From Microbacterium schleiferi (GTDB taxonomy: Bacteria; Actinomycetota; Actinomycetes; Actinomycetales; Microbacteriaceae), in the NCBI RefSeq assembly GCF_015565955.1, contig NZ_CP064760.1, positions 2,852,001 to 2,916,000 on the forward strand: a DNA stretch of 64,000 nt, written 5' to 3'. Position 1 is the first letter of the stretch; each line of letters begins with the position of its first letter. A program made the translations under genes and the position numbers. The notes beneath the pieces were generated by a model, which had not been told where the DNA came from, did not search any database, and saw only the letters and a program-made list of their open reading frames with translations. Shown piece after piece: positions 1 to 64,000 of the stretch.

Positions 1-114
1 CGGCTGGCGCGCCCATCCGATCGCGGCGGGATTGAGCCGGCCGCCCGGGAGCGTCAAGGACACGGGAGCGGTGAGCTCGTCACCGTCGCCTTGTTGGGGG
101 AATCTGGTCTGCAT
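1..114 (-). CDS. DUF2804 family protein, N-terminal fragment
   Basis: Reading from the ATG at 114 gives 38 codons that run off the window edge. The residues include ELTAPV, GGRLNPAAIGWARQP, which matches the opening of DUF2804 proteins as I remember them (a Gly-Arg-Leu-Asn-Pro-Ala turn followed by Gly-Trp-Ala-Arg). A GAGGTG sequence lies about 8 bases upstream of the ATG. The family has no established function. It is an eukaryote- and bacteria-wide family of about 330 residues, so roughly nine tenths of the gene lies outside the window. The call rests on the N-terminus alone. Confidence 0.6.
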   Translation of the reverse strand, partial: MQTRFPQQGDGDELTAPVSLTLPGGRLNPAAIGWARQP

Positions 115-330
115 CGACACGGCACCTCGGCGTGATGGGGAGCACTGCGAGCCGGCAGCCGCCGGCACAGCACCCTCAGCCTAGATCCAGGACGCGCCCG
201 CGCATGCCGTACCGATTGCAGGCTGAACCAGCCCGGGACGCAGCTGCCGGGGCCCAGAGTGGCGTTGATCCTGCGATCGGCCCAGCAGCGGGGCGGTGAC
301 GGGTGCGGGAGCCGGTCGGTGGCGAACAGA
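115..330. other. Intergenic stretch, nothing recognised
   Basis: Only short overlapping open frames without a ribosome binding site or family resemblance occur here. It separates the leftward DUF2804 gene from the 3' end of the leftward hsp20 gene. Confidence 0.5.
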
Positions 331-363
331 ACGGCCCCCGACTCGGAAAGAGTCGGGGCCGTT
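331..363 (-). terminator. Hairpin terminator downstream of hsp20
   Basis: ACGGCCCC...GACTC pairs with GAGTCGGGGCCGT across a short GGAAA loop, with one bulged C in the left arm. It starts 14 bases beyond the hsp20 stop codon, as expected for a rho-independent terminator of that leftward gene. Confidence 0.75.
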
Positions 364-376
364 GCACGAAGGAAGG

Positions 377-838
377 TCAGGCGCTGGCGCCGGCCTCCTG
401 GACCTCGGTGGATGCCTCGTCGACGCGGATCGTCGAGGCTGAGTCGGTCGCGATCTCGATCTTGCGGGGCTGAGCCTTTGGGCTCACCGGAATCGTCACC
501 GTCAGCACGCCGTTCGCGTAGCTCGCAGCAATGCCGTCGGTGTCGATGCCCTGTCCGAGGCTCAACTGGCGCAGGAAGCTGCCGGCCTCGCGCTCACGGG
601 TGATCCACTTGACGCCGTCCTGCGACCGCAGGGTGCGCTCGGCGCGGATGGTCAGCAACTGGCCGTCGACATCCACGTCGACCGAGCCCGGGTCGATGCC
701 AGGCAGGTCAGCGGAGACCACGTAGTGGTTGCCGTCCCGGTAGAGGTCCATCGGCATCTGGCGCGGTCCACGCCGGTTGCCGTCGAAGAGTGCGTTCGCG
801 AATCGCTCCATGTCGCGGAGCGGGTCATAGGTTGCCAT
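377..838 (-). CDS. Hsp20/alpha-crystallin family small heat shock protein
   Basis: This 153-residue cytosolic holdase chaperone binds unfolding proteins without ATP. The alpha-crystallin domain spans about residues 30-130, with the family hallmarks ADLPGID near residue 43 and GVLTVTIPV at 110-118. The tail is short and acidic. The frame stays open further upstream to 910, but the start at 838 is chosen because AAAGGAG sits 8 bases before it and because the longer version would run through the operators at 891-911. Expression is probably heat-induced through those operators. It is a single-gene transcript ending at the hairpin at 331-363. Confidence 0.93.
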   Translation of the reverse strand: MATYDPLRDMERFANALFDGNRRGPRQMPMDLYRDGNHYVVSADLPGIDPGSVDVDVDGQLLTIRAERTLRSQDGVKWITREREAGSFLRQLSLGQGIDTDGIAASYANGVLTVTIPVSPKAQPRKIEIATDSASTIRVDEASTEVQEAGASA

Positions 839-890
839 CTCGTCTCCTTTGCGAGCGGGGTCGGATGCCGCATCCGACCGAGTTCTGAAA

Positions 891-911
891 GTTGAGTCAC
901 TCTGACTCAAC
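891..911. promoter_or_regulatory. HAIR element (HspR operator) upstream of hsp20
   Basis: TTGAGT-N7-ACTCAA, extended to GTTGAGT/ACTCAAC, is a perfect inverted repeat with the 7-base spacing of the HspR-associated inverted repeat (consensus CTTGAGT-N7-ACTCAAG). It lies about 55-75 bases upstream of the chosen hsp20 start. HspR is a MerR-type repressor of heat-shock genes in actinobacteria. The site is seen in the sequence; binding is inferred. Confidence 0.8.
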
Positions 912-921
912 TAGGTTCAGA

Positions 922-948
922 TTAGCACTCTCCCCCATCGAGTGCCAG
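922..948. promoter_or_regulatory. CIRCE element (HrcA operator) upstream of hsp20
   Basis: TTAGCACTC-N9-GAGTGCCAG matches the CIRCE consensus TTAGCACTC-N9-GAGTGCTAA at all but two positions and with the exact 9-base spacer. It lies only 10 bases beyond the HAIR element, so the same small promoter could be repressed by both HrcA and HspR. Confidence 0.82.
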
Positions 949-1005
949 CTCAGTGGGCGCGCGAAAGCCTCGCTGTCAGCGAACAGCGATCGAGTTCCGG
1001 TGCCC

Positions 1006-2181
1006 TCAGCGGAACGCCGAGATTCCGGTCAGAGCCTGCCCGAGGACGAGCGTGTGCATCTCGACGGTTCCCTCGTAGGTGAGCACCGACTCCAGGTTCG
1101 CGGCGTGCCGGATGACGGGGTACTCCAGCGAGATGCCGTTGGCGCCGAGCACGGTGCGCGCGGTGCGGCAGATCTCCAGAGCCTCGCGCACGTTGTTGAG
1201 CTTTCCGAGGCTCACCTGATCGGGCGTGAGGATGCCGGCATCCTTCCGTCGCCCCAGGTGCACCGCGAGCAGAAGTCCCTTTTCATACTCCAGCATGCTG
1301 TCGACGAGCTTCTGCTGCGTGAGCTGGAAGCCGCCGATCGGACGCCCGAACTGTGTGCGCTCGCGGGCGTAGGCAAGCGCCGCCGTCAGCGCCGACCGCG
1401 CCGCGCCGAGCGCTCCCCACACGATCCCGTAGCGCGCCTCGTTCAGGCAGCTGAGCGGACCCTTGAGACCGACGACCTCGGGGAGGACAGCGTCCGCCGG
1501 TAGGCGCACACCATCGAGGACGAGCTCAGAGGTGACGGACGCGCGCAGGGACAGCTTGTGATGGATCTGTGGCGCCGAGAATCCGGGGGTATCCGTCGGT
1601 ACGACGAAGCCTCGGATGCCGTCATCAGTCTGGGCCCACACGATCGCCACGTCCGCGACCGATCCGTTCGTGATCCACATCTTGCGACCCTCGAGGATCC
1701 AGTCGGTGCCGTCGCGGCGCGCGCGGGTGCGCATGCTCGCGGGGTCTGATCCGGCATCCGGTTCGGTCAGCCCGAAGCATCCGATGAGCTCTCCCGCCGC
1801 CATCCCCGGGAGCCAGCGAGTCTTCTGCTCCTCGCTCCCCCACCGCCAGATCGCGAACATCGCCAGCGACCCCTGCACCGAGACGAGCGAGCGGATGCCG
1901 GAGTCGGCGGCTTCGAGTTCGAGACACGCGAGACCGTACTCGGTCGCCGACATGCCGGCACACCCGTATCCCTCCAGGTGCATACCCAACACGCCGAGCT
2001 GTCCGAGATCCTTCGCGAGGCCGCGGAGATCATCGATCTCACCGCGCTCGAACCAGTCGGCGACGTAGGGCGTCACCCGCCGTTCCACGAGGTCGCGCAC
2101 GGCGTCGCGGGTCGCGCGCTCGTCATCGGTCAGCAGCGCATCGACATCGGCGATATCAATGAGGGCGTCAAGGGATGCCAT
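1006..2181 (-). CDS. gcdH: Glutaryl-CoA dehydrogenase-like acyl-CoA dehydrogenase
   Basis: The predicted reaction is oxidative decarboxylation of glutaryl-CoA to crotonyl-CoA with FAD, in lysine/glutarate breakdown. The protein has 391 residues. GCFGLTEPDAGSDP at about 135-147 is the FAD/substrate loop typical of glutaryl-CoA dehydrogenases, followed by GRKMWITNG near 165. The C-terminus carries TYEGT with the probable catalytic base Glu370. The ATG at 2181 has AAGGAG about 8 bases upstream; longer frames have no such site. It overlaps the end of the upstream CoA-transferase gene by 14 bases, so the two form an operon. Other short-chain acyl-CoA dehydrogenases are possible but fit less well. 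Confidence 0.88.
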   Translation of the reverse strand: MASLDALIDIADVDALLTDDERATRDAVRDLVERRVTPYVADWFERGEIDDLRGLAKDLGQLGVLGMHLEGYGCAGMSATEYGLACLELEAADSGIRSLVSVQGSLAMFAIWRWGSEEQKTRWLPGMAAGELIGCFGLTEPDAGSDPASMRTRARRDGTDWILEGRKMWITNGSVADVAIVWAQTDDGIRGFVVPTDTPGFSAPQIHHKLSLRASVTSELVLDGVRLPADAVLPEVVGLKGPLSCLNEARYGIVWGALGAARSALTAALAYARERTQFGRPIGGFQLTQQKLVDSMLEYEKGLLLAVHLGRRKDAGILTPDQVSLGKLNNVREALEICRTARTVLGANGISLEYPVIRHAANLESVLTYEGTVEMHTLVLGQALTGISAFR

Positions 2182-3346
2182 GGGTCTCTCCTTCAGGGTC
2201 GCCGGCGGCGATGTCGGCGTCGAGCCAGCGGCGGATCTCCTCGCCGTGCTCATCGAGGTGTGGTGGACGCCGGTACTCGGTGATCGGGGTCCGCGACAAC
2301 CGCAGAGGCGATCTCGTCTGCGCCGTGCCACCGTCGACCTCCACCACCGGCGAAAGCCCGAGACGCTCGGCGAGCGCAAAGCCGTCAGCCACGGTGCCGA
2401 TCGTCCCGGCCGGCACTCCGGCATCCATGAGGCGATCGGCCCACGCGGATGCAGAGTCCGCCTGAAGACGCCGCTCCAGCTCGTCGATGAGCGCATCGCG
2501 GTGCGCGACCCGCTGTCCGTTCGTTGCGAACCGGGGATCCGCACTGAGCCCTGGCGCCCCGAGCACCGCGCACAGCCGCGCGAACTGCGCGTCGTTTCCC
2601 ACGGCGAGCGCGAGCGCACCCTCCCCGGTCTTCACCGTCTCGTACGGCGCGATCGACGGATGCCGATTGCCCAGCGACCGCGGAGTACTGCCGGTCGCGT
2701 GCAGAGCAGACGCCTGATTGACCAGTGCCGCCTGCAGGCTCGTGAGAAGCGCGATCTCGACCCGCTGACCCCTGCCACTGCGGCCGCGCTCGTAGAGAGC
2801 GGCGAGCACGGCGGTTGCGAGGTCTTTGGCGGCGAGGACATCGACGATCGCGACGCCGACCTTGGCGGGCTCACCCACCGGACCAGTGATGTCCATGAGG
2901 CCGCCTTGAGCCTGGATGAGAAAGTCGTAGCCCGGCAGGCGCGCTCCTGGGCCCCCGCCGAAGCCGGTGACGGAGGCGTAGATCAGCCCGGGGTTCGCGG
3001 GCTGCAGACTCTCATAGTCCAGCCCGAAGCGGGTGAGGGTGCCGGGGAGGAAGTTCTCGATCAGGACGTCCGCGCGCGCCGCGAGCTGTTGCGCCCGACG
3101 AAGGTCGGCAGGGTCGTCGAGATCGAAAGCGACCGATCGCTTCCCGCGATTGGCCGACTCGAAATACGAGGTCGAGTTCTCGGTCCAGGGCGGTCCCCAC
3201 CGGCGAGTGTCGTCGCCCAAACCCGCTCGCTCGACCTTGATGACATCGGCGCCGAGATCGGCAAGTGTCGACGCCGCCAGGGGGCCGGCGAGCACACGAC
3301 TGAAGTCGGCGACGATCACGCCGTCCAGAGGCATCGGGTCATGCAT
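2168..3346 (-). CDS. Family III CoA-transferase (CaiB/BaiF), probable glutarate CoA-transferase
   Basis: This protein of about 392 residues belongs to the formyl-CoA transferase/CaiB fold. Visible features are the N-terminal DFSRVLAGP loop, LGADVIKVE near 31-39 and NRGKRS near 67. GYDFLIQAQGG carries the expected catalytic Asp at about 141. Being first in an overlapping operon with the glutaryl-CoA dehydrogenase, it most likely activates glutarate by moving CoA from a donor such as succinyl-CoA, as its mammalian relative SUGCT does. The start at 3346 has GGAGAG upstream; an internal ATG at 3334 is the alternative. Substrate assignment is inferred from context. Confidence 0.85.
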   Translation of the reverse strand: MHDPMPLDGVIVADFSRVLAGPLAASTLADLGADVIKVERAGLGDDTRRWGPPWTENSTSYFESANRGKRSVAFDLDDPADLRRAQQLAARADVLIENFLPGTLTRFGLDYESLQPANPGLIYASVTGFGGGPGARLPGYDFLIQAQGGLMDITGPVGEPAKVGVAIVDVLAAKDLATAVLAALYERGRSGRGQRVEIALLTSLQAALVNQASALHATGSTPRSLGNRHPSIAPYETVKTGEGALALAVGNDAQFARLCAVLGAPGLSADPRFATNGQRVAHRDALIDELERRLQADSASAWADRLMDAGVPAGTIGTVADGFALAERLGLSPVVEVDGGTAQTRSPLRLSRTPITEYRRPPHLDEHGEEIRRWLDADIAAGDPEGETHGIP

Positions 3347-3457
3347 CCGGCTCTCGCTCTCCGCACTGAGGATGCCTCAACCCTAGCGAGCGGGACGCAG
3401 GCTCTGAGGTACCGGATTGCACCGGGGATCTGGCGAGGCCGGCAGTAGCCTGGACCC

Positions 3458-4452
3458 GTGGATGACACGCAGGCAGCGTCTGAACCTTCGGCGGGATGCG
3501 GCTCGCACTGCACCTGCGGAGCACCCGGGAGGTCACAGTTTCTCTCGCTGGGCCAGACGCAGCTGCCTACGCCGCACGCCGCCCCTGCTGCGGGCCGTCA
3601 CCGGATCGCCCAGGCGGCCATTCCCGCCGGCACCTTCACGATGGGCGACTCGTCGAGCGACGCCAATCGGGGCGACGGCGAGACCCCGCAACACGAGGTG
3701 TCGATCAGCGCGTTCGAGATCGATACGACGAGCGTCACCAACGATGACTTCGCCCGCTTCGTCGACGAGACCGGCTACCTCACCGAAGCCGAGACCTTCG
3801 GATTCTCGGCTGTCTTCCATCTGGCGCTCGAGGCGCCCGAAAGCGACATCATGGGACAGCCCGACGCAACACCGTGGTGGTTCGGGGTCCGCGGCGCCGA
3901 CTGGCGGCATCCGGGAGGCAGGAACTCGACGATCGACGCGCTGGGTGATCACCCCGTGGTCCACGTCTCCTGGAACGACGCGATGGCCTACTGCGCGTGG
4001 GCGGGGCGGCGACTGCCGACCGAGGCCGAGTGGGAGTACGCGGCCCGCGGCGGACTCGACAGCAAGAAATATCCGTGGGGAGACGACGAACCGGATGCCG
4101 ACGGCGCCTGGCGCATCAACATCTGGCAGGGCGAGTTTCCAGGCATCAACACCCTCGAGGACGGCTTTCTCACCACCGCACCCGTGCGCACCTTCGAACC
4201 GAACGGCTACGGGCTCTGGCAGCCCGTCGGCAACGTGTGGGAGTGGTGCGCGGACTGGTTCGATCCCGGGTACTACGCCCGCTCGACGGATGCCGACCCT
4301 CAGGGCCCCGATCGCGGTAGCTCCCGCATCCTGCGCGGGGGAGCTACCTCTGCCATATCTCGTACTGCAATCGCTACCGCAACGCGGCGCGGTCGCAGAA
4401 CACTCCGGACTCCTCAATGGGCAATGCGGGCTTCCGTACCGTCGGACTCTGA
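3458..4452 (+). pseudogene. Formylglycine-generating enzyme (SUMF1/FGE family), frameshifted
   Basis: FGE oxidises the Cys of CxPxR in sulfatases to formylglycine. Recognisable segments are IPAGTFTMGD near residue 53, DHPVVHVSWNDAMAYCAWAGRRLPTEAEWE in the middle and VGNVWEWCADW later. As read, the frame runs to 4492 with an unrelated tail. Adding one G to the run at 4337-4341 restores [17 protein letters not shown], then NTPDSS and GFRTVGL, and a stop at 4452 (331 residues). That puts the catalytic pair at about Cys299 and Cys304. The start is a GTG at 3458 without a strong ribosome binding site. No sulfatase lies nearby. A base-calling error is more likely than real decay. Confidence 0.85.
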
Positions 4453-4493
4453 CCGGGCGTCGAGGGAAGCCGTCCCTCTCCTCCGCATGTGAC

Positions 4494-4512
4494 TTAGGTT
4501 ATCCTTGCCTTA
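4494..4512. promoter_or_regulatory. DtxR/IdeR-type iron box
   Basis: TTAGGTTATCCTTGCCTTA agrees with the 19-base DtxR/IdeR consensus (TTAGGTTAGSCTAACCTAA) at about 15 positions. It lies 73 bases before the leader start codon at 4567 and about 108 before the siderophore-interacting protein gene. Iron-loaded DtxR/IdeR would repress there. Confidence 0.7.
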
Positions 4513-4566
4513 CCAAGCCGATCGGGCGTGCCGAGCGGACGCTCGCGACAGCCAAGGAGGATGCCG

Positions 4567-4605
4567 ATGGCCAGTGACGCCACTCCGACGGAGGCCGACC
4601 TGTGA
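4567..4605 (+). CDS. 12-residue upstream ORF (MASDATPTEADL)
   Basis: The ATG at 4567 follows AAGGAGG at good spacing, the only strong ribosome binding site in the region. Twelve codons later its stop TGA overlaps the GTG start of the next gene in the sequence GTGA (4602-4605). Translation of the main gene may therefore depend on coupling from this leader. Peptide composition gives no attenuation signal such as repeated rare codons, so a coding role for the peptide itself is unproven. Confidence 0.5.
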   Translation: MASDATPTEADL

Positions 4606-5444
4606 GCGAGGTGTCGACCTCGAACCGCGAGCGCCGCAAGCCACCATCCCGTCGGGCTCCGAGGCACAGGCAGCTGATCGCCGCGGAGGTCCGTCGTGTC
4701 ACGCGCATCAGCCCGACGATGATCGGCGTCACGATCGGCAGTCCGGACTTCGAGGCCTACGACTACATCGGCTGGGACCAGATGTTCCGGTTCTTCTTCC
4801 GTCGGCCCGGTCAGGACTCGCTGCGCCTCCCGACCTGGTCGAATGACGGCTGGATGGCTCAGTGGTTCATGATGTCCGCTCAGACCAGACCCCATGTGCG
4901 CCTCTACACCGCCCGCGCCTTCCGTCCCGACCTGCACGAACTCGACATCGAATTCGTCGCGCACGGGGACTCCTCCCCCGCATCCGGGTGGGCATCCCGT
5001 GTGAAACCGGGTGAACCGGTCGGCATCCTCGACGAAGGGATCACCTACCAGCCGCCGTCCTCGGAGGGGTGGCAGCTACTCGTCGGCGATGAGAGCGCGC
5101 TGCCCGCTATTCTCGCCATCATCGATCGGGCCCCGGCTGATCTGCGCGCGCGGGTGTTCCTCGAGGTGCCGCACGCGGAGGATGTCCGCGAGGTTCCCCG
5201 CCCCGAGGGTGTCAGCATTCACTGGCTGCCGCGAGAAGACAACGAGGCGATCCCCGGGCAGCTCGCGCTGCGGACGATCACCACCGCGAGCCTCCCCGCC
5301 ACGAACCCCTCGTATTCTTACGTGGCCGGCGAGAGCGGCCTCGCCACGGGGGCTCGACGCTTTCTGGTCAACGAGCTCGGCGTACCGAAAGCAGACGTCA
5401 CTTTCCAGGGGTACTGGCGACACGGGAAAGCCAGCCCCGGGTAG
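4602..5444 (+). CDS. Siderophore-interacting protein (FAD/NAD(P)H ferric-siderophore reductase)
   Basis: This 280-residue cytosolic flavoprotein is expected to reduce ferric iron out of imported siderophores. It has the SIP layout: an N-terminal FAD-binding barrel with RLYTARAF near 100 (family RxYTxR), LDIEFVAHG and GWASRVKPGEPVGI following. A NAD(P)H-type domain has GDESALPAI near 165, and the C-terminus has the conserved GYWRHGK. The GTG start at 4602 lacks its own ribosome binding site but overlaps the leader ORF stop. The iron box upstream supports low-iron induction. Transcription probably ends at the hairpin 5467-5500. Confidence 0.9.
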   Translation: MSEVSTSNRERRKPPSRRAPRHRQLIAAEVRRVTRISPTMIGVTIGSPDFEAYDYIGWDQMFRFFFRRPGQDSLRLPTWSNDGWMAQWFMMSAQTRPHVRLYTARAFRPDLHELDIEFVAHGDSSPASGWASRVKPGEPVGILDEGITYQPPSSEGWQLLVGDESALPAILAIIDRAPADLRARVFLEVPHAEDVREVPRPEGVSIHWLPREDNEAIPGQLALRTITTASLPATNPSYSYVAGESGLATGARRFLVNELGVPKADVTFQGYWRHGKASPG

Positions 5445-5466
5445 AAGACACCGGAACACGAAACAC

Positions 5467-5500
5467 GAAAGTCCCCGAGCCTGATGGCCCGGGGACTTTC
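5467..5500 (+). terminator. Rho-independent terminator after the SIP gene
   Basis: GAAAGTCCCCG pairs perfectly with CGGGGACTTTC across 12 bases (5477/5490). It begins 23 bases after the SIP stop and is followed by a short T-containing stretch. It also lies just beyond the 3' end of the leftward tRNA-Arg gene and may serve both. Confidence 0.85.
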
Positions 5501-5520
5501 GTTACTGTCTCAACACAGTG

Positions 5521-5593
5521 TGCGCCTGGAGGGACTCGAACCCCCAACCTTCTGATCCGTAGTCAGATGCTCTATCCATTGAGCTACAGGCGC
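5521..5593 (-). tRNA. tRNA-Arg (ACG)
   Basis: A 73-nucleotide cloverleaf read leftward: acceptor GCGCCTG/CAGGCGC with discriminator A, D-arm AGCTCAATGGATAGAGC, anticodon stem-loop CTGACTACGGATCAG with anticodon ACG, and T-arm with GGTTCGAGTCC. CCA is not encoded. Confidence 0.96.
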
Positions 5594-5681
5594 ATGGTCA
5601 GCGCGTTTCCGCGAGCAAACCAGCGTCCAGATTACCCCACGAACACCCGAGACAGCGAATCGTCGCGCACCTCGGAGCGGC

Positions 5682-6302
5682 TCACGTATCGGTGGGGTTC
5701 TCGCCGTCCGACGAGCGGCTCACCTCGTCGACATCGACGATCTGCGCCGTCGCCGCTGGCGTGCTCAGTCGCCGCTGGTGCGAAGCAAGCCGCGGAAGGT
5801 CGATCAGGCGGATCGACTGCATTCGCGCCCCGCGCATCGTCGCGTAGTCGGGGTCGAGGTCGGGTCGCATCCCCTCGACGATGAGGCGCCGTTCGAGGTT
5901 CGCCTCGACATCACCCCACGCGGCATCGCGCGCCTGCTCGATCAGGTGCTCGAGACCTGCCTCGTCGGTTGCGCGCTCGCGGAGTTCTTTCGCGACTCCG
6001 GTGTACTGGCGCGCTCGGCGGCGCAGATTCCGTGAGTCACGGCCCCGGTAGTCGTGGGTGCCACTCGGGTCGGACTGCTTTCCCCACGCCCGACGCCAAT
6101 CGGCTCGGGCGCGGTCGGCCGCAGCCGACTGTTCGTCGGCGAGCGCTTCGAGCGTCTGCCGCGCAAACGGCTTCAAGGCATCGAACGAGAAGGCGCTGTC
6201 GTTGCGGATCGCGTCGACGAGGATCCGGTTGCGGATGCTCAGACGTGCCGCGGCGATAGCGATGATGACGCCCTCGGCGACAGCATCGGCCGTCCTGCCC
6301 AT
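5682..6302 (-). CDS. Conserved hypothetical protein
   Basis: This 206-residue soluble protein is rich in Arg, Ala and Glu and mostly helical in appearance. It begins with GRTADAVAEGVIIAIAAARL and contains an arginine-rich stretch (RDSRNLRRRARQY) near 90-105. GAGGAGG stands 8 bases before the ATG at 6302, so the start is secure. I recognise it only as a type of small protein common in Microbacteriaceae, with no catalytic motif visible. Homologues are sometimes labelled asparagine synthase, but nothing here resembles that enzyme. It stands alone between a tRNA gene and a small membrane protein. Confidence 0.75.
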   Translation of the reverse strand: MGRTADAVAEGVIIAIAAARLSIRNRILVDAIRNDSAFSFDALKPFARQTLEALADEQSAAADRARADWRRAWGKQSDPSGTHDYRGRDSRNLRRRARQYTGVAKELRERATDEAGLEHLIEQARDAAWGDVEANLERRLIVEGMRPDLDPDYATMRGARMQSIRLIDLPRLASHQRRLSTPAATAQIVDVDEVSRSSDGENPTDT

Positions 6303-6368
6303 CCGCCACCTCCTCGATAGAGGGTATCGGGCGGTGGCGTGAGCGGGACGCGCGCGGCGGCCTGAGGA

Positions 6369-6746
6369 TCAGGCGGTCTTCGCGTACCGGGCGTCGCCGA
6401 AGCCGAGGATGAGGTAGCCGATGAAGGGCAGGAGAAACAGCAGGAAGAACGAGAAGGCCCCGCCCTTCCCGAAGTTCGCCCCCACCTTGACGGCGACGAT
6501 GATGGCGAGGATCAGGTTGGCGATCGGAACGAAATACAGAAGACCGAGCCATGCGGAGTACCCCGCGACCTTCACGAGGATGAACATGTTCACGATCGGA
6601 ATGATCGCCAGGATGCCGGGCCATCCCGCTTTCGTGAAGACGCGCCACAGGGCGACGACGACGATGACATAGATCACCAGGCCGATGATCGAGGACGTCC
6701 AGACGGACGAAAGGCTGGCCTGGTCGGTGATGGAGGTCGTAAGCAT
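6369..6746 (-). CDS. Small four-helix membrane protein (DUF5684-like)
   Basis: This protein of about 125 residues is almost entirely membrane-embedded. Hydrophobic helices lie near residues 18-37, 46-62, 66-86 and 95-115, and GWPGILAIIPIVN sits between the first two. This glycine-tryptophan-proline loop and repeated VPIANLILAI-type helix suggest DUF5684, whose function is unknown. The ATG at 6746 is taken; a GTG two codons earlier at 6752 is equally possible because neither has a clear ribosome binding site. Confidence 0.72.
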   Translation of the reverse strand: MLTTSITDQASLSSVWTSSIIGLVIYVIVVVALWRVFTKAGWPGILAIIPIVNMFILVKVAGYSAWLGLLYFVPIANLILAIIVAVKVGANFGKGGAFSFFLLFLLPFIGYLILGFGDARYAKTA

Positions 6747-6790
6747 GGCCACAGCCTAGAGCGAAACCACTCCGCGCTTCCAGCTAACTC

Positions 6791-7753
6791 TCAGGAAAGT
6801 GCGGAGATCCGCCACGACGCCTTGTGAGAATCGCCGGGCGCGATCACCCCGAGTCCCGTGTCGAACGGGTAGCTGTCGTCGTTGAAGGCATCCGGGGCAC
6901 ACGTCATCGGTTCCACGGCCAAGCCCGCGCGGTGACCGGGAGCTCCCGGACCTGCTGGCTGGTCGGCCGTGTGAATCTGGACCCACGGGCAGCGCGAATC
7001 CCAGGTGATCGCCGCGCCGACACCCTGCGCATCGGCCACCCGCGTCGTCACGAGCCCGTCGCGGTCGCGGACCAGGTCGGTGTAGGCGTGGTCGATCATG
7101 ACGGTGCCGATGGTGCGGGATTCGCGGAAGTCGAAGCGTTCGGCATCCGCGGTGACCGGCTGGAGTCCGACGGGTGAGAGCCGATCGGGGGTGACGGTGA
7201 GCACCTGCGCGGCGGGAAGCGTGAACGTCCAGTCATCGAGCGCGCCGGGTGCGACAAGGTACGGATGCGGTCCCGTGCCCCACGGCGCGAAATCGCGACT
7301 CAGGTTGGTCGCCTTCACCCGCTGGGTCAGCCCGTCCGCGCCGAGCGCGAAAGTCGTCTCCACACGGATGCGCCAGGGGTACCCCTGCTGCGGCTGGATC
7401 GTGGCGCCGAGCGTCACCCAGCTCTCGGCCGTCTCGACCGGGGCGAAGTCCAGCCAGGACGCGAGTCCGTGCAGGGCCTGACCTCGGCCCGGTTCTGTCA
7501 GGGCCACGTCGTACTGCCGTCCGCGGAACGTGTAGCGGCCGTCAACGATCCGATTGGGCCAGGGCGCGAGGGTCGCGCCGCGAAAGAACGGGCGCACGAT
7601 GTCGGCCTCGAACGGCACGACCAGGTCGCGGCCGCGATACCGCAGGCTGCGAAGCGTCGCACCCACGCTTGCGATCGTCGCTTCGTAGTCACCCGCCGTG
7701 ATGGTGTGCTGCACACCAGAGGCAGGGATGACGGACGCAGACTCATCGTTCAT
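6791..7753 (-). CDS. Aldose 1-epimerase (mutarotase) family protein
   Basis: The 320-residue protein interconverts alpha and beta anomers of aldoses. The galactose mutarotase fold is marked by PWPNRIVDGRY near 80, the catalytic-type His in WGTGPHPYLV and the C-terminal acid in LAVEPMTCAPDAFN. It lies 71 bases downstream of araA on the same strand and is probably the last gene of the arabinose operon, feeding the right sugar anomer into isomerisation. The ATG at 7753 is the likely start although the GGAGG upstream is about 17 bases away; the frame extends further up with no better site. Confidence 0.88.
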   Translation of the reverse strand: MNDESASVIPASGVQHTITAGDYEATIASVGATLRSLRYRGRDLVVPFEADIVRPFFRGATLAPWPNRIVDGRYTFRGRQYDVALTEPGRGQALHGLASWLDFAPVETAESWVTLGATIQPQQGYPWRIRVETTFALGADGLTQRVKATNLSRDFAPWGTGPHPYLVAPGALDDWTFTLPAAQVLTVTPDRLSPVGLQPVTADAERFDFRESRTIGTVMIDHAYTDLVRDRDGLVTTRVADAQGVGAAITWDSRCPWVQIHTADQPAGPGAPGHRAGLAVEPMTCAPDAFNDDSYPFDTGLGVIAPGDSHKASWRISALS

Positions 7754-7824
7754 ACCGCCAGTCTGCCTGACCTCCAGTGCCACCGCCGCCGAGGAGTCGC
7801 GGTCGTTCACAGACCCCGCGCCGT

Positions 7825-9327
7825 TCACAGGCCTTGGGCGAGGCGGTAGTACGCCTGGTTCCAGCGAACCTCTTTCTGGAACCCGCGCACCGTGGTGTCT
7901 TCGTCGATGACGAGAAGCTCGGTTTCGGCGAGTTCGGCGAAGTCGCGGAAGACCTCGATGCCCACGGCCGTCGACATCACGGTGTGGTGCGCGGCGCCCG
8001 CCGTCAGCCAGCACGCCGCCGATGTCGCGAAGTCCGGAGCGGGCTTCCACACCGCTCGTCCCACGGGAAGGTTCGGCAGGTCGGGAGCGGAGACGTTCTC
8101 GACGACGTTGGCGACGAGGCGGAACCTGTCGCGCATGTCGCTCATCGCCACGACGACGGCAGAGCCGGGGTCGGCGGTGAAGACCAGGCGTACCGGGTCG
8201 TCCTTGCCGCCTATGCCGAGCGGGTGGATCTCGAGGCTGGCCTTCTGGCTCGAGAGGGTCGGCGCGACTTCGAGCATGTGGGCGCCGAGGATCTTCTCGT
8301 CGCCGGGCACGAGGTCGTAGGTGTAGTCCTCCATGAGGCTCGCGCCGCCGGGCAGGCCCTCGCCCATGACGTTCGCGACGTGCACGAGGATCGCGGTCTT
8401 CCAGTCGCCCTCGGCGCCGAAGCCGTAGCCCTCGGCCATAAGGCGCTGGACGGCGAGCCCAGGCAGCTGCTTGAGCGCACCAAGGTCTTCGAAGCTCGTC
8501 GTAAAGGCGCCGAAGCCGCCAGCTTCGAGGAAGGAGCGCAGTCCCACCTCGATCGCCGCGCCATCGCGCAGCGACTGGTGGCGCTCACCGCCGCGACGCA
8601 GCTCGGGAACGATCTCGTAGAGCTCCTCGTACTCGGCGATGAGGGCATCGACCTGCTCATCGGATGCCGCCGCGACGGCATCCGCGAGCTCGTTGACGCC
8701 CCACGTGTTCACCTGCACACCGAAGCGGATCTCGGCTTCGGTCTTGTCGCCCTCGGTGACGGCGACATAACGCATGTTGTCGCCGAAGCGAGCGAGCTTG
8801 AGCGAGCGGACCGCGGCAAGGCCCGCGGCGGCGCGCTGCCACGTCTCGATCTGGCCCCGCACGGCGGGGTTGGACACGTGACCGACGACGGTCTTTCGCG
8901 GCACGCCCAGGCGTGTCTGGATGTACCCGAACTCCCGGTCGCCGTGGGCGGCCTGGTTGAGGTTCATGAAGTCGAAGTCGATCTCGCTCCACGGCAGTTC
9001 GACGTTGGCCTGCGTGTGCAGGTGCAGCAGCGGCTTCTGCAGCGCGTCGAGGCCGCCGATCCACATCTTGGCGGGGCTGAAGGTGTGCATCCAGGCGATG
9101 ATCCCGATGACCTCGTCCCGCGCGTTCACGTCGAGGGCGAGGCGACGGATGCTGTCGGCATCCTTGAGCACGGGCTTCCAGACGACGCGGATGGGGAGCT
9201 CGGAAAGCCCAGCGACGACGGCTTGAGACTGCTCGGCTACCTGACGGAGGGTCTCTTCGCCGTAGAGGTTCTGGCTGCCGGTGACGAACCAGACCTCGCG
9301 GGTGGCGAACGTGTTGAGGGAAGTCAT
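7825..9327 (-). CDS. araA: L-arabinose isomerase
   Basis: It converts L-arabinose to L-ribulose, the first intracellular step of arabinose catabolism, using Mn2+. The 500-residue length equals that of typical AraA. Recognisable blocks are [18 protein letters not shown] at the start, [15 protein letters not shown] near 80, the HLHTQAN segment, and the [14 protein letters not shown] and LMEDYTYDL active-site regions around 305-340. Later HHTVMS supplies the metal-binding His region. AGAAGGA stands 6 bases before the ATG. It follows the sugar kinase gene by 28 bases in the araD-araB-araA order. Confidence 0.97.
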
Positions 9328-9355
9328 GAGGGTCCTTCTTCGATGAGGGTGAGGG

Positions 9356-10969
9356 CTAGGAGAGGGCGGTGACGGCGGCTCGCTCGGCGGCGAGGCCTGC
9401 GCGATAGCGGTCGAGGTAGGAGGCGTACCCGGCGACCTCGGCAGGGTCGGGTTCGACGGTGGCGAACTCCGCGTCGGCGAAGACGACGGCTTCGAGATAC
9501 GCGGCCAGCGAAGCATCGGTCTGCCCCGCGTGGCGGGCTGCGGTGTAGGCGGCCAGAACAGCGATCCCCCATGCGCCGCCCTCGGAGGCGTGGCGCTCCA
9601 CCGACACGGCGACGTCGAGGGCAGAGGAGAGCACGCGCTGGGCGACGCCAGCGGTGCGGAAGATGCCGCCGTGTGCCAGCATCCGGTCGACTTCGACGCC
9701 CTCATCGCCGAGCACCTTCATGCCCAGGCTCAGCGTCGCGAACACCCCCGCCAGCTGCGAGCGCAGAAGGTTCGCGAGGGTCAGCTGGCTGTCGGGCGTC
9801 CGGATGACCATCGGTCGCCCCTCATCGAGCCCGGCGATCGGCTCACCCGAGAGCTGGTTGTACGAGAGGATGCCACCGGCATCAGCGTCGGCAGTGAGAG
9901 CCTCGGCGAACAGGGTCTCGTACACCGAATCCGGGGGAAGCGGTGAGCCGATGAGATCGGCGAAGCGCTGGAAGACTGCCACCCAGGCGGCAAGTTCCGA
10001 GGCCCCGTTGTTGCAGTGCACCATCGCGACGGGATCGCCCGCAGGGGTCGTGACGATATCGAGTTCATCGTGCGCAGCACCCAGGGCTCGCTCGAGCACA
10101 ACCATCGCGAAGATGCTCGTGCCCGCGCTGACATTGCCGGTGCGCGGAGCGACAGCGTTCGTGGCCACCATGCCGGTACCCGCGTCGCCTTCGGGAGGGC
10201 AGAACAGCGCGCCAGGCTTGAGCACGCCGGACGGATCGAGGAGAGCCGCCCCGTCGGCGGTGAGCTCCCCAGCGTCGGCCCCGGCCGACAGCACGGCGGG
10301 GAGCACCTCGAGGAGGGGACGCGGTGCGGCATCCGCCGCGAGGGCATCGAAGCGTGCGACGAGGTCGGCGTCGTAGCTACCGGTGGCGGGATCGATCGGG
10401 AACATGCCCGACGCATCGCCGACACCGAGAACCCGCTGACCGGTCAGGGCCGTGTGGACGAAGCCGGCAAGCGTCGTGAGGTGGTGGACCTCGCGGACGT
10501 GTGGTTCGGCATCCAGCATCGCCTGCCGGTAGTGCGCGATCGACCAGCGCAGCGGAATGTTCACCCCGAACAGATCGCTGAGCTCGGCAGCGGCAGCACC
10601 GGTCGTGGTGTTGCGCCACGTCCGGAAGGGCACCAGCAGCTCGCCCTGTGCGTCGAAGGCCAAGTATCCGTGCATCATGGCCGAGATGCCGATGCCGGTG
10701 ACGGACTCGATGGCGATCCCGTACGCGTGCCGCACCCGGATGCCGAGAGCCGCGTAGGCGGCCTGGATACCCGACCACACCTCGTCGAGCGGGTAGGTCC
10801 ACATCCGATCGACGAAGCTGTTCTCCCACTCGTGACTACCGACAGCGAGCACGTGTCCGTCCTCGGCGACCAGGCACGCCTTGATGCGGGTCGAACCGAG
10901 CTCGATCCCGAGGCTCGCCCGCCCCGAGGTGATCGCCTCGCGGCCTTCGTCAGTGCTCAGGGCGCTCAT
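9356..10969 (-). CDS. araB: FGGY-family carbohydrate kinase, probable L-ribulokinase
   Basis: The 537-residue protein phosphorylates a sugar, here most likely L-ribulose to L-ribulose 5-phosphate. The ATPase core is visible as [16 protein letters not shown] near 18-33, [11 protein letters not shown] in the middle and HGGIFRT in the C-terminal lobe. It resembles the longer kinases often labelled xylulokinase in actinobacterial and clostridial arabinose operons rather than the E. coli-type AraB. The start overlaps the araD stop in ATGA. Its place between araD and araA is the main reason for the ribulokinase call. Confidence 0.87.
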
Positions 10970-11661
10970 CGGCGATCATCCGTCGACTGGCCGTACACGT
11001 TCTGGTAGCGGTTGTAGAGGCTGTCGATTGCCTCCTGCGGAATCGGGATGAGCGGCCCCGCCTGCCGCGCGATATGCACCGTGCGTGCGACGTCTTCGAG
11101 CATGACGGCGGCCTTGACGGCATCCTTCGCGCTCGAGCCGATCGTGAACGGCCCGTGGTTCTGCATCAGTAGGCCGCGGGAGCGGTGATCGCGCAGGGTC
11201 TCGACGATGCCCCGGCCGATCGAGTCGTCGCCGATGATCGCGAACGGGCCCACGGGGATGGGGCCGCCGAACTCGTCGGCCATCGCCGTGATGACGCAGG
11301 GGATCTCTTCGCCGCGCGCCGACCACGCGACGGCGTAGGTCGAGTGTGTGTGGACGACTCCGCCGACGTCGGGCATGTGGCGGTAGACGTACGCGTGCGC
11401 TGCCGTATCGCTGGAGGGCGACCTGTCGCTGCCCTCGCTACCAGGCACCACGGTGCCGTCGAGGTCGCAGAGGATCATGTTCTCGGGGGCGAGATCGTCG
11501 TACGAGACCCCCGAGGGTTTGATGACGAACAGGTCGGCGCCGGGAACCCGGCCCGACACGTTGCCGCCGGTCCAGACGATCAAGCCGTAACGGACCAGTT
11601 CGGAGTGCAGCTGGGCGACATCGGCGCGGACCCGCGCGATGGCATCCTCGAGTTCGGTCAT
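10966..11661 (-). CDS. araD: L-ribulose-5-phosphate 4-epimerase
   Basis: This 231-residue class II aldolase-fold enzyme makes D-xylulose 5-phosphate for the pentose phosphate pathway. WTGGNVSGR near 31, the metal-binding VHTHST and the QNHGPF motif supply the family zinc histidines. KPSGVSYDDL is the phosphate-binding region. The ATG at 11661 has GGAAGGA upstream; the open frame extends to 11706 without one. It is the first gene of the operon, 64 bases downstream of the operator at 11726-11739. Confidence 0.95.
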   Translation of the reverse strand: MTELEDAIARVRADVAQLHSELVRYGLIVWTGGNVSGRVPGADLFVIKPSGVSYDDLAPENMILCDLDGTVVPGSEGSDRSPSSDTAAHAYVYRHMPDVGGVVHTHSTYAVAWSARGEEIPCVITAMADEFGGPIPVGPFAIIGDDSIGRGIVETLRDHRSRGLLMQNHGPFTIGSSAKDAVKAAVMLEDVARTVHIARQAGPLIPIPQEAIDSLYNRYQNVYGQSTDDRR

Positions 11662-11725
11662 CGATGATTCCTTCCGAGACACCCTCGTCGCCGCGCTTGT
11701 CTGCACCGACCGGGCACGCCTCGAA

Positions 11726-11739
11726 TGTTACCGGTAACA
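11726..11739. promoter_or_regulatory. LacI-type operator of the arabinose operon
   Basis: TGTTACCGGTAACA is a perfect 14-base palindrome with the central CG of LacI-family sites. It stands 65 bases upstream of araD, between araD and the 3' end of the LacI-type gene, so that gene's product is the obvious candidate ligand-responsive repressor. Confidence 0.82.
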
Positions 11740-11786
11740 CTTCGGATTCGCCACCTGGGTGGCTTGGGGAGGATCAGCGCACGGCC

Positions 11787-12794
11787 TCAGCGCGAGAGGG
11801 GAGCGCTCGAGGCGCGAACCATCAGCTGCGGCGGGGCGGCCGGCGCTGACGCCTCACCGGAAGCCACCTCACCCAGAACCTCGGCGACACAGCGACGGGC
11901 GTCGCCGAGAACGTCGACGCGCACACTCGTGAGCGCGGGCGCATAGAACGCAGCATCCGGATTGTCATCGAAGCCCACAACGCTCAGGTCGTCGGGAACA
12001 CGGATGCCGTTCTCAGCGAGCCCCGCCATCAGACCCAGCGCCATCTGATCGTTCGCTGCCAGGATTGCCGTCAGCTCCCCCACCCGCACCGCTTCGGCGA
12101 CCTCGGGCGCCAGCGCTGCGCCAGAGCGAGCCGACCAGTCTCCCCGCCACTGGTGCACCACGGAGAGTCCCGCGGCGTCGAGCGCGGCAGCGGTCCCCTG
12201 CGCGCGCGCTGCATCTTCAAGCCAATCGACCGGCCCGCCGAGGCGTGCGATCTGCCGGTGCCCCAGCTCGACCACGTGCGCCGTCGCCAACGCCGCGCCC
12301 TCGCGTTGCGCGCGCGCCCCGTCATCAGCGTGGAGCGCGGCAACCGGGACCCCCAGCTCTCGTTCGCGCAGCACCGACACCATCCGCGCGTGCGGAGCGA
12401 CGAGCACGAGCCCGTCGATGCCCTGGGCGAGGACGTGAGCGATCGCGCCGTCGATCGCGGCCGGATCGCCGGCGTCCGCGTACGCCGTAGCGATCCACAG
12501 GCCCGCCTCCCGTGCGGCTTCGGCGAGCGCGGCGATTCCCACCGTCGGGCCGTACAGTGTGGCATCCGTGGCGATGACCCCGATGGTGCGCGTGGATGCC
12601 GTTCCCAGCGCGCGTGCGGCGTTGTTGACGCGGTAATCGAGCGCACGCATCGCCTCGACCACCCGCGTCCGCGTCTCGGGACGGATGTTCGGGTAGTTGT
12701 TGATGACCCGGGAGACCGTCTGGGTCGAGACCCCGGCCAAGCGGGCGACCTCCCGAACACCGGCCGGTCGGGCCGGACGGGTGACATCGCTCAT
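11787..12794 (-). CDS. LacI family transcriptional regulator, probable arabinose repressor
   Basis: The 335-residue protein has an N-terminal LacI helix-turn-helix at about 12-60 (VREVARLAGVSTQTVSRVIN) and the hinge region YRVNNAARALG. A periplasmic-binding-like sensor domain follows with TIGVIATDATLYGP, ILAANDQMALGLM and VVGFDDNPDA. It is transcribed in the same direction as, and just upstream of, araDBA, and likely binds the palindrome at 11726-11739. GAGGG precedes the ATG at 12794. Specificity for arabinose is inferred from position. Confidence 0.9.
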   Translation of the reverse strand: MSDVTRPARPAGVREVARLAGVSTQTVSRVINNYPNIRPETRTRVVEAMRALDYRVNNAARALGTASTRTIGVIATDATLYGPTVGIAALAEAAREAGLWIATAYADAGDPAAIDGAIAHVLAQGIDGLVLVAPHARMVSVLRERELGVPVAALHADDGARAQREGAALATAHVVELGHRQIARLGGPVDWLEDAARAQGTAAALDAAGLSVVHQWRGDWSARSGAALAPEVAEAVRVGELTAILAANDQMALGLMAGLAENGIRVPDDLSVVGFDDNPDAAFYAPALTSVRVDVLGDARRCVAEVLGEVASGEASAPAAPPQLMVRASSAPLSR

Positions 12795-12846
12795 GGGCCC
12801 TCAGCGTACTGCCGCGCCGTGCCGCCCGAGGACGGTCGCCGCGCGC

Positions 12847-13065
12847 TCAGAGAGCGGTGATACGCGCCTTCAGCTGTGCGAGCACGTCGGGATCGATCTG
12901 GCCGCCGGCGAACGAGAGCACCGTGGCAACCGGCATCCCCTTGGCCATCCCGACCATCGGATGGTTCGGGAGCTCGGGGACCAGCTCGTCGATGACCGCT
13001 CGCGCCTCGGGATCATCCAGCAACTGCCCGAGCGTGGTCGTGTTCAGATCGAACCTGCCAGCCAT
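12847..13065 (-). CDS. Small protein of 72 residues, unknown function
   Basis: The sequence (FDLNTTTLGQLLDDPEA at 5-21, then NHPMVGMAKGMPVATVL) resembles a short helical domain that I recall at the C-terminus of some carbohydrate-active enzymes, but that memory is not firm. GGAGGGA lies about 6 bases before the ATG at 13065, so it is translated as a free-standing protein. It ends 52 bases before the LacI start and may be co-transcribed with that regulator. Confidence 0.65.
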   Translation of the reverse strand: MAGRFDLNTTTLGQLLDDPEARAVIDELVPELPNHPMVGMAKGMPVATVLSFAGGQIDPDVLAQLKARITAL

Positions 13066-13180
13066 GGTTCTCCCTCCATCGGCGAGACGCCCGTCGGCGA
13101 ACGCGCGCCGTATCAGCATCCCAGCGCGTGCCCGCGGCGGCAACAGGGTCGCGGCCCGGGCTCGGCCACGCGAGGAGGCA

Positions 13181-15049
13181 TCAGATCGACGAGAGCGCGT
13201 TCTCCTGCTGGTGAGCGACCAATCGCGCGTACGCTCCCCCAGCCGCGAGCAGGTCCGCGTGGGTACCGCTCTCGACAATGCGGCCGGACTCCACGACATG
13301 GATGACGTCGGCCCCGACGATCGTGGAGATGCGGTGAGCGATCGTCAGGGTCGTGCGCCCCCGCGCAGCCGTATCCAGCGCCTGCTGCACGGTGCGTTCC
13401 GACACCGTGTCCAGCGCACTGGTTGCCTCATCCAGGAGGAGAACCGGCGGGTTCTTCAGCAGTACCCGGGCGATCGCGATCCGCTGCTTCTCGCCGCCCG
13501 ACAGGCGATAGCCGCGTTCGCCGACGACCGTGTCGTAGCCGTCGGGAAAGGACTCGATCACATGATGAATATGCGCACCGCGGCACGCCTGCTCGAGCTC
13601 GTCAGTCGTGGCATCCGGCTTGGCGTAGAGCAGGTTGTCGCGAATGGATGCGTGGAAGAGATAGGTCTCCTGCGAGACGATGCCGATGCTGTCGAGGAGG
13701 GAGGGGCGGCGAAGATCCCGGACATCGGCGCCGGCGAACAGCACGGCACCCGACGAGGCCTCGTACATCCGGGGCGCGAGGTAGAGGATCGTCGTCTTGC
13801 CCGCGCCGCTGGAGCCGACGAACGCGATGTGCTGGCCGGGCTCGGCGACGAAGGAGACATCGTGCAAGGTCGCGGCATCCTCACCGGCCCCGGGATAGCG
13901 GAACGAGACGTCACGGAACTCGATGCGACCGACCGGTCCGGGAGCATCCGCGACCTCGATCGCGTCCGGCGCGTCGACGATCGCGGGCTCAAGGTCGAGG
14001 TACTCGAAGATGCGGGCGAACAGCGCCATCGACGTCTGCAGATCGAGGGCCACCCGCATGAGCGCCATGAGCGGGAAGAGCAGCCGCCCTTGCACTGCCG
14101 TGAAGGCGACGATCGCGCCAGCTGTGATGTCGACGCCACCGGTGATGAAGATGCCCGCGAGCAGGTAGATGATGGCCGGAACAGCCGACATGATGACGCC
14201 GACAACGGCAAAGAACCCCTGTCCGCTCATGGCCTGCCGGATCTGCAGGGAGACCTGACGGCTGGTCTCGTCGGCATAGCGCCCGGTCTCATACTCCGAG
14301 CGGTTGAACGAGCTCGTGAGCATGATGCCCGAGACCGAGAGCGATTCCTGGGTCATCGCGGTGAGCGTGGACAGCGACTCCTGGGTCTGCGCCGCGATCC
14401 GAGCGCGCACCTGGCCCACGCGGCGCTGGATCACCACGAGCACGGGCAGCATCACGACGGCCACCAGCGTCAGGCGCCAATCGATGATGACCATCGCCAC
14501 CAGCGAGGCGATAACGGTGACGCCATTGCCGAGGATCGAGGTGAACGTATTGGTCAAGACGCTCGCGACCCCGCCCACGTCGTTCTGGAGGCGGGATTGG
14601 ATGACGCCGGTCTTCGTTCGCGTGAAGAAGGCGAGTTCCATCGACTGCAGGTGCCGAAACAGCCGCACCCGCAGGTCTCCCGTGACACGGTTGCCCACCG
14701 ACGAGGTGAGCCACGTCTGCAGGACGTTCAGGCCCGCGGAAGCCACGAACAGCCCGATCATCAGCGCGACGAGTTCGATCAGCAGCGGAATGTTGGGCCC
14801 GCCGGAGGCCGGGAATAGTGCGAGATCGAAGACCTGCTCGACCAGGAGCGCGGGAATCACGCCGAGCGCCGCGCTCAGGATGACGAGAACCGCCGTGATG
14901 CTCAGCCTGCCGCGGTAGGGCGAGAACAGGGCCACGATGCGCCGACCCAGGTGCGGGATGTGTGGCGCTTCCGCGTTGCGCTCGCGCTGCGTTCGCTCGT
15001 CGGCTCCTCGGGTGAGCCCGCCGCCGAAGCCTCCGCGCATCATGCTCAT
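13181..15049 (-). CDS. ABC transporter, fused permease/ATP-binding half-exporter
   Basis: The 622-residue protein has six predicted membrane helices in residues 50-330 and an exporter-type nucleotide-binding domain after about 365. The ATPase shows Walker A GSSGAGKT, signature LSGGEKQR, Walker B VLLLDEATSALD and the switch His in TIAHRIST. It would act as a homodimer or with a partner to export a lipid or drug; the substrate cannot be read. GGGAGAA precedes the ATG at 15049. A TACATGTA palindrome with flanking GTAC words near 15082-15100 lies in the divergent promoter region and might be an operator. Confidence 0.93.
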   Translation of the reverse strand: MSMMRGGFGGGLTRGADERTQRERNAEAPHIPHLGRRIVALFSPYRGRLSITAVLVILSAALGVIPALLVEQVFDLALFPASGGPNIPLLIELVALMIGLFVASAGLNVLQTWLTSSVGNRVTGDLRVRLFRHLQSMELAFFTRTKTGVIQSRLQNDVGGVASVLTNTFTSILGNGVTVIASLVAMVIIDWRLTLVAVVMLPVLVVIQRRVGQVRARIAAQTQESLSTLTAMTQESLSVSGIMLTSSFNRSEYETGRYADETSRQVSLQIRQAMSGQGFFAVVGVIMSAVPAIIYLLAGIFITGGVDITAGAIVAFTAVQGRLLFPLMALMRVALDLQTSMALFARIFEYLDLEPAIVDAPDAIEVADAPGPVGRIEFRDVSFRYPGAGEDAATLHDVSFVAEPGQHIAFVGSSGAGKTTILYLAPRMYEASSGAVLFAGADVRDLRRPSLLDSIGIVSQETYLFHASIRDNLLYAKPDATTDELEQACRGAHIHHVIESFPDGYDTVVGERGYRLSGGEKQRIAIARVLLKNPPVLLLDEATSALDTVSERTVQQALDTAARGRTTLTIAHRISTIVGADVIHVVESGRIVESGTHADLLAAGGAYARLVAHQQENALSSI

Positions 15050-15159
15050 CCGCGTTCTCCCGTTCGACGCTTTCCATGTCTTAGTACATGTAAATGGTAC
15101 CGCTCCGGAACACCCCGAGGGCCGGGGCTGGCGCGGGGAGCGTCGCTAGACTCCCTCCC

Positions 15160-16722
15160 ATGCTCCGTCGCACCCGACGAACGGTGACCGTCGCGGCGAT
15201 CGGCGGCGCCTCAGCGGCGCTGATCTCCTGCACCGTCGCGCCACCGGTCGTGGACCCCGAGGTCCCCCCGTCAATCGCGGCGATCATGGACCAGCCCGCA
15301 TACGAGGACGGTCGGTGGGGGATGTCGGTGATCGACATCGACAGCGGCGAGACGCTCATCGCTCTCAATCCCGACGAGCAGTTCCTCACCGGGTCGACAG
15401 CGAAGATCCTGTCCGTGACGGCGGCCCTCGACGTTCTAGGCGCGGACGCGACATTCACCACCCCGGTCATCGCCGTCGGCGATGTGACCGACGGCGTCCT
15501 CGATGGCGATCTCATCCTGCGCGGCTCGGGAGACCTCACCCTCGGGGGCCGGACAATGGCCGACGGCACGCTCGATGTGCCGATCTTCGACCACTACGAC
15601 GCAAACGTCCTCCCCGGCCTCGCGACTCTCACACCCGAGGATCCGCTGGCGGGTCTGGATACTCTGGCGCGGCAGGTCGCGGCAGCCGGGATCCGCTCCG
15701 TCGAGGGAGAGGTCCTCGTCGATGACCGGCTCTGGGACGCCGTGGTTCTGGACGGCGTACCCATCTCTCCCATCGTGGTCAACGACAACCTCGTCGACAT
15801 CGTGCTCACCCCCGGCGCGGCGATCGGCGACCCCGCGACCGCGAGCTGGAGACCCCAGACCGCGGCCTACTCCCTCGATAACCGGGTGAGCACAGCGGAT
15901 GCCGAGAGCGGGCTCGACGTCACGATCACCGAGAGTGACGGCATCCTGACCGTCACGGGCACCATCCCGCTGGAGACCGAGCCCGTCGTTCAGACCTATC
16001 AGGTGCCCGACCCTGCAGCGTGGGCTCGGACCCTGTTCATCGAAGCGCTCGCCCGGGCAGGCGTCGCCGTCGCGGCAGACCCACGGTCACCGAGTACGGG
16101 CGAGATTCCTCCGACCGCCGAACTCGACGGTATTGCTCCGGTCGCGGCGTTCACCTCGCCGCCGTTCTCGGAGACCGCACGACTGATCAATAAGGTCAGC
16201 CACAACCTGGGGGCAAATCAACTGCCTCTCCTCTTGGCAGCTCACGCGGGTGAGCGGACTCTGGCGGCCGGCCTCGCTCAGCAGATGACCGTTCTCGAGG
16301 CTGCCGGGCTCAGCCCTGATGACGTGGCGATCACCGATGGGCAGGGTCTGCCGGGAAACCGCATCACGCCGGCGGCAATGACCGCCTACCTCGCGTTCCT
16401 CACGAACGCCCCGTACTTCGCAACCTTCCTCGACTCCACCCCGATCCTCGGTGTCGATGGATCGCTCGCGAACGTCCTGCCCGACGGGGACCCGGCGATC
16501 GGTTCCGCGCACGCCAAGACGGGCACCCTCGTGGGCCCGGGAACCGACACGCCGTACCTTCTGGAGACGAAGGCGCTCGCGGGGTATCTGGATGCCGCAT
16601 CCGGTCGGCGCCTCGCCTTCGCGGTGTTCGTCAACGACGTACCGATCGACGAGGTGCAGGCCGTCATCCAGGCCAACACCGACCTCGGCTCGATCGCTTC
16701 GCAGCTGTTCCAGCTCTACTGA
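15160..16722 (+). CDS. dacB: D-alanyl-D-alanine carboxypeptidase/endopeptidase (PBP4 type), lipoprotein
   Basis: This 520-residue class C penicillin-binding protein trims peptidoglycan peptides. The three active-site motifs are in order: Ser79-x-x-Lys82 (STAK), Ser347-His-Asn349 and Lys453-Thr-Gly, with the large PBP4 insert between the first two. The N-terminus is a signal peptide with lipobox LISC, so Cys24 would anchor it outside the membrane, unlike the soluble E. coli enzyme. The ATG at 15160 follows CTCCCTCCC; longer frames to 15094 would disturb the signal peptide. Confidence 0.92.
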   Translation: MLRRTRRTVTVAAIGGASAALISCTVAPPVVDPEVPPSIAAIMDQPAYEDGRWGMSVIDIDSGETLIALNPDEQFLTGSTAKILSVTAALDVLGADATFTTPVIAVGDVTDGVLDGDLILRGSGDLTLGGRTMADGTLDVPIFDHYDANVLPGLATLTPEDPLAGLDTLARQVAAAGIRSVEGEVLVDDRLWDAVVLDGVPISPIVVNDNLVDIVLTPGAAIGDPATASWRPQTAAYSLDNRVSTADAESGLDVTITESDGILTVTGTIPLETEPVVQTYQVPDPAAWARTLFIEALARAGVAVAADPRSPSTGEIPPTAELDGIAPVAAFTSPPFSETARLINKVSHNLGANQLPLLLAAHAGERTLAAGLAQQMTVLEAAGLSPDDVAITDGQGLPGNRITPAAMTAYLAFLTNAPYFATFLDSTPILGVDGSLANVLPDGDPAIGSAHAKTGTLVGPGTDTPYLLETKALAGYLDAASGRRLAFAVFVNDVPIDEVQAVIQANTDLGSIASQLFQLY

Positions 16723-16725
16723 TGC

Positions 16726-17903
16726 CTAGACAGTCAGTGGGTGCTCGGCCACTGACTGGCCCGCCCGCAGTCGCCGCGCTGGAAGGTCGACGAGAGTCAG
16801 CGCAAGCCCGCCCGCAGCCCACACGAGCAGCACGATCCACTGTTGCGCCGTTGCCGCATCCGGGAAGTACGACAGCGACCGCAGAAGCGTCGCCGCTGCC
16901 CCCGGCGGCAGCCACTGGCCGATCGCGCCCCACGGCTGCAGGAGGAACTCGACAGGAACCGCCGCGGCGGAGAGCGGATTGGCAATGAGCATCGTGAAGA
17001 CAGCACCGACGCCAACACCTGCGGGTCCCAGCAGCCCTGCGAACCCGGTCACGGTTGCCGCGATTGCCGCGATGGTCGCGGCGCATGCCGCAGCGTTGAG
17101 CCAGAAGCTGCCCTGAAGGGCGCCGAACGCTGCCTGCAGGATGCCGGCGAGCACGAGACCGGCGCCGACTGACGCAACGACGACCGTCGTCACGCGTCTG
17201 ACCGCGCTGCCTCGGACGACGAGCGTCGAGACGATTCCCACGGCGAGCCCGCCGAGGACGAGGGGAAACAGCGCCACACCCAGCCCGGCACCCCTCGGGT
17301 CGGACGCGGCGAAGGGCACGATGTCGGTGACGGTGACCGTCACGGCAGGGATCTGCACAGGCGCGGAGGGTCCGGACTCGGGGATCTGCGGAACCTGCCC
17401 ACTTCTCACAGCCTCGACAAGCGACTGCACGCGGGCGGCGGCTTCCTGCTGCGCGGCGGCGATCTGGGACTCGACGGCCGCGCGAATCTGCTCGTCAATG
17501 GCCGCCTGCATGCCTTGTCCAAGCTCGTCAAGCATCTGGGCAACAGTCGGGTTCGCCGCGCTTGCCGTCAGTACTTCGGGTGTCGAGCTGGGACCCAGCA
17601 CGATCGCGCCGTAGCTCTCCCGTTGCTCGATCGCCGTCACGGCGTCATCACGTGAGTCGTAGCGCGTGAGCACGACCGCACCATCCGCCTTTTCGGAGAC
17701 TGTCGCTTCGACCTGCGTGACCTGCGCGTCGTCGCCGACGACCCCGACCGGGAGGTTCTGTGGGCGGCGGTGACGGCCGGCCACGCGAACAGCAGAAGGA
17801 TCACCCCGACAACCAGCGACAGGGCCACGGCTACTCCGAGCGCACGCGACCAGGGGGTCAGAGCGGACTGTCCGCTGCCGGGTGCCGGGGCTGAATGAGT
17901 CAT
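16726..17903 (-). pseudogene. YhgE/Pip-like multi-pass membrane protein, frameshifted
   Basis: Two frames make one protein of about 392 residues. The N-terminus (from the ATG at 17903 with AGGAGG) gives one transmembrane helix, VAVALSLVVGVILLLFAWP. The rest is an extracellular domain with an alanine/glutamine-rich coiled stretch, then about five helices. Adding one G to the run at 17762-17764 joins them through VTAAPQNLPVGVVGDD. The arrangement fits YhgE/ABC-2-like permease proteins. It shares its promoter region with the divergent TetR gene, whose product probably represses it. A sequencing deletion is the likelier explanation of the break. Confidence 0.8.
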
Positions 17904-17915
17904 CGATCCTCCTAA

Positions 17916-17929
17916 AACGAATGTTCGTT
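17916..17929. promoter_or_regulatory. TetR-type operator in divergent promoter
   Basis: AACGAA-TG-TTCGTT is a perfect inverted repeat between the divergent membrane-protein and tetR genes, 12 bases from the start of the former and 67 bases before the tetR start. Its position allows one TetR dimer pair to control both. Confidence 0.7.
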
Positions 17930-17996
17930 CTTTATTATGAGCAGCACCGATTATCCTGGCAAGACCCCTCTGAAGCGGGGCGGGCGAGGAGGGCAG

Positions 17997-18584
17997 ATGC
18001 CGAAGATCAGCGATGCTCGACGCGATGCCCGTCGAGCCGAGATCCTCGATGCGGCGCTGCGCTGCTTCTCACGATCGGGCTATCAGCGCACATCGATGGC
18101 CGACATCATCACCGAGTCCGGACTGTCAGCCGGCGCCATCTACGGATACTTCGCGAGCAAACAAGACCTGGTTCTCGCTGTCGCCTCACGGCTGTTGGAG
18201 GAACGCCGCGCCGACGTGGAGAGTGCGGCGCGCGACCATCCGCTTTCGCCCGCCGAGATCGCGCTTACGCTGATCCGCGGCGTCCGCACCCAGATGCCGA
18301 TGGATGTCCTCCTCCAGATCTGGGCAGAAGCCAGCGTCGATCCCGGCATGCGCCGACTGATCGAATCGACACTCGGCCGCCTGCGCGCGACTGTCCGTCA
18401 GAGCCTGCTCGCGTGGGCACTCACGCAGCCAGGCCGCATCCCCGACCCCGCGGCGTGGAGCACCGCGACTGCCCCGGTCCTTCTCAGCCTCATCCCGGGA
18501 TTCGTGCTGCAGCGGGTCCTGCTCGACGGGTTCGACGAAGACGCGTTCCTCCGCGCAGTTCCGATGCTGATCCTCCACGACTGA
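17997..18584 (+). CDS. TetR family transcriptional regulator
   Basis: The 195-residue protein has the TetR helix-turn-helix at about 12-58 (RRAEILDAALRCFSRSGY, then GLSAGAIYGYFASKQDLV) and a variable helical ligand domain. GAGGAGGG ideally precedes the ATG at 17997; an ATG at 17937 would put the operator region next to the start and has no ribosome binding site. It most likely controls the divergent YhgE-like gene and itself. Confidence 0.93.
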   Translation: MPKISDARRDARRAEILDAALRCFSRSGYQRTSMADIITESGLSAGAIYGYFASKQDLVLAVASRLLEERRADVESAARDHPLSPAEIALTLIRGVRTQMPMDVLLQIWAEASVDPGMRRLIESTLGRLRATVRQSLLAWALTQPGRIPDPAAWSTATAPVLLSLIPGFVLQRVLLDGFDEDAFLRAVPMLILHD

Positions 18585-18610
18585 GCAACCGGCCGCCGAC
18601 TCGCGAGAAC

Positions 18611-19309
18611 TCAGGCGAGCTCGACGTCGCGGCCCTCGGTCGTGCGGCCGCCGATCTCGACCTCACGGCCAAGATTGCGGCGATGCGTGACGAGTCTTGA
18701 GCCCGCCCCCTGCTCGATCTGCAGGTCACGGCCCAGTGCGGCGGTCAACCGGATCGCTGCCGACCCGGTTGCCTCGTCGGTGCGGATCCCGAGACCCGGG
18801 GCGAACATCCTCGTCCGCACGCGCCCCTCTTCCTCGTCGAGCCACGCCCAGACGTAGTGCATGCCCTCGGTGTAGGCATCCGGATCGACAGCGTCGACCT
18901 CGGCGGGTGAGTCGAGTTGTTCCAGCTCGAACTCCGGCGCCCAGTCGACCTCGGCGCTGATCCAGGTGATCTCGCCCTCCGCACGCACCCGCGCCGAGCC
19001 GGCGGGGACGGCGACATGACGGATGTCGTCACCCGACGCGCGGAGCCAGGCGGCAAGACCCACCGTCGGGTGTCCGGCGAAGCGCAACTCCTGCTTGGGA
19101 GTGAAGATCCGCGCTCGGACGGTGCGCCCGTCGACCTCGTCGATGAAGACGGTCTCGCTGAACCCGAGGTCTGCGGCGATGTCCTGTTCCCGGCCGCGAG
19201 TGGCCTTCGACGCCCAGACGATGCCGAGCGGATTGCCGTGCTCTCCCGCCTCGTCGACGAAAACGTTCACGACGGTTGCGAGGGTGCCCATGACAGGCCA
19301 GTCTTGCAC
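18611..19309 (-). CDS. PhzF family phenazine biosynthesis-like isomerase
   Basis: A 232-residue member of the diaminopimelate-epimerase-like PhzF family, somewhat shorter than the usual 260-300 residues. Visible are NVFVDEAGEHGNPLGIV, the conserved FSETVFI with its Glu, FTPKQELRFAGHPTVG, and DEATGSAAIRL near the end. The reaction cannot be named; most such proteins are not in phenazine clusters and none is visible here. The GTG at 19309 has GGGGGAG just upstream; the ATG six codons later (19291) is the alternative. It faces the TetR gene 26 bases away. Confidence 0.88.
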   Translation of the reverse strand: MQDWPVMGTLATVVNVFVDEAGEHGNPLGIVWASKATRGREQDIAADLGFSETVFIDEVDGRTVRARIFTPKQELRFAGHPTVGLAAWLRASGDDIRHVAVPAGSARVRAEGEITWISAEVDWAPEFELEQLDSPAEVDAVDPDAYTEGMHYVWAWLDEEEGRVRTRMFAPGLGIRTDEATGSAAIRLTAALGRDLQIEQGAGSRLVTHRRNLGREVEIGGRTTEGRDVELA

Positions 19310-19324
19310 GCCGCTCCCCCGCGG

Positions 19325-20038
19325 TCAGCCCCGCTCGGAGGCCGACCGGGACGCGGTGGCAGGTGTCGGCAATCGCGTCACGAGGATGAGCGCTGCCGCG
19401 ACAGCGACGAGAGCTGCCGCGAGCACGGCGGCGTACGCGAGGACTCCTGCGTACCCTCCGACCCACTCCGGATCGAAGAAGACGTAGGGATACCAGTTCA
19501 GCGAGCTGCCTCGTATGGCGGTGAGAATGCTGTAGGCGAGCGGGTAGAGCAGAGCCCAGAAGGCGCGGTGCAGCGGCACGCGCCGCCGCCCCGGGAACAG
19601 TGCGAAGTCGATGACGGCGTACACCGGGACGACGAAGTGGAGCACTTTCGACGAGAACGGCACGAGAAACGCGAACTCTCCCAGACCCGCCGTCTCCATC
19701 AGGATGGCGAAGGTCACTCCGGAGATGACGAGGTAGCTTGTCACGATCGCTCGGATCGTCGTCAGCCAGGGTGTCTCAGGCCGACCGATCGACATCCAGA
19801 TGATCAGGAGGGTAGTCAGCAGAACAAATGCGATGTTCGATTGGATAGTGAAGTAGCTGAGCAGATTGGTGGCTCGACAGGTGGTAGCGAAGACGCAGTC
19901 GGCGCGCGAGATGAGCGCCCAGGCTGTCGTGACGAGCGCAGCCGACCGCAGCGCGATAACGAGGATGCGCACCCCGAGCTGCAGCAGGGGTGAGGATGCC
20001 GGATGACTGCGCACGTCAGACGCTTCCTCAGTCGGCAT
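19325..20038 (-). CDS. Pr6Pr family integral membrane protein
   Basis: About 237 residues with six predicted membrane helices. NLLSYFTIQSNIAFVL, VPFSSKVLHFVVPVYAVIDF and RAFWALLYPLAYSI (with the following NWYPYVF) are characteristic of Pr6Pr/FAR-17a/AIG1-like proteins. Function in bacteria is unknown; animal relatives hydrolyse fatty-acid esters of hydroxy fatty acids. The ATG at 20038 is preferred, with a GTG at 20050 possible. The 5' end overlaps the divergent lipoprotein gene by 36 bases, so one of the two starts may lie further downstream. Confidence 0.8.
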   Translation of the reverse strand: MPTEEASDVRSHPASSPLLQLGVRILVIALRSAALVTTAWALISRADCVFATTCRATNLLSYFTIQSNIAFVLLTTLLIIWMSIGRPETPWLTTIRAIVTSYLVISGVTFAILMETAGLGEFAFLVPFSSKVLHFVVPVYAVIDFALFPGRRRVPLHRAFWALLYPLAYSILTAIRGSSLNWYPYVFFDPEWVGGYAGVLAYAAVLAAALVAVAAALILVTRLPTPATASRSASERG

Positions 20039-20578
20039 CCGCCCGCGCACGTCAACGAGCCTACGCGCGCCGTCGCAGGACTGGCTGCCTTGGCCGTGGT
20101 TGCGCTGCTCGCCGGATGCAGCGGATCTGCACCCACTCCTTCACCCACGGTGAGCAGCCCGGCGGCGATACCAACACCGACCTCGGGGCCCGGGGGCTAT
20201 GAGAGCCTCTCTCAGGCGTGCACGGCGATCGCTGACGATCTGATCACACTCCAGACGATCGGGGGTACCGTCGAGGTCGGGCTCGGCAGCGACGGTGCGG
20301 AGGCGATCCTCACCGAACTCGCGGAGATGCGAGAACTCGCTCCGGTCGTGCTCCGCTCCACGTATCGCTCGGTCGCGGATGCCATTCGCGACCTGCCCGC
20401 TCCGGATGCCACCGCTGTTGCCACACCGACGGCGGAGCCGTCACCCGCGGCCACCACCACACCCGGGAAGAGCCCGACCCCCGAGCCCGCGGTGACACCA
20501 CCACCGTTTCGCGGGGTCATCGATTCCGCGGCCGACGAGCTGACGATCTGGCTGACGCGCCACTGCGCAGATTTGTGA
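20003..20578 (+). CDS. Putative lipoprotein with Thr/Pro-rich linkers
   Basis: This 191-residue protein has an N-terminal hydrophobic stretch ending in the lipobox LLAGC near residue 39. Two low-complexity segments rich in Pro, Thr and Ser follow, one after the Cys and one near 140-165, flanking a helical domain (ESLSQACTAIADDLITLQ). This looks like a surface lipoprotein with flexible tethers. No family is recognised. The long stretch before the hydrophobic segment, and the 36-base overlap with the divergent gene, suggest the true start could be a later codon. Confidence 0.72.
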   Translation: MTAHVRRFLSRHPPAHVNEPTRAVAGLAALAVVALLAGCSGSAPTPSPTVSSPAAIPTPTSGPGGYESLSQACTAIADDLITLQTIGGTVEVGLGSDGAEAILTELAEMRELAPVVLRSTYRSVADAIRDLPAPDATAVATPTAEPSPAATTTPGKSPTPEPAVTPPPFRGVIDSAADELTIWLTRHCADL

Positions 20579-20646
20579 GGCGCTAGCCGTTCGCCGAAAG
20601 CTGTGAGCACACCCTGACTCTCTGAGGCACCGTTTACGCGACGGAA

Positions 20647-20658
20647 ACACGATCGTGT
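20647..20658. promoter_or_regulatory. Perfect 12-base palindrome in promoter region
   Basis: ACACGATCGTGT is a perfect inverted repeat in the 229-base gap before the flavin reductase pair. The gap holds no gene. Whether it is an operator is unknown. Confidence 0.3.
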
Positions 20659-20807
20659 GCACAATGGATGTGCAGCGTAAGCCGTTGCGGGCGCACTGGG
20701 CCACAAGACCCCGGGGCGTGTGGAGATGTCGTTCGCTCCACGTCCCTCTCGCGGTGTGGTGCGGCGACTCATCCCTTCCTGTTCATCGGTATGGAAGTGA
20801 GAGAGTC

Positions 20808-21347
20808 ATGTCACTCAAAGTCGCAGTCGTCGTGGGGAACCCCAAACCGGCATCGCGCACCCGCAAGATCGCGGAACTCCTGGTCGACAAGCTCCTCGAG
20901 CCGGGGTCGTTCGAGGCGCAGGTGATCGACCTGGCCGACTATACGAGCGATATCTTCGCGTGGCCGTCCGAGACGATGGCGTCGCTGAACGCGCTCGTGG
21001 CCGAAAGCGACCTCGCGGTCTTCGCGTCCCCGACCTACAAAGCCACCTACACCGGGCTGCTCAAGGCATTCCTCGACCGGTATCCGGCGAACGGCCTCGC
21101 GGGCGTCACAGCGATACCGGTGCACACCGGCGCCGACTTCACACACGCTATGGGGCCTACGTTCACCCTCTCCCCCCTCCTGGTGGAGCTCGGAGCGACA
21201 GTTCCCGGACGCGGGTTCTATCTCTCCCTCACTCAGCTGGATCGGGTGGACGAGATCCTGGACGCGGCTGTTGCGGAGTATGCCGGCAACATCCGACGAG
21301 TCGCATCCCTAGCCAGCGCCCTTCGCGCCGGCGTCCCGGCATCCTGA
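20808..21347 (+). CDS. NAD(P)H-dependent FMN reductase (SsuE-like flavodoxin fold)
   Basis: This 179-residue protein supplies reduced flavin. VAVVVGNPKPASRTRKIAELL is the phosphate-binding start of the flavodoxin-like fold and SPTYKATYTGLLKAFLDRYP near 75-95 is the conserved flavin-contacting loop of this reductase family. The ATG at 20808 follows GGAAGTGAGAG; the open frame reaching back to 20655 is not supported. A second, unrelated flavin reductase begins 26 bases downstream, so the pair probably forms an operon serving a flavin-dependent enzyme elsewhere. Confidence 0.9.
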   Translation: MSLKVAVVVGNPKPASRTRKIAELLVDKLLEPGSFEAQVIDLADYTSDIFAWPSETMASLNALVAESDLAVFASPTYKATYTGLLKAFLDRYPANGLAGVTAIPVHTGADFTHAMGPTFTLSPLLVELGATVPGRGFYLSLTQLDRVDEILDAAVAEYAGNIRRVASLASALRAGVPAS

Positions 21348-21373
21348 ACCGACGGCGAAAAGAAGGAAGACCC

Positions 21374-21897
21374 ATGTCGCAATACTCGGCACCCGATGTG
21401 CCGTTCTCTCCCCGTCAGTTCCGTGACACGCTCGGTCACTACGCGTCAGGAATCACGATCGTCTCGGGCATCGACGACGGTCAACCGATCGGGTTCACCT
21501 GTCAGTCGTTCTTCTCGGTGTCGATCGACCCGCCGCTGATTTCGTTCAGCGTCATGAAGACCTCGACGACCTACCCTCGGATCGCCGCCACCGGCCGATT
21601 CGCCGTGAACATCCTCGCCCACAACCAGCACACGATCGCGAACCAGTTCGCGCGCAGCGGCACCGACAAGTGGGCGGGGTGTCGTGGTCGGCAGCCGAGT
21701 CCGGCAATCCGATCATCGCCGACACCCTGATGTGGGTGGACTGCGAGGCGTGGGCCGAGCACGAAGCAGGCGACCACCTCATCGTGATCGGCAAGGTCGT
21801 CGCGATGAGCCCGCCGGAGTGGCACCGCCACGAGCCGCTGCTGTATTTCAAGGGCTCCTATCGCCATCTGCGGGATCTCGATCAGCTCGCCGGGTGA
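21374..21897 (+). pseudogene. Flavin reductase family (HpaC-like) protein, frameshifted
   Basis: The protein would have about 174 residues. The first 100 (HYASGITIVSG, GFTCQSFFSVSIDPPLISFSV, GRFAVNILAHNQ) form the split-barrel flavin reductase domain. The frame then fails at the G run 21676-21679. One more G gives KWAGVSWSAAESGNP and the expected tail with AGDHLIVIGKVVAM, stopping at 21897. GAAGGAAGA precedes the ATG. Both parts are needed for a normal-length enzyme, and the downstream frame is perfectly conserved, so the gene itself is probably intact. Confidence 0.85.
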
Positions 21898-21908
21898 CGG
21901 GGCGGGCC

Positions 21909-21932
21909 GTGTGGCACTCGTCGGTGCCACGC
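21909..21932 (+). terminator. Possible terminator hairpin
   Basis: GTGGCAC at 21911 pairs with GTGCCAC at 21924 over a 6-base loop, just after the flavin reductase stop and followed by T-rich ATGTTTAT. The stem is short. Confidence 0.4.
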
Positions 21933-22014
21933 ATGTTTATGGCCAGCGAAAGAATGCGAGATCTTGCATCCGTATGAGGCGGAAAACGCCGCAGGATCTC
22001 CCTAGCCTCGAGGC

Positions 22015-22851
22015 ATGCATCCGGCCCTGAGCGACCACGCGCGCCCGAAACGGGCAGTGTTCTTCATCTCGGATAGCACCGGCATCACCGCCGAAACCCT
22101 GGGCAACGCCCTCCTGGCGAACTTCCCCGGCTTCCGGTTCGAGCGTCACACGATTCCCTTCATCGACACCGCCGAAGCCGCTACCGCGGTGGTGCAGACG
22201 ATCACCGCCGCGGATGCCGCGGGCCTCGCGCCCATCGTCTTCTCGACCATGAAGAACGCCGCTGTCGGGCGTGTGCTCGACACGGCACCGGCGCCACGCA
22301 TCGACTTGCTCGGCGGCCACCTCACCGAACTCGAGCAAACACTCGGCACGACGGCATCCGAGCAGCTGGGGCAGTTCCACACCGTCGGCGACACCGAGGC
22401 CTACTTCGCCCGCATGCGCGCCGTCGAGTACGCCATCGAGCACGACGACGGTCAGAGTTCGCGGGCCTTGGAGTTCGCCGACGTCATCATCATCGCGCCC
22501 TCGCGCTGCGGCAAGACCCCGACGACGATGTATCTCGCGCTGCAGTACGGCCTCTTGGTCGCCAATTACCCCCTCACCGACGAAGACTTCCCCACCGACG
22601 GTCTCCCCCGACTGGTCGCCCCCTACGCCGACCGCTGCTACGGGCTCACCACGACCCCCCTCCGGCTGAGTCAGGTGCGCCACGAGCGGCGACCGGACTC
22701 CCGCTACGCGAGCCTCGCGCAGTGCACTCTCGAGCTGCGTCGCGCCGAAGAGCTGTACCGGCGCACCCGGGTCCCGTTCCTGAATTCCTCGACCAAGAGC
22801 GTCGAAGAGATGTCGGCCATCATCCTGCAGACCCTGAAGCTTCGCGCCTGA
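22015..22851 (+). CDS. PEP synthase regulatory protein (DUF299 bifunctional kinase/pyrophosphorylase)
   Basis: The 278-residue DUF299 protein phosphorylates PEP synthase on a Thr using ADP, inactivating it, and reverses this by phosphorolysis. Key segments are [18 protein letters not shown] near 16, IVFSTMKN and the P-loop [19 protein letters not shown] near 160, then ANYPL. The C-terminal NSSTKSVEE is also typical. It ends 38 bases before the PEP synthase gene, which makes the target clear: the PEP synthase, as opposed to a pyruvate, phosphate dikinase. Confidence 0.93.
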
Positions 22852-22889
22852 CCATCCGTCACGCCCCGCCCCCTCACAAAGGAGTACCC

Positions 22890-25286
22890 ATGAAGAACGT
22901 CCTCTGGTTCGACGAGATCGGCATGAGCGACCTACCCGCGGTCGGCGGCAAGAACGCCTCGCTCGGCGAGATGGTTTCGCACCTGTCCGCGCTGGGCGTG
23001 CGGGTTCCCGGCGGGTTCGCCACCACCGCCGAGGCCTATCGGCGCTTCCTCGACCACGACGGCCTCGGGGACCAGATCGCCGCGCTCGTTCGCGACCTCG
23101 ATACGGACGACGTTGCCGAACTGACGCGCATCGGCGGCGAGATCCGCGCCCGCATCGAGCGGCATCCGCTGCCCGCAGACCTCGAGCGCGACATCCGCGC
23201 CGCCTACGACCGCCTGCTGCAGGACGATGTCGAGCCGGATGCTGCCACCTGGGCGGTCCGCTCGTCCGCGACCGCGGAGGACCTGCCCGACGCTTCCTTC
23301 GCGGGGCAGCAGGAGACGTTCCTGAACATCGGCGGGATCGAGAACATCCTCACCGCGATCCGCCGAGTCTTCGCCTCGCTCTACAACGACCGCGCGATTG
23401 CCTACCGCGTTCACCAGGGTTTCGACCACACGGAGGTTGCGCTGTCGGCCGGTGTGCAGCGCATGGTGCGCTCGGACGTCGGCGCCGCGGGCGTCATGTT
23501 CACCGTCGACACCGAGTCGGGGTTCGATCAGGCAGTGTTCATCACGAGTTCCTACGGCCTCGGCGAAGCTGTCGTGCAGGGCGCCGTCAACCCCGACGAG
23601 TTCTACGTTTCCAAGCCGGCTCTCCGCGCCGGGCGCCCGGCGGTCCTCAAGCGCTCCGTGGGCGAGAAGGCGATCGCGATGCGGTACACCGATAGCCGCG
23701 AGGCCGGTGCCAGCACCGCCTTCGTCGATGTGCCGCCGGCCGACCGCATCCGGTTCTCGCTCACGGATGCGGAGCTCGAAGAGCTTGCCCGCCAGGCCCT
23801 CGTCATCGAAGAGCACTACGGCCGCGCAATGGACATCGAGTGGGGCAAAGACGGTGTCGATGGACGCTTGTACATCCTGCAGGCCCGACCCGAGACCGTC
23901 GTCTCGCGGGCATCGGCGAATGTGATCCGTCGATTCCGGCTCCACGAACGCGGAACAGTCCTCGCCGCCGGCCGAGCGATCGGGCAGCGCATCGGGGCCG
24001 GCCCCGTACGGGTTCTCCGCGACATCGCCGAGATGGGGTCCTTCCGCCCCGGCGACGTGCTCGTCGCGGACATGACCGATCCCGACTGGGAGCCGATCAT
24101 GAAGAGGGCGTCAGCGATCGTGACCAACCGCGGCGGGAGAACCTGCCACGCGGCGATCATTGCGCGCGAGCTCGGCATCCCCGCTGTTGTCGGCGCCGGC
24201 GACGCGACGCGCGTGCTCCAGGAGGGGCAGGACGTGACGGTTTCCTGCGCCGAGGGCGACACGGGCTTCGTCTATGAGGGTGCGCTCGAGTTCGCCGAAG
24301 AGGAGACGCACCTCGATCGGATGCCCGAGCTTCCCGTCAAGATCATGATGAACGTCGGCACCCCCGACCAGGCGTTCTCGTTCTCGCGGCTCCCTCACCG
24401 CGGCGTCGGTCTCGCGCGGCTCGAGTTCATCATCAACCGCCAGATCGGCATCCATCCCCGCGCCCTGCTGGAGCAGGACCTTCCCGCCGGGCTGCGGACC
24501 GAGATCGACGAGCGGGTCGCGGCCTATCCGTCGCCGCGGGACTTCTTCGTGCAGCGCGTGGCCGAAGGCATCTCGATGATTGCGGCGGCCTTCGCCCCCG
24601 AGCCGGTGATCGTACGGATGAGTGACTTCAAGTCCAACGAGTACGCAAACCTCATCGGTGGGGAGATTTACGAACCCCACGAAGAGAACCCGATGATCGG
24701 CTACCGGGGCGCCTCGCGCTACATCTCCCCCGACTTCCGCGCGTGCTTCGACATGGAGTGCGAAGCCCTGCGGTACGTCCGCGACGAGATGGGATTCACG
24801 AACGTCCAGGTCATGATCCCGTTCGTGCGGACCGTCGGCGAGGGGCACGCTGTCGTCGAGATGCTCGCCGAGAACGGCCTGCGCCGCGGCGTCAACGACC
24901 TCAAGGTCATCATGATGTGTGAGCTGCCCACGAACGCTCTTCTCGCCGACCAGTACCTGGAGTTCTTCGATGGCTTCTCGATCGGCTCGAACGACATGAC
25001 GCAGCTCACCCTGGGCCTCGACCGCGACAGCGCGCTCGTCGCGAACACCTTCGACGAGCGCGATCCTGCCGTGTTGCAGCTCATGTCGATGGCGATCCAG
25101 GCGTGCCGCGCACAGGGCAAATACGTGGGGATCTGCGGTCAGGGACCGAGCGATCATCCGGACCTTGCCGAGTGGCTGCTCGAGCAGGGCGTGGAGTCGA
25201 TCTCGCTGAACCCCGACACGGTCGTCGAGACCTGGATGCGGTTGGCCGCAGAAGCGCCCACGAACACCTCGACCGTCACTCCGTAA
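22890..25286 (+). CDS. ppsA: Phosphoenolpyruvate synthase
   Basis: It makes PEP from pyruvate and ATP, feeding gluconeogenesis. The 798-residue protein has an ATP-grasp-like domain at 1-350 ([31 protein letters not shown]). The swivelling phospho-histidine domain has [14 protein letters not shown] with His420. The C-terminal PEP/pyruvate barrel ends with [12 protein letters not shown] and the expected catalytic Cys749. AAAGGAG precedes the ATG by 8 bases. Phosphorylation by the upstream DUF299 protein would fall on the Thr two residues before His420 (T-C-H). Confidence 0.97.
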
Positions 25287-25376
25287 CGCGATCGCACGAA
25301 AAGGGCAACCCCCTCTCCGCGCAGCGGAGGTGCGCCTACCGTGGCCTCTCATCCACACGGACAGAGGAGACGCATC

Positions 25377-25547
25377 GTGGGACTCGACGACAAGATCAAG
25401 AACTCGGCAGAAGAACTCAAGGGCAAGGCCAAGGAAGGTGTCGGCGACGCCACCGACAACGAGGAGCTCGAGGCAGAGGGCAAGGCCGACCAGGCCAAGG
25501 CCGACCTCAAGCAGGCTGGCGAGAAGACGAAGGACGCACTGTCCTGA
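25377..25547 (+). CDS. CsbD family stress protein
   Basis: A 56-residue, highly charged, disordered-looking protein of Lys, Glu, Ala and Asp. LDDKIKNSAEELKGKAKEGVG and DQAKADLKQAGEKTKDAL are the CsbD signature repeats. The GTG at 25377 is preceded by AGAGGAG; the longer ATG frame at 25341 is not. CsbD-like proteins accumulate under general stress but have no known biochemical activity. It is its own transcript, ending in the strong hairpin directly after it. Confidence 0.9.
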   Translation: MGLDDKIKNSAEELKGKAKEGVGDATDNEELEAEGKADQAKADLKQAGEKTKDALS

Positions 25548-25560
25548 CGCTGCCGCGATC

Positions 25561-25600
25561 AACCGATGGGGCCTGTCCACGCGGACAGGCCCCATCGGTT
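25561..25600 (+). terminator. Strong terminator after csbD
   Basis: AACCGATGGGGCCTGTCC pairs perfectly over 18 bases with its inverted copy at 25583-25600 across the four-base loop ACGC. The next gene's GTG start follows with no gap, so that gene either begins downstream of this point or is reached by read-through. Confidence 0.88.
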
Positions 25601-26635
25601 GTGTCACTTCGCCCCGACCCGGCCGCCGCGAGCGTATCCGTGCGCGGCGCCGTCAGTGCGGCAGCCGAGATCGACGGGTTCGGCACGGACGTGGATCCGA
25701 CCCTCGCCTGGTGCGTGGCGGTCGGAGAGTGGGCGCCGCCGGTCGGCGAGGGGCGGACGACCGAACTCTGGGAACTCCTCGCTTCGACCGCCGCGGTCGA
25801 CGTCGCCGCCGCGCGCATCCTGGAACCGCACCTGGACGCGCTGACGATTCTGGCGCAAGCTGAGCGGTCTGAGCTCCGCAGCCCGCATGACACCTGGGGA
25901 GTCTTCGCCGCCGAAAGCCCCGACCACCGCCTGCGTGCTGAGCAATCGCGCACCGGATGGAGGCTTCGAGGCACCAAGCCGTGGTGCTCGCTCGCGTCAC
26001 ACCTCTCCCGGGCTCTCGTCACGGCAACGCTGGATGACGGGCGGCGCCGCCTGTTCGCTGTCGACCTCCGCGCGGACGGCGTTCGTCCCCATGCGGGGCC
26101 GTGGGCGGCACGCGGGCTCGCGCAGGTCGTGAGTGCGCCCGTCGACTTCGATGACGCCCCTGGAGAGCCGGTCGGCGAGGCAGGCTGGTACCTGGAGCGG
26201 CCGGGGTTTGCCTGGGGCGGGATGTCGGTCGCGGCCTGCTGGTGGGGCGCGGCGACCAGGATCGCGCAGCGACTGCTGGCACCGGCGCAGTCGGCGAACG
26301 CCGACCAGCTCTCGCTCGTCCACCTCGGAAAGGTCGACACCGCACTCTGGTCGGCGCGCGCCGTGCTCGCTGAAGCTGCGGACCTCGTGGATGACGGGCG
26401 GTCGAGGCGGGTAGGCGAGCGTGCGGTGAGTGAACGCCTGCGCGCCGTCGTGGCGGATGCCGCTACGCTCACCCTTGCCGAAGCCGCCGCGGCGCTGGGC
26501 CCCGGTCCCCTGACCCGTGACGAGCAGTTTGCCCGCAACAGCGCCGACCTCCACCTCTACCTGCAGCAACACCATGGGCTCCGCGATGTGGCGCGCATCG
26601 GTCGCGAGGCCGCCCGACAGGGCGCCGCGTGGTGA
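25601..26635 (+). CDS. Acyl-CoA dehydrogenase-like flavoprotein
   Basis: This 344-residue protein has the acyl-CoA dehydrogenase layout: an N-terminal helical domain, a middle beta domain (WGVFAAESPDHRL, GTKPWCSLASHLSRALVTA), and a C-terminal four-helix domain (RLLAPAQSANADQLSLVHLGKVD). It is shorter than the 380-residue norm, and I cannot pick out a catalytic Glu. The GTG at 25601 directly follows a terminator and has no ribosome binding site, so the true start may be a later GTG such as that near 25639. Its stop overlaps the next start in GTGA, tying it to the PIG-L/glycosyltransferase genes. The substrate is unknown. Confidence 0.78.
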   Translation: MSLRPDPAAASVSVRGAVSAAAEIDGFGTDVDPTLAWCVAVGEWAPPVGEGRTTELWELLASTAAVDVAAARILEPHLDALTILAQAERSELRSPHDTWGVFAAESPDHRLRAEQSRTGWRLRGTKPWCSLASHLSRALVTATLDDGRRRLFAVDLRADGVRPHAGPWAARGLAQVVSAPVDFDDAPGEPVGEAGWYLERPGFAWGGMSVAACWWGAATRIAQRLLAPAQSANADQLSLVHLGKVDTALWSARAVLAEAADLVDDGRSRRVGERAVSERLRAVVADAATLTLAEAAAALGPGPLTRDEQFARNSADLHLYLQQHHGLRDVARIGREAARQGAAW

Positions 26636-27996
26636 GCTTCAGCCACCTCGAGGAGGGCACGCCCGAGGAGCGGTGGCTCGCCGACCCGCGTCTGCACTCC
26701 ACGCCACTGGTGGAGCCCCTCCCCGCCGACCTCATCGTCGTCGCCGCCCACCCCGACGATGAAACACTCGGCGCCGGGGGTATCATGCGCCGCGTCGCCA
26801 GCCAAGGCGGGCGCGTGAGCGTCATCATCGCCAGCGATGGTGAGGCGTCGCATCCTGGTTCTCCCACCCACACCCCCGAGGCGCTCCGCGCTCGGCGGCG
26901 GCTCGAGGTCATCGACGCGCTCTCCGTTCTGGCGCCGGCCGCGCGCGTGCAGTTCCTGTCGATACCCGATGGCAAGCTCGACGCACACGCGGGTCTCGTC
27001 GAAGCGGCCGTCGCCGCGGTCCTCAATGCGACGGATGCCGCCCCCACACGCACGCTCGTGGTCGCCCCCTGGTCAGGAGATGGCCATCGCGATCACCGGG
27101 CGGCAGCCCGCGCCGTGAGCAGTGCCGCCTCACCCCGCGGCGTGCGACATCTCGGATACCCGATCTGGCTGTGGCACTGGGCAGATCCCGAGGTCGTTCC
27201 CTGGGATCGGGCGCTCGCTGTGCCGCTGAGCGAGGACGAGCTGACGCATAAGGCCGCCGCCCTGCGCGCGCATTCGTCTCAGGTCGAGGCCCTCTCCAGC
27301 GGGACGGGCGACGAGGCCATCGTTCCGCCGCGACTTCTCGCTCACTTCACCCGCGACCGCGAGATCTTCCTCTCGGAAGAGCCAGAGGACTCCGCGACAC
27401 TGCGGGCGGCGTTCTTCGAGGACTTCTACGCCCGCCATGACGACCCCTGGGGATTCGAAACGCGATGGTACGAGGAACGCAAACGCGGCATCCTCCTTGC
27501 TGCCCTGCCGACCCGGCGCCTGGGCAGCGTTCTTGAGATCGGATGCGCCACGGGGCTGCTGACTGCACCGCTAGCTGCTCGATCCGACCGGGTCGTCGCC
27601 GTGGATGCATCAGCCGCTGCCGTTGATCGCGCCCGGCACCGGCTGGCACCGGCCGACCACGTCACCGTCTCACGCGCCCATGTGCCCGGGGAGTGGCCCA
27701 CGGGGGACTTCGACGCTGTCGTCCTCTCCGAGGTCGGCTACTACTTCGACCCGGCCGACCTGGAAACGCTCATCGGTCGAATCGATGGGGCGCTCGCCGA
27801 CGACGGCATCCTCGTGGCATGCCACTGGCGGCATCCGGTGGCGGAGTACCCGTCAACCGGCGATCGCGTCCACCACACGTTGCGGCGCGTTCCCGGATGG
27901 CGCACGATCGCCCTCCACGAGGAGGACGACTTCGTGCTCGAGATCTTCGGCCGCGCGGATTCCGAGTCGGTGGCCGCACGGGAGGGTTTGGTGTGA
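26632..27996 (+). CDS. Fusion of PIG-L deacetylase and SAM-dependent methyltransferase
   Basis: The N-terminal half (about 1-220) is a LmbE/PIG-L zinc deacetylase, with the metal motif AAHPDDETLGAGG near 38 and the later GDGHRDHRA. These enzymes remove N-acetyl from amino sugars. The C-terminal half (about 255-454) is a class I methyltransferase of NodS type, with DPWGFETRWYEERKR, the SAM loop VLEIGCATGLLTAPL and VVAVDASAAAV. NodS N-methylates the amine freed by a deacetylase. One chain thus offers deacetylation then N-methylation of a sugar. It overlaps its neighbours at both ends by GTGA. The GTG at 26629 is an alternative start. Confidence 0.9.
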   Translation: MSFSHLEEGTPEERWLADPRLHSTPLVEPLPADLIVVAAHPDDETLGAGGIMRRVASQGGRVSVIIASDGEASHPGSPTHTPEALRARRRLEVIDALSVLAPAARVQFLSIPDGKLDAHAGLVEAAVAAVLNATDAAPTRTLVVAPWSGDGHRDHRAAARAVSSAASPRGVRHLGYPIWLWHWADPEVVPWDRALAVPLSEDELTHKAAALRAHSSQVEALSSGTGDEAIVPPRLLAHFTRDREIFLSEEPEDSATLRAAFFEDFYARHDDPWGFETRWYEERKRGILLAALPTRRLGSVLEIGCATGLLTAPLAARSDRVVAVDASAAAVDRARHRLAPADHVTVSRAHVPGEWPTGDFDAVVLSEVGYYFDPADLETLIGRIDGALADDGILVACHWRHPVAEYPSTGDRVHHTLRRVPGWRTIALHEEDDFVLEIFGRADSESVAAREGLV

Positions 27997-28709
27997 TCGG
28001 CTCCAGCATCAGGGCGCTTGCCGTCGTCGTCCCCGTCCACAACGAGGAGCAGCTCCTTTCCCGGTGCCTGCACTCCGTGGAAGCCGCCGTCTCGCGCGTC
28101 CGGGTACCGTGCGCGGTGTTCGTTGTCATCGACGCGAGCACTGACGGGTCGGCGTCAGTCGCGCGGCAGCATCCGTTCCCCGTCGTCGAAATCAAGGCGG
28201 GATCTGTCGGCGTTGCCCGATCTGTCGGGGTCGCCGCTGCGCTCAGAAGCCTCGCGCCTGCCATAGACCGGCGGACCTGGATCGCCAACACCGACGCCGA
28301 TTCAGTCGTGCCAGCGAACTGGCTCACGGTGCAGCTCGGCCTTGCTCGCGAGGGCGCTGATCTCGTCATCGGTACCGTTCGGCCAGACTTCGCCGATCTC
28401 ACCCCGCAGCACCGGGAGATGTGGCTCGACACGCACACGCGCGGTAAGCCCAACGGACATGTGCACGGAGCGAACCTCGGCCTGCGGGCGGATGTCTATC
28501 GTGCCGCGGGTGGCTTCAGCGACGCCCCGGAACACGAAGACGTGATGCTGGTCGACCGCTGCCGCGCGTCAGGCGCGCACCTCGTCGCCAGCGATGCGGC
28601 CGAAGTCCTCACCTCGGGTCGATTCGTCGGACGCACTCCCGGCGGCTATGCGGCGTACCTCCGAGACCAGCATCGCGCTCTGACCTCGGCCGCCCCCGAG
28701 CCGGTCTAG
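27993..28709 (+). CDS. Family 2-type glycosyltransferase
   Basis: The 238-residue protein has a GT-A fold with ALAVVVPVHNEEQLLSRCL at the start, IDASTDGSASVA and the metal-binding-like ANTDADSVVPANWL near 92-105. HGANLGLRADVYRAAGGF follows, with the acceptor-side EHEDVMLVDR. There is no membrane segment, so it acts in the cytosol or peripherally. It begins in the stop codon of the PIG-L/methyltransferase gene (GTGA) and ends overlapping the convergent aminotransferase gene. Donor and acceptor are unknown; with its partners it likely builds a modified amino sugar conjugate. Confidence 0.87.
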   Translation: MIGSSIRALAVVVPVHNEEQLLSRCLHSVEAAVSRVRVPCAVFVVIDASTDGSASVARQHPFPVVEIKAGSVGVARSVGVAAALRSLAPAIDRRTWIANTDADSVVPANWLTVQLGLAREGADLVIGTVRPDFADLTPQHREMWLDTHTRGKPNGHVHGANLGLRADVYRAAGGFSDAPEHEDVMLVDRCRASGAHLVASDAAEVLTSGRFVGRTPGGYAAYLRDQHRALTSAAPEPV

Positions 28710-29874
28710 CGCGTCGGCACCGCCGCGGCGAGCCGGCGAACGATCTCCTCGAGCACGGGCGCGGGGGTCGCGAAGATGAGCCGCGCGAACCCGGCGCCGG
28801 CCTGGCCGCACATCGTTCCCTCCGTGAGGGTGACGGAGGCTTCTCGCGCGAAGTACTCGGCCGGCAGGTCGTCGATACCGGCGCCGCGGAAATCGACCCA
28901 CCCGACGTAGGTGCCCTCGGGTTTCGGCATCCACGCCCCGGCAGGTGCTCCGCGAGGAGTGAAAGGAGCCGGTCGCGGTTCCCTTCGAGGTAGGGCACGA
29001 GATCGGCAAGCCACGCGTCGCCGCTGCGGAAGGCGACAGCGTTGGCGATAGCACCGAGGTTGCTGGTGCCGTGGCCCGAGAACCGGCCGATCCGCTCCCA
29101 CGTCTCGCGATCGCGGTCGCTCGTGAGAACGAGTTCAGCGCACTTCAGGCCGGGGAGGTTCCACGCTTTCGAAGCGCTCATGGCTGTGATCGTGTGCTCG
29201 GCTGCGGCGGGTGTGACCGTCGCGTAGGGGATATGGGTGGCGCCCGAGAAGACCAGCGGCGCCCAGATCTCATCCGAGAAAACCCGCCCACCATTGCGGT
29301 CGACGACCTCGGCGATCCCGAGCAGTTCTTCTTTGGAGAACACGCGGCCGACCGGGTTGTAGGGGTTGCACAGCAGCAGGAGATTCCCGCCCTCATCGAA
29401 CGCCCGCTGCAGCGCGTCGAGGTCGAACTCGTAGCGTCCGTCGCGCACGGCGAGCGGCATCTCGATGACCTCGCGTCCGCGCATCGGCGGCACCATGAGG
29501 AACGGCATATAGGACGGAGTGGGGACGATGATCTTGGATCCCGGCTCCGAGCAGTGCTCCATCGCGAGTTCGAGCCCCATGATGACATCCGGGATGCCCC
29601 ACACGTCGCTGGCCGGCACGCTCCAGCCGTAGCGGCGCTCGAGGAACCCGGCTGTCGCGTCAGACAGGTCCGCGGCGATGCGCTGCGGCATGTACCCGAA
29701 GGCACCCTCATCGACGGCCGCATGGAGGGCGGCGGTAATGGCGGGGTCGACACCGAAATCCATCTCGGCGACGAAGGCGCCGATCGAGCCATCCGTGGCC
29801 GACCATTTCGTCGCGCCCGTGGCGCGAAGCTGCTCGATCGTGATGGCGTCTATGCGCCGGGCGAAGTCGGTCAT
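28706..29874 (-). pseudogene. MalY/PatB-type aminotransferase (cystathionine beta-lyase), frameshifted
   Basis: This is a PLP enzyme of about 390 residues expected to cleave C-S bonds of cystathionine or cysteine conjugates. From the ATG at 29874 (AGGAAGAG upstream) come MDFGVDPAI, VPTPSYMPFL, LCNPYNPVGRVFS, SDEIWAPLVF and the PLP lysine in MSASKAWNLPGLK. The frame breaks at the C run 28936-28939; one more base restores LPGAWMPKPEGTYVGWVDF and TEGTMCGQAG, ending at 28706. Its 3' end overlaps the convergent glycosyltransferase gene. The intact second frame argues for a miscalled base. Confidence 0.88.
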
Positions 29875-29932
29875 ACGCGCTCTTCCTGCTCGTGGCCGCT
29901 CCCACGATAGCTCGCGCCGCCGACGCCCGCCC

Positions 29933-30607
29933 TCAGGCGCGGATGCTGCCGACGAGGGCGAGCATCTCCGCCACCGCGCCGCGAACGACTGGCAGGCGGG
30001 CAAGCGGCAGCACAGCCGAAAGCAGCTTGAGCGACCTGTCGAGCAGGAGCCTCGTGCGCCGACGCCCCTCGGAGGTGTCGTAGACCCAGAACAGCGCGAG
30101 CAGAAGGTGCGCGAGTACCAGCGCATCCGGCATCCGCTCACGAACATCGACGGCCAGCCTCGTCGCGGCTGCGCCATCGATCGCCTCGGCGAAGAGCCCT
30201 TCGACGATCGCGAAGGCTGGGGCCGATTCGGCGGACAGCGGATTGATGGGCGACCGGGGTGAGACTGCCGCCGAGAGGAACTCCCCCGCGTGCGCGTGAT
30301 ACGGCTCGAGCTGATCGAGCCCGGTCTCGAACACGATCCGGAGGCGCTCGATCAGGTCGGTCGTGTCGGCGAGAAGGGGTTGAGCTGCGGCCCGATGCTG
30401 CTCCTGCACGTCGAGATAGAGCTCCTGGATGAGGTGGTTCTTCGAGGCGAAGTGGTAGTTCGTGGCCCCCACCGACATCCTTAGTTCGTCAGCGAGCCCG
30501 CGGATTGTGGTCGCGTCGTATCCGTTCTCGCGAAACGATCGCAGCGCCACGGAGCGGATGCGCTCGCGCGTGCGGTCCCCCTTCGTGGGTTGAACCTCAG
30601 CCGACAT
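29933..30607 (-). CDS. TetR family transcriptional regulator
   Basis: The 224-residue protein has a TetR helix-turn-helix at about 10-55 (RTRERIRSVALRSFRENGYDATTIRGLADEL, then GATNYHFASKNHLI) and a C-terminal TetR_C-like ligand domain. GAAGGAG precedes the ATG at 30607, which lies inside the end of the epimerase gene (11-base overlap). The two are therefore one operon, and the protein most likely binds the palindrome at 31598-31633 in front of it. The inducer is unknown. Confidence 0.92.
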   Translation of the reverse strand: MSAEVQPTKGDRTRERIRSVALRSFRENGYDATTIRGLADELRMSVGATNYHFASKNHLIQELYLDVQEQHRAAAQPLLADTTDLIERLRIVFETGLDQLEPYHAHAGEFLSAAVSPRSPINPLSAESAPAFAIVEGLFAEAIDGAAATRLAVDVRERMPDALVLAHLLLALFWVYDTSEGRRRTRLLLDRSLKLLSAVLPLARLPVVRGAVAEMLALVGSIRA

Positions 30608-31588
30608 CGATCGTCTCCTTCGCCTCGACGAGCGCTGCTCGCAGGTCGGGATGTCCGAACCTGAAGCCGGCATCGCCGAGGGCCTGCGGCAGAACCCACC
30701 GGCTCTTCAGGACGAGTTCGGGCTCGGTGCGCAGCATCCACATTCCGGCCTCCAGCATCCAGCGCTGCGCCGGTAGTCCGACTGGCGCGCCGACCACGCC
30801 GCGCAGGGTGCGCATGAGCGTGTGGTTGTCACTCGGGTGTGGCGAGGCGATGTTCACGGGACCCGACAGGCGCGGCTCATCACGGATGAAGCGCATGGCC
30901 GCAACGACATCGTCGATGTGAACCCAGCTGAACTTCTGCCGTCCGCGGGTGCGGCACCGGGGCGCCCGCGCCGGGCCGGTCGGGTGTTCTCCAATGCCCC
31001 GGTAGCGGTGGTGCGGCGGACACCACCCATCGAACTGCGTGCCGCCGAGGCCCCAGCGCGCCAGGTTGAGCAGCATCCGGGTGGCCGGGCCGTCGCCGAT
31101 GACGATCGCCATTCGCAGCGCAACCCGGCGTGTGTTGGGAAGCGAGCCGGCGAAGAACTCACGCTCCCACGACGTCGCGACATCGACCGAGAATCCGGAG
31201 CCGATCTCGCCGTCTGCTTCGGTGTTCGGGCGGTCGGTGGAGTGACGGTAGATGGTCGCCGTGGATGCGTTCATCCAGACCCGCGGGGGCGCTCTGCCGT
31301 CGCGATCGCCTCCCGAAGCGCTCGCGTCGTCTCGACCCGGGAATTCAGGATGTCTGTGCGATTGCGATCTGTGTAGCGGCAGTTCACCGACGTACCCGCC
31401 AGGTTGATGACGACATCCGCGCCATCGACCGCGCGCGCCAGGGCTGCGGCATCCTCCCACCGAACCGGAGCGGTTCGTCCGACTTGGCGGATCACGTAGC
31501 CGTCTTCGGCGAGAGCTTTGGCGACGGCGCGTCCGACGAAGCCACTGCCGCCGGCGATCACTGCCACGGGCTGCTGATCCGTATCCAT
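30597..31588 (-). pseudogene. TIGR01777-type NAD-dependent epimerase/dehydratase, frameshifted
   Basis: The protein would have about 330 residues. The N-terminus AVIAGGSGFVGRAVAKAL is the Rossmann dinucleotide loop and GADVVINLAGTSVNCRYT is typical of the SulA-like TIGR01777 group. After the run at 31285-31289, one extra base joins AERPPRVWMNASTATIY to the rest, including the FSVDVATSWERE and LSGPVNIASPHP segments and the C-terminal DUF1731-like ALGDAGFRFGHPDL. The ATG at 31588 has no clear ribosome binding site and lies 10 bases from the big palindrome. Function within the family is poorly defined. Confidence 0.85.
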
Positions 31589-31597
31589 GGGTCGAAG

Positions 31598-31633
31598 GTA
31601 TCGCATTTCTGAACATGTTCAGAAATGCGATAC
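31598..31633. promoter_or_regulatory. 36-bp perfect palindrome, probable TetR operator
   Basis: The half-site GTATCGCATTTCTGAACA is repeated exactly inverted with its centre between 31615 and 31616, with no spacer and no mismatch. It lies between the leftward epimerase-tetR operon and the rightward small gene at 31670. A TetR dimer pair is the probable ligand. A hairpin in RNA is possible but there is no loop or T tract. Confidence 0.78.
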
Positions 31634-31669
31634 GCGATGACTGTCGGTGGCGCGACATAGCGTGCCGTC

Positions 31670-31981
31670 ATGACGATCAGCGATGTCCTTGTGGAAGGCG
31701 AACCCGCCGAATTGCTCCTGGAAGCGATCATGAGCCTCATGGAGAACTCCGAAGAAGCCGACGGCATGACCAGGTTCGGAGGCAAACTGGGAGGCGATAG
31801 CGGCGCGGCTCTGATACACGCGCTCGGACGGATTACGGCCGAGCTGCGCGCCGACGATATGCGCAGCTTCCTGCCCGGCAGAACGCGGAGCAAACGTACC
31901 GAAGAGCAGCGTGGCGCTGATGCCTTCATCCTGCTCGTCGACCGGCTCGAGGAGGCCCTGACCGCACGACGCGGCCGATGA
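31670..31981 (+). CDS. Hypothetical protein of 103 residues
   Basis: A small acidic protein with helical character (LLLEAIMSLMENSEEADGM, AALIHALGRITAELRADDMR, ADAFILLVDRLEEAL). Codon third positions are GC-rich as in neighbouring genes, and no better frame covers the interval. No family is recognised. It has no strong ribosome binding site. It is divergent from the epimerase-tetR operon across the palindrome, and so may share that control. Two tRNA-Ser genes and envelope genes follow. Confidence 0.6.
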   Translation: MTISDVLVEGEPAELLLEAIMSLMENSEEADGMTRFGGKLGGDSGAALIHALGRITAELRADDMRSFLPGRTRSKRTEEQRGADAFILLVDRLEEALTARRGR

Positions 31982-32048
31982 TCTCGCGTCGTGGTTGAAA
32001 CGCACGCTAGACGCGACGTATACGCGGCCTCATCGGGTATTTCTCTGG

Positions 32049-32137
32049 CGGAGACGGAGGGATTTGAACCCTCGGTCCCCGTGAGGGGACTCCACCTTAG
32101 CAGGGTGGTGCACTAGGCCTGACTATGCGACGTCTCC
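32049..32137 (-). tRNA. tRNA-Ser (GCT)
   Basis: An 89-nucleotide cloverleaf with the long variable arm of class II tRNAs. The acceptor is GGAGACG/CGTCTCC with discriminator G, the anticodon loop is CTGCTAA with anticodon GCT, the variable arm is GTCCCCTCACGGGGAC-like, and the T-arm has GGTTCAAATCC. CCA is not encoded. Confidence 0.96.
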
Positions 32138-32213
32138 AGGCATCCGCGACCGAATCGGGCGGATGACCTCGTCAATACTAACCGCTGCGGTCCGACGCGA
32201 CGAATGGATGCCG

Positions 32214-33500
32214 TCAGCCGAGGTTTCCGACCGAGCAGGTGGTCTGCGCTGCCGTCGAGCCGCTGATCGAGTTCGGGAGCACCGCGGCGTCCTGAGCCGG
32301 GGCTTCTGTGGGCGCGGCCGTGGCGTTCGGATCGGTAGTGGGCTCGGGAGCCGGCTCTTCGGTCGGCGTCACATCGACAACGCTCCCGTTCGCACCGGCC
32401 TTGCCAGTGAGCTCGATCGGGGCGTTCGCTTCGAGTGCTGCCCACAGTTGATCGGCGGCAGCGTAGTTCGGCACGACCTTGTTCGGGTCGTCGGGGTCGC
32501 CGTTGACGGGGTACTGAACGAAGACGATGTCTGAGAACGGCACGTCCTTGATCGCGAGCGCGATCTGCACAAGCGTCAACGGGTTCGTGAGACTCGAGCT
32601 CTTCGTAATGTTGTCGATCGCGACGGTTGCGAGGCGATAGAGAGTGGAAGGGTCCGAGAGCACGTTCTCGCTCACGAGCTTCTTCGCAAGGCTCGACATG
32701 TACTGCTGCTGGTTGCTGATCCGGCCCAGGTCCGAGCCGTCACCGACGCCCTTGCGGGTACGGAGGAACGCGAGCGCCTGCGTGCCCGACACGGTGGAGA
32801 TGCCGTCGGGCAGAAAGAGGCCGGCGAGAGGGTCGCTGATGCCGCCTTGGACACACACGTCCACACCGCCGATGGCATCCGTGATGTTGATGACGCCACC
32901 CCACGTGACCTTGGCTGCGAAGGGGATGCTCTGACCGCTCAACTGCGAAATGGTCTTGACGACGCACGACAGGCCGCCGCCGTCCGCGCCACCGCCCGCA
33001 TAGAACGCGGAGTTCAGGGGCTGCTTACTCATCGCGGATGACGTCGACCCGTCACCCCGGTCGCACGAGGGAATCGGGATCATGAGGTCGCGAGGGAACG
33101 AGATGACTGTCACCCGGCGCGGAGCATCCGAGATGTGCACAAGCATGTTGACGTCGTTGAGCTCGCCCTCGGAGTCGGCGCCTGAGCAGCGGTCACCGAA
33201 GATGGCTGCGAACTCCGGCTCGCAGGCATCCGTGCCCGCGACGAAGAGATTGACGCCACCCTCGATCGCCCCGATGTCGGGTGGAACGACGACCTGCTCT
33301 TCGAGTTCGACCGTGTTCTCGGTCGCGTAGCTGGAGGCGAGGTCGTACACGGTGTACGCGGCAACACCGGTTCCCGAGACGAGGACGACGGCGACCGCGA
33401 TGCCGAGCGCCTTCATGAAGACCGAGAACGGATGCGGCGACCTCAGCGCCCCATGACGGGCCACCGTACGACGGCCGCGCTGCGGTGCTGTCTTGCTCAC
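32214..33500 (-). CDS. LytR-CpsA-Psr (LCP) family cell wall glycopolymer transferase
   Basis: This 428-residue membrane-anchored protein is expected to attach undecaprenyl-linked glycopolymers to peptidoglycan outside the cell. An N-terminal basic region and one helix (VAVVLVSGTGVAAYTVY, about 34-52) are followed by the LCP domain. That domain has NMLVHISDAPRRVTVISFPRDLMIPIP, the arginine-rich pocket ALAFLRTRKGVGDGSDLGRISNQQQ, and the INITDAIGGVDVCV segment. The C-terminus is a Pro/Thr/Glu-rich tail ending in a Cys-containing segment. The GTG at 33500 has GAGGGAA upstream. It is divergent from the DUF4012 gene, which is a common pairing in envelope loci. Confidence 0.93.
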   Translation of the reverse strand: MSKTAPQRGRRTVARHGALRSPHPFSVFMKALGIAVAVVLVSGTGVAAYTVYDLASSYATENTVELEEQVVVPPDIGAIEGGVNLFVAGTDACEPEFAAIFGDRCSGADSEGELNDVNMLVHISDAPRRVTVISFPRDLMIPIPSCDRGDGSTSSAMSKQPLNSAFYAGGGADGGGLSCVVKTISQLSGQSIPFAAKVTWGGVINITDAIGGVDVCVQGGISDPLAGLFLPDGISTVSGTQALAFLRTRKGVGDGSDLGRISNQQQYMSSLAKKLVSENVLSDPSTLYRLATVAIDNITKSSSLTNPLTLVQIALAIKDVPFSDIVFVQYPVNGDPDDPNKVVPNYAAADQLWAALEANAPIELTGKAGANGSVVDVTPTEEPAPEPTTDPNATAAPTEAPAQDAAVLPNSISGSTAAQTTCSVGNLG

Positions 33501-33664
33501 AAAGTTCCCTCTCGACGACCGTCACAGCTCACGTGAACAGAGGAGTGCGCTGCGCGAGGCTGCACCTCGAGTACGCCACGACGCGATCCGGTAACGGGTT
33601 GTTGAGCTGGAGGACGTCGAATGCTGGCGCAGCCGAAGAACGGATGCCTTAAGAAAGGTAGGTT

Positions 33665-33805
33665 ATGCCATGCCCGCTGTGCGCGCACTGTGGGCTCGCT
33701 GACCGAGCGGGGTGGACCGCGCGCGCGGGCCGCCATTCTCGTTCGGGTTTCACGGCTTGCGCTCGGCTTTCACGCAATGTGTCCCCGGTAACATCGGCGC
33801 CGTGA
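33665..33805 (+). CDS. Small ORF of 46 codons coupled to the DUF4012 gene
   Basis: The ATG at 33665 follows AAAGGTAGG. The 46 codons start CPLCAHCG, a Cys-rich cluster that could bind metal, and the stop overlaps the GTG start of the DUF4012 gene as GTGA (33802-33805). The overlap is the best evidence for translation; composition after residue 15 is not persuasive. It occupies most of the 300-base gap between the divergent LCP and DUF4012 genes, in which nothing else is apparent. Confidence 0.35.
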   Translation: MPCPLCAHCGLADRAGWTARAGRHSRSGFTACARLSRNVSPVTSAP

Positions 33806-35892
33806 CCACCGTTGACGGCGACCGGCAGGCCGATTCCGTCCCGGCAGGCGAGCCCTCCTCCCACAGTGAGCCTGCCCTGAGCGCGGGTCGCTCGTCGGAT
33901 TCGCCGGCCGTCGCACCGCGAACTCGGTCGAGTGCGTCATCCGTCACCCCGATGACCCGTCGCGAGGCGCGAAAGCGACGGGCCCCCGCGCGACCGCTCG
34001 CCCGCCACGCCGCGCCGGAGTCGGGAGCGTCGCGCAGGCGCCGTGGATGGCGCACCTTCTGGATCGCGCTCAGCCCTCTCGGTCTGATCGTCGTCGGAAC
34101 CGTCATCCTCGGAGGCGTCTTCGCGCTGCAGGTCCTCGAGGTCCGTGACGACCTCGAAACCGTCAAGTCACAACTGGGCGGGCTCGCCGAGGCCGCGGTG
34201 TCGGGTAACGTCGACAGCCTGCAGCAGGCGGGCGATGAGGTCGTAGCGCGCACACAGCGCGCCTCCGAGACCGCTAACGGACCGCTGTGGGATCTGGCAT
34301 CCACGCTCCCCCGGATCGGCAACAATGTGCTCGCCGTTCGTACTGTCGCCGAGGCAGTGAACGCGATCGCTAGCCAGTCGATCCCACCCGTCGTGAACAT
34401 GGTCGCTGCCGCGAACGTCGACCAGCAGCGGGCCGAGGGAAGCCTCGGGATCAACCTGCAACCGTTCCTCGAAGCCGAGACGGTGTTGCCAACCGTCATC
34501 TCCTCCTTCGAAGAAGCCTCGACCATCGCGGCAAGCATGGACCGTACGGATGTCTTGCCCGCCGTCTACGAGCCGATGGATGAGATGGTCGGGCTGCTCG
34601 ACCAGGCGGTGCCGATCCTCAAGGTTGCGCAAGAGAACCTCCCGGCCCTCCTGCACGCCGCCGGTGCTAATGGGCCGATGCTTTACCAGGTCATGATCCA
34701 GACACCCGCCGAGATCCGGGCGACCGGCGGCGGTGTCGCCCACTGGCTCATCCTCAAGGTCGACAATGGCCAGGCCGAGCTCGTGGGTCAAGACAATGGC
34801 GTCGACCTCATGTACTCGCGGCTTCCGTCGCTGGGCTTCGACACCGAGAACGGGTCGTTGATCACGTTCCCTCGCAGCGTTCGGTCGCTCTACCCCCCGG
34901 AACTCAACAACTGGTCCTCGAACTTCACGATGACGCCGGAATTCCCGCGCGCGGTCGACCTCTTCCAGGCGACACGCGAATGGGAGGACCTGCCGGAATT
35001 CGACGGTGCGATCTCGATCGATCCCATCGTGCTTGCCCACCTCATCGAGGCGACCGGGCCCCTCACCCTCGATTCGGGAGAGCAGGTCACGGCCGAGAAC
35101 ACGGCGTCGCTGCTCATGAGCGAACCGTACGAGCGCTACGGCGCCGACAACGCCGCAATGGATGCGTTCTTCAACGAGGTGACCTCGAAGATGTTCAGCG
35201 CCCTCACCAGCGGCAACTGGGAATTCAGCGCCATGTGGGACCAGCTCGTGCGCAGCGCGGGCGAAGGTCGCATTCAGATGTGGTTCGCGGACCCCAGCCT
35301 GGAAGCATTCGCAACCGAGTACGGCCTCGACGCGTCGCTGCGGGAAGACAACACGGATGCCACCCAGCTCGGCATCTATTTCAACGACTACTCCATCGGC
35401 AAACTGAACTATCACCTGACCTACGATCAGCACGCCACCTGCAACGTCGACGAGCGCACCATCACCGTCACAATGAACCTGCACAACAGCATCACCAAAG
35501 ACATCAAGAGCGAGTACACGCTCGGGCTTCGCAACGCGAACCGCGGGATCGACCCACGCACGATGATGCTCGACGTCCTGTTCTTCGCGCCGCCCGGTGG
35601 GGAGATCCTCTGGACCGATCCAAAGCGGGGCGATTGGCAGGATGGCGCGTTCCACGATCGCTCGGGAACCGACCACGGGAACGAAGGGCTGAGCCGCACC
35701 CTGCTGCTGCCGATGGGCAAGTCGCGCACGATCTCGTACGAGGTTCAGCTCCCCGACGGGCCACTCGGACCGCTGCAGCTGCGTCACACGCCGGGCGCGA
35801 ACGACACGCAGGTCACGGTCGACGCGAACTGCGCGAGCTTGTTCGCCAGCCCCGAGGGATCGACCAACATCTCCCTGACGAAGATCGGCTGA
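33802..35892 (+). CDS. DUF4012 domain-containing membrane-anchored protein
   Basis: The 696-residue protein has a long basic, Ser/Arg-rich cytoplasmic N-terminus and one transmembrane helix (ALSPLGLIVVGTVILGGVFAL, about 88-110). The large extracellular part has helical segments, then the DUF4012 core with MIQTPAEIRATGGGVAHWLIL and LPEFDGAISIDPIVLAHLIEATGPL. Family members sit beside polysaccharide genes in actinobacteria; no enzymatic activity is known. Its LCP neighbour supports an envelope glycopolymer role. The GTG at 33802 lacks a strong site but is coupled to the small ORF; the ATG near 33950 (residue 51) is an alternative. Confidence 0.85.
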   Translation: MTTVDGDRQADSVPAGEPSSHSEPALSAGRSSDSPAVAPRTRSSASSVTPMTRREARKRRAPARPLARHAAPESGASRRRRGWRTFWIALSPLGLIVVGTVILGGVFALQVLEVRDDLETVKSQLGGLAEAAVSGNVDSLQQAGDEVVARTQRASETANGPLWDLASTLPRIGNNVLAVRTVAEAVNAIASQSIPPVVNMVAAANVDQQRAEGSLGINLQPFLEAETVLPTVISSFEEASTIAASMDRTDVLPAVYEPMDEMVGLLDQAVPILKVAQENLPALLHAAGANGPMLYQVMIQTPAEIRATGGGVAHWLILKVDNGQAELVGQDNGVDLMYSRLPSLGFDTENGSLITFPRSVRSLYPPELNNWSSNFTMTPEFPRAVDLFQATREWEDLPEFDGAISIDPIVLAHLIEATGPLTLDSGEQVTAENTASLLMSEPYERYGADNAAMDAFFNEVTSKMFSALTSGNWEFSAMWDQLVRSAGEGRIQMWFADPSLEAFATEYGLDASLREDNTDATQLGIYFNDYSIGKLNYHLTYDQHATCNVDERTITVTMNLHNSITKDIKSEYTLGLRNANRGIDPRTMMLDVLFFAPPGGEILWTDPKRGDWQDGAFHDRSGTDHGNEGLSRTLLLPMGKSRTISYEVQLPDGPLGPLQLRHTPGANDTQVTVDANCASLFASPEGSTNISLTKIG

Positions 35893-35910
35893 GTCCACCG
35901 GCGCATCGCG

Positions 35911-36050
35911 CGAACCCGCCGCACCCGAGAATCGGGCGGAGGGCGTGGGATTCTCCCCACCGCCACTCCACACGCCGCTACGCGGCGCGCGGAGCCTCGG
36001 GCGGCGTGGGCCCAACCCAAGGGTTCGAACCCGCCGCGCTCAAGAATCGG
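35911..36050. repeat. Imperfect direct repeat, 25 bp, beside tRNA-Ser
   Basis: CGAACCCGCCGC-N5-AGAATCGG occurs at 35911-35935 and again at 36026-36050, differing at about three positions, all in the five-base middle. The second copy is preceded by the T-loop-like palindrome GGGTTCGAACCC. Confidence 0.7.
35935..35953 (-). repeat. Partial copy of the tRNA-Ser(TGA) 3' end
   Basis: GGCGGAGGGCGTGGGATTC matches 18 of 19 bases of 36087-36105, which is the 3' end (discriminator, acceptor strand and T-arm) of the functional tRNA-Ser(TGA). The match stops in the T-loop. Such truncated tRNA copies often mark past site-specific integration or recombination. Confidence 0.7.
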
Positions 36051-36086
36051 AAGAGGCGCCGCCCTTCGGGCGACGCCTCTTCCGAT
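36046..36086 (-). terminator. Terminator hairpin after tRNA-Ser(TGA)
   Basis: ATCGGAAGAGGCG pairs perfectly with CGCCTCTTCCGAT, with a further GCCC/GGGC pair around a TTCG tetraloop. It lies immediately beyond the 3' end of the leftward tRNA gene, and could also end the rightward DUF4012 transcript. Confidence 0.8.
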
Positions 36087-36088
36087 GG

Positions 36089-36173
36089 CGGAGGGTGTGG
36101 GATTCGAACCCACGGGACATTGCTGCCCACTGGTTTTCAAGACCAGGTCCATCGGCCGCTCGGACAACCCTCC
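36089..36173 (-). tRNA. tRNA-Ser (TGA)
   Basis: An 85-nucleotide class II cloverleaf: acceptor GGAGGGT/ACCCTCC with discriminator G, D-arm with CCGAGCGG, anticodon loop CTTGAAA with anticodon TGA, a long variable arm and T-arm GGGTTCGAATCCC. CCA is not encoded. Confidence 0.96.
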
Positions 36174-36249
36174 CGACGATGCCGTGCACGGCATCCATCG
36201 AACGGCGTCCACTCTATCCGACAGCCTCGGTGAGGTTCCCGCGCGAGGG

Positions 36250-37158
36250 TCAGAGCGCGCGAAGGATGGCTGCGACGCCGCCCTCGTGAACGGATGCCGT
36301 GATCTCGCCCGCGGCGTCGAGGACCTCCTGGGGGCCCTGCGCCATCGCGATCGCACGACCGCCGTGCTCGAGCGCCCACGCGAACATGCCGAGGTCGTTG
36401 CGGCCATCGCCGATCACGAGAACCTCGTGCGGGTCGAAGCCGAGCCACCCGCGCACCATCTCCAGCGCCGTGGATTTGTCGATTCCCGGCGGGGCGATGT
36501 CGAGCCAGGCGGTCCATCCGATCGCGTACGAGACCTCGTTGAGGCCGACCTGCGCGACGAGGTCGACGAAGTCCCCCTCGGCGTGATCGGGTGAGACGAC
36601 GACAACGCGGCACACCGGTTCACGGGTGAGTTCGTCGAACGCGACGCGGCGGGCGCCGAGAAGGTTCCAGTCGTCGAGTTCCTCGGTGTACAGGCGGCTG
36701 CCATCTTCGAGCTCGACCATGTACTTCGCGTCGGGCAGATGCTCGCGCAGCAGAGTGACGACCTCAGTCGCGTCGAAGGTCTCGGTATGCACCTGCTCGT
36801 AGAGCACCTCGTCACCCTCGACCTTCTTGAGGATGACGGTGCCGTTCGAGCAGACGACGTAGTCGGGTTCGATCTCGAGGACGCGAACCACCCCGCGGGT
36901 GCTCGACCACGACCGACCTGTTGCGAGCATGACCTCGTGCCCGGCGCGACGTGCGTGCTCCACGGCCTCCACGACGCCGGGGCTGAGCGTCTCGTCTTCG
37001 AGCAGAACCGTGCCGTCGATGTCGAGGGCGATGAGCAGCCGCGACGTCCTCCGCGGGTGGCGCTCGGTCTCGTCGGCGAGTTCCTCGACGATCTCGGCGG
37101 CATCCTCTTCGGGAACCGCTTCGAGCTCGCCGGCGGGCGGCACCCCGGCATCCGTCAC
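36250..37158 (-). CDS. HAD superfamily (Cof-type) phosphatase
   Basis: The 302-residue cytosolic protein carries the four HAD motifs. The nucleophile motif [15 protein letters not shown] is near 43-57, [10 protein letters not shown] supplies motif II, Lys in [11 protein letters not shown] is motif III, and [14 protein letters not shown] is motif IV. A cap domain lies between motifs II and III, as in Cof/YidA proteins acting on sugar phosphates or flavin nucleotides. The first 35 residues form an extra acidic tail. The GTG start overlaps the serS stop in GTGA, so it is co-translated with seryl-tRNA synthetase; the substrate is not evident. Confidence 0.9.
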
Positions 37159-38420
37159 GCGACCGGCTCCAGAATCTCCAGCCCGCCGAGGTACGGGCGC
37201 AGCACCTCGGGAACCGTCACCGATCCGTCCTCGCGCTGGTGCGTCTCGAGCAGTGCGACGATCCAGCGCGTGGTCGCGAGCGTCCCGTTGAGCGTCGCCA
37301 CGTGCTGTGTCTTCCCCCCGTCGGGACGGTGCCGGATGTCGAGCCGACGCGCCTGGAAGGTCGTGCAGTTACTCGTGCTGGTGAGCTCACGGTAGGCATC
37401 CTGAGTCGGAACCCAAGCCTCGACGTCGTACTTCCGGGCGGCGCTGGAACCGAGATCGCCGGCCGCAACATCGATGACGCGATAGGCAAGGCCGAGGTCT
37501 TGCAGCATCCGCTCCTGCATCTCGACGAGCCGGAGGTGCTCTGCTTCGGCGTCCTCGAGATTCGTGTAGACGAACATCTCTAGCTTGTTGAACTGATGAA
37601 CGCGGATGATGCCGCGGGTGTCTTTCCCGTAGGAACCCGCTTCGCGGCGGTAGCAGGTCGACCAGCCGGCGTAACGCTTCGGGCCCTTGGCGAAATCGAT
37701 GATCTCGTCCATGTGGTAACCGGCGAGCGGAACCTCGCTCGTACCGACGAGGTAGAGATCATCGTCGTCGAGGTGGTAGATCTCGTCGGCGTGCTCCCCC
37801 AGGAAGCCGGTGCCGCGCATCACCTCGGGGCGCACGAGCGTCGGGGGGATGACGGGAGTGAAGCCGGCCTGCAGGGCGCGGTCGAGAGCGAGGTTCATGA
37901 TCGCGATCTCGAGGCGCGCACCGATGCCGGTGAGGAAGTAGAAGCGGCTGCCCGACACCTTCGTGCCGCGCTCCATGTCGATCGCACCGAGGATCTCGCC
38001 GATCTCGAGGTGATCGCGGGGTGTGAAGTCGAACGTGGGCACCTCACCATGCGTGCGGAGCGTAACGAAGTTCGCCTCGCCGCCGGCCGGTACCCCGTCG
38101 ATGACGATGTTCTCGATGCGTGAGAGGGCTGCGTCGGCAGCCTCTTCGGCGACGGTGACTCGCTGCTGGGCCTGCTTGACCCGCTCGCTCAGCTCCTTGG
38201 CCTCGGCGACGAGGGCGGCCTTCTCATCCTTCGGCGCCTGCGCAACCCTCTTGCCGTGGGCGTTTTGCGCGGCCCGGAGTTCCTCGAAAGCCGTGATCGC
38301 GGCGCGGCGCTCTCGGTCGGCGTCGAGGGCGGCATCCACGGTCTCAGACGAGTGCCCGCGAGCTTCCTGCGAGCGCTTGACCAGCTCAGGGTTTTCACGA
38401 AGCAGCACAGGATCGATCAC
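37155..38420 (-). CDS. serS: Seryl-tRNA synthetase
   Basis: The 421-residue class II synthetase charges tRNA-Ser. The N-terminal coiled-coil arm (about 25-105, rich in Glu, Ala and Arg) grips the long variable arm of the tRNA. The catalytic core has motif 2 around the [28 protein letters not shown] region and motif 3 near [26 protein letters not shown] provides the serine pocket. The GTG at 38420 has only a weak upstream site. Two tRNA-Ser genes lie within 7 kb downstream. Confidence 0.97.
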
Positions 38421-38655
38421 CCGATAAGTCTGTCACAGCGCCCTGATCGGGCTCCGCGGGTCCGACCGTGCGCCAACCTCGGCGTCTGCTCGCGTCCTGC
38501 GGCGGTTTCCACGTCCCGTGTCGTGGCCCGAACGCAGGACGAGAACGGCATCCGGCCCCCGCGCAGGGCCCTGGTAGCCAGTTGATCCTGCGTTCGGTCC
38601 GGGGCTTCGGTCCGGGGCACCGGGCTCCCCCAGTCCGGAGCGTTATCGTGTGTGC
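38421..38655. other. Divergent promoter region, no gene seen
   Basis: This 235-base gap between serS and the diacylglycerol kinase family gene holds only overlapping unsupported open frames. I see no T-box or other leader signature upstream of serS. Confidence 0.5.
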
Positions 38656-39738
38656 ATGACGCACGCTTCCGCATCCGATGAGGAAGCCGCGTCGACCAAC
38701 GACCCTGGCACCGATTCGCCGGTCGATTCTGCTGGCCACGAGGCACAGCCGGGGGACACCAAGCGCGCGGCGCTGGTCTACAACCCCATCAAGGTCGATC
38801 AGGATGCCATCCGCGCCTCGGTCGAGCGCGAATCAGCCGCTGCAGGCTGGGGCACTCCCCTGTTCTTCGAGACGACCGTCGACGACCTCGGTCAGCTCGC
38901 GACCCGCGAGGCGCTGGACGCGGGAGCGGATGCGGTGCTGGTCGCGGGCGGGGATGGCACCGTGCGCGCCGTCGCCGAGGCCCTGACGGGAACCGGCGTG
39001 CCCCTGACGATCGTGCCGTCGGGAACCGGAAACCTTCTCGCACGCAACCTGCAGCTGCCGCTGTCGCCGCCCGATGCGATGGTGACGGCGACGTTCTCGG
39101 GCGATCACGAAACGATCGACGTCGGGATGGCCGAGCTCCGGCGCGCCGACGGGTCCCGCCACGAGCACGCGTTCGTCGTCATGGGCGGCATGGGTATGGA
39201 TGCCGCGATGATCGCGAACACGAACAGCGACCTGAAGAAGCGCCTGGGCTGGATCGCGTACGTCGACGGAGCTGCTCGGTCCCTCTGGACCGCGAAGCCA
39301 TTCCGCATCCTGTATGAGGTATCGGGACAGCGGATGCGAACCGCGCGAGTCCAGAGCGTGCTGTTCGCGAACTGCGGGTCCCTGCCCGCTGGACTCACAC
39401 TCATTCCCGAGGCCTCCGTCGCGGACGGCCAGTTGGATGTCGCCGTCATCCAACCGAAGGGGTTCTTCGGATGGTTCTTCGTCTGGCGGCGGGTCGCCTG
39501 GATCAACGGATTCCTGCGGCGGCGACTACACCGCACCCAGGCTCTGCTGAAGCTGCGCACCGCCGACAACGCCATCGTCTACTCCCGCGGCGCAACCGTC
39601 GAGATCATGCCCGAGGCAGCGCAGCCCGTGCAGCTGGACGGCGACGAGTTCGGTGAAGCAGTACGGATCGAGTGCCGCGTCGAACAGAAGGGTCTCGTCA
39701 TCGCGATTCCCGCCGGCCACGACATCACCGGCACGTAG
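38656..39738 (+). CDS. Diacylglycerol kinase family lipid kinase
   Basis: This 360-residue protein has an acidic, flexible first 35 residues, followed by the DAGK catalytic domain. KRAALVYNPIKVD marks the nucleotide-binding start, VLVAGGDGTVRAVAEAL is the diagnostic GGDGT loop near 96-112, and VPSGTGNLLARNL is the conserved PxGTxN segment near 120. The C-terminal beta-sandwich carries the Asp-rich region. Likely substrates are diacylglycerol or a related isoprenoid/sphingoid lipid at the membrane. The ATG at 38656 is preferred over the GTG at 38650. Confidence 0.9.
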   Translation: MTHASASDEEAASTNDPGTDSPVDSAGHEAQPGDTKRAALVYNPIKVDQDAIRASVERESAAAGWGTPLFFETTVDDLGQLATREALDAGADAVLVAGGDGTVRAVAEALTGTGVPLTIVPSGTGNLLARNLQLPLSPPDAMVTATFSGDHETIDVGMAELRRADGSRHEHAFVVMGGMGMDAAMIANTNSDLKKRLGWIAYVDGAARSLWTAKPFRILYEVSGQRMRTARVQSVLFANCGSLPAGLTLIPEASVADGQLDVAVIQPKGFFGWFFVWRRVAWINGFLRRRLHRTQALLKLRTADNAIVYSRGATVEIMPEAAQPVQLDGDEFGEAVRIECRVEQKGLVIAIPAGHDITGT

Positions 39739-39746
39739 GCGACGGT

Positions 39747-40295
39747 ATGACTGTGCACGTGCGCCCGGTTGAACGCGAGGACGAAGACGCGTGGAAGCGT
39801 CTCTACTCGGGCTATCGATCGTTCTACCTGCTGCCCGAGGACACGGACGCCGTGGCAACGACGTGGCTCTGGGTCAGAGACAGGCAACACGGATTCATCG
39901 GGCTCGTCGCCGTCGACGACAACGATCAACCGATTGCGCTGGCAAACCTGCGGTGGTTCGCTCGTCCGTCGACAGCAACCATGGGCCTGTATCTTGACGA
40001 CCTCTTCACCGCGCCGGAGGCACGCGGACACGGCGCGGCATCCGCCCTGCTGCGGGACGCCGCGGAACGCGCCGCCGCGGAGGGCGCGAGCGTTGTGCGG
40101 TGGATTACCGCGGCAGACAACGCGTCAGCACGCTCGGTATATGACACCCACGCCACGGCTACCCCGTGGGTCACCTACGACATGAAGCCCGCGCGCAGAT
40201 CGGTCACCCTTTCCTCCCCGACCGCGCCTCGACGAGCGCTGATGCGGACAGATCCGACTGCCCCGAGCAATGTCGGAGGCACCTGTCATCATTAG
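39747..40295 (+). CDS. GNAT family N-acetyltransferase
   Basis: The protein of 182 residues uses acetyl-CoA to acetylate an amine. The fold is visible as VHVRPVEREDEDAWKRLYSGY, then LYLDDLFTAPEARGHGAASALLRDA, where the RGHGAA loop near 95 binds the acetyl-CoA pyrophosphate, and ITAADNASARSVYD. The last 30 residues after DMKPAR are not typical of the family, which usually ends there, so they are either a natural extension or a sign of a missed stop. It begins 8 bases after the lipid kinase stop and may be co-transcribed. Confidence 0.87.
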   Translation: MTVHVRPVEREDEDAWKRLYSGYRSFYLLPEDTDAVATTWLWVRDRQHGFIGLVAVDDNDQPIALANLRWFARPSTATMGLYLDDLFTAPEARGHGAASALLRDAAERAAAEGASVVRWITAADNASARSVYDTHATATPWVTYDMKPARRSVTLSSPTAPRRALMRTDPTAPSNVGGTCHH

Positions 40296-40308
40296 AACAT
40301 GTCTTCGA
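40293..40308. promoter_or_regulatory. LexA-like SOS box overlapping the HNH start codon
   Basis: TAGAACATGTCTTCGA agrees at 13 of 16 positions with the actinobacterial SOS-box form TCGAACATATGTTCGA. It spans the ATG at 40299. If the start is right, the transcript would be leaderless or nearly so, with LexA bound across it. Confidence 0.5.
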
Positions 40309-41660
40309 ATGTTGGTAGGGATGACCGGTCAATCGGGCCGGTGATCGGGTACACGGATGCCGACCTCGGCGCCCTGTGCCAGATCCTCTCCGACTTCGAG
40401 GATGTCGAGGCTCGGGCAGCACGCGAAGAAGTGGCACGCGTTCGCGTGCTCGCGCGCGCCGGACAGCTGGCGCGCAAACAGGCCGCCGGGCAGACAGCCA
40501 CAGTGCGCGCGCACGACATGGCACTGCGGTCGATCGCGCTCGAGCTGGGAGCTGCCTCGCGCGTTAGTGACAGGTCAATGCAACGCCAGATCAATGACGC
40601 CGTTCAGCTTGTCGAGGATTACCCCACCCTGCTGGCGGCACGCGAGACCGCTGCGATCACCCGGCAGCATGTCCGTCTCGTCGTCGAAGCTGGCGCCCCT
40701 CTTCCGCTCGACATGCGCGCCGAGTTCGACCGGCTCGCCACCGAGCGATGCCTGACCGACTCGGCCAACCGGATTCGCGCCTCCGTCATGATCCTCGCCG
40801 AGCGCATGCACCCACGCACCACCCAGGAGCGCCACCAGGAAGCCCGCGAGGCGCGCACCGTGCGGATCAGGCCGTTGTCAGACGGAATGAGCGAGGTCTG
40901 CGCGCCGGTGCCGACGGTGATTGCTGTCGGCATCGACGACCGGCTGACCCAGATGGCACACGCGATCATCGATTCACGACCCGGTCCAGATTGCACCGAG
41001 GATGGGCTCGACGCTCGGGGCAACATCTTTACCGGCGATACCCGCACGATGGATCAGATCCGCGCCGATCTGTTCGCACAGCTGCTGCTCGCTGGCTCGC
41101 CTGTTGTCGACCCTGCCGCCGGAGACGGACCGGGCCCGCTCGGTGCGATCCGCGCGAAGGTGCAGGTCGTCGTTCCCGCGCTCGCCCTGACCGACACCGA
41201 CACCGCAGGGCCCGCGGACCTCGTGGGCTACTCCCCCATCGATCCCGAAACGGCGCGAGAACTCGCCGCCGGCGCCACCTGGTGGGAGCGGCTGGTCACC
41301 CACCCCATCAGCGGCACGGTTCTAGCGGCCGATGGCTACGCGCGACCCGCGGCGCTGAACCGCTGGCTTCGGGCCCGGGATCAACACTGTCGGACGCTCG
41401 GATGCCGCATTCCGGCCATCCGCTGCGAGGTCGACCACAACGACGACTACGCCAAGGGCGGCAAGACCGAGCACGGGAATCTCTGCCATTTCTGTCAGCG
41501 ACATCATTCGATGAAGCAGTTCACGGCCTGGCAGGTGCAGCAACTCGACGGCGGCATCCTTCAGTTCACCTCGCCCACGGGCCGGGTCTACGCCGACCAT
41601 CCACCGCCCGTCTCCGTGCACTTCACGCCAGACGAGCCCGGTGAACCGGCACCTTTCTGA
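40299..41660 (+). CDS. DUF222/HNH endonuclease domain protein
   Basis: The 453-residue protein joins an N-terminal helical DUF222 region (about 20-300) to a C-terminal HNH nuclease domain. The nuclease has RDQHCRTLGCRIPAIRCEVDHNDDYAKGGKTEHGNLCHFCQRHH, giving a Cys-based zinc site and the metal-binding HN..HH residues near 365-410. This arrangement is abundant and often multi-copy in actinobacteria; its biological role is unknown, and DNA damage induction is suggested by the box at its start. The nearest GGAGG is about 20 bases upstream, which is too far to decide the start. Confidence 0.9.
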   Translation: MSSNVGRDDRSIGPVIGYTDADLGALCQILSDFEDVEARAAREEVARVRVLARAGQLARKQAAGQTATVRAHDMALRSIALELGAASRVSDRSMQRQINDAVQLVEDYPTLLAARETAAITRQHVRLVVEAGAPLPLDMRAEFDRLATERCLTDSANRIRASVMILAERMHPRTTQERHQEAREARTVRIRPLSDGMSEVCAPVPTVIAVGIDDRLTQMAHAIIDSRPGPDCTEDGLDARGNIFTGDTRTMDQIRADLFAQLLLAGSPVVDPAAGDGPGPLGAIRAKVQVVVPALALTDTDTAGPADLVGYSPIDPETARELAAGATWWERLVTHPISGTVLAADGYARPAALNRWLRARDQHCRTLGCRIPAIRCEVDHNDDYAKGGKTEHGNLCHFCQRHHSMKQFTAWQVQQLDGGILQFTSPTGRVYADHPPPVSVHFTPDEPGEPAPF

Positions 41661-41702
41661 CCCACCGGAATGGGATCGAGCTACCCGGCGTTGGATGGAA
41701 CG

Positions 41703-42752
41703 ATGTCCGACGCACCGCTTGCCCTCTCCATCCTCGACCTCGTCCCGGTTCGCACCGGCCAGACCAGCGCCCAGGCGATCACCGCATCGCTCGGGCTGGC
41801 CGACGCCGCCGACCGGCTGGGGTACCGGCGCTACTGGTTCGCCGAACACCACAACATGCCAGCTGTGGCGTCGACGACCCCTCCCGTCTTGGTCGCTGCG
41901 GCAGCGGCGCGCACGTCGCGCATCCGGCTCGGTTCGGGCGGTGTCATGCTCCCCAACCACTCGCCGCTCGTCGTCGCCGAACAGTTCGCCGCCCTCGAGG
42001 CGATCGCCCCCGGACGCATCGACCTCGGCATCGGTCGCGCTCCCGGCAGCGACCCGGTCATCACACAACTGCTGCGGCAGTCGGGCACCACGAGCGACGT
42101 CGAGCGCTTCCCCGACAACATCCGCGACATCCTCGCCCTGTCGTCCCCCGACGGCGCGAGCCTGCGATTCACTTCCGGCCAGGAGTACGCCGTTCACGCA
42201 ACCCCCGCCGCGACCGCGTCCCCCGAACTCTGGCTGCTGGGCTCGAGCGACTACTCGGCGCAGCTGGCGGCATCCATGGGGCTTCCCTACGTCTTCGCGA
42301 ACCACTTCTCGGGCGACGGGCTCGAGCGCTCGCTCAGCCTGTACCGCTCGCAGTTCCGTCCGGCGGCCGAGGGCGACGTCCCGCGCACCTTCCTCACGGC
42401 GAACGTCGTCGTCGGTGACACGGATGCCGACGCCGACGCCCTCGCTCTCCCGCAGCTGCGGATGATGGCGCGGCTCCGCGGTGGGCGCCCCCTGACCGCG
42501 CTCGAAACCGTGGAGCAGGCGCAAGCCGCCGAGGCATCCGACGCTCTGGCAGCACCGCTTGCGTCGTGGGCAGCGGAGCGCTGGTTCATCGGCACCGCCG
42601 ACGCGGTGACGGAACGTCTGCGCGCGGTCGCGTCACGCTGGGAGGTCGACGAGGTCATGATCTCGCCCGTCGCCGCGGCCCACGAGGCCGACCCGATGGA
42701 TGCCGCACCCGCGCGGCTGCGCACCCTCGAACGCCTCGCCGCGGCAGCCTGA
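41703..42752 (+). CDS. LLM class flavin-dependent oxidoreductase
   Basis: The 349-residue protein is a luciferase-like TIM-barrel monooxygenase using FMNH2. LALSILDLVPVRTGQTSAQAI at the start, YRRYWFAEHHNMPAVAST near 43, RIRLGSGGVMLPNHSPLVVAEQFAALEAIAPGRID and IGRAPGSDP are typical of the alkanal-monooxygenase-like MsnO8 subgroup. ATG at 41703 is preferred over 41670, because the earlier one lies in the end of the HNH region with no ribosome binding site. The substrate is not evident. Confidence 0.92.
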   Translation: MSDAPLALSILDLVPVRTGQTSAQAITASLGLADAADRLGYRRYWFAEHHNMPAVASTTPPVLVAAAAARTSRIRLGSGGVMLPNHSPLVVAEQFAALEAIAPGRIDLGIGRAPGSDPVITQLLRQSGTTSDVERFPDNIRDILALSSPDGASLRFTSGQEYAVHATPAATASPELWLLGSSDYSAQLAASMGLPYVFANHFSGDGLERSLSLYRSQFRPAAEGDVPRTFLTANVVVGDTDADADALALPQLRMMARLRGGRPLTALETVEQAQAAEASDALAAPLASWAAERWFIGTADAVTERLRAVASRWEVDEVMISPVAAAHEADPMDAAPARLRTLERLAAAA

Positions 42753-42842
42753 CCGACCGCACGCCGGAGCCTGACGGCCCGCGCGCGCTCCGAAGCCATC
42801 CGCACGCGGGCACTGCACGGGGCCCGCCCGGCGCGGACGAGA

Positions 42843-44126
42843 TTACGAACGCGACGGCACCGGATGATCGGGGGCGAGCGTCTCGGCCAGCTTCGCGAAC
42901 AGAGGCATCGCAATGTTCCCGCGCGGCTCGCCGTCCTCGTCGAACGCGTCAGGCCCGTAGGTCGCGGCGATCGCGATCGTGAGGTCCTCGGCGGGGAGAT
43001 ACGCCGCGACCCCCGCGTACCCATGGAACAGCGGGTTCTGCATCAACCAATCGCCGGTGAGCACGATGCCGTACCCGAACGTGTAGCCCTCGCTCTGCAC
43101 GAAACACGTCGGGCATCCCTCAACCGGTGTCGTGGTGCCCCGAAGCGTCGGCGCCACCTGCAGCTCGTGGCTTTCCTCGCTGAGCAGATCTCCCCGTCCG
43201 ATCGCCCGGATGACGGTAGCCATGTCGGTGATGTCGGTGTTCTGAATCGCGCCCCGGGCCAGCGTCCATGACGGGTTCCACGACGTCGACTCCTCGATGA
43301 AGGGGATGCCCGGCTCGATGCCCAGATCCGTGCGCCGCTCTTCGGTGTACGCATGAAGCGGCGGGCTCAGCAGTTCGGGTGTTCCCGGGTCGTCGGTCTG
43401 CGTCATCCCGAGCGGATCGAGGATGCGGTCGCGGATGAGTTCATCAAGCGGCGTGCCGGTGATCTCCTCGAGTGCGAGGCCAAGAATCACGTAGTTGGTG
43501 TGGGAGTAGTTCCAGTTGGTTCCGGGGGCGTACACCTGCGGCTGCGCGGTCGCCAGCGCGATCAGTTCGTCCGGCTCCCACTGCCGGAACGGATCGGCAG
43601 AGAATGCGTCGCGAAACTCGTCGCTCCAGAGGTAGTCGGGATAGCCCGACGTCATCTGCGCGAGCTGACCGAGTTCCACCTCGTCCGCATAGGGCACGTC
43701 CGGAAGCCAGGACGAGAGACGGTCATCGAGACTCACGACGCCCTCATCGACCAGCTGGAGAAGGACAGTCGCCACCTGCGGAATCGCGACCGCACCGTTG
43801 CGGAAGTGCATATCGACCGTCGCGGGCACACCGGTCATCGACTCACCCCACGCCTCGGTCAGCAGGACCTCGTCGCCGCGCATGACGCGCACGATCGCCG
43901 CTCGCGCACCGACCTGCTCCATCGACGACTCGACGGCGGCGCGGATGATGTCGGCATCCGTCCCCGCGACACCGGCGGATCGGTCGTCGGCATCGGTCCC
44001 GACGCACCCCGAAACGAGCAGAGCTGCGGCGAGCACGGGCGCCAGCAGCAGCGGACGCCCGTGGCGAGCGGAGCTGCGACGCGAGGGCGTCACGCGGTCG
44101 GGCAGAACTGATCGGGCGGGGCTCAT
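42843..44126 (-). CDS. Beta-lactamase/serine hydrolase-fold lipoprotein lacking SxxK
   Basis: The 427-residue protein has a lipobox LLVSGC near 36-41, so it is exported and lipid-anchored. The PF00144-like fold is clear from LVDEGVVSLDDRLSSWLPDVP, LAQMTSGYPDYL and FGYGIVLTG. However, the segment that normally reads FRIGSxTK reads FRNGAVAI here, so both the nucleophile Ser and the Lys of SxxK are replaced. The Tyr motif region reads NYSHTNY. It is probably not a classical serine hydrolase, and may bind peptidoglycan-like ligands or use other residues. It is divergent from the photolyase gene. Confidence 0.85.
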   Translation of the reverse strand: MSPARSVLPDRVTPSRRSSARHGRPLLLAPVLAAALLVSGCVGTDADDRSAGVAGTDADIIRAAVESSMEQVGARAAIVRVMRGDEVLLTEAWGESMTGVPATVDMHFRNGAVAIPQVATVLLQLVDEGVVSLDDRLSSWLPDVPYADEVELGQLAQMTSGYPDYLWSDEFRDAFSADPFRQWEPDELIALATAQPQVYAPGTNWNYSHTNYVILGLALEEITGTPLDELIRDRILDPLGMTQTDDPGTPELLSPPLHAYTEERRTDLGIEPGIPFIEESTSWNPSWTLARGAIQNTDITDMATVIRAIGRGDLLSEESHELQVAPTLRGTTTPVEGCPTCFVQSEGYTFGYGIVLTGDWLMQNPLFHGYAGVAAYLPAEDLTIAIAATYGPDAFDEDGEPRGNIAMPLFAKLAETLAPDHPVPSRS

Positions 44127-44242
44127 CAGGGCTCCTTCCGCGGCGGATCCGTCGGGGTCGGGCCCGCCACGGTACGAGAACCTACCCTGCCCAGATGTGG
44201 AGCAACCGCCCTCGGGGTATCAGCGGGCACTAACATCCCAAC

Positions 44243-45610
44243 GTGACCTCTCGCACGATCGTCTGGTTTCGAGACGACCTGCGGATCGGTGACAATCCCG
44301 CACTTCACGAAGCAGTGCAGCGGGGTGAGCCGATCGTCGCGGTCTTCGTCCTCGACGAACACACGCCCGGCATCCGCCCTCTCGGCGCAGCCAGCCGCTG
44401 GTGGCTGCACCACAGCCTCAGCGCCCTGGCCAGCGCCCTGAGTGAGCTCGGCATCACCCTCATACTGCGACGAGGCGCCGCCGGCGAAGTGATCCGACAG
44501 CTCGTCGCCGAGACCGACGCCGACGCGATCTACTGGAACCGGCGCTACGCGCTCCCCGACCGCGATATCGACGCCCAGCTGAAGTCCGAGCTGCGGGATG
44601 CGGGCCTCGAGGTGCGCTCGTTCGGCGCGAACCTGCTGTTCGAACCGTGGACCGTCCGCACCGGCTCGGGCACGCCCTATGGCGTGTTCACCCCGTTCTG
44701 GAAGGCCTGCATGGCCCTGCCGGAGCCGCGCGAGCCGCTTCCCGCGCCCACCGATGCCCGTGGCGCCCGCCCCGGCGTCGACAGCGACGACCTGCGTGAC
44801 TGGCGGCTGCTGCCGACCCAGCCCGACTGGGCGGCAGGTCTGCGTGAGAACTGGGAGCCCGGCGAAGCACCAGCCCACGCTCGCCTCGAAGCATTCCTCG
44901 CCGACGACCTCCCCGACTACGCGGCAGAGCGCGACCGCCCCGACCGAGCCGTCACCTCCCGCCTCTCACCGCACCTCCGGTGGGGCGAGATCAGCCCGCA
45001 CGAGCTCTGGCACCAGACCCGGGCCCGCCACGCAGAGGGGCAGCACGCTGCCGCGGCCCAGAAGTTTCTCGCCGAGGTCGGCTGGCGCGAGTTCGCGTGG
45101 CACATCCTGTTCCATTTCCCCGAGCTTGCGACCAAGAACTGGCGCTCCGAGTTCGACGCGTTCCCCTGGCCGCGACTGAATCCGGCGCGGCTGGAGGCCT
45201 GGCAGCACGGGCGCACCGGCGTTGCGCTCGTGGATGCCGGGATGCGCGAACTCTGGCACACCGGCACGATGCACAACCGTGTGCGCATGGTGACGGCATC
45301 CTTCCTCACGAAGAACCTCATGATCGACTGGCGCAAGGGCGAACAGTGGTTCTGGGACACCCTGGTCGACGCGGATGCCGCCTCGAACCCCTTCAGCTGG
45401 CAGTGGGTTGCGGGCTCGGGCGCCGACGCTGCACCGTACTTCCGCATCTTCAATCCCGAGCTCCAGGCCGCCAAGTTCGACCCGGACGGCACGTATGTGC
45501 ACCGCTGGGCTCCCGAGTACGCGGGCGATGCGCCCGTGCCGATCGTGGATCTGAAGGCCACGCGGGATGCGGCCCTAGCCGCCTACGAGACCGTCAAGAA
45601 CGCGCGCTGA
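44243..45610 (+). CDS. phrB: Deoxyribodipyrimidine photolyase
   Basis: The 455-residue flavoprotein repairs UV-induced cyclobutane pyrimidine dimers with blue light. The N-terminal antenna-binding domain opens with TIVWFRDDLRIGDNPAL. The C-terminal FAD domain has SRLSPHLRWGEISPHEL, the electron-transfer tryptophan region TGVALVDAGMRELWHTGTMHNRVRM near 325-348, and WQWVAGSGADAAPYFRIFNP. All are characteristic of class I CPD photolyases. The start is GTG at 44243. It overlaps the end of a convergent small membrane protein gene by 17 bases. Confidence 0.96.
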   Translation: MTSRTIVWFRDDLRIGDNPALHEAVQRGEPIVAVFVLDEHTPGIRPLGAASRWWLHHSLSALASALSELGITLILRRGAAGEVIRQLVAETDADAIYWNRRYALPDRDIDAQLKSELRDAGLEVRSFGANLLFEPWTVRTGSGTPYGVFTPFWKACMALPEPREPLPAPTDARGARPGVDSDDLRDWRLLPTQPDWAAGLRENWEPGEAPAHARLEAFLADDLPDYAAERDRPDRAVTSRLSPHLRWGEISPHELWHQTRARHAEGQHAAAAQKFLAEVGWREFAWHILFHFPELATKNWRSEFDAFPWPRLNPARLEAWQHGRTGVALVDAGMRELWHTGTMHNRVRMVTASFLTKNLMIDWRKGEQWFWDTLVDADAASNPFSWQWVAGSGADAAPYFRIFNPELQAAKFDPDGTYVHRWAPEYAGDAPVPIVDLKATRDAALAAYETVKNAR

Positions 45611-45995
45611 GCACGACGACCACCGCGCACACCACAAGAACAGCCGACACCGGCGTCCAGATGGCGCGCTCGATACGGCTGCGCGAGATCGCATTCATCG
45701 CGGTGGCGATCGCGAACAGGCCCACGAGCACCCACAGCACCACGATCTGCCACGACTCGGGCACCGGGCCCGGGATGGCAGGGATCGCAAGAGCCAGGAA
45801 GAACCAGGCGACCAGCGCCCAGATCACCGCCGCGACGCCGCTCGCGATCCGAAGCCGCGGCTCGATAGTCGCGGATGCTCCCCCGTACGCGGCTTTCCCC
45901 CACGGGACTCCGGCCGCGAGCGCGACCTGAAACCCCACAAGAACGACCAGCAGAACGACAGCGACCAGCGCCGCGACCGTCACCAGGATGTCCAT
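45594..45995 (-). CDS. Small integral membrane protein
   Basis: The 133-residue protein has four predicted membrane helices, near residues 4-26, 50-75, 82-101 and 113-130, with short loops. The motif PWGKAAYGG between helices one and two is the only notable feature. No family is recognised. It follows pheA by eight bases on the same strand, so it is probably translated from the same mRNA. Its 3' end overlaps the photolyase gene. Confidence 0.8.
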   Translation of the reverse strand: MDILVTVAALVAVVLLVVLVGFQVALAAGVPWGKAAYGGASATIEPRLRIASGVAAVIWALVAWFFLALAIPAIPGPVPESWQIVVLWVLVGLFAIATAMNAISRSRIERAIWTPVSAVLVVCAVVVVLSARS

Positions 45996-46003
45996 GGCCG
46001 GGT

Positions 46004-46960
46004 TCAGCGGTCGGGCTCGCCCGACAGGAGGCCGCGCAACCAGTCGCGGGCCTCGACGAAGACGTCGTCGGAATACCGGTCGGGGTAGCGCACGATCGCA
46101 TGGTCGGCGCGGGGGTAGGAGCCCAAGAAGATCACCTTGGGGCTGAAACGCCGAAGCCCCAGGAGCGCGTCAGCCATGCGCTCGTCCTTGATGTGGCCGT
46201 CAGCGTCGATGACGAATCGGTAGCGGCCCAGCGCATCCCCGATCGGCCGGGAGGCGAGCAGGCTCAGGTTGATCCCCCGCGTGGCGAACTGCTCGAGCAT
46301 CTCCAGCAGCGCCCCGGGGTGATCATCGGGCAGCTCCGCGATGAGCGAGGTCTTGTCGGCACCGGTCGGCTCGGGCGGAGCGACGGTTCGACTCACCAGC
46401 ACGAACCGCGTCACCGCCTCAGCGTTGTCGCCGATCCCCTCGGCCAGCAGCTCGACGTCGAGGTGCTCCAGGATGCCGGGAGCGGCGATCGCGGCATCAG
46501 CATCCGAGGTGCCGTCGATCAGTCCGACGGCACTCGCGACGTTCGAGGCGGCCGGGATGTGCGCGTGGGCGGGGAGGGTTGCCGTGAGCCACCGCAGGCA
46601 CTGGGCGTACGCCACGGGGTGCGCGGCAACCAGCGACACATCCTCGAGCCGGGTGCCGGGGCGCCCGACCAGCACGAACTCCACCGGGACGAGATACTCA
46701 CCGACGATGCGAAGGCCCGGCATCGTCGCGAGAGCATCCTGCGCTGTCGACACCCCGCCGTCGACCGAGTTCTCGATCGCGATCATCGCCGCATCCGAGC
46801 GACCCTCGACGACGTCGGCGAGCGCCTCGCCGACATTGCGGACAGGGCGCCAGTTCTGCCCCCGCGCCTCCGGCACCTGCGCCAGGGCCGCTTCGGTAAA
46901 GGTCCCCGCTGGTCCGAGATAGCTGTAGGTCCTGCGGTTCGCTTCGGGCTCATCGCTCAC
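46004..46960 (-). CDS. pheA: Prephenate dehydratase
   Basis: This 318-residue cytosolic enzyme decarboxylates and dehydrates prephenate to phenylpyruvate in phenylalanine synthesis. TYSYLGPAGTFTEAAL opens the catalytic domain, IAIENSVDGGVSTA follows, and the catalytic Thr lies in AVTRFVLVS near 205. A C-terminal ACT domain (SLIAELPDDHPGALLEML, INLSLLASRPIG) gives phenylalanine feedback inhibition. There is no chorismate mutase domain, as usual in actinobacteria. The GTG at 46960 was chosen because upstream codons look unlike the family. Confidence 0.95.
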   Translation of the reverse strand: MSDEPEANRRTYSYLGPAGTFTEAALAQVPEARGQNWRPVRNVGEALADVVEGRSDAAMIAIENSVDGGVSTAQDALATMPGLRIVGEYLVPVEFVLVGRPGTRLEDVSLVAAHPVAYAQCLRWLTATLPAHAHIPAASNVASAVGLIDGTSDADAAIAAPGILEHLDVELLAEGIGDNAEAVTRFVLVSRTVAPPEPTGADKTSLIAELPDDHPGALLEMLEQFATRGINLSLLASRPIGDALGRYRFVIDADGHIKDERMADALLGLRRFSPKVIFLGSYPRADHAIVRYPDRYSDDVFVEARDWLRGLLSGEPDR

Positions 46961-47057
46961 GGCACACCAGCCTAGACCTGCCACTCGGCCACGCCCAGAC
47001 GCGAACCTCGTACCGTGCGGGCATTGCGTGCGCCCGCGCGGGTGACAGACTGGGTTC

Positions 47058-48698
47058 ATGAGCCGCGCAGGTCTGCCCGCCGAAGAATCCGACCTCATCG
47101 ACATCGACGAACTGATCGCCGCGTACTACGAACGGGTTCCCGATCCCAGCGTTGCAGAGCAGCGCGTCGCGTTCGGAACGAGCGGCCACCGCGGCTCGTC
47201 GCTCTCGACGAGCTTCAACGAGGTCCACATCCTCGCCACGACGCAGGCGATCGTCGACTACCGCACCGCGAACGGGATCGCCGGCCCCCTCTTCCTCGGC
47301 CGCGACACTCACGGGCTCTCCCGGCCCGCCGAGCGCAGCGCAATCGAGGTGCTGGTCGCGAACGGCGTCGGTGTGCGCGTTGATTCCCGCGACTCCTGGG
47401 TACCGACGCCGGCGCTCAGCCACGCGATCCTGACCTACAACCGGGGCAAGGCCGCCGACGACCCGACACGTGCCGACGGCATCGTCGTCACGCCCTCACA
47501 CAACCCGCCCCGCGACGGTGGCTTCAAGTACAACCCGCCCCACGGCGGCCCCGCCGACACCGATGCGACCGGGTGGATCGCGAACCGCGCCAACGAACTC
47601 ATCGCCGACGGACTCGAGGGCGTCAAACGGGTTCGCTTCGCCGACATGGACGGCGAGCGCATCGGCTCCTACGACTTCCGCGACGCCTACGTGCGTGACC
47701 TGACGAACATCATCGATGTCGACGCCATCGCGCGCGCGGGCATCCGGATCGGCGCCGACCCGCTGGGTGGCGCATCCGTCGAGTACTGGGCGCTCATCGC
47801 CGAGGTCTACGGCCTCGACCTCACGGTCGTGAACCCCGACGTCGACCCGACCTGGCGGTTCATGACGCTCGACTGGGACGAGAAGATCCGGATGGATCCT
47901 TCCTCGCCCTCCGCGATGGCATCCCTCGTCGCCCGGCGCCACGAGTTCGACATCCTCACCGGAAACGACGCTGACGCCGACCGGCACGGCATCGTGACCC
48001 CGGATGCCGGGCTCATGAACCCCAACCACTACCTCGCCGTCGCGATCGACTACCTGTTCTCGCACCGGGACGGCTGGCCCGAGGATGCTGCGGTCGGCAA
48101 GACCCTCGTGTCGTCGATGATCATCGACCGCGTCGTCGCCGCGCTCGGCCGCGACCTGTACGAGGTGCCCGTCGGATTCAAGTGGTTCGTCCCGGGGCTG
48201 CTCGACGGATCGGTAGCCTTCGGCGGCGAGGAGTCGGCCGGTGCGTCGTTCCTTCGGACGGATGGCTCGGTCTGGACGACCGACAAGGACGGCATCCTGC
48301 TGTGCCTGCTGGCAGCCGAGATCCTCGCCGTCACGGGCAAGACGCCCTCGCAGCGCTACGCCGAGCTGGAAGCCCAGTTCGGCTCATCCGCCTACCAGCG
48401 TGTCGACGCCCCGGCCACGCCCGCGCAGAAGGCGACGCTGTCGAAGCTCTCCCCTGAGTCGGTGACCGCGACGGAGCTGGCGGGCGAACAGATCACGGCC
48501 AAGCTCTCGCACGCTCCCGGCAACGGCGCTGCCATCGGCGGGCTCAAGGTGCAGACCGAGAGCGCCTGGTTTGCAGCGCGACCGTCGGGCACGGAGGACG
48601 TGTACAAGCTCTACGCCGAGTCGCTGAAGGGCGAGGAGCACCTGCGCGAGGTGCAGGAGCAGGCACGCGCCGTCGTGTCGGCAGCCCTGGGTTCCTAG
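47058..48698 (+). CDS. pgm: Phosphoglucomutase (alpha-D-glucose phosphate-specific)
   Basis: This 546-residue enzyme interconverts glucose 1-phosphate and glucose 6-phosphate, linking glycogen, trehalose and envelope sugar nucleotides to glycolysis. [10 protein letters not shown] is near 39, the catalytic phosphoserine loop [15 protein letters not shown] has Ser147, the metal loop [10 protein letters not shown] appears as [10 protein letters not shown], and the sugar-binding [10 protein letters not shown] and phosphate-binding [10 protein letters not shown] complete the four active-site loops. The ATG at 47058 is divergent from pheA. Confidence 0.97.
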
Positions 48699-48739
48699 CC
48701 CTCCGCCGCGCAGACGCTGGCACCGTCGCCGGACGATGC

Positions 48740-49776
48740 TCAGGCAGCTTCGCCGCGCCGCCGACGGAACAGCGGGAGCGGCACGAACGTGACCGCGACG
48801 GCCAGCGCGGAGCCGACGATCGTGTCGACGACCCGTTCGCCGGCGATCGCGACAGTGCCGAACTCCCCGCGGCGGCCCCCGTCAAAACGAGGACCAGCGG
48901 CGTGATCAGGATGAGCGCGAGCGCGTAGTTACGCGCGATGACCAGTTCGATCCCGAGCTGCAGCGCGGCCAGGAGCGCGGCTATCGCCAGCGGCACCCAC
49001 GGGACGAGGACGAGCAGCAGGTACACGCCGGCGCCGAGGACGGTGCCGATCATGCGATGGATGCCGCGGTTGACGGTCGCGGTCCGCGCCACCGAAATCC
49101 CGACCACTGCCACACCAGCAGCGACGATCCAGTAGGCCCGCACCGGATCGACGACGAGCCCCGCCACCGAGCCGATGACGGCGACGACGACAGTGCGCTC
49201 CAGCAGGAGCCGAGCCGCGTCATCCCACCCCGACCGGGGAAGGATGTCGCCGAGCGCCCTCGTCGGAGCATCCGGAGCCTTCTCGAACAGCGGCATGATC
49301 GCGATCACGTAGGTGAGGACAGATCCGACGAGCAGGGCGAGCAGTCCCTCGATCGCGGCCTGCGCGGAGGTGAGGGCGCGGACGTGCGCGAACATCCCGT
49401 AGACGAGCACGAAGAACATGACGCCCGGCGGCCCGACCGAGAACCCGTAGACCAGAACTGCCGCGATGATCGCGACCAGGGCAAGCCCAAGCACCGTCAA
49501 TGGACGCGACCACCCCACCGCGACGCCGAGGGCTGCGGCGGCGATGAGACCCGCGGCGACGAACGGGACAGCCTTGGCGCGCTCTCTCGCCGGCAGCGTC
49601 CCGCCGTAGAGTGCCGCGAACGAACCGACAGCGGCGGTGTAGCCGAGGTGCGGAACGCCCAGCAGGGCCGCGATCGCCACGGGCAACCCGAGAGCTATCG
49701 CGGCGCGAACCGCGCGGGGCCACGCCGGAGCCGTCAGCGGGTCGAGGCGAAACAGACTCGACCACAGCTCCCGCAT
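48740..49776 (-). pseudogene. FUSC family membrane protein, frameshifted
   Basis: The protein of about 345 residues has two sets of membrane helices. The first covers ALGLPVAIAALLGVPHLGYTAAVG to VIAIMPLF, and the second ILLERTVVVAVIGSVAGLVVD, then ALALILITPLVLVL. This is the duplicated layout of FUSC/YccS-like aromatic acid exporters or their ArAE relatives. As read, the frame leaves at the C run 48865-48868. One extra base restores GEFGTVAIAGERVVDTIVG, the second half of the conserved GERVxDTxxG motif of this family, and a stop at 48740. The start is the ATG at 49776 or the GTG two codons earlier. Confidence 0.85.
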
Positions 49777-49791
49777 GGCCACATCGTAGAG

Positions 49792-49827
49792 GCTGGGTGG
49801 GCTCGCCGAGGTACGAGCCCACCCAGC
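49792..49827 (-). terminator. Terminator of the sugar ABC importer operon
   Basis: GCTGGGTGGGCTCG pairs perfectly over 14 bases with CGAGCCCACCCAGC across an eight-base loop. It starts five bases beyond the stop of the last permease gene and insulates the FUSC gene from that operon. Confidence 0.85.
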
Positions 49828-49831
49828 ACCG

Positions 49832-50878
49832 TCACTCGCGCTTGGTCGTCACGAGCCGTTGCAACAGCACGAAGATCAGAAGCACACCGCCGGTGATGAT
49901 GGTGGTCATCTCGGGCGGGATGCCGCCGTCGCGGGTGATCAGCACCGTCATGAGGCCGAGCACGAGCGCTCCCACGACCGATCCGAGGACGTACCCGTAC
50001 CCGCCGGTGAGCAGTGTGCCACCGATCACGACAGCGGCGATCGCGATGAGCTCCCAACCGATACCCGTGATGTTCTGGGCGATGCCGAGCCGGGAGGTGT
50101 AGATCACGGCGGCGACCCCCGACAGCGTGCCGCTGATCACATACACGAGCAGCTTGGTCCGGAAGGCAGCAAGTCCCATGAGCTGGGCGGACTGCTCGGA
50201 GCCGCCGATCGCGTAGACGGTGCGGCCGGTGCGGGTGCGGTGCAGGACGAACACCGCGATGGCCACGATCAGGATCATGATGATCACGCCGGGCGTGATC
50301 ACGAGGTCGTTGACCTTGGGGCCGTCGATCACCTTGAACTGGGTGCCGAGCCACCGGATCGGCGAGTCGTCAGCGAGCCGCTGGGGCTCCGTGCTGAGCA
50401 TCGAGGCGAGTCCCCGCGCGAGGAACATCATCGCCAACGTGGCGATGAAGGGCTGCACCCCGAAGTACTGGATGAGGATGCCGGCAAGCAACCCGAACGC
50501 CGTTCCCGAGAGCACCATGACCACCAGGACGACCCCGGCGTTCCAGCCGGAGTTTGCGAGCATCACGCCCGCGACGCTGGAGAACGCGATCACCGACCCC
50601 ACCGACAGGTCGATACCCCCGGTGAGGATGACGAAGGTCATCCCGACCGCGACAACGATGAGGTGGGCGTTGTTGACGAGCAGGTTGGACAGCGTGCTGA
50701 ACTGCACGATGTTGCCGTACGCGACCTCGCCGTAGACGATCATCGCGATGAAGATCACGAGCGATGCTGCGGTCGGCAGCGTTGACGGGTTGCTCGTGGC
50801 CGCGCGCCGGACGCGGGTCCACAGGCTGGCGCGCTGAACCGGCGCTTCGGTGGGCGCTGACGCGTTGATGACGCTCAT
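49832..50878 (-). CDS. Sugar ABC transporter permease (YjfF-like)
   Basis: The 348-residue membrane protein has eight to ten helices and belongs to the ribose/galactofuranose (BPD_transp_2) permeases. The diagnostic segment VVAVGMTFVILTGGIDLSVGSVIAFSSV is at about 75-102, and VYAIGGSEQSAQLMG near 220 is the ATPase-coupling loop. GGTLLTGGYGYVLGSVVGALVLG follows. It is the last gene of a four-gene leftward operon with a second permease, ATPase and binding protein; the pair of different permeases is the YtfT/YjfF arrangement. ATGA overlap with the upstream gene. Confidence 0.93.
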   Translation of the reverse strand: MSVINASAPTEAPVQRASLWTRVRRAATSNPSTLPTAASLVIFIAMIVYGEVAYGNIVQFSTLSNLLVNNAHLIVVAVGMTFVILTGGIDLSVGSVIAFSSVAGVMLANSGWNAGVVLVVMVLSGTAFGLLAGILIQYFGVQPFIATLAMMFLARGLASMLSTEPQRLADDSPIRWLGTQFKVIDGPKVNDLVITPGVIIMILIVAIAVFVLHRTRTGRTVYAIGGSEQSAQLMGLAAFRTKLLVYVISGTLSGVAAVIYTSRLGIAQNITGIGWELIAIAAVVIGGTLLTGGYGYVLGSVVGALVLGLMTVLITRDGGIPPEMTTIITGGVLLIFVLLQRLVTTKRE

Positions 50879-51966
50879 GCTGCGACCCCCTCTCGCACGG
50901 GCTCAGATGTGGCGATGGATGCCGGTGGTGGCGCGGACCGGCGCCGCGCAAACCAGCTCCGCACACGCTGCGACTGCGCGAGGCACAGCAGCACGATGAC
51001 CGCAGCCTTGAATGCCGGCGTGGCAGACGAAGAGATGCCCAGGAACAACACGGTCTTATCGAGCGTCGCGATCAGCAGCGCCCCGACAACCGCGCCACCC
51101 AGCGAGAACTTTCCGCCGGCAAGAGATGTGCCGCCGATCACGACGGCGAGGATCGCGTCGAGTTCCATGAGGTAGCCGGTCTGGGAGACGTCCACCGTCA
51201 TGACGGTGCCCACCGAGAACATTCCGGCGATTCCGGCGAGCGCGCCGCTGAGGATGTAGACCGTGAGCAGCAGGCCCCGAGGACGGATGCCCGCCATCCG
51301 GCTCGCCTTCGGGTTGATCCCGATGGCTTCGATCATGAGCCCGAGAGCGGTCCGACGAACAACGAGCGCGACGACCACGACGATCGCGATCGCCAGCAGG
51401 AAGACCACGGGCACGCCGAACACGTACCCGTTGACCATCCAGCGGAAGGGTTCGCTTTGGGCAGCCGTGTTCTGACCACCCGTGATGACCTTTGCGATAC
51501 CTCGCGCGGCGAGCATCATCACGAGGGTGCTGATGAACGGCTGCAGCCCGACGTAGGCGACGAGCGCGCCGTTGATCAAACCGAGCACAGCGGTGATGAG
51601 AATCGACAGACCGATCGCGGCCAGCGCCGTTCCCACGGATGTCGAGTCGCCCATGGCGCTGAGGAACTGCATCGATACCGCGCCGCCGACCGCCATGACA
51701 GAGCCGACCGACAGGTCGATGCCTCCGGTGGCGATGACGAGCGTCATCCCGACCGCGATCATCAGGATGGGGGCCGAGGCGCGCAGGATGTCGATCACGT
51801 TGCCGACGAGGTAGCCCGTCGTGGGACTCACGGTGACAGAGAGATAGGACGGGTCCTTGATCGTGTTGAGCACGAGGAGGACCACGATGGCCACGGCGCC
51901 CCAGAAGGCGGGCTGGCGCAGCAGGTCACGCATCCGCGACGATGCAGAGCGATCGGTGGAACTCAT
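50875..51966 (-). CDS. Sugar ABC transporter permease (YtfT-like)
   Basis: A 363-residue multi-pass permease homologous to its neighbour, with ILMIAVGMTLVIATGGIDLSVGSVMAVGG near 93-120 and IEAIGINPKASRMAGIRP as the coupling loop. GGTSLAGGKFSLGGAVVGALLIATLDK follows. It overlaps both adjacent genes (ATGA at each junction), so it is co-translated with them. The two permeases probably form a heterodimer for a furanose or pentose, as with YtfT-YjfF. Confidence 0.93.
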   Translation of the reverse strand: MSSTDRSASSRMRDLLRQPAFWGAVAIVVLLVLNTIKDPSYLSVTVSPTTGYLVGNVIDILRASAPILMIAVGMTLVIATGGIDLSVGSVMAVGGAVSMQFLSAMGDSTSVGTALAAIGLSILITAVLGLINGALVAYVGLQPFISTLVMMLAARGIAKVITGGQNTAAQSEPFRWMVNGYVFGVPVVFLLAIAIVVVVALVVRRTALGLMIEAIGINPKASRMAGIRPRGLLLTVYILSGALAGIAGMFSVGTVMTVDVSQTGYLMELDAILAVVIGGTSLAGGKFSLGGAVVGALLIATLDKTVLFLGISSSATPAFKAAVIVLLCLAQSQRVRSWFARRRSAPPPASIATSEPVREGVAA

Positions 51967-53584
51967 GACTGGACCCCTTCGGATGCCACGGATTCGTTCG
52001 TGCGAGATTCAGCAGCCGACTGGTCGGGCATGCGCCACTGCTCTCCTTCCTCGTCGACCGCATTCTCGCCGTGCTCGGCGATGATCTGGATCACCCGTTC
52101 GGCGGTGATGTCGGGGCTATTGACCAGTTCATCGATCTTCTTGCGATCCTTCAAGACCACGATGCGATCGCTCAACCGGACGACCTCTTCGACTTCGGAC
52201 GAGATGAACACGACGGCCATCCCTTCGTCGGCGAGGTCGATCACCACATTCTGGATCTCAGCCTTGGCTCCGACGTCGATCCCGCGCGTGGGTTCGTCCA
52301 GAATCAGCAGTTCGGGTTTGCTCGCGAGCCATCGGCCGAGCAGGACCTTCTGCTGGTTTCCGCCGGACAGGTTGCGGATCAGCGCTTCGGGGTTCGCGGG
52401 CCGCACGTTCAACGCGCTCATGTAACGAGCGACGATCTCGTCCTGCTCCTTGCGTGGCAGCGGGCGTGCCCACCCGCGCTTGGCTTGCACGGTGAGGATG
52501 AGGTTCTCCCGCACGGTGAGATCGCCCACGATTCCTTCGTCGCGTCGGTTCTCGGTCGAGTAGGCCACGCGACGCGCGAGACCGTCGACCGGTGACTTGA
52601 TCTCGACCGCGGCACCGTGCATCTCGAGCTCGCCGGTGTCAGCGCGGTCGGCGCCATAAAGCAGGCGCGCGAGCTCTGTCCGTCCGGATCCCAGCAGACC
52701 GGCGAAGCCGACGACTTCGCCCTTGCGGATGTCGAGGTCGGTGGGTGCGATCACGCCTTTGCGGCCGAAACCGGATGCCGTGAGCAGCGGCTCGCGCTCG
52801 TCGGCGTCGTCGGAGCGGCGTCCACCGCCGTGTGCCGAGAGCGTCGAGAAGTCCTTGCCGATCATGAGCGAGATCAGCTCGGCGCGGGGAAGCTCTGCGG
52901 TGAGGTATTCGCCCTCGTAGCGGCCGTTGCGCAAAACCGTGAGACGGTCGCTGATCGCGTAGACCTGATCGAGGAAGTGCGAAACGAACAGGATCGCAAC
53001 GCCCTGGTCGCGAAGTGAGCGGATGACGGCGAAGAGGCCCTCAACCTCTTTCGCGTCCAGGCTCGAGGTCGGCTCGTCGAGGATGAGGACCTTGGCGTTG
53101 ACAGCCATCGCGCGGCTGATAGCCACGAGCTGCTGCATCGCGATGGAGAGGCGGGACAGCTGCATCCGCGTGTCGAGGTTCTCCAGGCCCAGCCGCTTAA
53201 GCGCGCGCTGCGCTTCTTTGTGGGTGGCCTTCCAGTCGACGCCGAACGGGCCGCGCGTCTCGTGGCCGAGCATCACGTTCTCACCGATCGTGAGGTTGCC
53301 GCAGAGGTTGACCTCCTGGTACACCGTGGAGATTCCCGCGGCCTGCGCATCGGCGGTGTTGTGGAACTCGCTGGGTGTGCCTGCGACGACGATCGAGCCC
53401 GAGTCGATGCGGTAGACGCCGGTCAAGGCCTTGATCAGGGTCGACTTGCCGGCACCGTTCTCTCCCATCAGCGAGTGCACCTCGCCGGGGAACAGGCGGA
53501 ACGCGACATCGTCGAGGGCTTTCACCCCGGGAACTCGATGGAGATACTGCGCATCTCGACGATCGGCTGGGATTCGGTCATCAT
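51963..53584 (-). pseudogene. Sugar ABC transporter ATP-binding protein (two ATPase domains), frameshifted
   Basis: About 540 residues with two nucleotide-binding domains. The first has Walker A GENGAGKS and VLILDEPTSSLD, the second LLGSGRTELARLL, signature LSGGNQQKVLLGRW and LLILDEPTRGIDVGAK. The ATG at 53584 (or 53581) starts TESQPIVEMRSISIEFPG, then hits a stop. One extra base in the C run at 53525-53528 restores FPGVKALDDVAF and joins it to the remainder. The rest of the operon is intact, which makes a base-calling error likely. It energises the two downstream permeases. Confidence 0.9.
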
Positions 53585-53634
53585 CGTTCTTTCGTGTGGC
53601 GCGTTGCGGCCTACGCGCGGTTGTCGTTCGGTCG

Positions 53635-53675
53635 GTCGGCGCGGGTGCGGGAACAAACCCCACACCCGCGCCGAC
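53635..53675 (-). terminator. Intercistronic hairpin between binding-protein and ATPase genes
   Basis: GTCGGCGCGGGTG pairs perfectly over 13 bases with CACCCGCGCCGAC around an inner GGG/CCC pair. It lies 41 bases after the binding-protein stop and 51 before the ATPase start. Such hairpins let part of the transcription stop, and protect the upstream mRNA, so that more binding protein is made. Confidence 0.75.
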
Positions 53676-53715
53676 GGTGACACGAACCGCCCGAGGGCTG
53701 ATCAGTCGATGGCGA

Positions 53716-54714
53716 TCAGTACTTGCGGTCGGCGAGCACGGCCTGGGCCGCCTCGGGCGAATCGAACGCCTCGCTCGGGACGATGATGTAGGACTCCACC
53801 GTTTCGCCGGCGAGCGTCTTCTCGACGACCTCGAGCGCGGTGGGGCCGAACAGCGGGTTGTACTCGTGCACGTAGCTGAGCGTTCCGTCGGCAAGTGCCT
53901 CCATGGCGGCCTTCGTCCCGTCGATGGTCGCGATCTTCACGTCGACACCGGGGGTCAGACCCGCCTCTTCGACGGCCTGAGCGGCACCGAGGCCCATCTC
54001 GTCGTTCTGCGCGAACACGAACTGGATGTCGTTGTTGTTGGCCTTGAGCATCGTCTCCATGACACTCTTGCCCTCTTCGGCCGACCAGTTAGCCGTCTGC
54101 GCATCGACGAGATTGAGCGACGAGCCAGCGACGCCCTCGTCGAAGCCCTTGTTGCGCTCGTTGACGACGCCCACACCGGCAGGGCCCTCGAGAACGACGT
54201 AGTTGCCGCCGTCGGGGAACTCAGCCTTCGCCCACTCGCCGACTTCCTTCGCGACCTCGACGTTGTCGGGCGCGATGCGGGTGACGTAAAGGCTCGTGTC
54301 GTTGGGCTCGATGCCGCGGTCGAGCAGGATCACGGGGATCTCTGCTTCCTGCGCGCGCTTGAGCGAGTCCTCCCAGCCCGATGCTTCCGTGGCCGAGAGA
54401 AGGATCACGTCGACACCTTCGTCGACGAACGACGTGAACGCGTCGATCTGCGACTTCTGGTCGAGGTTGGTGGCGGGCGCGTACTTCAGGTCGAAACCCG
54501 CGGCCTCGGTGAAGGTGTCCTGGACGTTCTGCTCGTTCGCCTGACGCCAAGCACCCTCGGGGCCGACCGCGACGAACCCGACGGTCGTCATCTCATCCCC
54601 GCCCGAACCCGAGTCCGACCCCGAGTCCCCGCTGGCGCAGCCTGCAAGGCCCAACGCCAGGACTCCCACGGCGGCTACCCCGAGTGCTCCCAGAATGCGC
54701 TTTCTGTGTGCCAT
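53716..54714 (-). CDS. Sugar ABC transporter substrate-binding lipoprotein (YtfQ-like)
   Basis: The 332-residue periplasmic-type binding protein is exported and lipid-anchored at the lipobox LAGC near residue 25. A Gly/Ser-rich linker follows. TVGFVAVGPEGAWRQANEQNVQD, VDVILLSATEASGWEDSLKRAQEAEIPVILLDRGI and TIDGTKAAMEALADGTLSY match the YtfQ/ribose-binding class, in which YtfQ binds galactofuranose. AAGGAGG stands before the ATG at 54714; the longer frame is not supported. It is the first gene of the importer operon. Confidence 0.94.
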   Translation of the reverse strand: MAHRKRILGALGVAAVGVLALGLAGCASGDSGSDSGSGGDEMTTVGFVAVGPEGAWRQANEQNVQDTFTEAAGFDLKYAPATNLDQKSQIDAFTSFVDEGVDVILLSATEASGWEDSLKRAQEAEIPVILLDRGIEPNDTSLYVTRIAPDNVEVAKEVGEWAKAEFPDGGNYVVLEGPAGVGVVNERNKGFDEGVAGSSLNLVDAQTANWSAEEGKSVMETMLKANNNDIQFVFAQNDEMGLGAAQAVEEAGLTPGVDVKIATIDGTKAAMEALADGTLSYVHEYNPLFGPTALEVVEKTLAGETVESYIIVPSEAFDSPEAAQAVLADRKY

Positions 54715-54812
54715 TTTGCTCTCTCCTCCTTGAGACGGTCGACCAACGTGGTCGGAACCGGAGTCACGCTCGGGAAGGGACACCCGTGCGGCTATCTGGA
54801 ATTGTGCACGCT

Positions 54813-54893
54813 CACATTTGATGTGCGCAACCCTTTTTACGGAATCTGTGTCCCGTTCGTGATCGTTAACATTCTGAGTAGTGATCGCTCACA
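54813..54893. promoter_or_regulatory. Operator-like repeats in divergent sugar-transport promoter
   Basis: The 281-base gap between divergent binding-protein and orphan ATPase genes has CACATTTGATGTG at 54813-54825, a short inverted repeat. The 13-base direct repeats GTGATCGTTAACA (54859-54871) and GTGATCGCTCACA (54881-54893) follow, 22 bases apart, about two helical turns. CGCTCACA also recurs at 54809-54816. Spacing and repetition suggest cooperative LacI-type binding; the LacI gene downstream of the ATPase is the candidate. Confidence 0.5.
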
Positions 54894-54995
54894 GATGCTC
54901 AGGCAGTCGCGGAAGCGCCACACAGCGACGCGCTCCGAGGTCTGCGCAGGCGTCGCGTTCGTCGCGAGTCGCGGAGGCACCGGCATGATAGGACC

Positions 54996-56543
54996 ATGGC
55001 GGTCGATGTCGCACCCGTGGTCGAGGTGGAGGGCGCATGTGTGCGCTTCGGCTCCGACCTCGCTCTCGACCACGTCGACTTCCGGATGTTCGCCGGCGAG
55101 GTGCACTCGCTCATGGGAGAGAACGGCGCCGGCAAGTCGACCCTCATCAAGCTGCTCACCGGAGCCCTCTCCGCCGAGTCGGGTGTCGTGCGGGTGGGCG
55201 GCGGCAGCGTGAGATTCAGCTCTCCTCAGGCAGCCCGCGCCGCCGGTATCAGCGCGGTCTATCAGGAGATCGATCTGCTCCCGAACCTCAGCGTCGCCGA
55301 GAACGTTCTCCTCGGTCAGGAGCCGCGCCGGTGGGGCGGCATGGACTGGTCGCGGATGCGAAGCCAAGCTCGGGACGTCTTGGCAGAGTTGGGCCTCGAC
55401 CTGGACCCGTCGTCGATGCTCGGCACCCACTCCCTCGCGGTGCAGCAGCTGGTGGCCATCGCCCGCGCCATCGCCACCGACGTCAAAGTCCTCGTTCTCG
55501 ATGAACCCACCTCGAGTCTCGACCTCGACGATGTCGCCGAGCTGTTCCGTGTCATTCGTGACCTCAAAGAGCGCGGCGTTGCGATTCTGTTCGTGTCGCA
55601 CTTCCTCGACCAGGTCTACGAGATCTGCGACCGCATCACGGTGCTGCGCGAAGGTCACGTCGTCGGCGAGTACCTGACACGGGAACTGCTCCGCGTCGAC
55701 CTCGTCGCCAAGATGCTCGGGCGCTCGATCAGCGACATCGGCGAACGCCAGCGGGTCCCCGAGCCCGAGGACGCGCGCCCACCCCTCCTCGAAGCATCCG
55801 GCGTCACCGTCGCCCCGCGCATCCGCGACGCCGACATCACCATTTACGAAGGGGATGTCCTCGGGATGGCCGGCCTGCTCGGCTCCGGTCGCACCGAGCT
55901 GGCCCGCGCCCTGACGGGAGTCGACCGACTCGGCTCCGGGGTAGTCGAGCTTGACGGCAAGCGCACGCGCCTCGCAGACCCCCACCAGGGCATCCGCCTG
56001 GGGGTCGTGTACTCGTCCGAGAATCGCCGCGCAGAGGGCATCATCGCGGGGCTGAGTATCGAAGACAACATCGCGCTGGCGCTGCAGGCGCAGCGCGGCG
56101 TCCTGCGGCGCATGAGTACCGCGCACCGGCGAGAGCTCGCGCTGAGCTGGATCGACGCGCTCGGCATCCGCCCCGCCGACCCCGACCGCCCTGTGGGCAC
56201 ACTGTCGGGAGGCAACCAGCAGAAGGTCGTGCTGGCCCGCCTGCTGGCGCTCTCGCCGCGCCTCCTGGTGCTGGACGAACCGACCCGCGGCATCGACGTC
56301 GGCACGAAGGTCGACATCCAGAAGCTCGTCGGAGAGCTCGCCGACAACGGGCTGTCCCTGGTGTTCATCTCGGCCGAGCTGGAGGAGGTCCTGCGGGTCT
56401 CGGACCGCGTCGCAGTGCTGCGCGACGGTGAGATCCTCGAGACCGTCCCGGCTGACCAGCTCACGATCGATGCTCTGCTCGCTCTGATCGCCCAGGCGAC
56501 ACCGGTACGCGAGGTGCTCGCCGAGGGGAGCGCGGATGTCTGA
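54996..56543 (+). CDS. Orphan sugar ABC transporter ATP-binding protein
   Basis: This 515-residue protein has two nucleotide-binding domains: GENGAGKSTLIKLL and VLVLDEPTSSLD, then LLGSGRTELARAL, signature LSGGNQQKVVLARLL and LLVLDEPTRGIDVGTK. It is intact and closely parallels the frameshifted ATPase of the neighbouring divergent operon. No permease or binding protein accompanies it. The next gene, a LacI regulator, overlaps its end by eight bases. It may provide an alternative motor for the neighbouring permeases. The start is GTG or ATG near 54996 with a weak upstream site. Confidence 0.92.
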   Translation: MAVDVAPVVEVEGACVRFGSDLALDHVDFRMFAGEVHSLMGENGAGKSTLIKLLTGALSAESGVVRVGGGSVRFSSPQAARAAGISAVYQEIDLLPNLSVAENVLLGQEPRRWGGMDWSRMRSQARDVLAELGLDLDPSSMLGTHSLAVQQLVAIARAIATDVKVLVLDEPTSSLDLDDVAELFRVIRDLKERGVAILFVSHFLDQVYEICDRITVLREGHVVGEYLTRELLRVDLVAKMLGRSISDIGERQRVPEPEDARPPLLEASGVTVAPRIRDADITIYEGDVLGMAGLLGSGRTELARALTGVDRLGSGVVELDGKRTRLADPHQGIRLGVVYSSENRRAEGIIAGLSIEDNIALALQAQRGVLRRMSTAHRRELALSWIDALGIRPADPDRPVGTLSGGNQQKVVLARLLALSPRLLVLDEPTRGIDVGTKVDIQKLVGELADNGLSLVFISAELEEVLRVSDRVAVLRDGEILETVPADQLTIDALLALIAQATPVREVLAEGSADV

Positions 56544-57552
56544 AGACAAGGGTCCACGGTCGGCGAACATCTTCGACGTGGCCAAGCTCGCGGGCGTGTC
56601 CCACCAGACGGTCTCGCGCGTCCTGAACGACCTGCCCAACGTCCGCCCGGCGACGCGGGAACGCGTCGAACGCGCGATCGCGCAGCTGCGCTACAGCCCA
56701 TCTCCCGCCGCCCGAGCGCTCGTGACGCGCCGCACCCGCACGATCGGGCTCGTCGTCCCCGGCGTCTCGGACTACGGCCCGACCTCCGTCGGCCTCCACT
56801 TCAACCTCGCGGCGCGGCGAGCCCGCTACAGCGTCGAGACCGTCAGCTCCCTCGACGCGGGCGGAGCGAGCGTCCGCGCGGCAGTCGAGAGCCTGCTGCG
56901 CCAGCGCGTCGACGCGATCGTCCTGATCATCGCCGATGTGGCGGGCCTGGATGTTGTTCGCTCGCTGGATCTGAGCATCCCCGTCGTCGCGGCGGCATCG
57001 TCTGCGCGCAGAGACAGCCACATTGTCTCCATCGACCAGTACCGCGGCGCCCGGCAAGCGGTGCGGCACCTGGCCGAGATCGGTCACACGCAGATCCTGC
57101 ACGTCGCGGGACCGGCGACCGCCGCTGATGCCGTCGAGCGTATCCGGGGCTGGCGTGACGAGCTCGCCGCACACCGGCTCGTGACCGCCGACCCCGTTCA
57201 CGGCGACTGGTCGGCAGCAGACGGATACCGCATCGGAACAGAACTGGAGCTAACACCGGGCAGCGCGATCTTCGTCGCAAACGACCAAATGTCGATCGGC
57301 CTCCTCTCGGCGCTGCGCGAGAGAGGCCTGCGCGTGCCCGAAGACATCTCGATCGTCGGGTTCGATGACGTCCCCGAGGCCGGCTACTTGTTCCCTCCCC
57401 TCACGACGGTGCGCCAGGACTTCGCCGCGCTCGGGGAGCTCATCATGCAGAAGGTCCTCGTCGCCATCGAGGAGCCCGACTCGATCACCGAGGACACCCC
57501 GCTTCCTACACGGCTGGTGCTGCGCGGCTCGACCGCTCCCCCGGGGCGCTGA
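56536..57552 (+). CDS. LacI family transcriptional regulator
   Basis: The 338-residue protein has the LacI headpiece at about 10-60 (NIFDVAKLAGVSHQTVSRVLN) and a sugar-sensing core with RTRTIGLVVPGVSDYGPT, AIFVANDQMSIGLLSAL and SIVGFDDVPEAGYLFPP. It overlaps the orphan ATPase gene by eight bases, hence is co-translated with it. Its operator is probably among the repeats at 54813-54893, controlling both the divergent importer and its own operon. The sugar is unknown. Confidence 0.94.
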   Translation: MSEDKGPRSANIFDVAKLAGVSHQTVSRVLNDLPNVRPATRERVERAIAQLRYSPSPAARALVTRRTRTIGLVVPGVSDYGPTSVGLHFNLAARRARYSVETVSSLDAGGASVRAAVESLLRQRVDAIVLIIADVAGLDVVRSLDLSIPVVAAASSARRDSHIVSIDQYRGARQAVRHLAEIGHTQILHVAGPATAADAVERIRGWRDELAAHRLVTADPVHGDWSAADGYRIGTELELTPGSAIFVANDQMSIGLLSALRERGLRVPEDISIVGFDDVPEAGYLFPPLTTVRQDFAALGELIMQKVLVAIEEPDSITEDTPLPTRLVLRGSTAPPGR

Positions 57553-57558
57553 CTCGTG

Positions 57559-57575
57559 CGGCGCCGCAGGCGCCG
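57559..57575. terminator. Bidirectional hairpin between convergent LacI genes
   Basis: CGGCGCC pairs with GGCGCCG over a three-base loop, in the 26-base gap between two LacI genes facing each other. Confidence 0.55.
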
Positions 57576-57578
57576 ACG

Positions 57579-58642
57579 TCAGGCCGGGGCGTGAGCGGGC
57601 GCGGTTGTGCTGCTGCGCACGATGAGCGTCGTGGGGACGAGCTCGCGCCCCGAGGGGCTCTCCCCCTCGATCTCGGCGATGAGCGAGCGCATCGCCGACT
57701 CGCCCACCCGGTCGAAACGCTGCCGAATCGTGGTCAGCGGCGGCCAGAAGTTCGCCGCTTCGGGGACATCGTCGAATCCGACGATGCTGAGGTCCGACGG
57801 CACGCTACGACCGACCTCGTGGAAGGCCCGCATGACGCCCAGCGCCATGTGGTCGTTCGCGACGAAGACGGCAGTCGCCTCGCGCTGCGCCGCAAGGTGG
57901 CGGCCGAGCTCGTGGCCCGATTCGGCGGTCCAGTCGCCGACGAGCGCCTCCGGCACGGGCGCACCGCGCTCCTGCAGGACACGCATCCAGGCCGTGCGTC
58001 GGCGCTCGGCGGAATACGATTCGCGCGGGCCCGAGATGTGCCACACGGTCTCATGACCGAGGTCGAGCAGGTGCTCCGTGGCGAGGGTCGCACCCTGCGC
58101 CTGATCGGTGTCGACGACCGGGTAGGAATACCGGGCACTGGAGTCGACGACAACGACAGGCAGCCCGGTCGGGAGGGCAATCTCGGCCTCGTCGAGCTCG
58201 TGGGTCTCGATGAGGATGATCACACCGTCGACAGCGTGCTCACTCAGGCGATCGAATGCCCCCGAGACGTCCGACTGCGTCGCCGAGTCCAGGGGATGAG
58301 AGCGAGAGAGTAGCCGGCACCTGACGCTTCCGAAGCGATCGCGTCGAGGGTGCGCATGTTGCCGTAGGACGAGAGCGAGAACATGATGACGCCGATGCTG
58401 CGGAAGCGGCCCGACCGCAGAGCGCGAGCAGCGCTGTTGGGCCGGTAGCCCAGTTCTCGCATCGCAGCAATGACGCGATCACGCGTGATCGGGTCGACGT
58501 TGTCGCGACCATTCGCGACGCGAGAGACCGTTTGGCCGGACACGCCGGCGCGCCGCGCGACATCTGCCATGGACGTCTCCCGACGCCGAAGCCCGCGCGC
58601 CACCTCGCTGTGCCGCCCACCCGACGGCTCCGCTTCAGCCAT
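57579..58642 (-). pseudogene. LacI family regulator of the arabinoside locus, frameshifted
   Basis: The protein of about 355 residues begins at the ATG at 58642 (GGAGTGGGG upstream) with the headpiece SMADVARRAGVSGQTVSRVAN and hinge RPNSAARALRSG. After GYSLALIP the frame shifts at the G run 58292-58295. One extra base gives LIPLDSATQSDVSGAFDRL and the sensor domain, with VVDTDQAQGATLATEHLLDLGH, VFVANDHMALGVMRAF and SIVGFDDVPEAANFWPP, ending at 57579. It is divergent from the CUT1 permease genes, with two operators between. The two halves are clean, so a sequencing deletion is likely. Confidence 0.9.
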
Positions 58643-58655
58643 GTGCCCCACTCCA

Positions 58656-58671
58656 ATGTTGACGTTGACAT
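58656..58671. promoter_or_regulatory. LacI-type operator, copy 1
   Basis: ATGTTGACGTTGACAT is a 16-base imperfect palindrome with central CG, 14 bases from the start of the LacI gene, placed to block that gene's own transcription. Confidence 0.7.
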
Positions 58672-58688
58672 CCTAGCCCGGTCGGGTT

Positions 58689-58704
58689 ATGTTGACGTAA
58701 ACAT
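58689..58704. promoter_or_regulatory. LacI-type operator, copy 2
   Basis: ATGTTGACGTAAACAT is an almost perfect palindrome (one mismatch per arm pair) sharing the first 10 bases with copy 1 and lying exactly 33 bases away, about three helical turns. It faces the permease operon. Confidence 0.8.
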
Positions 58705-58805
58705 GGGCTTTCGCCACTCCGCGAATCCTCGTGCAGAGATCAATCAGCAGCAGCACCCCGGATATCACTCCCGAACTCTGGGGCTCACGGAAGAGGCAAC
58801 GGACA

Positions 58806-59726
58806 ATGGCGACCATCAGCGCACAGCCGCCGCGCGTACGCCGGCCAGGCAAAACGCAGTCGCGAACAGAGCAACGCGGATGGCTCTTCGTCGCTCCCTT
58901 CGCAATCGTCTTCGCACTGGTCTTTCTCGCACCGCTGGCGTACTCGCTCTACCTCAGCTTGTTCCGCGACCAGCTCGTCGGCGGCAACGCGTTCGTCGGC
59001 CTCTCAAACTACGTCACGGCGTTCACCGACCCCCAATTCTGGAGCGGGTTCGGCCGCGTCTTCCTGTTCCTGATCGTCCAGGTGCCGATCATGCTCGTCC
59101 TGGCTCTGGCGGCGGCTCTCGCGATCGACAGTGCACGTCTGCACGCATCCGGCTTCTACCGCATCGTCATCTTCCTGCCGTACGCCGTTCCCGCTGTGGT
59201 CGCCGTTCTCATGTGGGGATACATCTACGGGGACCAGTTCGGGTTGACCTCGAACATCAACGACCTGCTCGGCGGGCAGGTCCTGGAGCCCTTCTCGCCG
59301 CAGTGGATCCTGCTGTCGATCGGCAACATCGTCACGTGGGAGTTCGTCGGCTACAACATGCTGATCTTCTACTCGGCACTCAAGACCATCCCCGGCGAGC
59401 TCTATGAAGCCGCATCCATCGACGGAGCGGGAGCCTGGCGCCAGATCTTCTCGATCAAGATCCCGGCGGTGCGCGGTGCGATCGTCATCGCGACGATATT
59501 CTCGATCATCGGTAGCTTCCAGCTGTTCAACGAACCGAACATCCTGAAGCCGCTGGCCCCCAACGTCATCACGACGTACTTCACGCCGAACATGTACGCC
59601 TACAACCTGTCCTTCGCAGGACAGCAGTACAACTACGCCGCGACCATCGCGATCATCATGGGCCTGATCACCGCGATCATCGCCTACGTCGTGCAGCTCC
59701 GCGGCAGCCGACAGGAGATCCGCTGA
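58806..59726 (+). CDS. Carbohydrate ABC transporter permease (MalF-like, CUT1)
   Basis: The 306-residue protein has six predicted helices and starts MATISAQPP. The cytoplasmic coupling segment ALKTIPGELYEAASIDGAGAWRQIFSIKIPAVR near 197-230 is the EAA motif that docks to the ATPase. GGAAGAGG lies about 10 bases before the ATG at 58806; the frame back to 58731 is not needed. No ATPase gene accompanies it, so a shared housekeeping MsiK-type ATPase is likely, as usual for actinobacterial CUT1 systems. Stop and next start overlap by one base. Confidence 0.94.
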   Translation: MATISAQPPRVRRPGKTQSRTEQRGWLFVAPFAIVFALVFLAPLAYSLYLSLFRDQLVGGNAFVGLSNYVTAFTDPQFWSGFGRVFLFLIVQVPIMLVLALAAALAIDSARLHASGFYRIVIFLPYAVPAVVAVLMWGYIYGDQFGLTSNINDLLGGQVLEPFSPQWILLSIGNIVTWEFVGYNMLIFYSALKTIPGELYEAASIDGAGAWRQIFSIKIPAVRGAIVIATIFSIIGSFQLFNEPNILKPLAPNVITTYFTPNMYAYNLSFAGQQYNYAATIAIIMGLITAIIAYVVQLRGSRQEIR

Positions 59727-60604
59727 TGGCCGCCCCGGCACTGGCCCGCACGTCGCCGACGCACGCGCGACGCTCGCTCATCCTCACCCTCGTGATGGGT
59801 GTGTACCTGATCTACACCCTTCTCCCGCTGTTCTGGTTGCTCATCAACGCGACCAAGACGCAGGCCGACCTGTTCACGACGTTCGGACTGTGGTTCTCGG
59901 ATGACTTCGCCCTGTGGGACAACATCGTCCAGACACTGACGTACAACGACGGCATCTTCCTGCGCTGGCTCGGCAACACGCTGCTGTACGTGGTCGTCGG
60001 TGCCGGGGGCGCGACGATCCTGGCGACCATGGCCGGCTACGGCATGGCCAAGTACCGGTTCCGTGGCCGTCGGGCGGTCTTCGCGATCGTCCTCGGCGCG
60101 ATCGCGGTGCCCGGCACGGCTCTCGCCGTCCCCACGTTCCTCATGTTCAGCCAGCTGGGCCTGACCAACACCCCGTGGGCGATCATCATCCCCTCCCTCA
60201 TCAGCCCCTTCGGTCTGTACCTGATCTGGGTGTACGCGACCGATGCCGTCCCCACGGAGCTTCTCGAGGCAGCTCGGATGGACGGCGCCGGCGAGTTCCG
60301 CACGTTCTTCACGATCTCCATCCGACTGCTGACCCCGGGGATCGTGACGGTCGCGCTGTTTGCCGTCGTCGCGACGTGGAACAACTACTTCCTGCCGTTG
60401 ATCATGCTGAGCGATCCGACCTGGTACCCCCTCACGGTCGGGCTCAACCAGTGGAACGCGCAGGCTATCGGCGTCGGCGCTCAGCCGATCTACAACCTGG
60501 TGATCACCGGCTCCGTGCTGTCGATCATCCCCATCGTCGTCGCTTTCCTCGTGCTGCAGCGGTTCTGGCAGTCGGGGCTGAGCGCCGGAAGCGTCAAGCA
60601 ATGA
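59726..60604 (+). CDS. Carbohydrate ABC transporter permease (MalG-like, CUT1)
   Basis: The 292-residue partner permease has six helices. The EAA coupling loop DAVPTELLEAARMDGAGEFRTFFTISIRLL is near 170-200 and the C-terminal FWQSGLSAGSVKQ closes it. TGATG-type overlap with the upstream permease gene indicates tight coupling. With the binding protein that follows 85 bases later, it makes a complete importer except for the ATPase. Confidence 0.94.
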   Translation: MAAPALARTSPTHARRSLILTLVMGVYLIYTLLPLFWLLINATKTQADLFTTFGLWFSDDFALWDNIVQTLTYNDGIFLRWLGNTLLYVVVGAGGATILATMAGYGMAKYRFRGRRAVFAIVLGAIAVPGTALAVPTFLMFSQLGLTNTPWAIIIPSLISPFGLYLIWVYATDAVPTELLEAARMDGAGEFRTFFTISIRLLTPGIVTVALFAVVATWNNYFLPLIMLSDPTWYPLTVGLNQWNAQAIGVGAQPIYNLVITGSVLSIIPIVVAFLVLQRFWQSGLSAGSVKQ

Positions 60605-60689
60605 GATGAGGGCCATTGCTCCGACGAAATCCCACCCCTCACCGGCGCGTCCTGCACCGGGTTCATCGACAACGAAGTGAGGAACTCTC

Positions 60690-62033
60690 ATGACAATCAA
60701 GGCATCGGTTCTGCGCCGCGCAGGCGTCGCAGTGACCGCCATCCTGCTCGCGGGAGGCTCGCTGGCCGCGTGCTCGTCCAGCGACAACGGCGGCGGCAGC
60801 GGCTCGGCTGACGACCTCGAGGCGGCCCTCGAAGCTGGCGGCGAGATCACGTACTGGAGCTGGACGCCCTCGGCTGAGGCACAGGTCGCCGCGTTCGAGG
60901 CGAAGTACCCGAACGTGACCGTGAACCTCGTCAACGCGGGCACCAACACCGAGGAATACACGAAGCTGCAGAACGCCATCAAGGCGGGCTCGGGCGCCCC
61001 CGACGTCGTGCAGATCGAGTACTACGCCTTCCCGCAGTTCGCCCTCTCGGACTCGCTCCTGGATCTGGCCCCTTACGGCTTCGGCGACCTCGAAAGCGAC
61101 TACAGCGCGGGCCCGTGGGGCTCCGTCGACTTCGACGGCAAGATCTACGGTCTGCCGCAGGACTCCGGCCCCATGGCCCTGTTCTACAACAAGACCGTCT
61201 ACGACCAGTTCGGCATCGAGGTGCCGACGACGTGGGATGAGTTCATCGCTGCGGGACAGGCGCTGAACGCCGCTGATCCCACCAAGTTCATCGCCGCCGA
61301 CACCGGCGACTCGGGCTTCACCACCAGCATGATCTGGCAGGCCGGCGGCCAGCCGTTCCAGACCACCGATAGCACGAACATCACCATCGACCTGCAGGAC
61401 GCGGGCTCGACGCAGTTCGCCGACATGTGGAACCAGCTGCTCGAGAACGGTCTGCTCGCCGACATCCCGGCGTGGAGCGACGAGTGGTTCACGGGCCTGG
61501 GCGATGGCACGATCGCGTCGCTCGTGATCGGCGCCTGGATGCCCGGCGTGCTCGAGTCCTCGGTGCCCGACGGTGCCGGTGACTGGCGTGTTGCCCCGAT
61601 GCCCAGCTACGACGGCAGCGCTGTCAGCGCCGAGAACGGCGGCGGCGGCCAGGCTGTCACCAAGCAGAGCGCGAACCCGGCCCTGGCCGCAGCGTTCCTG
61701 AAGTGGCTCAACAACGACCCCGAGAGCCTGCAGATCTTCGCTGAGAGCGGCGGGTTCCCCTCGACGACGGCGCAGCTGAGCGACCCCGCGTTCGTCGACC
61801 AGGAGTCGGAGTACTTCGGTGGGCAGCAGATCAACCAGGTGCTGACGCAGGCCGCGGCAGACGTGCTCACGGGCTGGCAGTACCTGCCCTACCAGGTGTA
61901 CGCGAACAGCATCTTCGGTGACACGGTCGGTCAGTCCTACCAGTCACAGAGCGACCTGAACGCCGGCCTGCAGGCCTGGCAGGACCAGCTGGTCAGCTAC
62001 GGCAACGACCAGGGCTTCACGGTCAACAAGTAA
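60690..62033 (+). CDS. Carbohydrate ABC transporter substrate-binding lipoprotein (CUT1)
   Basis: The 447-residue solute-binding protein carries a signal peptide with lipobox LAAC near residue 27 and a Gly/Ser linker. The type I extracellular binding domain follows: ITYWSWTPSAEAQVAAFEAKYPNVTV, SGAPDVVQIEYYAFPQFA, KIYGLPQDSGPMALFYNKTVYDQFGIEVPTTWDEF. The C-terminal half is aromatic-rich, typical of oligosaccharide binding. GAAGTGAGGA precedes the ATG. Given the arabinofuranosidase and galactosidase downstream, the ligand is probably an arabino- or galacto-oligosaccharide. Confidence 0.94.
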   Translation: MTIKASVLRRAGVAVTAILLAGGSLAACSSSDNGGGSGSADDLEAALEAGGEITYWSWTPSAEAQVAAFEAKYPNVTVNLVNAGTNTEEYTKLQNAIKAGSGAPDVVQIEYYAFPQFALSDSLLDLAPYGFGDLESDYSAGPWGSVDFDGKIYGLPQDSGPMALFYNKTVYDQFGIEVPTTWDEFIAAGQALNAADPTKFIAADTGDSGFTTSMIWQAGGQPFQTTDSTNITIDLQDAGSTQFADMWNQLLENGLLADIPAWSDEWFTGLGDGTIASLVIGAWMPGVLESSVPDGAGDWRVAPMPSYDGSAVSAENGGGGQAVTKQSANPALAAAFLKWLNNDPESLQIFAESGGFPSTTAQLSDPAFVDQESEYFGGQQINQVLTQAAADVLTGWQYLPYQVYANSIFGDTVGQSYQSQSDLNAGLQAWQDQLVSYGNDQGFTVNK

Positions 62034-62048
62034 CACCCGAACACCCCC

Positions 62049-62091
62049 GCGCGGTGGGGGCGGCATCCTCCACGATCCGCCCCCACCGCGC
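62049..62091 (+). terminator. Intercistronic hairpin between binding-protein and GH51 genes
   Basis: GCGCGGTGGGGGCGG pairs perfectly over 15 bases with CCGCCCCCACCGCGC across 13 bases. It lies 15 bases after the binding-protein stop and 20 before the GH51 start, with no T tract. It may be a partial terminator or an mRNA 3' protector giving more binding protein than enzyme. Confidence 0.75.
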
Positions 62092-62111
62092 ATCTTCGAA
62101 AGGCCCTCCGC

Positions 62112-63653
62112 ATGACCCGCTCGGCGACGATCTCCCTCGACCTCTCGGCCGCGGGCGCGACAGTCTCCCCCCGCATCTTCGGGACGTTCGTCGAGCACAT
62201 GGGACGCTGCGTCTACGAGGGCATCTACGAACCCACACACTCCACCGCCGACGCCACCGGCTTCCGCGGCGACGTTCGCGAGCTCGTTCGGGGACTGGGC
62301 GCCACGATCGTGCGCTACCCCGGCGGCAACTTCGTCTCGGGTTACCGCTGGGAAGACGGCGTCGGCCCGCGTGAGAACCGCCCCCGCCGTCTCGATGCGG
62401 CGTGGCACAGCACCGAGAGCAACGCTGTCGGGCTCCACGAGTTCGCCGACTGGGCAGAGACGGTCGGCCTCGAACTCATGGAGGCCGTGAACCTCGGCAC
62501 CCGCGGCCCGGCAGAGGCAGCAGACCTGCTCGAGTACGCCAACCACCCCTCCGGTACCGCGCTCAGTGACCAGCGACGCACCAACGGACGCGAGGAACCC
62601 TTCGGCATCCGGGTCTGGTGCCTGGGCAACGAGATGGACGGCCCCTGGCAGATCGGGCACAAGACCGCAGACGAATACGGCCGGATCGCCGCCGAGACGG
62701 CACGTCTCATGCGCTTCATCGACCCGGATATCGAACTCGTCGTCGCCGGCAGCTCCAACCACGAGATGCCGACCTTCGGAACGTGGGAGCGCACCGTGCT
62801 CGCCCACACCGCAGACCTCGTCGACCACATCTCCGTGCACGCCTACTACGAGGAAGAGCCCGGGGATCCCGCGAGCTTCCTCGCCTCCAGCGTCGGGCTG
62901 GATGCCTACCTCGACGAGGTCGCCGGCATCATCGACGACGTCCGCGCCGAGCACGGCATCGCCCGCCCCATCGGCATCAGCGTCGACGAGTGGAACGTCT
63001 GGAACCAGACCCGCTGGAACGAGGTCGACAAGCCCGCCGTCTTCACCGGCGGCTGGCCCGAGGCTCCGCGCCTCATCGAGGACGAGTACACGGCGCTGGA
63101 TGCCGTCGTCGTCGGATCCCTCCTGATTTCCTTGATCTCGCACGCCGACCGGGTCTCGATGGCCAACCTCGCGCAGCTGGTCAACGTCATCGCGCCCATC
63201 CGCTGCGAGCCGGGCGGGGCAGCGTGGCGTCAGCCGACCTACTTCCCGTTCGCGGATGCCGCCCATCACGCCCGCGGTCGGGTCATCCTTCCCGGTATCG
63301 ACGCGGAAGTCCTCGAGACCGCCCGCTACGGCAGCGTTCCGAGCATCGCGAGTGTGGCCACGATCGACGAGAACCGGCTCGCGCTGTTCGCCGTGAACCG
63401 CAGCCTCACTGACGCCCACACCGTGAGCTTCACCGCACCGGGCCGCGTCATCTCCGCTCACGTGCTTGCTGGCGCCGACGGCGACGTGCGCACGACGAAC
63501 GGTCCGGATGCCGAACTGGTCGCGCCCCGTGAGGTCGAGGTCGAGAGCAGCTCGGGCATCCACACACTCACCCTTCCCCCCGTCAGTTGGGCATGCGTGC
63601 GTGTCGAGCTCGACTCAGCAGCACTCGACTCAGTAGCAGGAGACGCACTGTGA
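62112..63653 (+). CDS. Alpha-L-arabinofuranosidase, GH51
   Basis: The 513-residue intracellular glycosidase removes terminal alpha-L-arabinofuranosyl groups from arabinan, arabinoxylan or arabinogalactan fragments. RYPGGNFVSGYRWEDGVGPRENRP near 67-90 is the family start of the barrel. The acid/base Glu174 lies in WCLGNEMDGPW and the nucleophile Glu293 in ISVDEWNVW; spacing between the two matches GH51. The C-terminus is a beta-sandwich. No signal peptide, so it acts on sugars brought in by the upstream importer. The stop overlaps the next start in GTGA. Confidence 0.96.
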   Translation: MTRSATISLDLSAAGATVSPRIFGTFVEHMGRCVYEGIYEPTHSTADATGFRGDVRELVRGLGATIVRYPGGNFVSGYRWEDGVGPRENRPRRLDAAWHSTESNAVGLHEFADWAETVGLELMEAVNLGTRGPAEAADLLEYANHPSGTALSDQRRTNGREEPFGIRVWCLGNEMDGPWQIGHKTADEYGRIAAETARLMRFIDPDIELVVAGSSNHEMPTFGTWERTVLAHTADLVDHISVHAYYEEEPGDPASFLASSVGLDAYLDEVAGIIDDVRAEHGIARPIGISVDEWNVWNQTRWNEVDKPAVFTGGWPEAPRLIEDEYTALDAVVVGSLLISLISHADRVSMANLAQLVNVIAPIRCEPGGAAWRQPTYFPFADAAHHARGRVILPGIDAEVLETARYGSVPSIASVATIDENRLALFAVNRSLTDAHTVSFTAPGRVISAHVLAGADGDVRTTNGPDAELVAPREVEVESSSGIHTLTLPPVSWACVRVELDSAALDSVAGDAL

Positions 63654-64000
63654 CCCGCTTCGCCATCGGCGAGAACGACTTCCTTCTCGACGGCGCCCCC
63701 TTCCGCATCCTCGCCGGAGCCCTGCACTACTTCCGCATCCACCCCGATCACTGGGCCGACCGCATCCGCAAGGCGCGCCTCATGGGTCTGAACACGATTG
63801 AGACGTACGTCGCGTGGAACGCCCACGAGCCGCACCACGGGCAGTGGGACGCGACCGGCTGGAACGACCTCGGCGCGTTCCTGGACGCCGTCGCCGCCGA
63901 GGAGATGTACGCGATCGTTCGCCCCGGTCCCTACATCTGCGCCGAATGGCACAACGGTGGACTGCCGGTGTGGCTCACCAACACGCCGGGGATCGGGCTG
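63650..64000 (+). CDS. GH35 beta-galactosidase, N-terminal fragment
   Basis: The GTG at 63650 overlaps the GH51 stop and the frame stays open for 117 codons to the window edge. FLLDGAPFRILAGALHYFRIHPDHWADRI, LMGLNTIETYVAWNAHEPHHGQWD and the later VRPGPYICAEWHNGGLPVWL are unmistakable GH35 features; the last leads to the strand before the acid/base Glu, which lies beyond the window. No signal peptide, so it is cytosolic. With the arabinofuranosidase it would trim galactose from arabinogalactan-type oligosaccharides. Confidence 0.95.
   Translation, partial: MTRFAIGENDFLLDGAPFRILAGALHYFRIHPDHWADRIRKARLMGLNTIETYVAWNAHEPHHGQWDATGWNDLGAFLDAVAAEEMYAIVRPGPYICAEWHNGGLPVWLTNTPGIGL

Follow-up and report, generated by a model that had tools for sequence, protein, structure and literature searches.

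Four groups of described systems come closest to the locus studied here; one of them, the trehalose/glycogen operons of Pseudomonas, is taken up with the neighbouring genes below. Nod-factor synthesis in rhizobia (NodB-NodS-NodC) has with it in common a deacetylase, a NodS-type methyltransferase and a GT2 glycosyltransferase; NodC itself is processive and bound to the membrane. Mycothiol and bacillithiol synthesis share a glycosyltransferase and a PIG-L-family N-deacetylase (MshB, BshB), which in those pathways works on a GlcNAc conjugate; the glycosyltransferases MshA and BshA are GT4 enzymes. The founder enzyme of the PIG-L family acts on a glycolipid, and the AHPDDE and HxDH motifs supply the metal and catalytic residues of PIG-L/LmbE deacetylases. 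The third group consists of flavin monooxygenases with the acyl-CoA dehydrogenase (ACAD) fold, namely DszC, MsuC and SfnB on one side and KijD3, nitrososynthase and DnmZ on the other. DszC and MsuC oxidise sulfur, and KijD3/nitrososynthase-type enzymes act on nucleotide-linked deoxy sugars. Ser163, His92 and His391 are functional residues of DszC-type enzymes, and the catalytic Glu of acyl-CoA dehydrogenases sits in a C-terminal YEGT-type loop.

Within a 64,000-nt stretch of the Microbacterium schleiferi genome (the window), three genes encode an ACAD-like flavoprotein (A), a PIG-L deacetylase (P) fused to a NodS-type methyltransferase (M), and a GT2 glycosyltransferase (G). We tentatively read this operon, at somewhat less than even confidence, as a compact pathway that makes a small N-methylated amino-sugar conjugate under stress.

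Layout and domain content of the operon

The three genes are co-directional and joined by two 4-nt GTGA overlaps (start GTG 26632 with stop TGA 26633-26635, and start GTG 27993 with stop TGA 27994-27996), as the first-pass annotation had read them. Start 25601 of the ACAD gene is doubtful because a hairpin (−38.8 kcal/mol) abuts it, its last base directly preceding the GTG, and because homologues of 82-83% identity (P0024, P0026, P0035) are 327-331 aa long; the start listed second in Table 1 is more likely. Homologues of 79% identity (P0038, P0018) are longer, at 344 and 366 aa. The terminator scan found no terminator by its rule and did not list the hairpin, and the promoter scan returned a single σ70-like site, inside the PIG-L gene. 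The upstream csbD-like gene was considered as an operon member and rejected, since just 2 of 22 other Microbacterium loci have a homologue; it is probably a neighbour outside the operon.

Table 1. Features of the operon and its upstream flank (window coordinates)
Feature	Position	Strand	Details
csbD-like small stress protein gene	25377..25547	+	56 aa, GTG start; named by eye; AGGAG upstream
Perfect 18-bp inverted repeat, 4-nt loop	25561..25600		between csbD and ACAD gene; terminator-like, no T tract
ACAD-like flavoprotein (A)	25601..26635	+	GTG 25601, 344 aa; GTG 25640, 331 aa (the likelier start)
Fused PIG-L deacetylase/NodS-type methyltransferase	26632..27996	+	ORF tool start one codon earlier, 26629
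PIG-L (LmbE-like) deacetylase domain	26734..27126	+	residues 36-166; AHPDDE and DGHRDH motifs
NodS-type SAM-dependent methyltransferase domain	27439..27831	+	residues 271-401; PF05401, 58.7 bits
GT2 glycosyltransferase	27993..28709	+	238 aa; DxD (D101, D103), ED (E182, D183)

Both halves of the fused protein score above their Pfam cut-offs (PIG-L, 89.7 bits against 28.2), and the PIG-L residues H41, D43, D44, E45, D151, H153, D155 and H156 are intact in 132 of 132 sequences. The methyltransferase half matches PDB entries 4isc (212.5 bits) and NodS 3ofj (82.9 bits), and its best NCBIfam match is NodS, as is that of the one Pseudomonas protein compared. The glycosyltransferase (Pfam GT2, 59.6 bits) retains its DxD motif in 126 of 126 sequences and falls below the equivalog cut-offs for the mycofactocin enzyme MftF (35.4 against 280) and TIGR04283 (45.8 against 182). 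Fold comparison of its model (VIA-align 2) was rejected as a guide to the sugar donor, as the rows tie.

Recurrence of the gene set and its neighbours

The first-pass annotation had named a lack of conservation of the three genes as one outcome that would speak against its reading. They are conserved: the set recurs in Actinomycetota, Pseudomonadota and Deinococcota, usually as four genes. The order A-P-M-G is found in all 23 Microbacterium loci surveyed, the window included (a non-random choice from the 58 ACAD-positive genomes among 198 searched). It is also found in 59 of 80 named loci; these are the best 80 of at least 570 confirmed matches and so lean towards relatives of the Comamonas query, and they take in a few metagenome bins. 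Among 27 other Actinomycetota loci, likewise chosen non-randomly and one of them with its ACAD gene cut off, 22 of the 26 with ACAD have all found members on one strand, in several orders. Order and spacing differ between lineages, and the first-pass inference of a fixed stoichiometry from the overlaps finds no support. Some hosts carry the set on plasmids. One scan of viral contigs found no relative.

Genomes of the Rubrobacter type carry a different deacetylase. In all 24, a NodB-like CE4 match lies 92-387 bp away from that of the ACAD gene, both on one strand (with at least one stop codon inside the aligned stretch in 5 of the 24), and in none is a PIG-L gene found beside the ACAD gene. The best match of the Rubrobacter indicoceani CE4 protein is NodB (113.4 bits, cut-off 240). 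This exchange of one deacetylase for another gives independent support for a deacetylation step.

In Pseudomonas, the ACAD gene directly follows glgX of the trehalose/glycogen operon (glgA-treZ-malQ-treY-glgX) in 41 of 41 loci, with TreY in the locus; P, M and G lie within 3.5 kb in 36 of the 41, and at locus L160 glgX and the ACAD gene are joined by an ATGA overlap. The trehalose genes otsA and otsB flank the quartet in Comamonas antarctica (otsA-quartet-otsB) and precede it in Comamonas sp. JUb58 (otsB-otsA-quartet). On an Acinetobacter plasmid the set is flanked by catalase and otsA/otsB, and catalase genes are also neighbours in Sulfitobacter and Cupriavidus. The OtsA, OtsB, KatE, MnCat, ferritin and other reference proteins came from the plasmid-group records, so that neighbour matches in that group include self-matches. 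Two Deinococcus copies adjoin glf and other glycosyltransferase genes, and within 8 kb of the set Comamonas antarctica has genes for an acyl-CoA synthetase, a MaoC-like protein, a CoA transferase and a thioesterase. An exonuclease/phosphatase-family gene lying downstream in some Pseudomonas was rejected as a fifth member, being present in 21 of the 80 named loci (the best 80 of at least 570).

Candidate chemistry and alternative readings

The flavoprotein has the ACAD fold, with both Pfam domains under their curated cut-offs (PF02770, 24.1 against 33.3 bits; PF00441, 21.8 against 22.4). We counted residues over 143 ACAD rows, two pairs of them identical, leaving out the eleven or twelve gapped at each tested column. 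The catalytic-Glu position (324), placed from alignments that end just before that site, holds Glu in 0 and Asp in 2 of 132 aligned members, with 11 more gapped. Judged by sequence, the protein is thus probably not a fatty acyl-CoA dehydrogenase, and the earlier proposal that it modifies an acyl part loses its footing. A broad profile of 16 members gave DszC/TdsC, 5gj7, MsuC, 4m9a and KijD3 as best PDB matches; the nearest matches of narrower profiles are not monooxygenases of the DszC, MsuC or KijD3 type, and the C-terminal domain, taken by itself, most resembles acyl-CoA dehydrogenases. The SfnB match is weak (49.6 against a cut-off of 430.9). The K-x-W-C-S motif aligns to KHFCSGA of DszC, and DszC Ser163 to S130 (Ser in 129 of 131). 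The His92 position is R/K72 in 131 of 131; that of His391, placed from a low-scoring stretch (7.7 bits), is Q323 in 131 of 132. Fold comparison was rejected as arbiter of the chemistry, its rows tying.

We suggest that the GT2 enzyme would attach an N-acetylhexosamine or similar sugar, donated by a nucleotide sugar, to a small acceptor, that the PIG-L domain would take off the N-acetyl group, that the fused NodS-type domain would N-methylate the freed amine, and that the flavoprotein may oxidise the product or an intermediate by N- or C-oxygenation or dehydrogenation. Deacetylation followed by methylation is the best supported part, given the fusion and the deacetylase swap; the donor, the acceptor, the place of the first and last steps in the order and the product are conjectural. 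Sugar transfer, deacetylation and N-methylation had been proposed from the window, and the fusion, the invariant PIG-L residues and the swap to a NodB-like enzyme favour that proposal. From the neighbourhoods we propose a role in protection during desiccation, osmotic or oxidative stress.

One alternative, which we consider rather unlikely, is that the flavoprotein is a KijD3-like amino-sugar N-oxygenase yielding an N-methyl-hydroxylamine, nitrone or nitroso sugar. The preceding step would yield a free amine, and the best broad-profile matches include KijD3 (4kcf and 3m9v; 67 bits) and nitrososynthase 3mxl (58 bits). However, the sulfur oxidisers DszC and MsuC score higher, KijD3 reaches just 17 bits with the C-terminal profile, the known enzymes use nucleotide-linked deoxy sugars, and the plasmid records examined show no gene annotated as a dedicated flavin reductase inside the set. 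Also unlikely, though in line with the glycolipid option of the first-pass annotation, is a role in decorating a lipid or a glycan of the cell envelope, with an N-methyl-hexosamine placed on a polar lipid whose acyl chain the flavoprotein acts on. The ACAD fold and the affinity of its C-terminal domain, the glycolipid substrate of the PIG-L founder, the Deinococcus glf neighbours and the acyl-CoA genes of Comamonas antarctica would fit such a role, but the catalytic Glu is missing in 132 of 132 members, the broad profile is nearest to monooxygenases, and of the stretches examined only L096 and, with a thioesterase, L028 have an acyl-CoA ligase or thioesterase annotated.

Quite unlikely, in our view, is a low-molecular-weight redox cofactor akin to mycothiol or bacillithiol, in whose synthesis PIG-L would deacetylate a GlcNAc-acceptor and the amine be methylated or oxidised instead of joined to cysteine. 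The PIG-L half does match BshB1 (49.6 bits here, 49.9 in Pseudomonas) and catalase genes are neighbours, yet the scores are far under the cut-offs (182.5 for BshB1; 224.35 for MshB, matched at 25.8), the glycosyltransferase is GT2 where MshA and BshA are GT4, and the neighbourhood stretches examined contain no gene annotated as a cysteine ligase. Patchy presence among Microbacterium genomes and plasmid carriage would suit genes that merely co-travel on stress islands under shared regulation; retention of the same activities in permuted orders, fusion of two of them in the window, and replacement of one by an unrelated enzyme of like activity make this highly improbable.

The reading as an N-methylated amino-sugar pathway has wider consequences if true. 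A widespread small-molecule pathway would have been overlooked beside well-studied trehalose genes, and the deacetylase-methyltransferase logic of Nod factors would reach beyond symbiosis-type signalling genes into stress biology at large. What has been published on mutants of trehalose operons may call for a second look, as effects on phenotype could extend to the set's genes. The P. syringae DC3000 deletions reported in PMC8982409 comprise PSPTO3125-3130 and end at glgX, so that the set's genes, if placed there likewise, would lie outside them. The subfamily named acyl-CoA dehydrogenase would then seem to bear the wrong name. Its membership may be large, since 3,494 of 8,000 candidates scored match the flavoprotein profile at E ≤ 0.001, not all of which need be members. 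More ambitious, and in our estimation doubtful, is the idea that the products form a new class of stress protectants, amino sugars that are N-methylated and possibly N-oxidised, built by the Nod-factor-like sequence of deacetylation then methylation in perhaps hundreds of species. In some they would be made with trehalose, by the overlooked genes that come after glgX in the treYZ operons of many Pseudomonas.

Comparison with described pathways

A search of the open-licence PMC literature (titles and abstract starts) found no published description of the set and no assignment of its homologues to a characterised pathway, and queries by guessed locus tags for the Acinetobacter and P. syringae genes likewise found none; this supports the first-pass view that the system is undescribed, be its product a small molecule or a glycoconjugate. 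Relative to Nod-factor synthesis, scores are far under the equivalog cut-offs (NodS NF041650, 59.7 against 300; NodB as given above), the GT2 enzyme has 238 aa, and a flavoprotein stands where Nod has the acyltransferase NodA, which is annotated in none of the locus records examined. Nod-factor synthesis is rhizobial; most occurrences of the set are in other bacteria, and stress genes are frequent neighbours. To the core shared with mycothiol and bacillithiol synthesis the operon adds a methyltransferase and a flavoprotein. The flavin monooxygenases are the best broad-profile matches of that flavoprotein, and DszC has the K-x-F-C-S motif in common with it but differs at H391 (a near-invariant Gln here) and H92 (Arg/Lys). 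As a possible partner reductase, a ferredoxin-NAD reductase-like gene is present in 5 of 5 Rubrobacter-type loci examined and, on an unsystematic look, in those loci only.

Organization of the locus

The first-pass annotation described three linked genes with a GTGA overlap at both junctions, and the window sequence bears this out: the genes for an acyl-CoA dehydrogenase (ACAD)-like flavoprotein (A), a fused PIG-L deacetylase (P) and NodS-type methyltransferase (M), and a GT2 glycosyltransferase (G) overlap by 4 nt at each junction in this 3.30-Mb genome, which is assigned to Microbacterium by the names of homologues. The last base of the upstream hairpin directly precedes GTG 25601, and therefore the first gene probably begins at GTG 25640, a start that fits three close homologues of 327-331 aa but disagrees with two others (344 and 366 aa). 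The frame of the neighboring aminotransferase gene is broken after ~313 residues, its tail resuming in a different frame, and matches in relatives fall within open frames of 384-534 aa; the window copy is either a broken gene or a sequencing error.

Features at and around the four-function set in the window
Feature	Position	Strand	Context	Basis
PEP-synthase/PPDK regulatory protein gene, then PPDK-like gene	22015-25286		upstream of csbD	by eye
csbD-like gene	25377-25547		upstream of ACAD gene	
Perfect 18-bp inverted repeat, 4-nt loop; strong hairpin, no T tract	25561-25600		between csbD and ACAD gene	
ACAD-like gene	from 25601, more probably from 25640	+	first gene of 25601-28709	sequence and domain analysis
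Fused PIG-L/NodS-type methyltransferase gene	within 25601-28709	+	second gene	
GT2 glycosyltransferase gene	within 25601-28709	+	third gene	
MalY/PatB-looking aminotransferase gene	28706-29874	-		name by eye

Conservation, gene order and neighbors

The search for conservation proposed in the first-pass annotation found the set recurring in Microbacterium, in other Actinomycetota and outside the phylum. The ACAD gene is present in 58 of the 198 Microbacterium genomes searched and in 49 of 396 genomes sampled across the phylum (E <= 1e-20). The order A-P-M-G occurs in all 23 Microbacterium loci examined, the window included. Among 27 further Actinomycetota loci, 26 remained after exclusion of one in which the ACAD gene is cut off; these comprise A-P-M-G (6), A-M-G (5), G-A-P-M (4), one locus each of A-M-P-G, P-M-G-A, G-M-P-A, G-P-A-M, M-A-G, A-P-M and A-P, and 4 more with GT2 on the opposite strand. 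Four actinobacterial genomes (L187-L190) have four different orders, with the members together on one strand.

In annotated plasmid records of Acinetobacter, Pandoraea, Bradyrhizobium, Deinococcus, Sulfitobacter, Komagataeibacter, Roseomonas, Roseivivax, Cupriavidus and Comamonas, all or most of the set is present, its members encoded by separate genes. GT2 was not found in the Roseomonas record, PIG-L lies away from the rest in that of Cupriavidus, and several records outside Actinomycetota have GT2 on the opposite strand; a Paraburkholderia plasmid stretch holds only methyltransferase and GT2, and neither ACAD nor PIG-L was recognisable in the Deinococcus proteolyticus stretch. The ACAD gene of an Acinetobacter soli plasmid (L218) is unannotated and its match is split in two; the copy may therefore be broken.

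Named genomes yielded at least 570 loci with an ACAD relative. The best 80 of these are A-P-M-G (59), A-P-M (14), G-A-P-M (3), A-M-G (3) and one Pseudomonas anatoliensis locus (L166) with 5.6 kb between the ACAD gene and P, M and G. Because order is permuted while content is largely constant, these comparisons argue for the set being one functional unit.

TreY and GlgX are present in all 41 Pseudomonas loci among those best 80 (TreY of the P. paraglycinae locus L108 scores 1680.8 bits for malto-oligosyltrehalose synthase), and in 41/41 the GlgX and ACAD matches share a strand and the former ends <=85 bp from the latter, the two genes overlapping as ATGA in P. syringae pv. cilantro (L160). In 36 of the 41, the next 3.5 kb hold PIG-L, methyltransferase and GT2; a GT2 match is absent in 4, and in L166 the three genes lie farther away. 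L108 also has a second PIG-L gene (10953-11843, 75.7 bits) directly after GT2, in line with the quartet. The deletions reported for P. syringae DC3000 in PMC8982409 (PSPTO3125-3130, up to glgX) stop where, by analogy with other Pseudomonas loci, the set would start.

Elsewhere, Comamonas antarctica has otsA-ACAD-PIGL-MT-GT2-otsB, Comamonas sp. JUb58 has otsB-otsA-quartet adjoining LigD and Ku matches, and the quartet of an Acinetobacter johnsonii plasmid is flanked by catalase and otsA/otsB; catalases, ferritin-like genes, Ku/LigD and CsbD are among the genes of the records examined. Against a stress or trehalose setting, however, the 39 non-Pseudomonas loci of the best 80 of at least 570 gave raw counts of one TreY, one OtsA and three KatE, and no trehalose/alpha-glucan reference protein matched in the 23 Microbacterium loci.

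The deacetylase swap and the flavoprotein

PIG-L was found adjoining the ACAD gene in none of 24 genomes (23 of the family containing Rubrobacter indicoceani and one of another family), and 9 of them carry a PIG-L domain elsewhere. In all 24, a match to a CE4 polysaccharide deacetylase lies 92-387 bp from the ACAD gene on the same strand; in 5 the alignment is interrupted by one or more stop codons. NodB is the best NCBIfam match of the R. indicoceani CE4 (113.4 bits, under the cut-off of 240); the plasmid of this species comprises 169,605 bases (G286 contig 2). Since PIG-L and CE4 enzymes are not known to be homologous, what is constant across the swap is likely the chemistry: an amino sugar is N-deacetylated. 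Metal and catalytic residues are intact in all 132 aligned PIG-L sequences. A ferredoxin-NAD reductase-like gene lies between methyltransferase and GT2 in 5/5 Rubrobacter-type loci examined (L192-L196; L194 and L029 denote one plasmid), and its product might supply the flavoprotein with electrons.

The ACAD-like protein has a confidently predicted ACAD fold (pLDDT 91.4), which by itself leaves the chemistry undecided, because dehydrogenases and DszC/MsuC tie in fold comparison, DszC being ranked first by Foldseek. The best matches of a 16-member cross-phylum profile are DszC (76 bits), 5gj7, MsuC, 4m9a and KijD3, with human SCAD, MCAD and VLCAD entries scoring below them; the Pseudomonas protein has a weak match to SfnB (49.6 bits), and a K-x-W/F-C-S motif lines up with the DszC motif that contains Ser163. 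Monooxygenase kinship is countered by a 9-member actinobacterial profile, which ranks 5gj7/5z8t and 2dvl above DszC, and by the C-terminal domain alone, for which acyl-CoA dehydrogenases are nearest. At the site expected for the catalytic Glu, located by the loop that carries it in acyl-CoA dehydrogenases and from alignments ending just short of it, 114 of 132 sequences have Ser or His, 2 have Asp and none has Glu. Other residues are conserved (H77 and F203, 131/131; R281, 132/132; Q323, 131/132). We read the protein as a flavin oxidase or monooxygenase in a subfamily of its own, but only tentatively, because Pfam C-terminal matches are mixed (dehydrogenase, 6/16; type-2, 3/16).

A candidate pathway and known systems

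What the sequences show directly is which genes are present and in what order, the fusion, the residues that are conserved, the deacetylase swap and the neighbors. In the scheme that we propose from them, GT2 would form an N-acetylhexosamine conjugate, PIG-L or a NodB-like enzyme would then deacetylate it, the NodS-type enzyme would N-methylate it, the flavoprotein would carry out an oxidation, and the product would give protection in stress. As a whole this scheme is tentative, and we place it slightly on the doubtful side of even.

Synthesis of Nod factor, mycothiol, bacillithiol or mycofactocin was rejected, as scores fell under the cut-offs tested. A description of the set was not found in the open-licence PMC literature, judged by titles and abstract starts. 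The combination, its spread and the deacetylase swap thus appear undescribed in the literature searched; the kinds of enzyme are already known.
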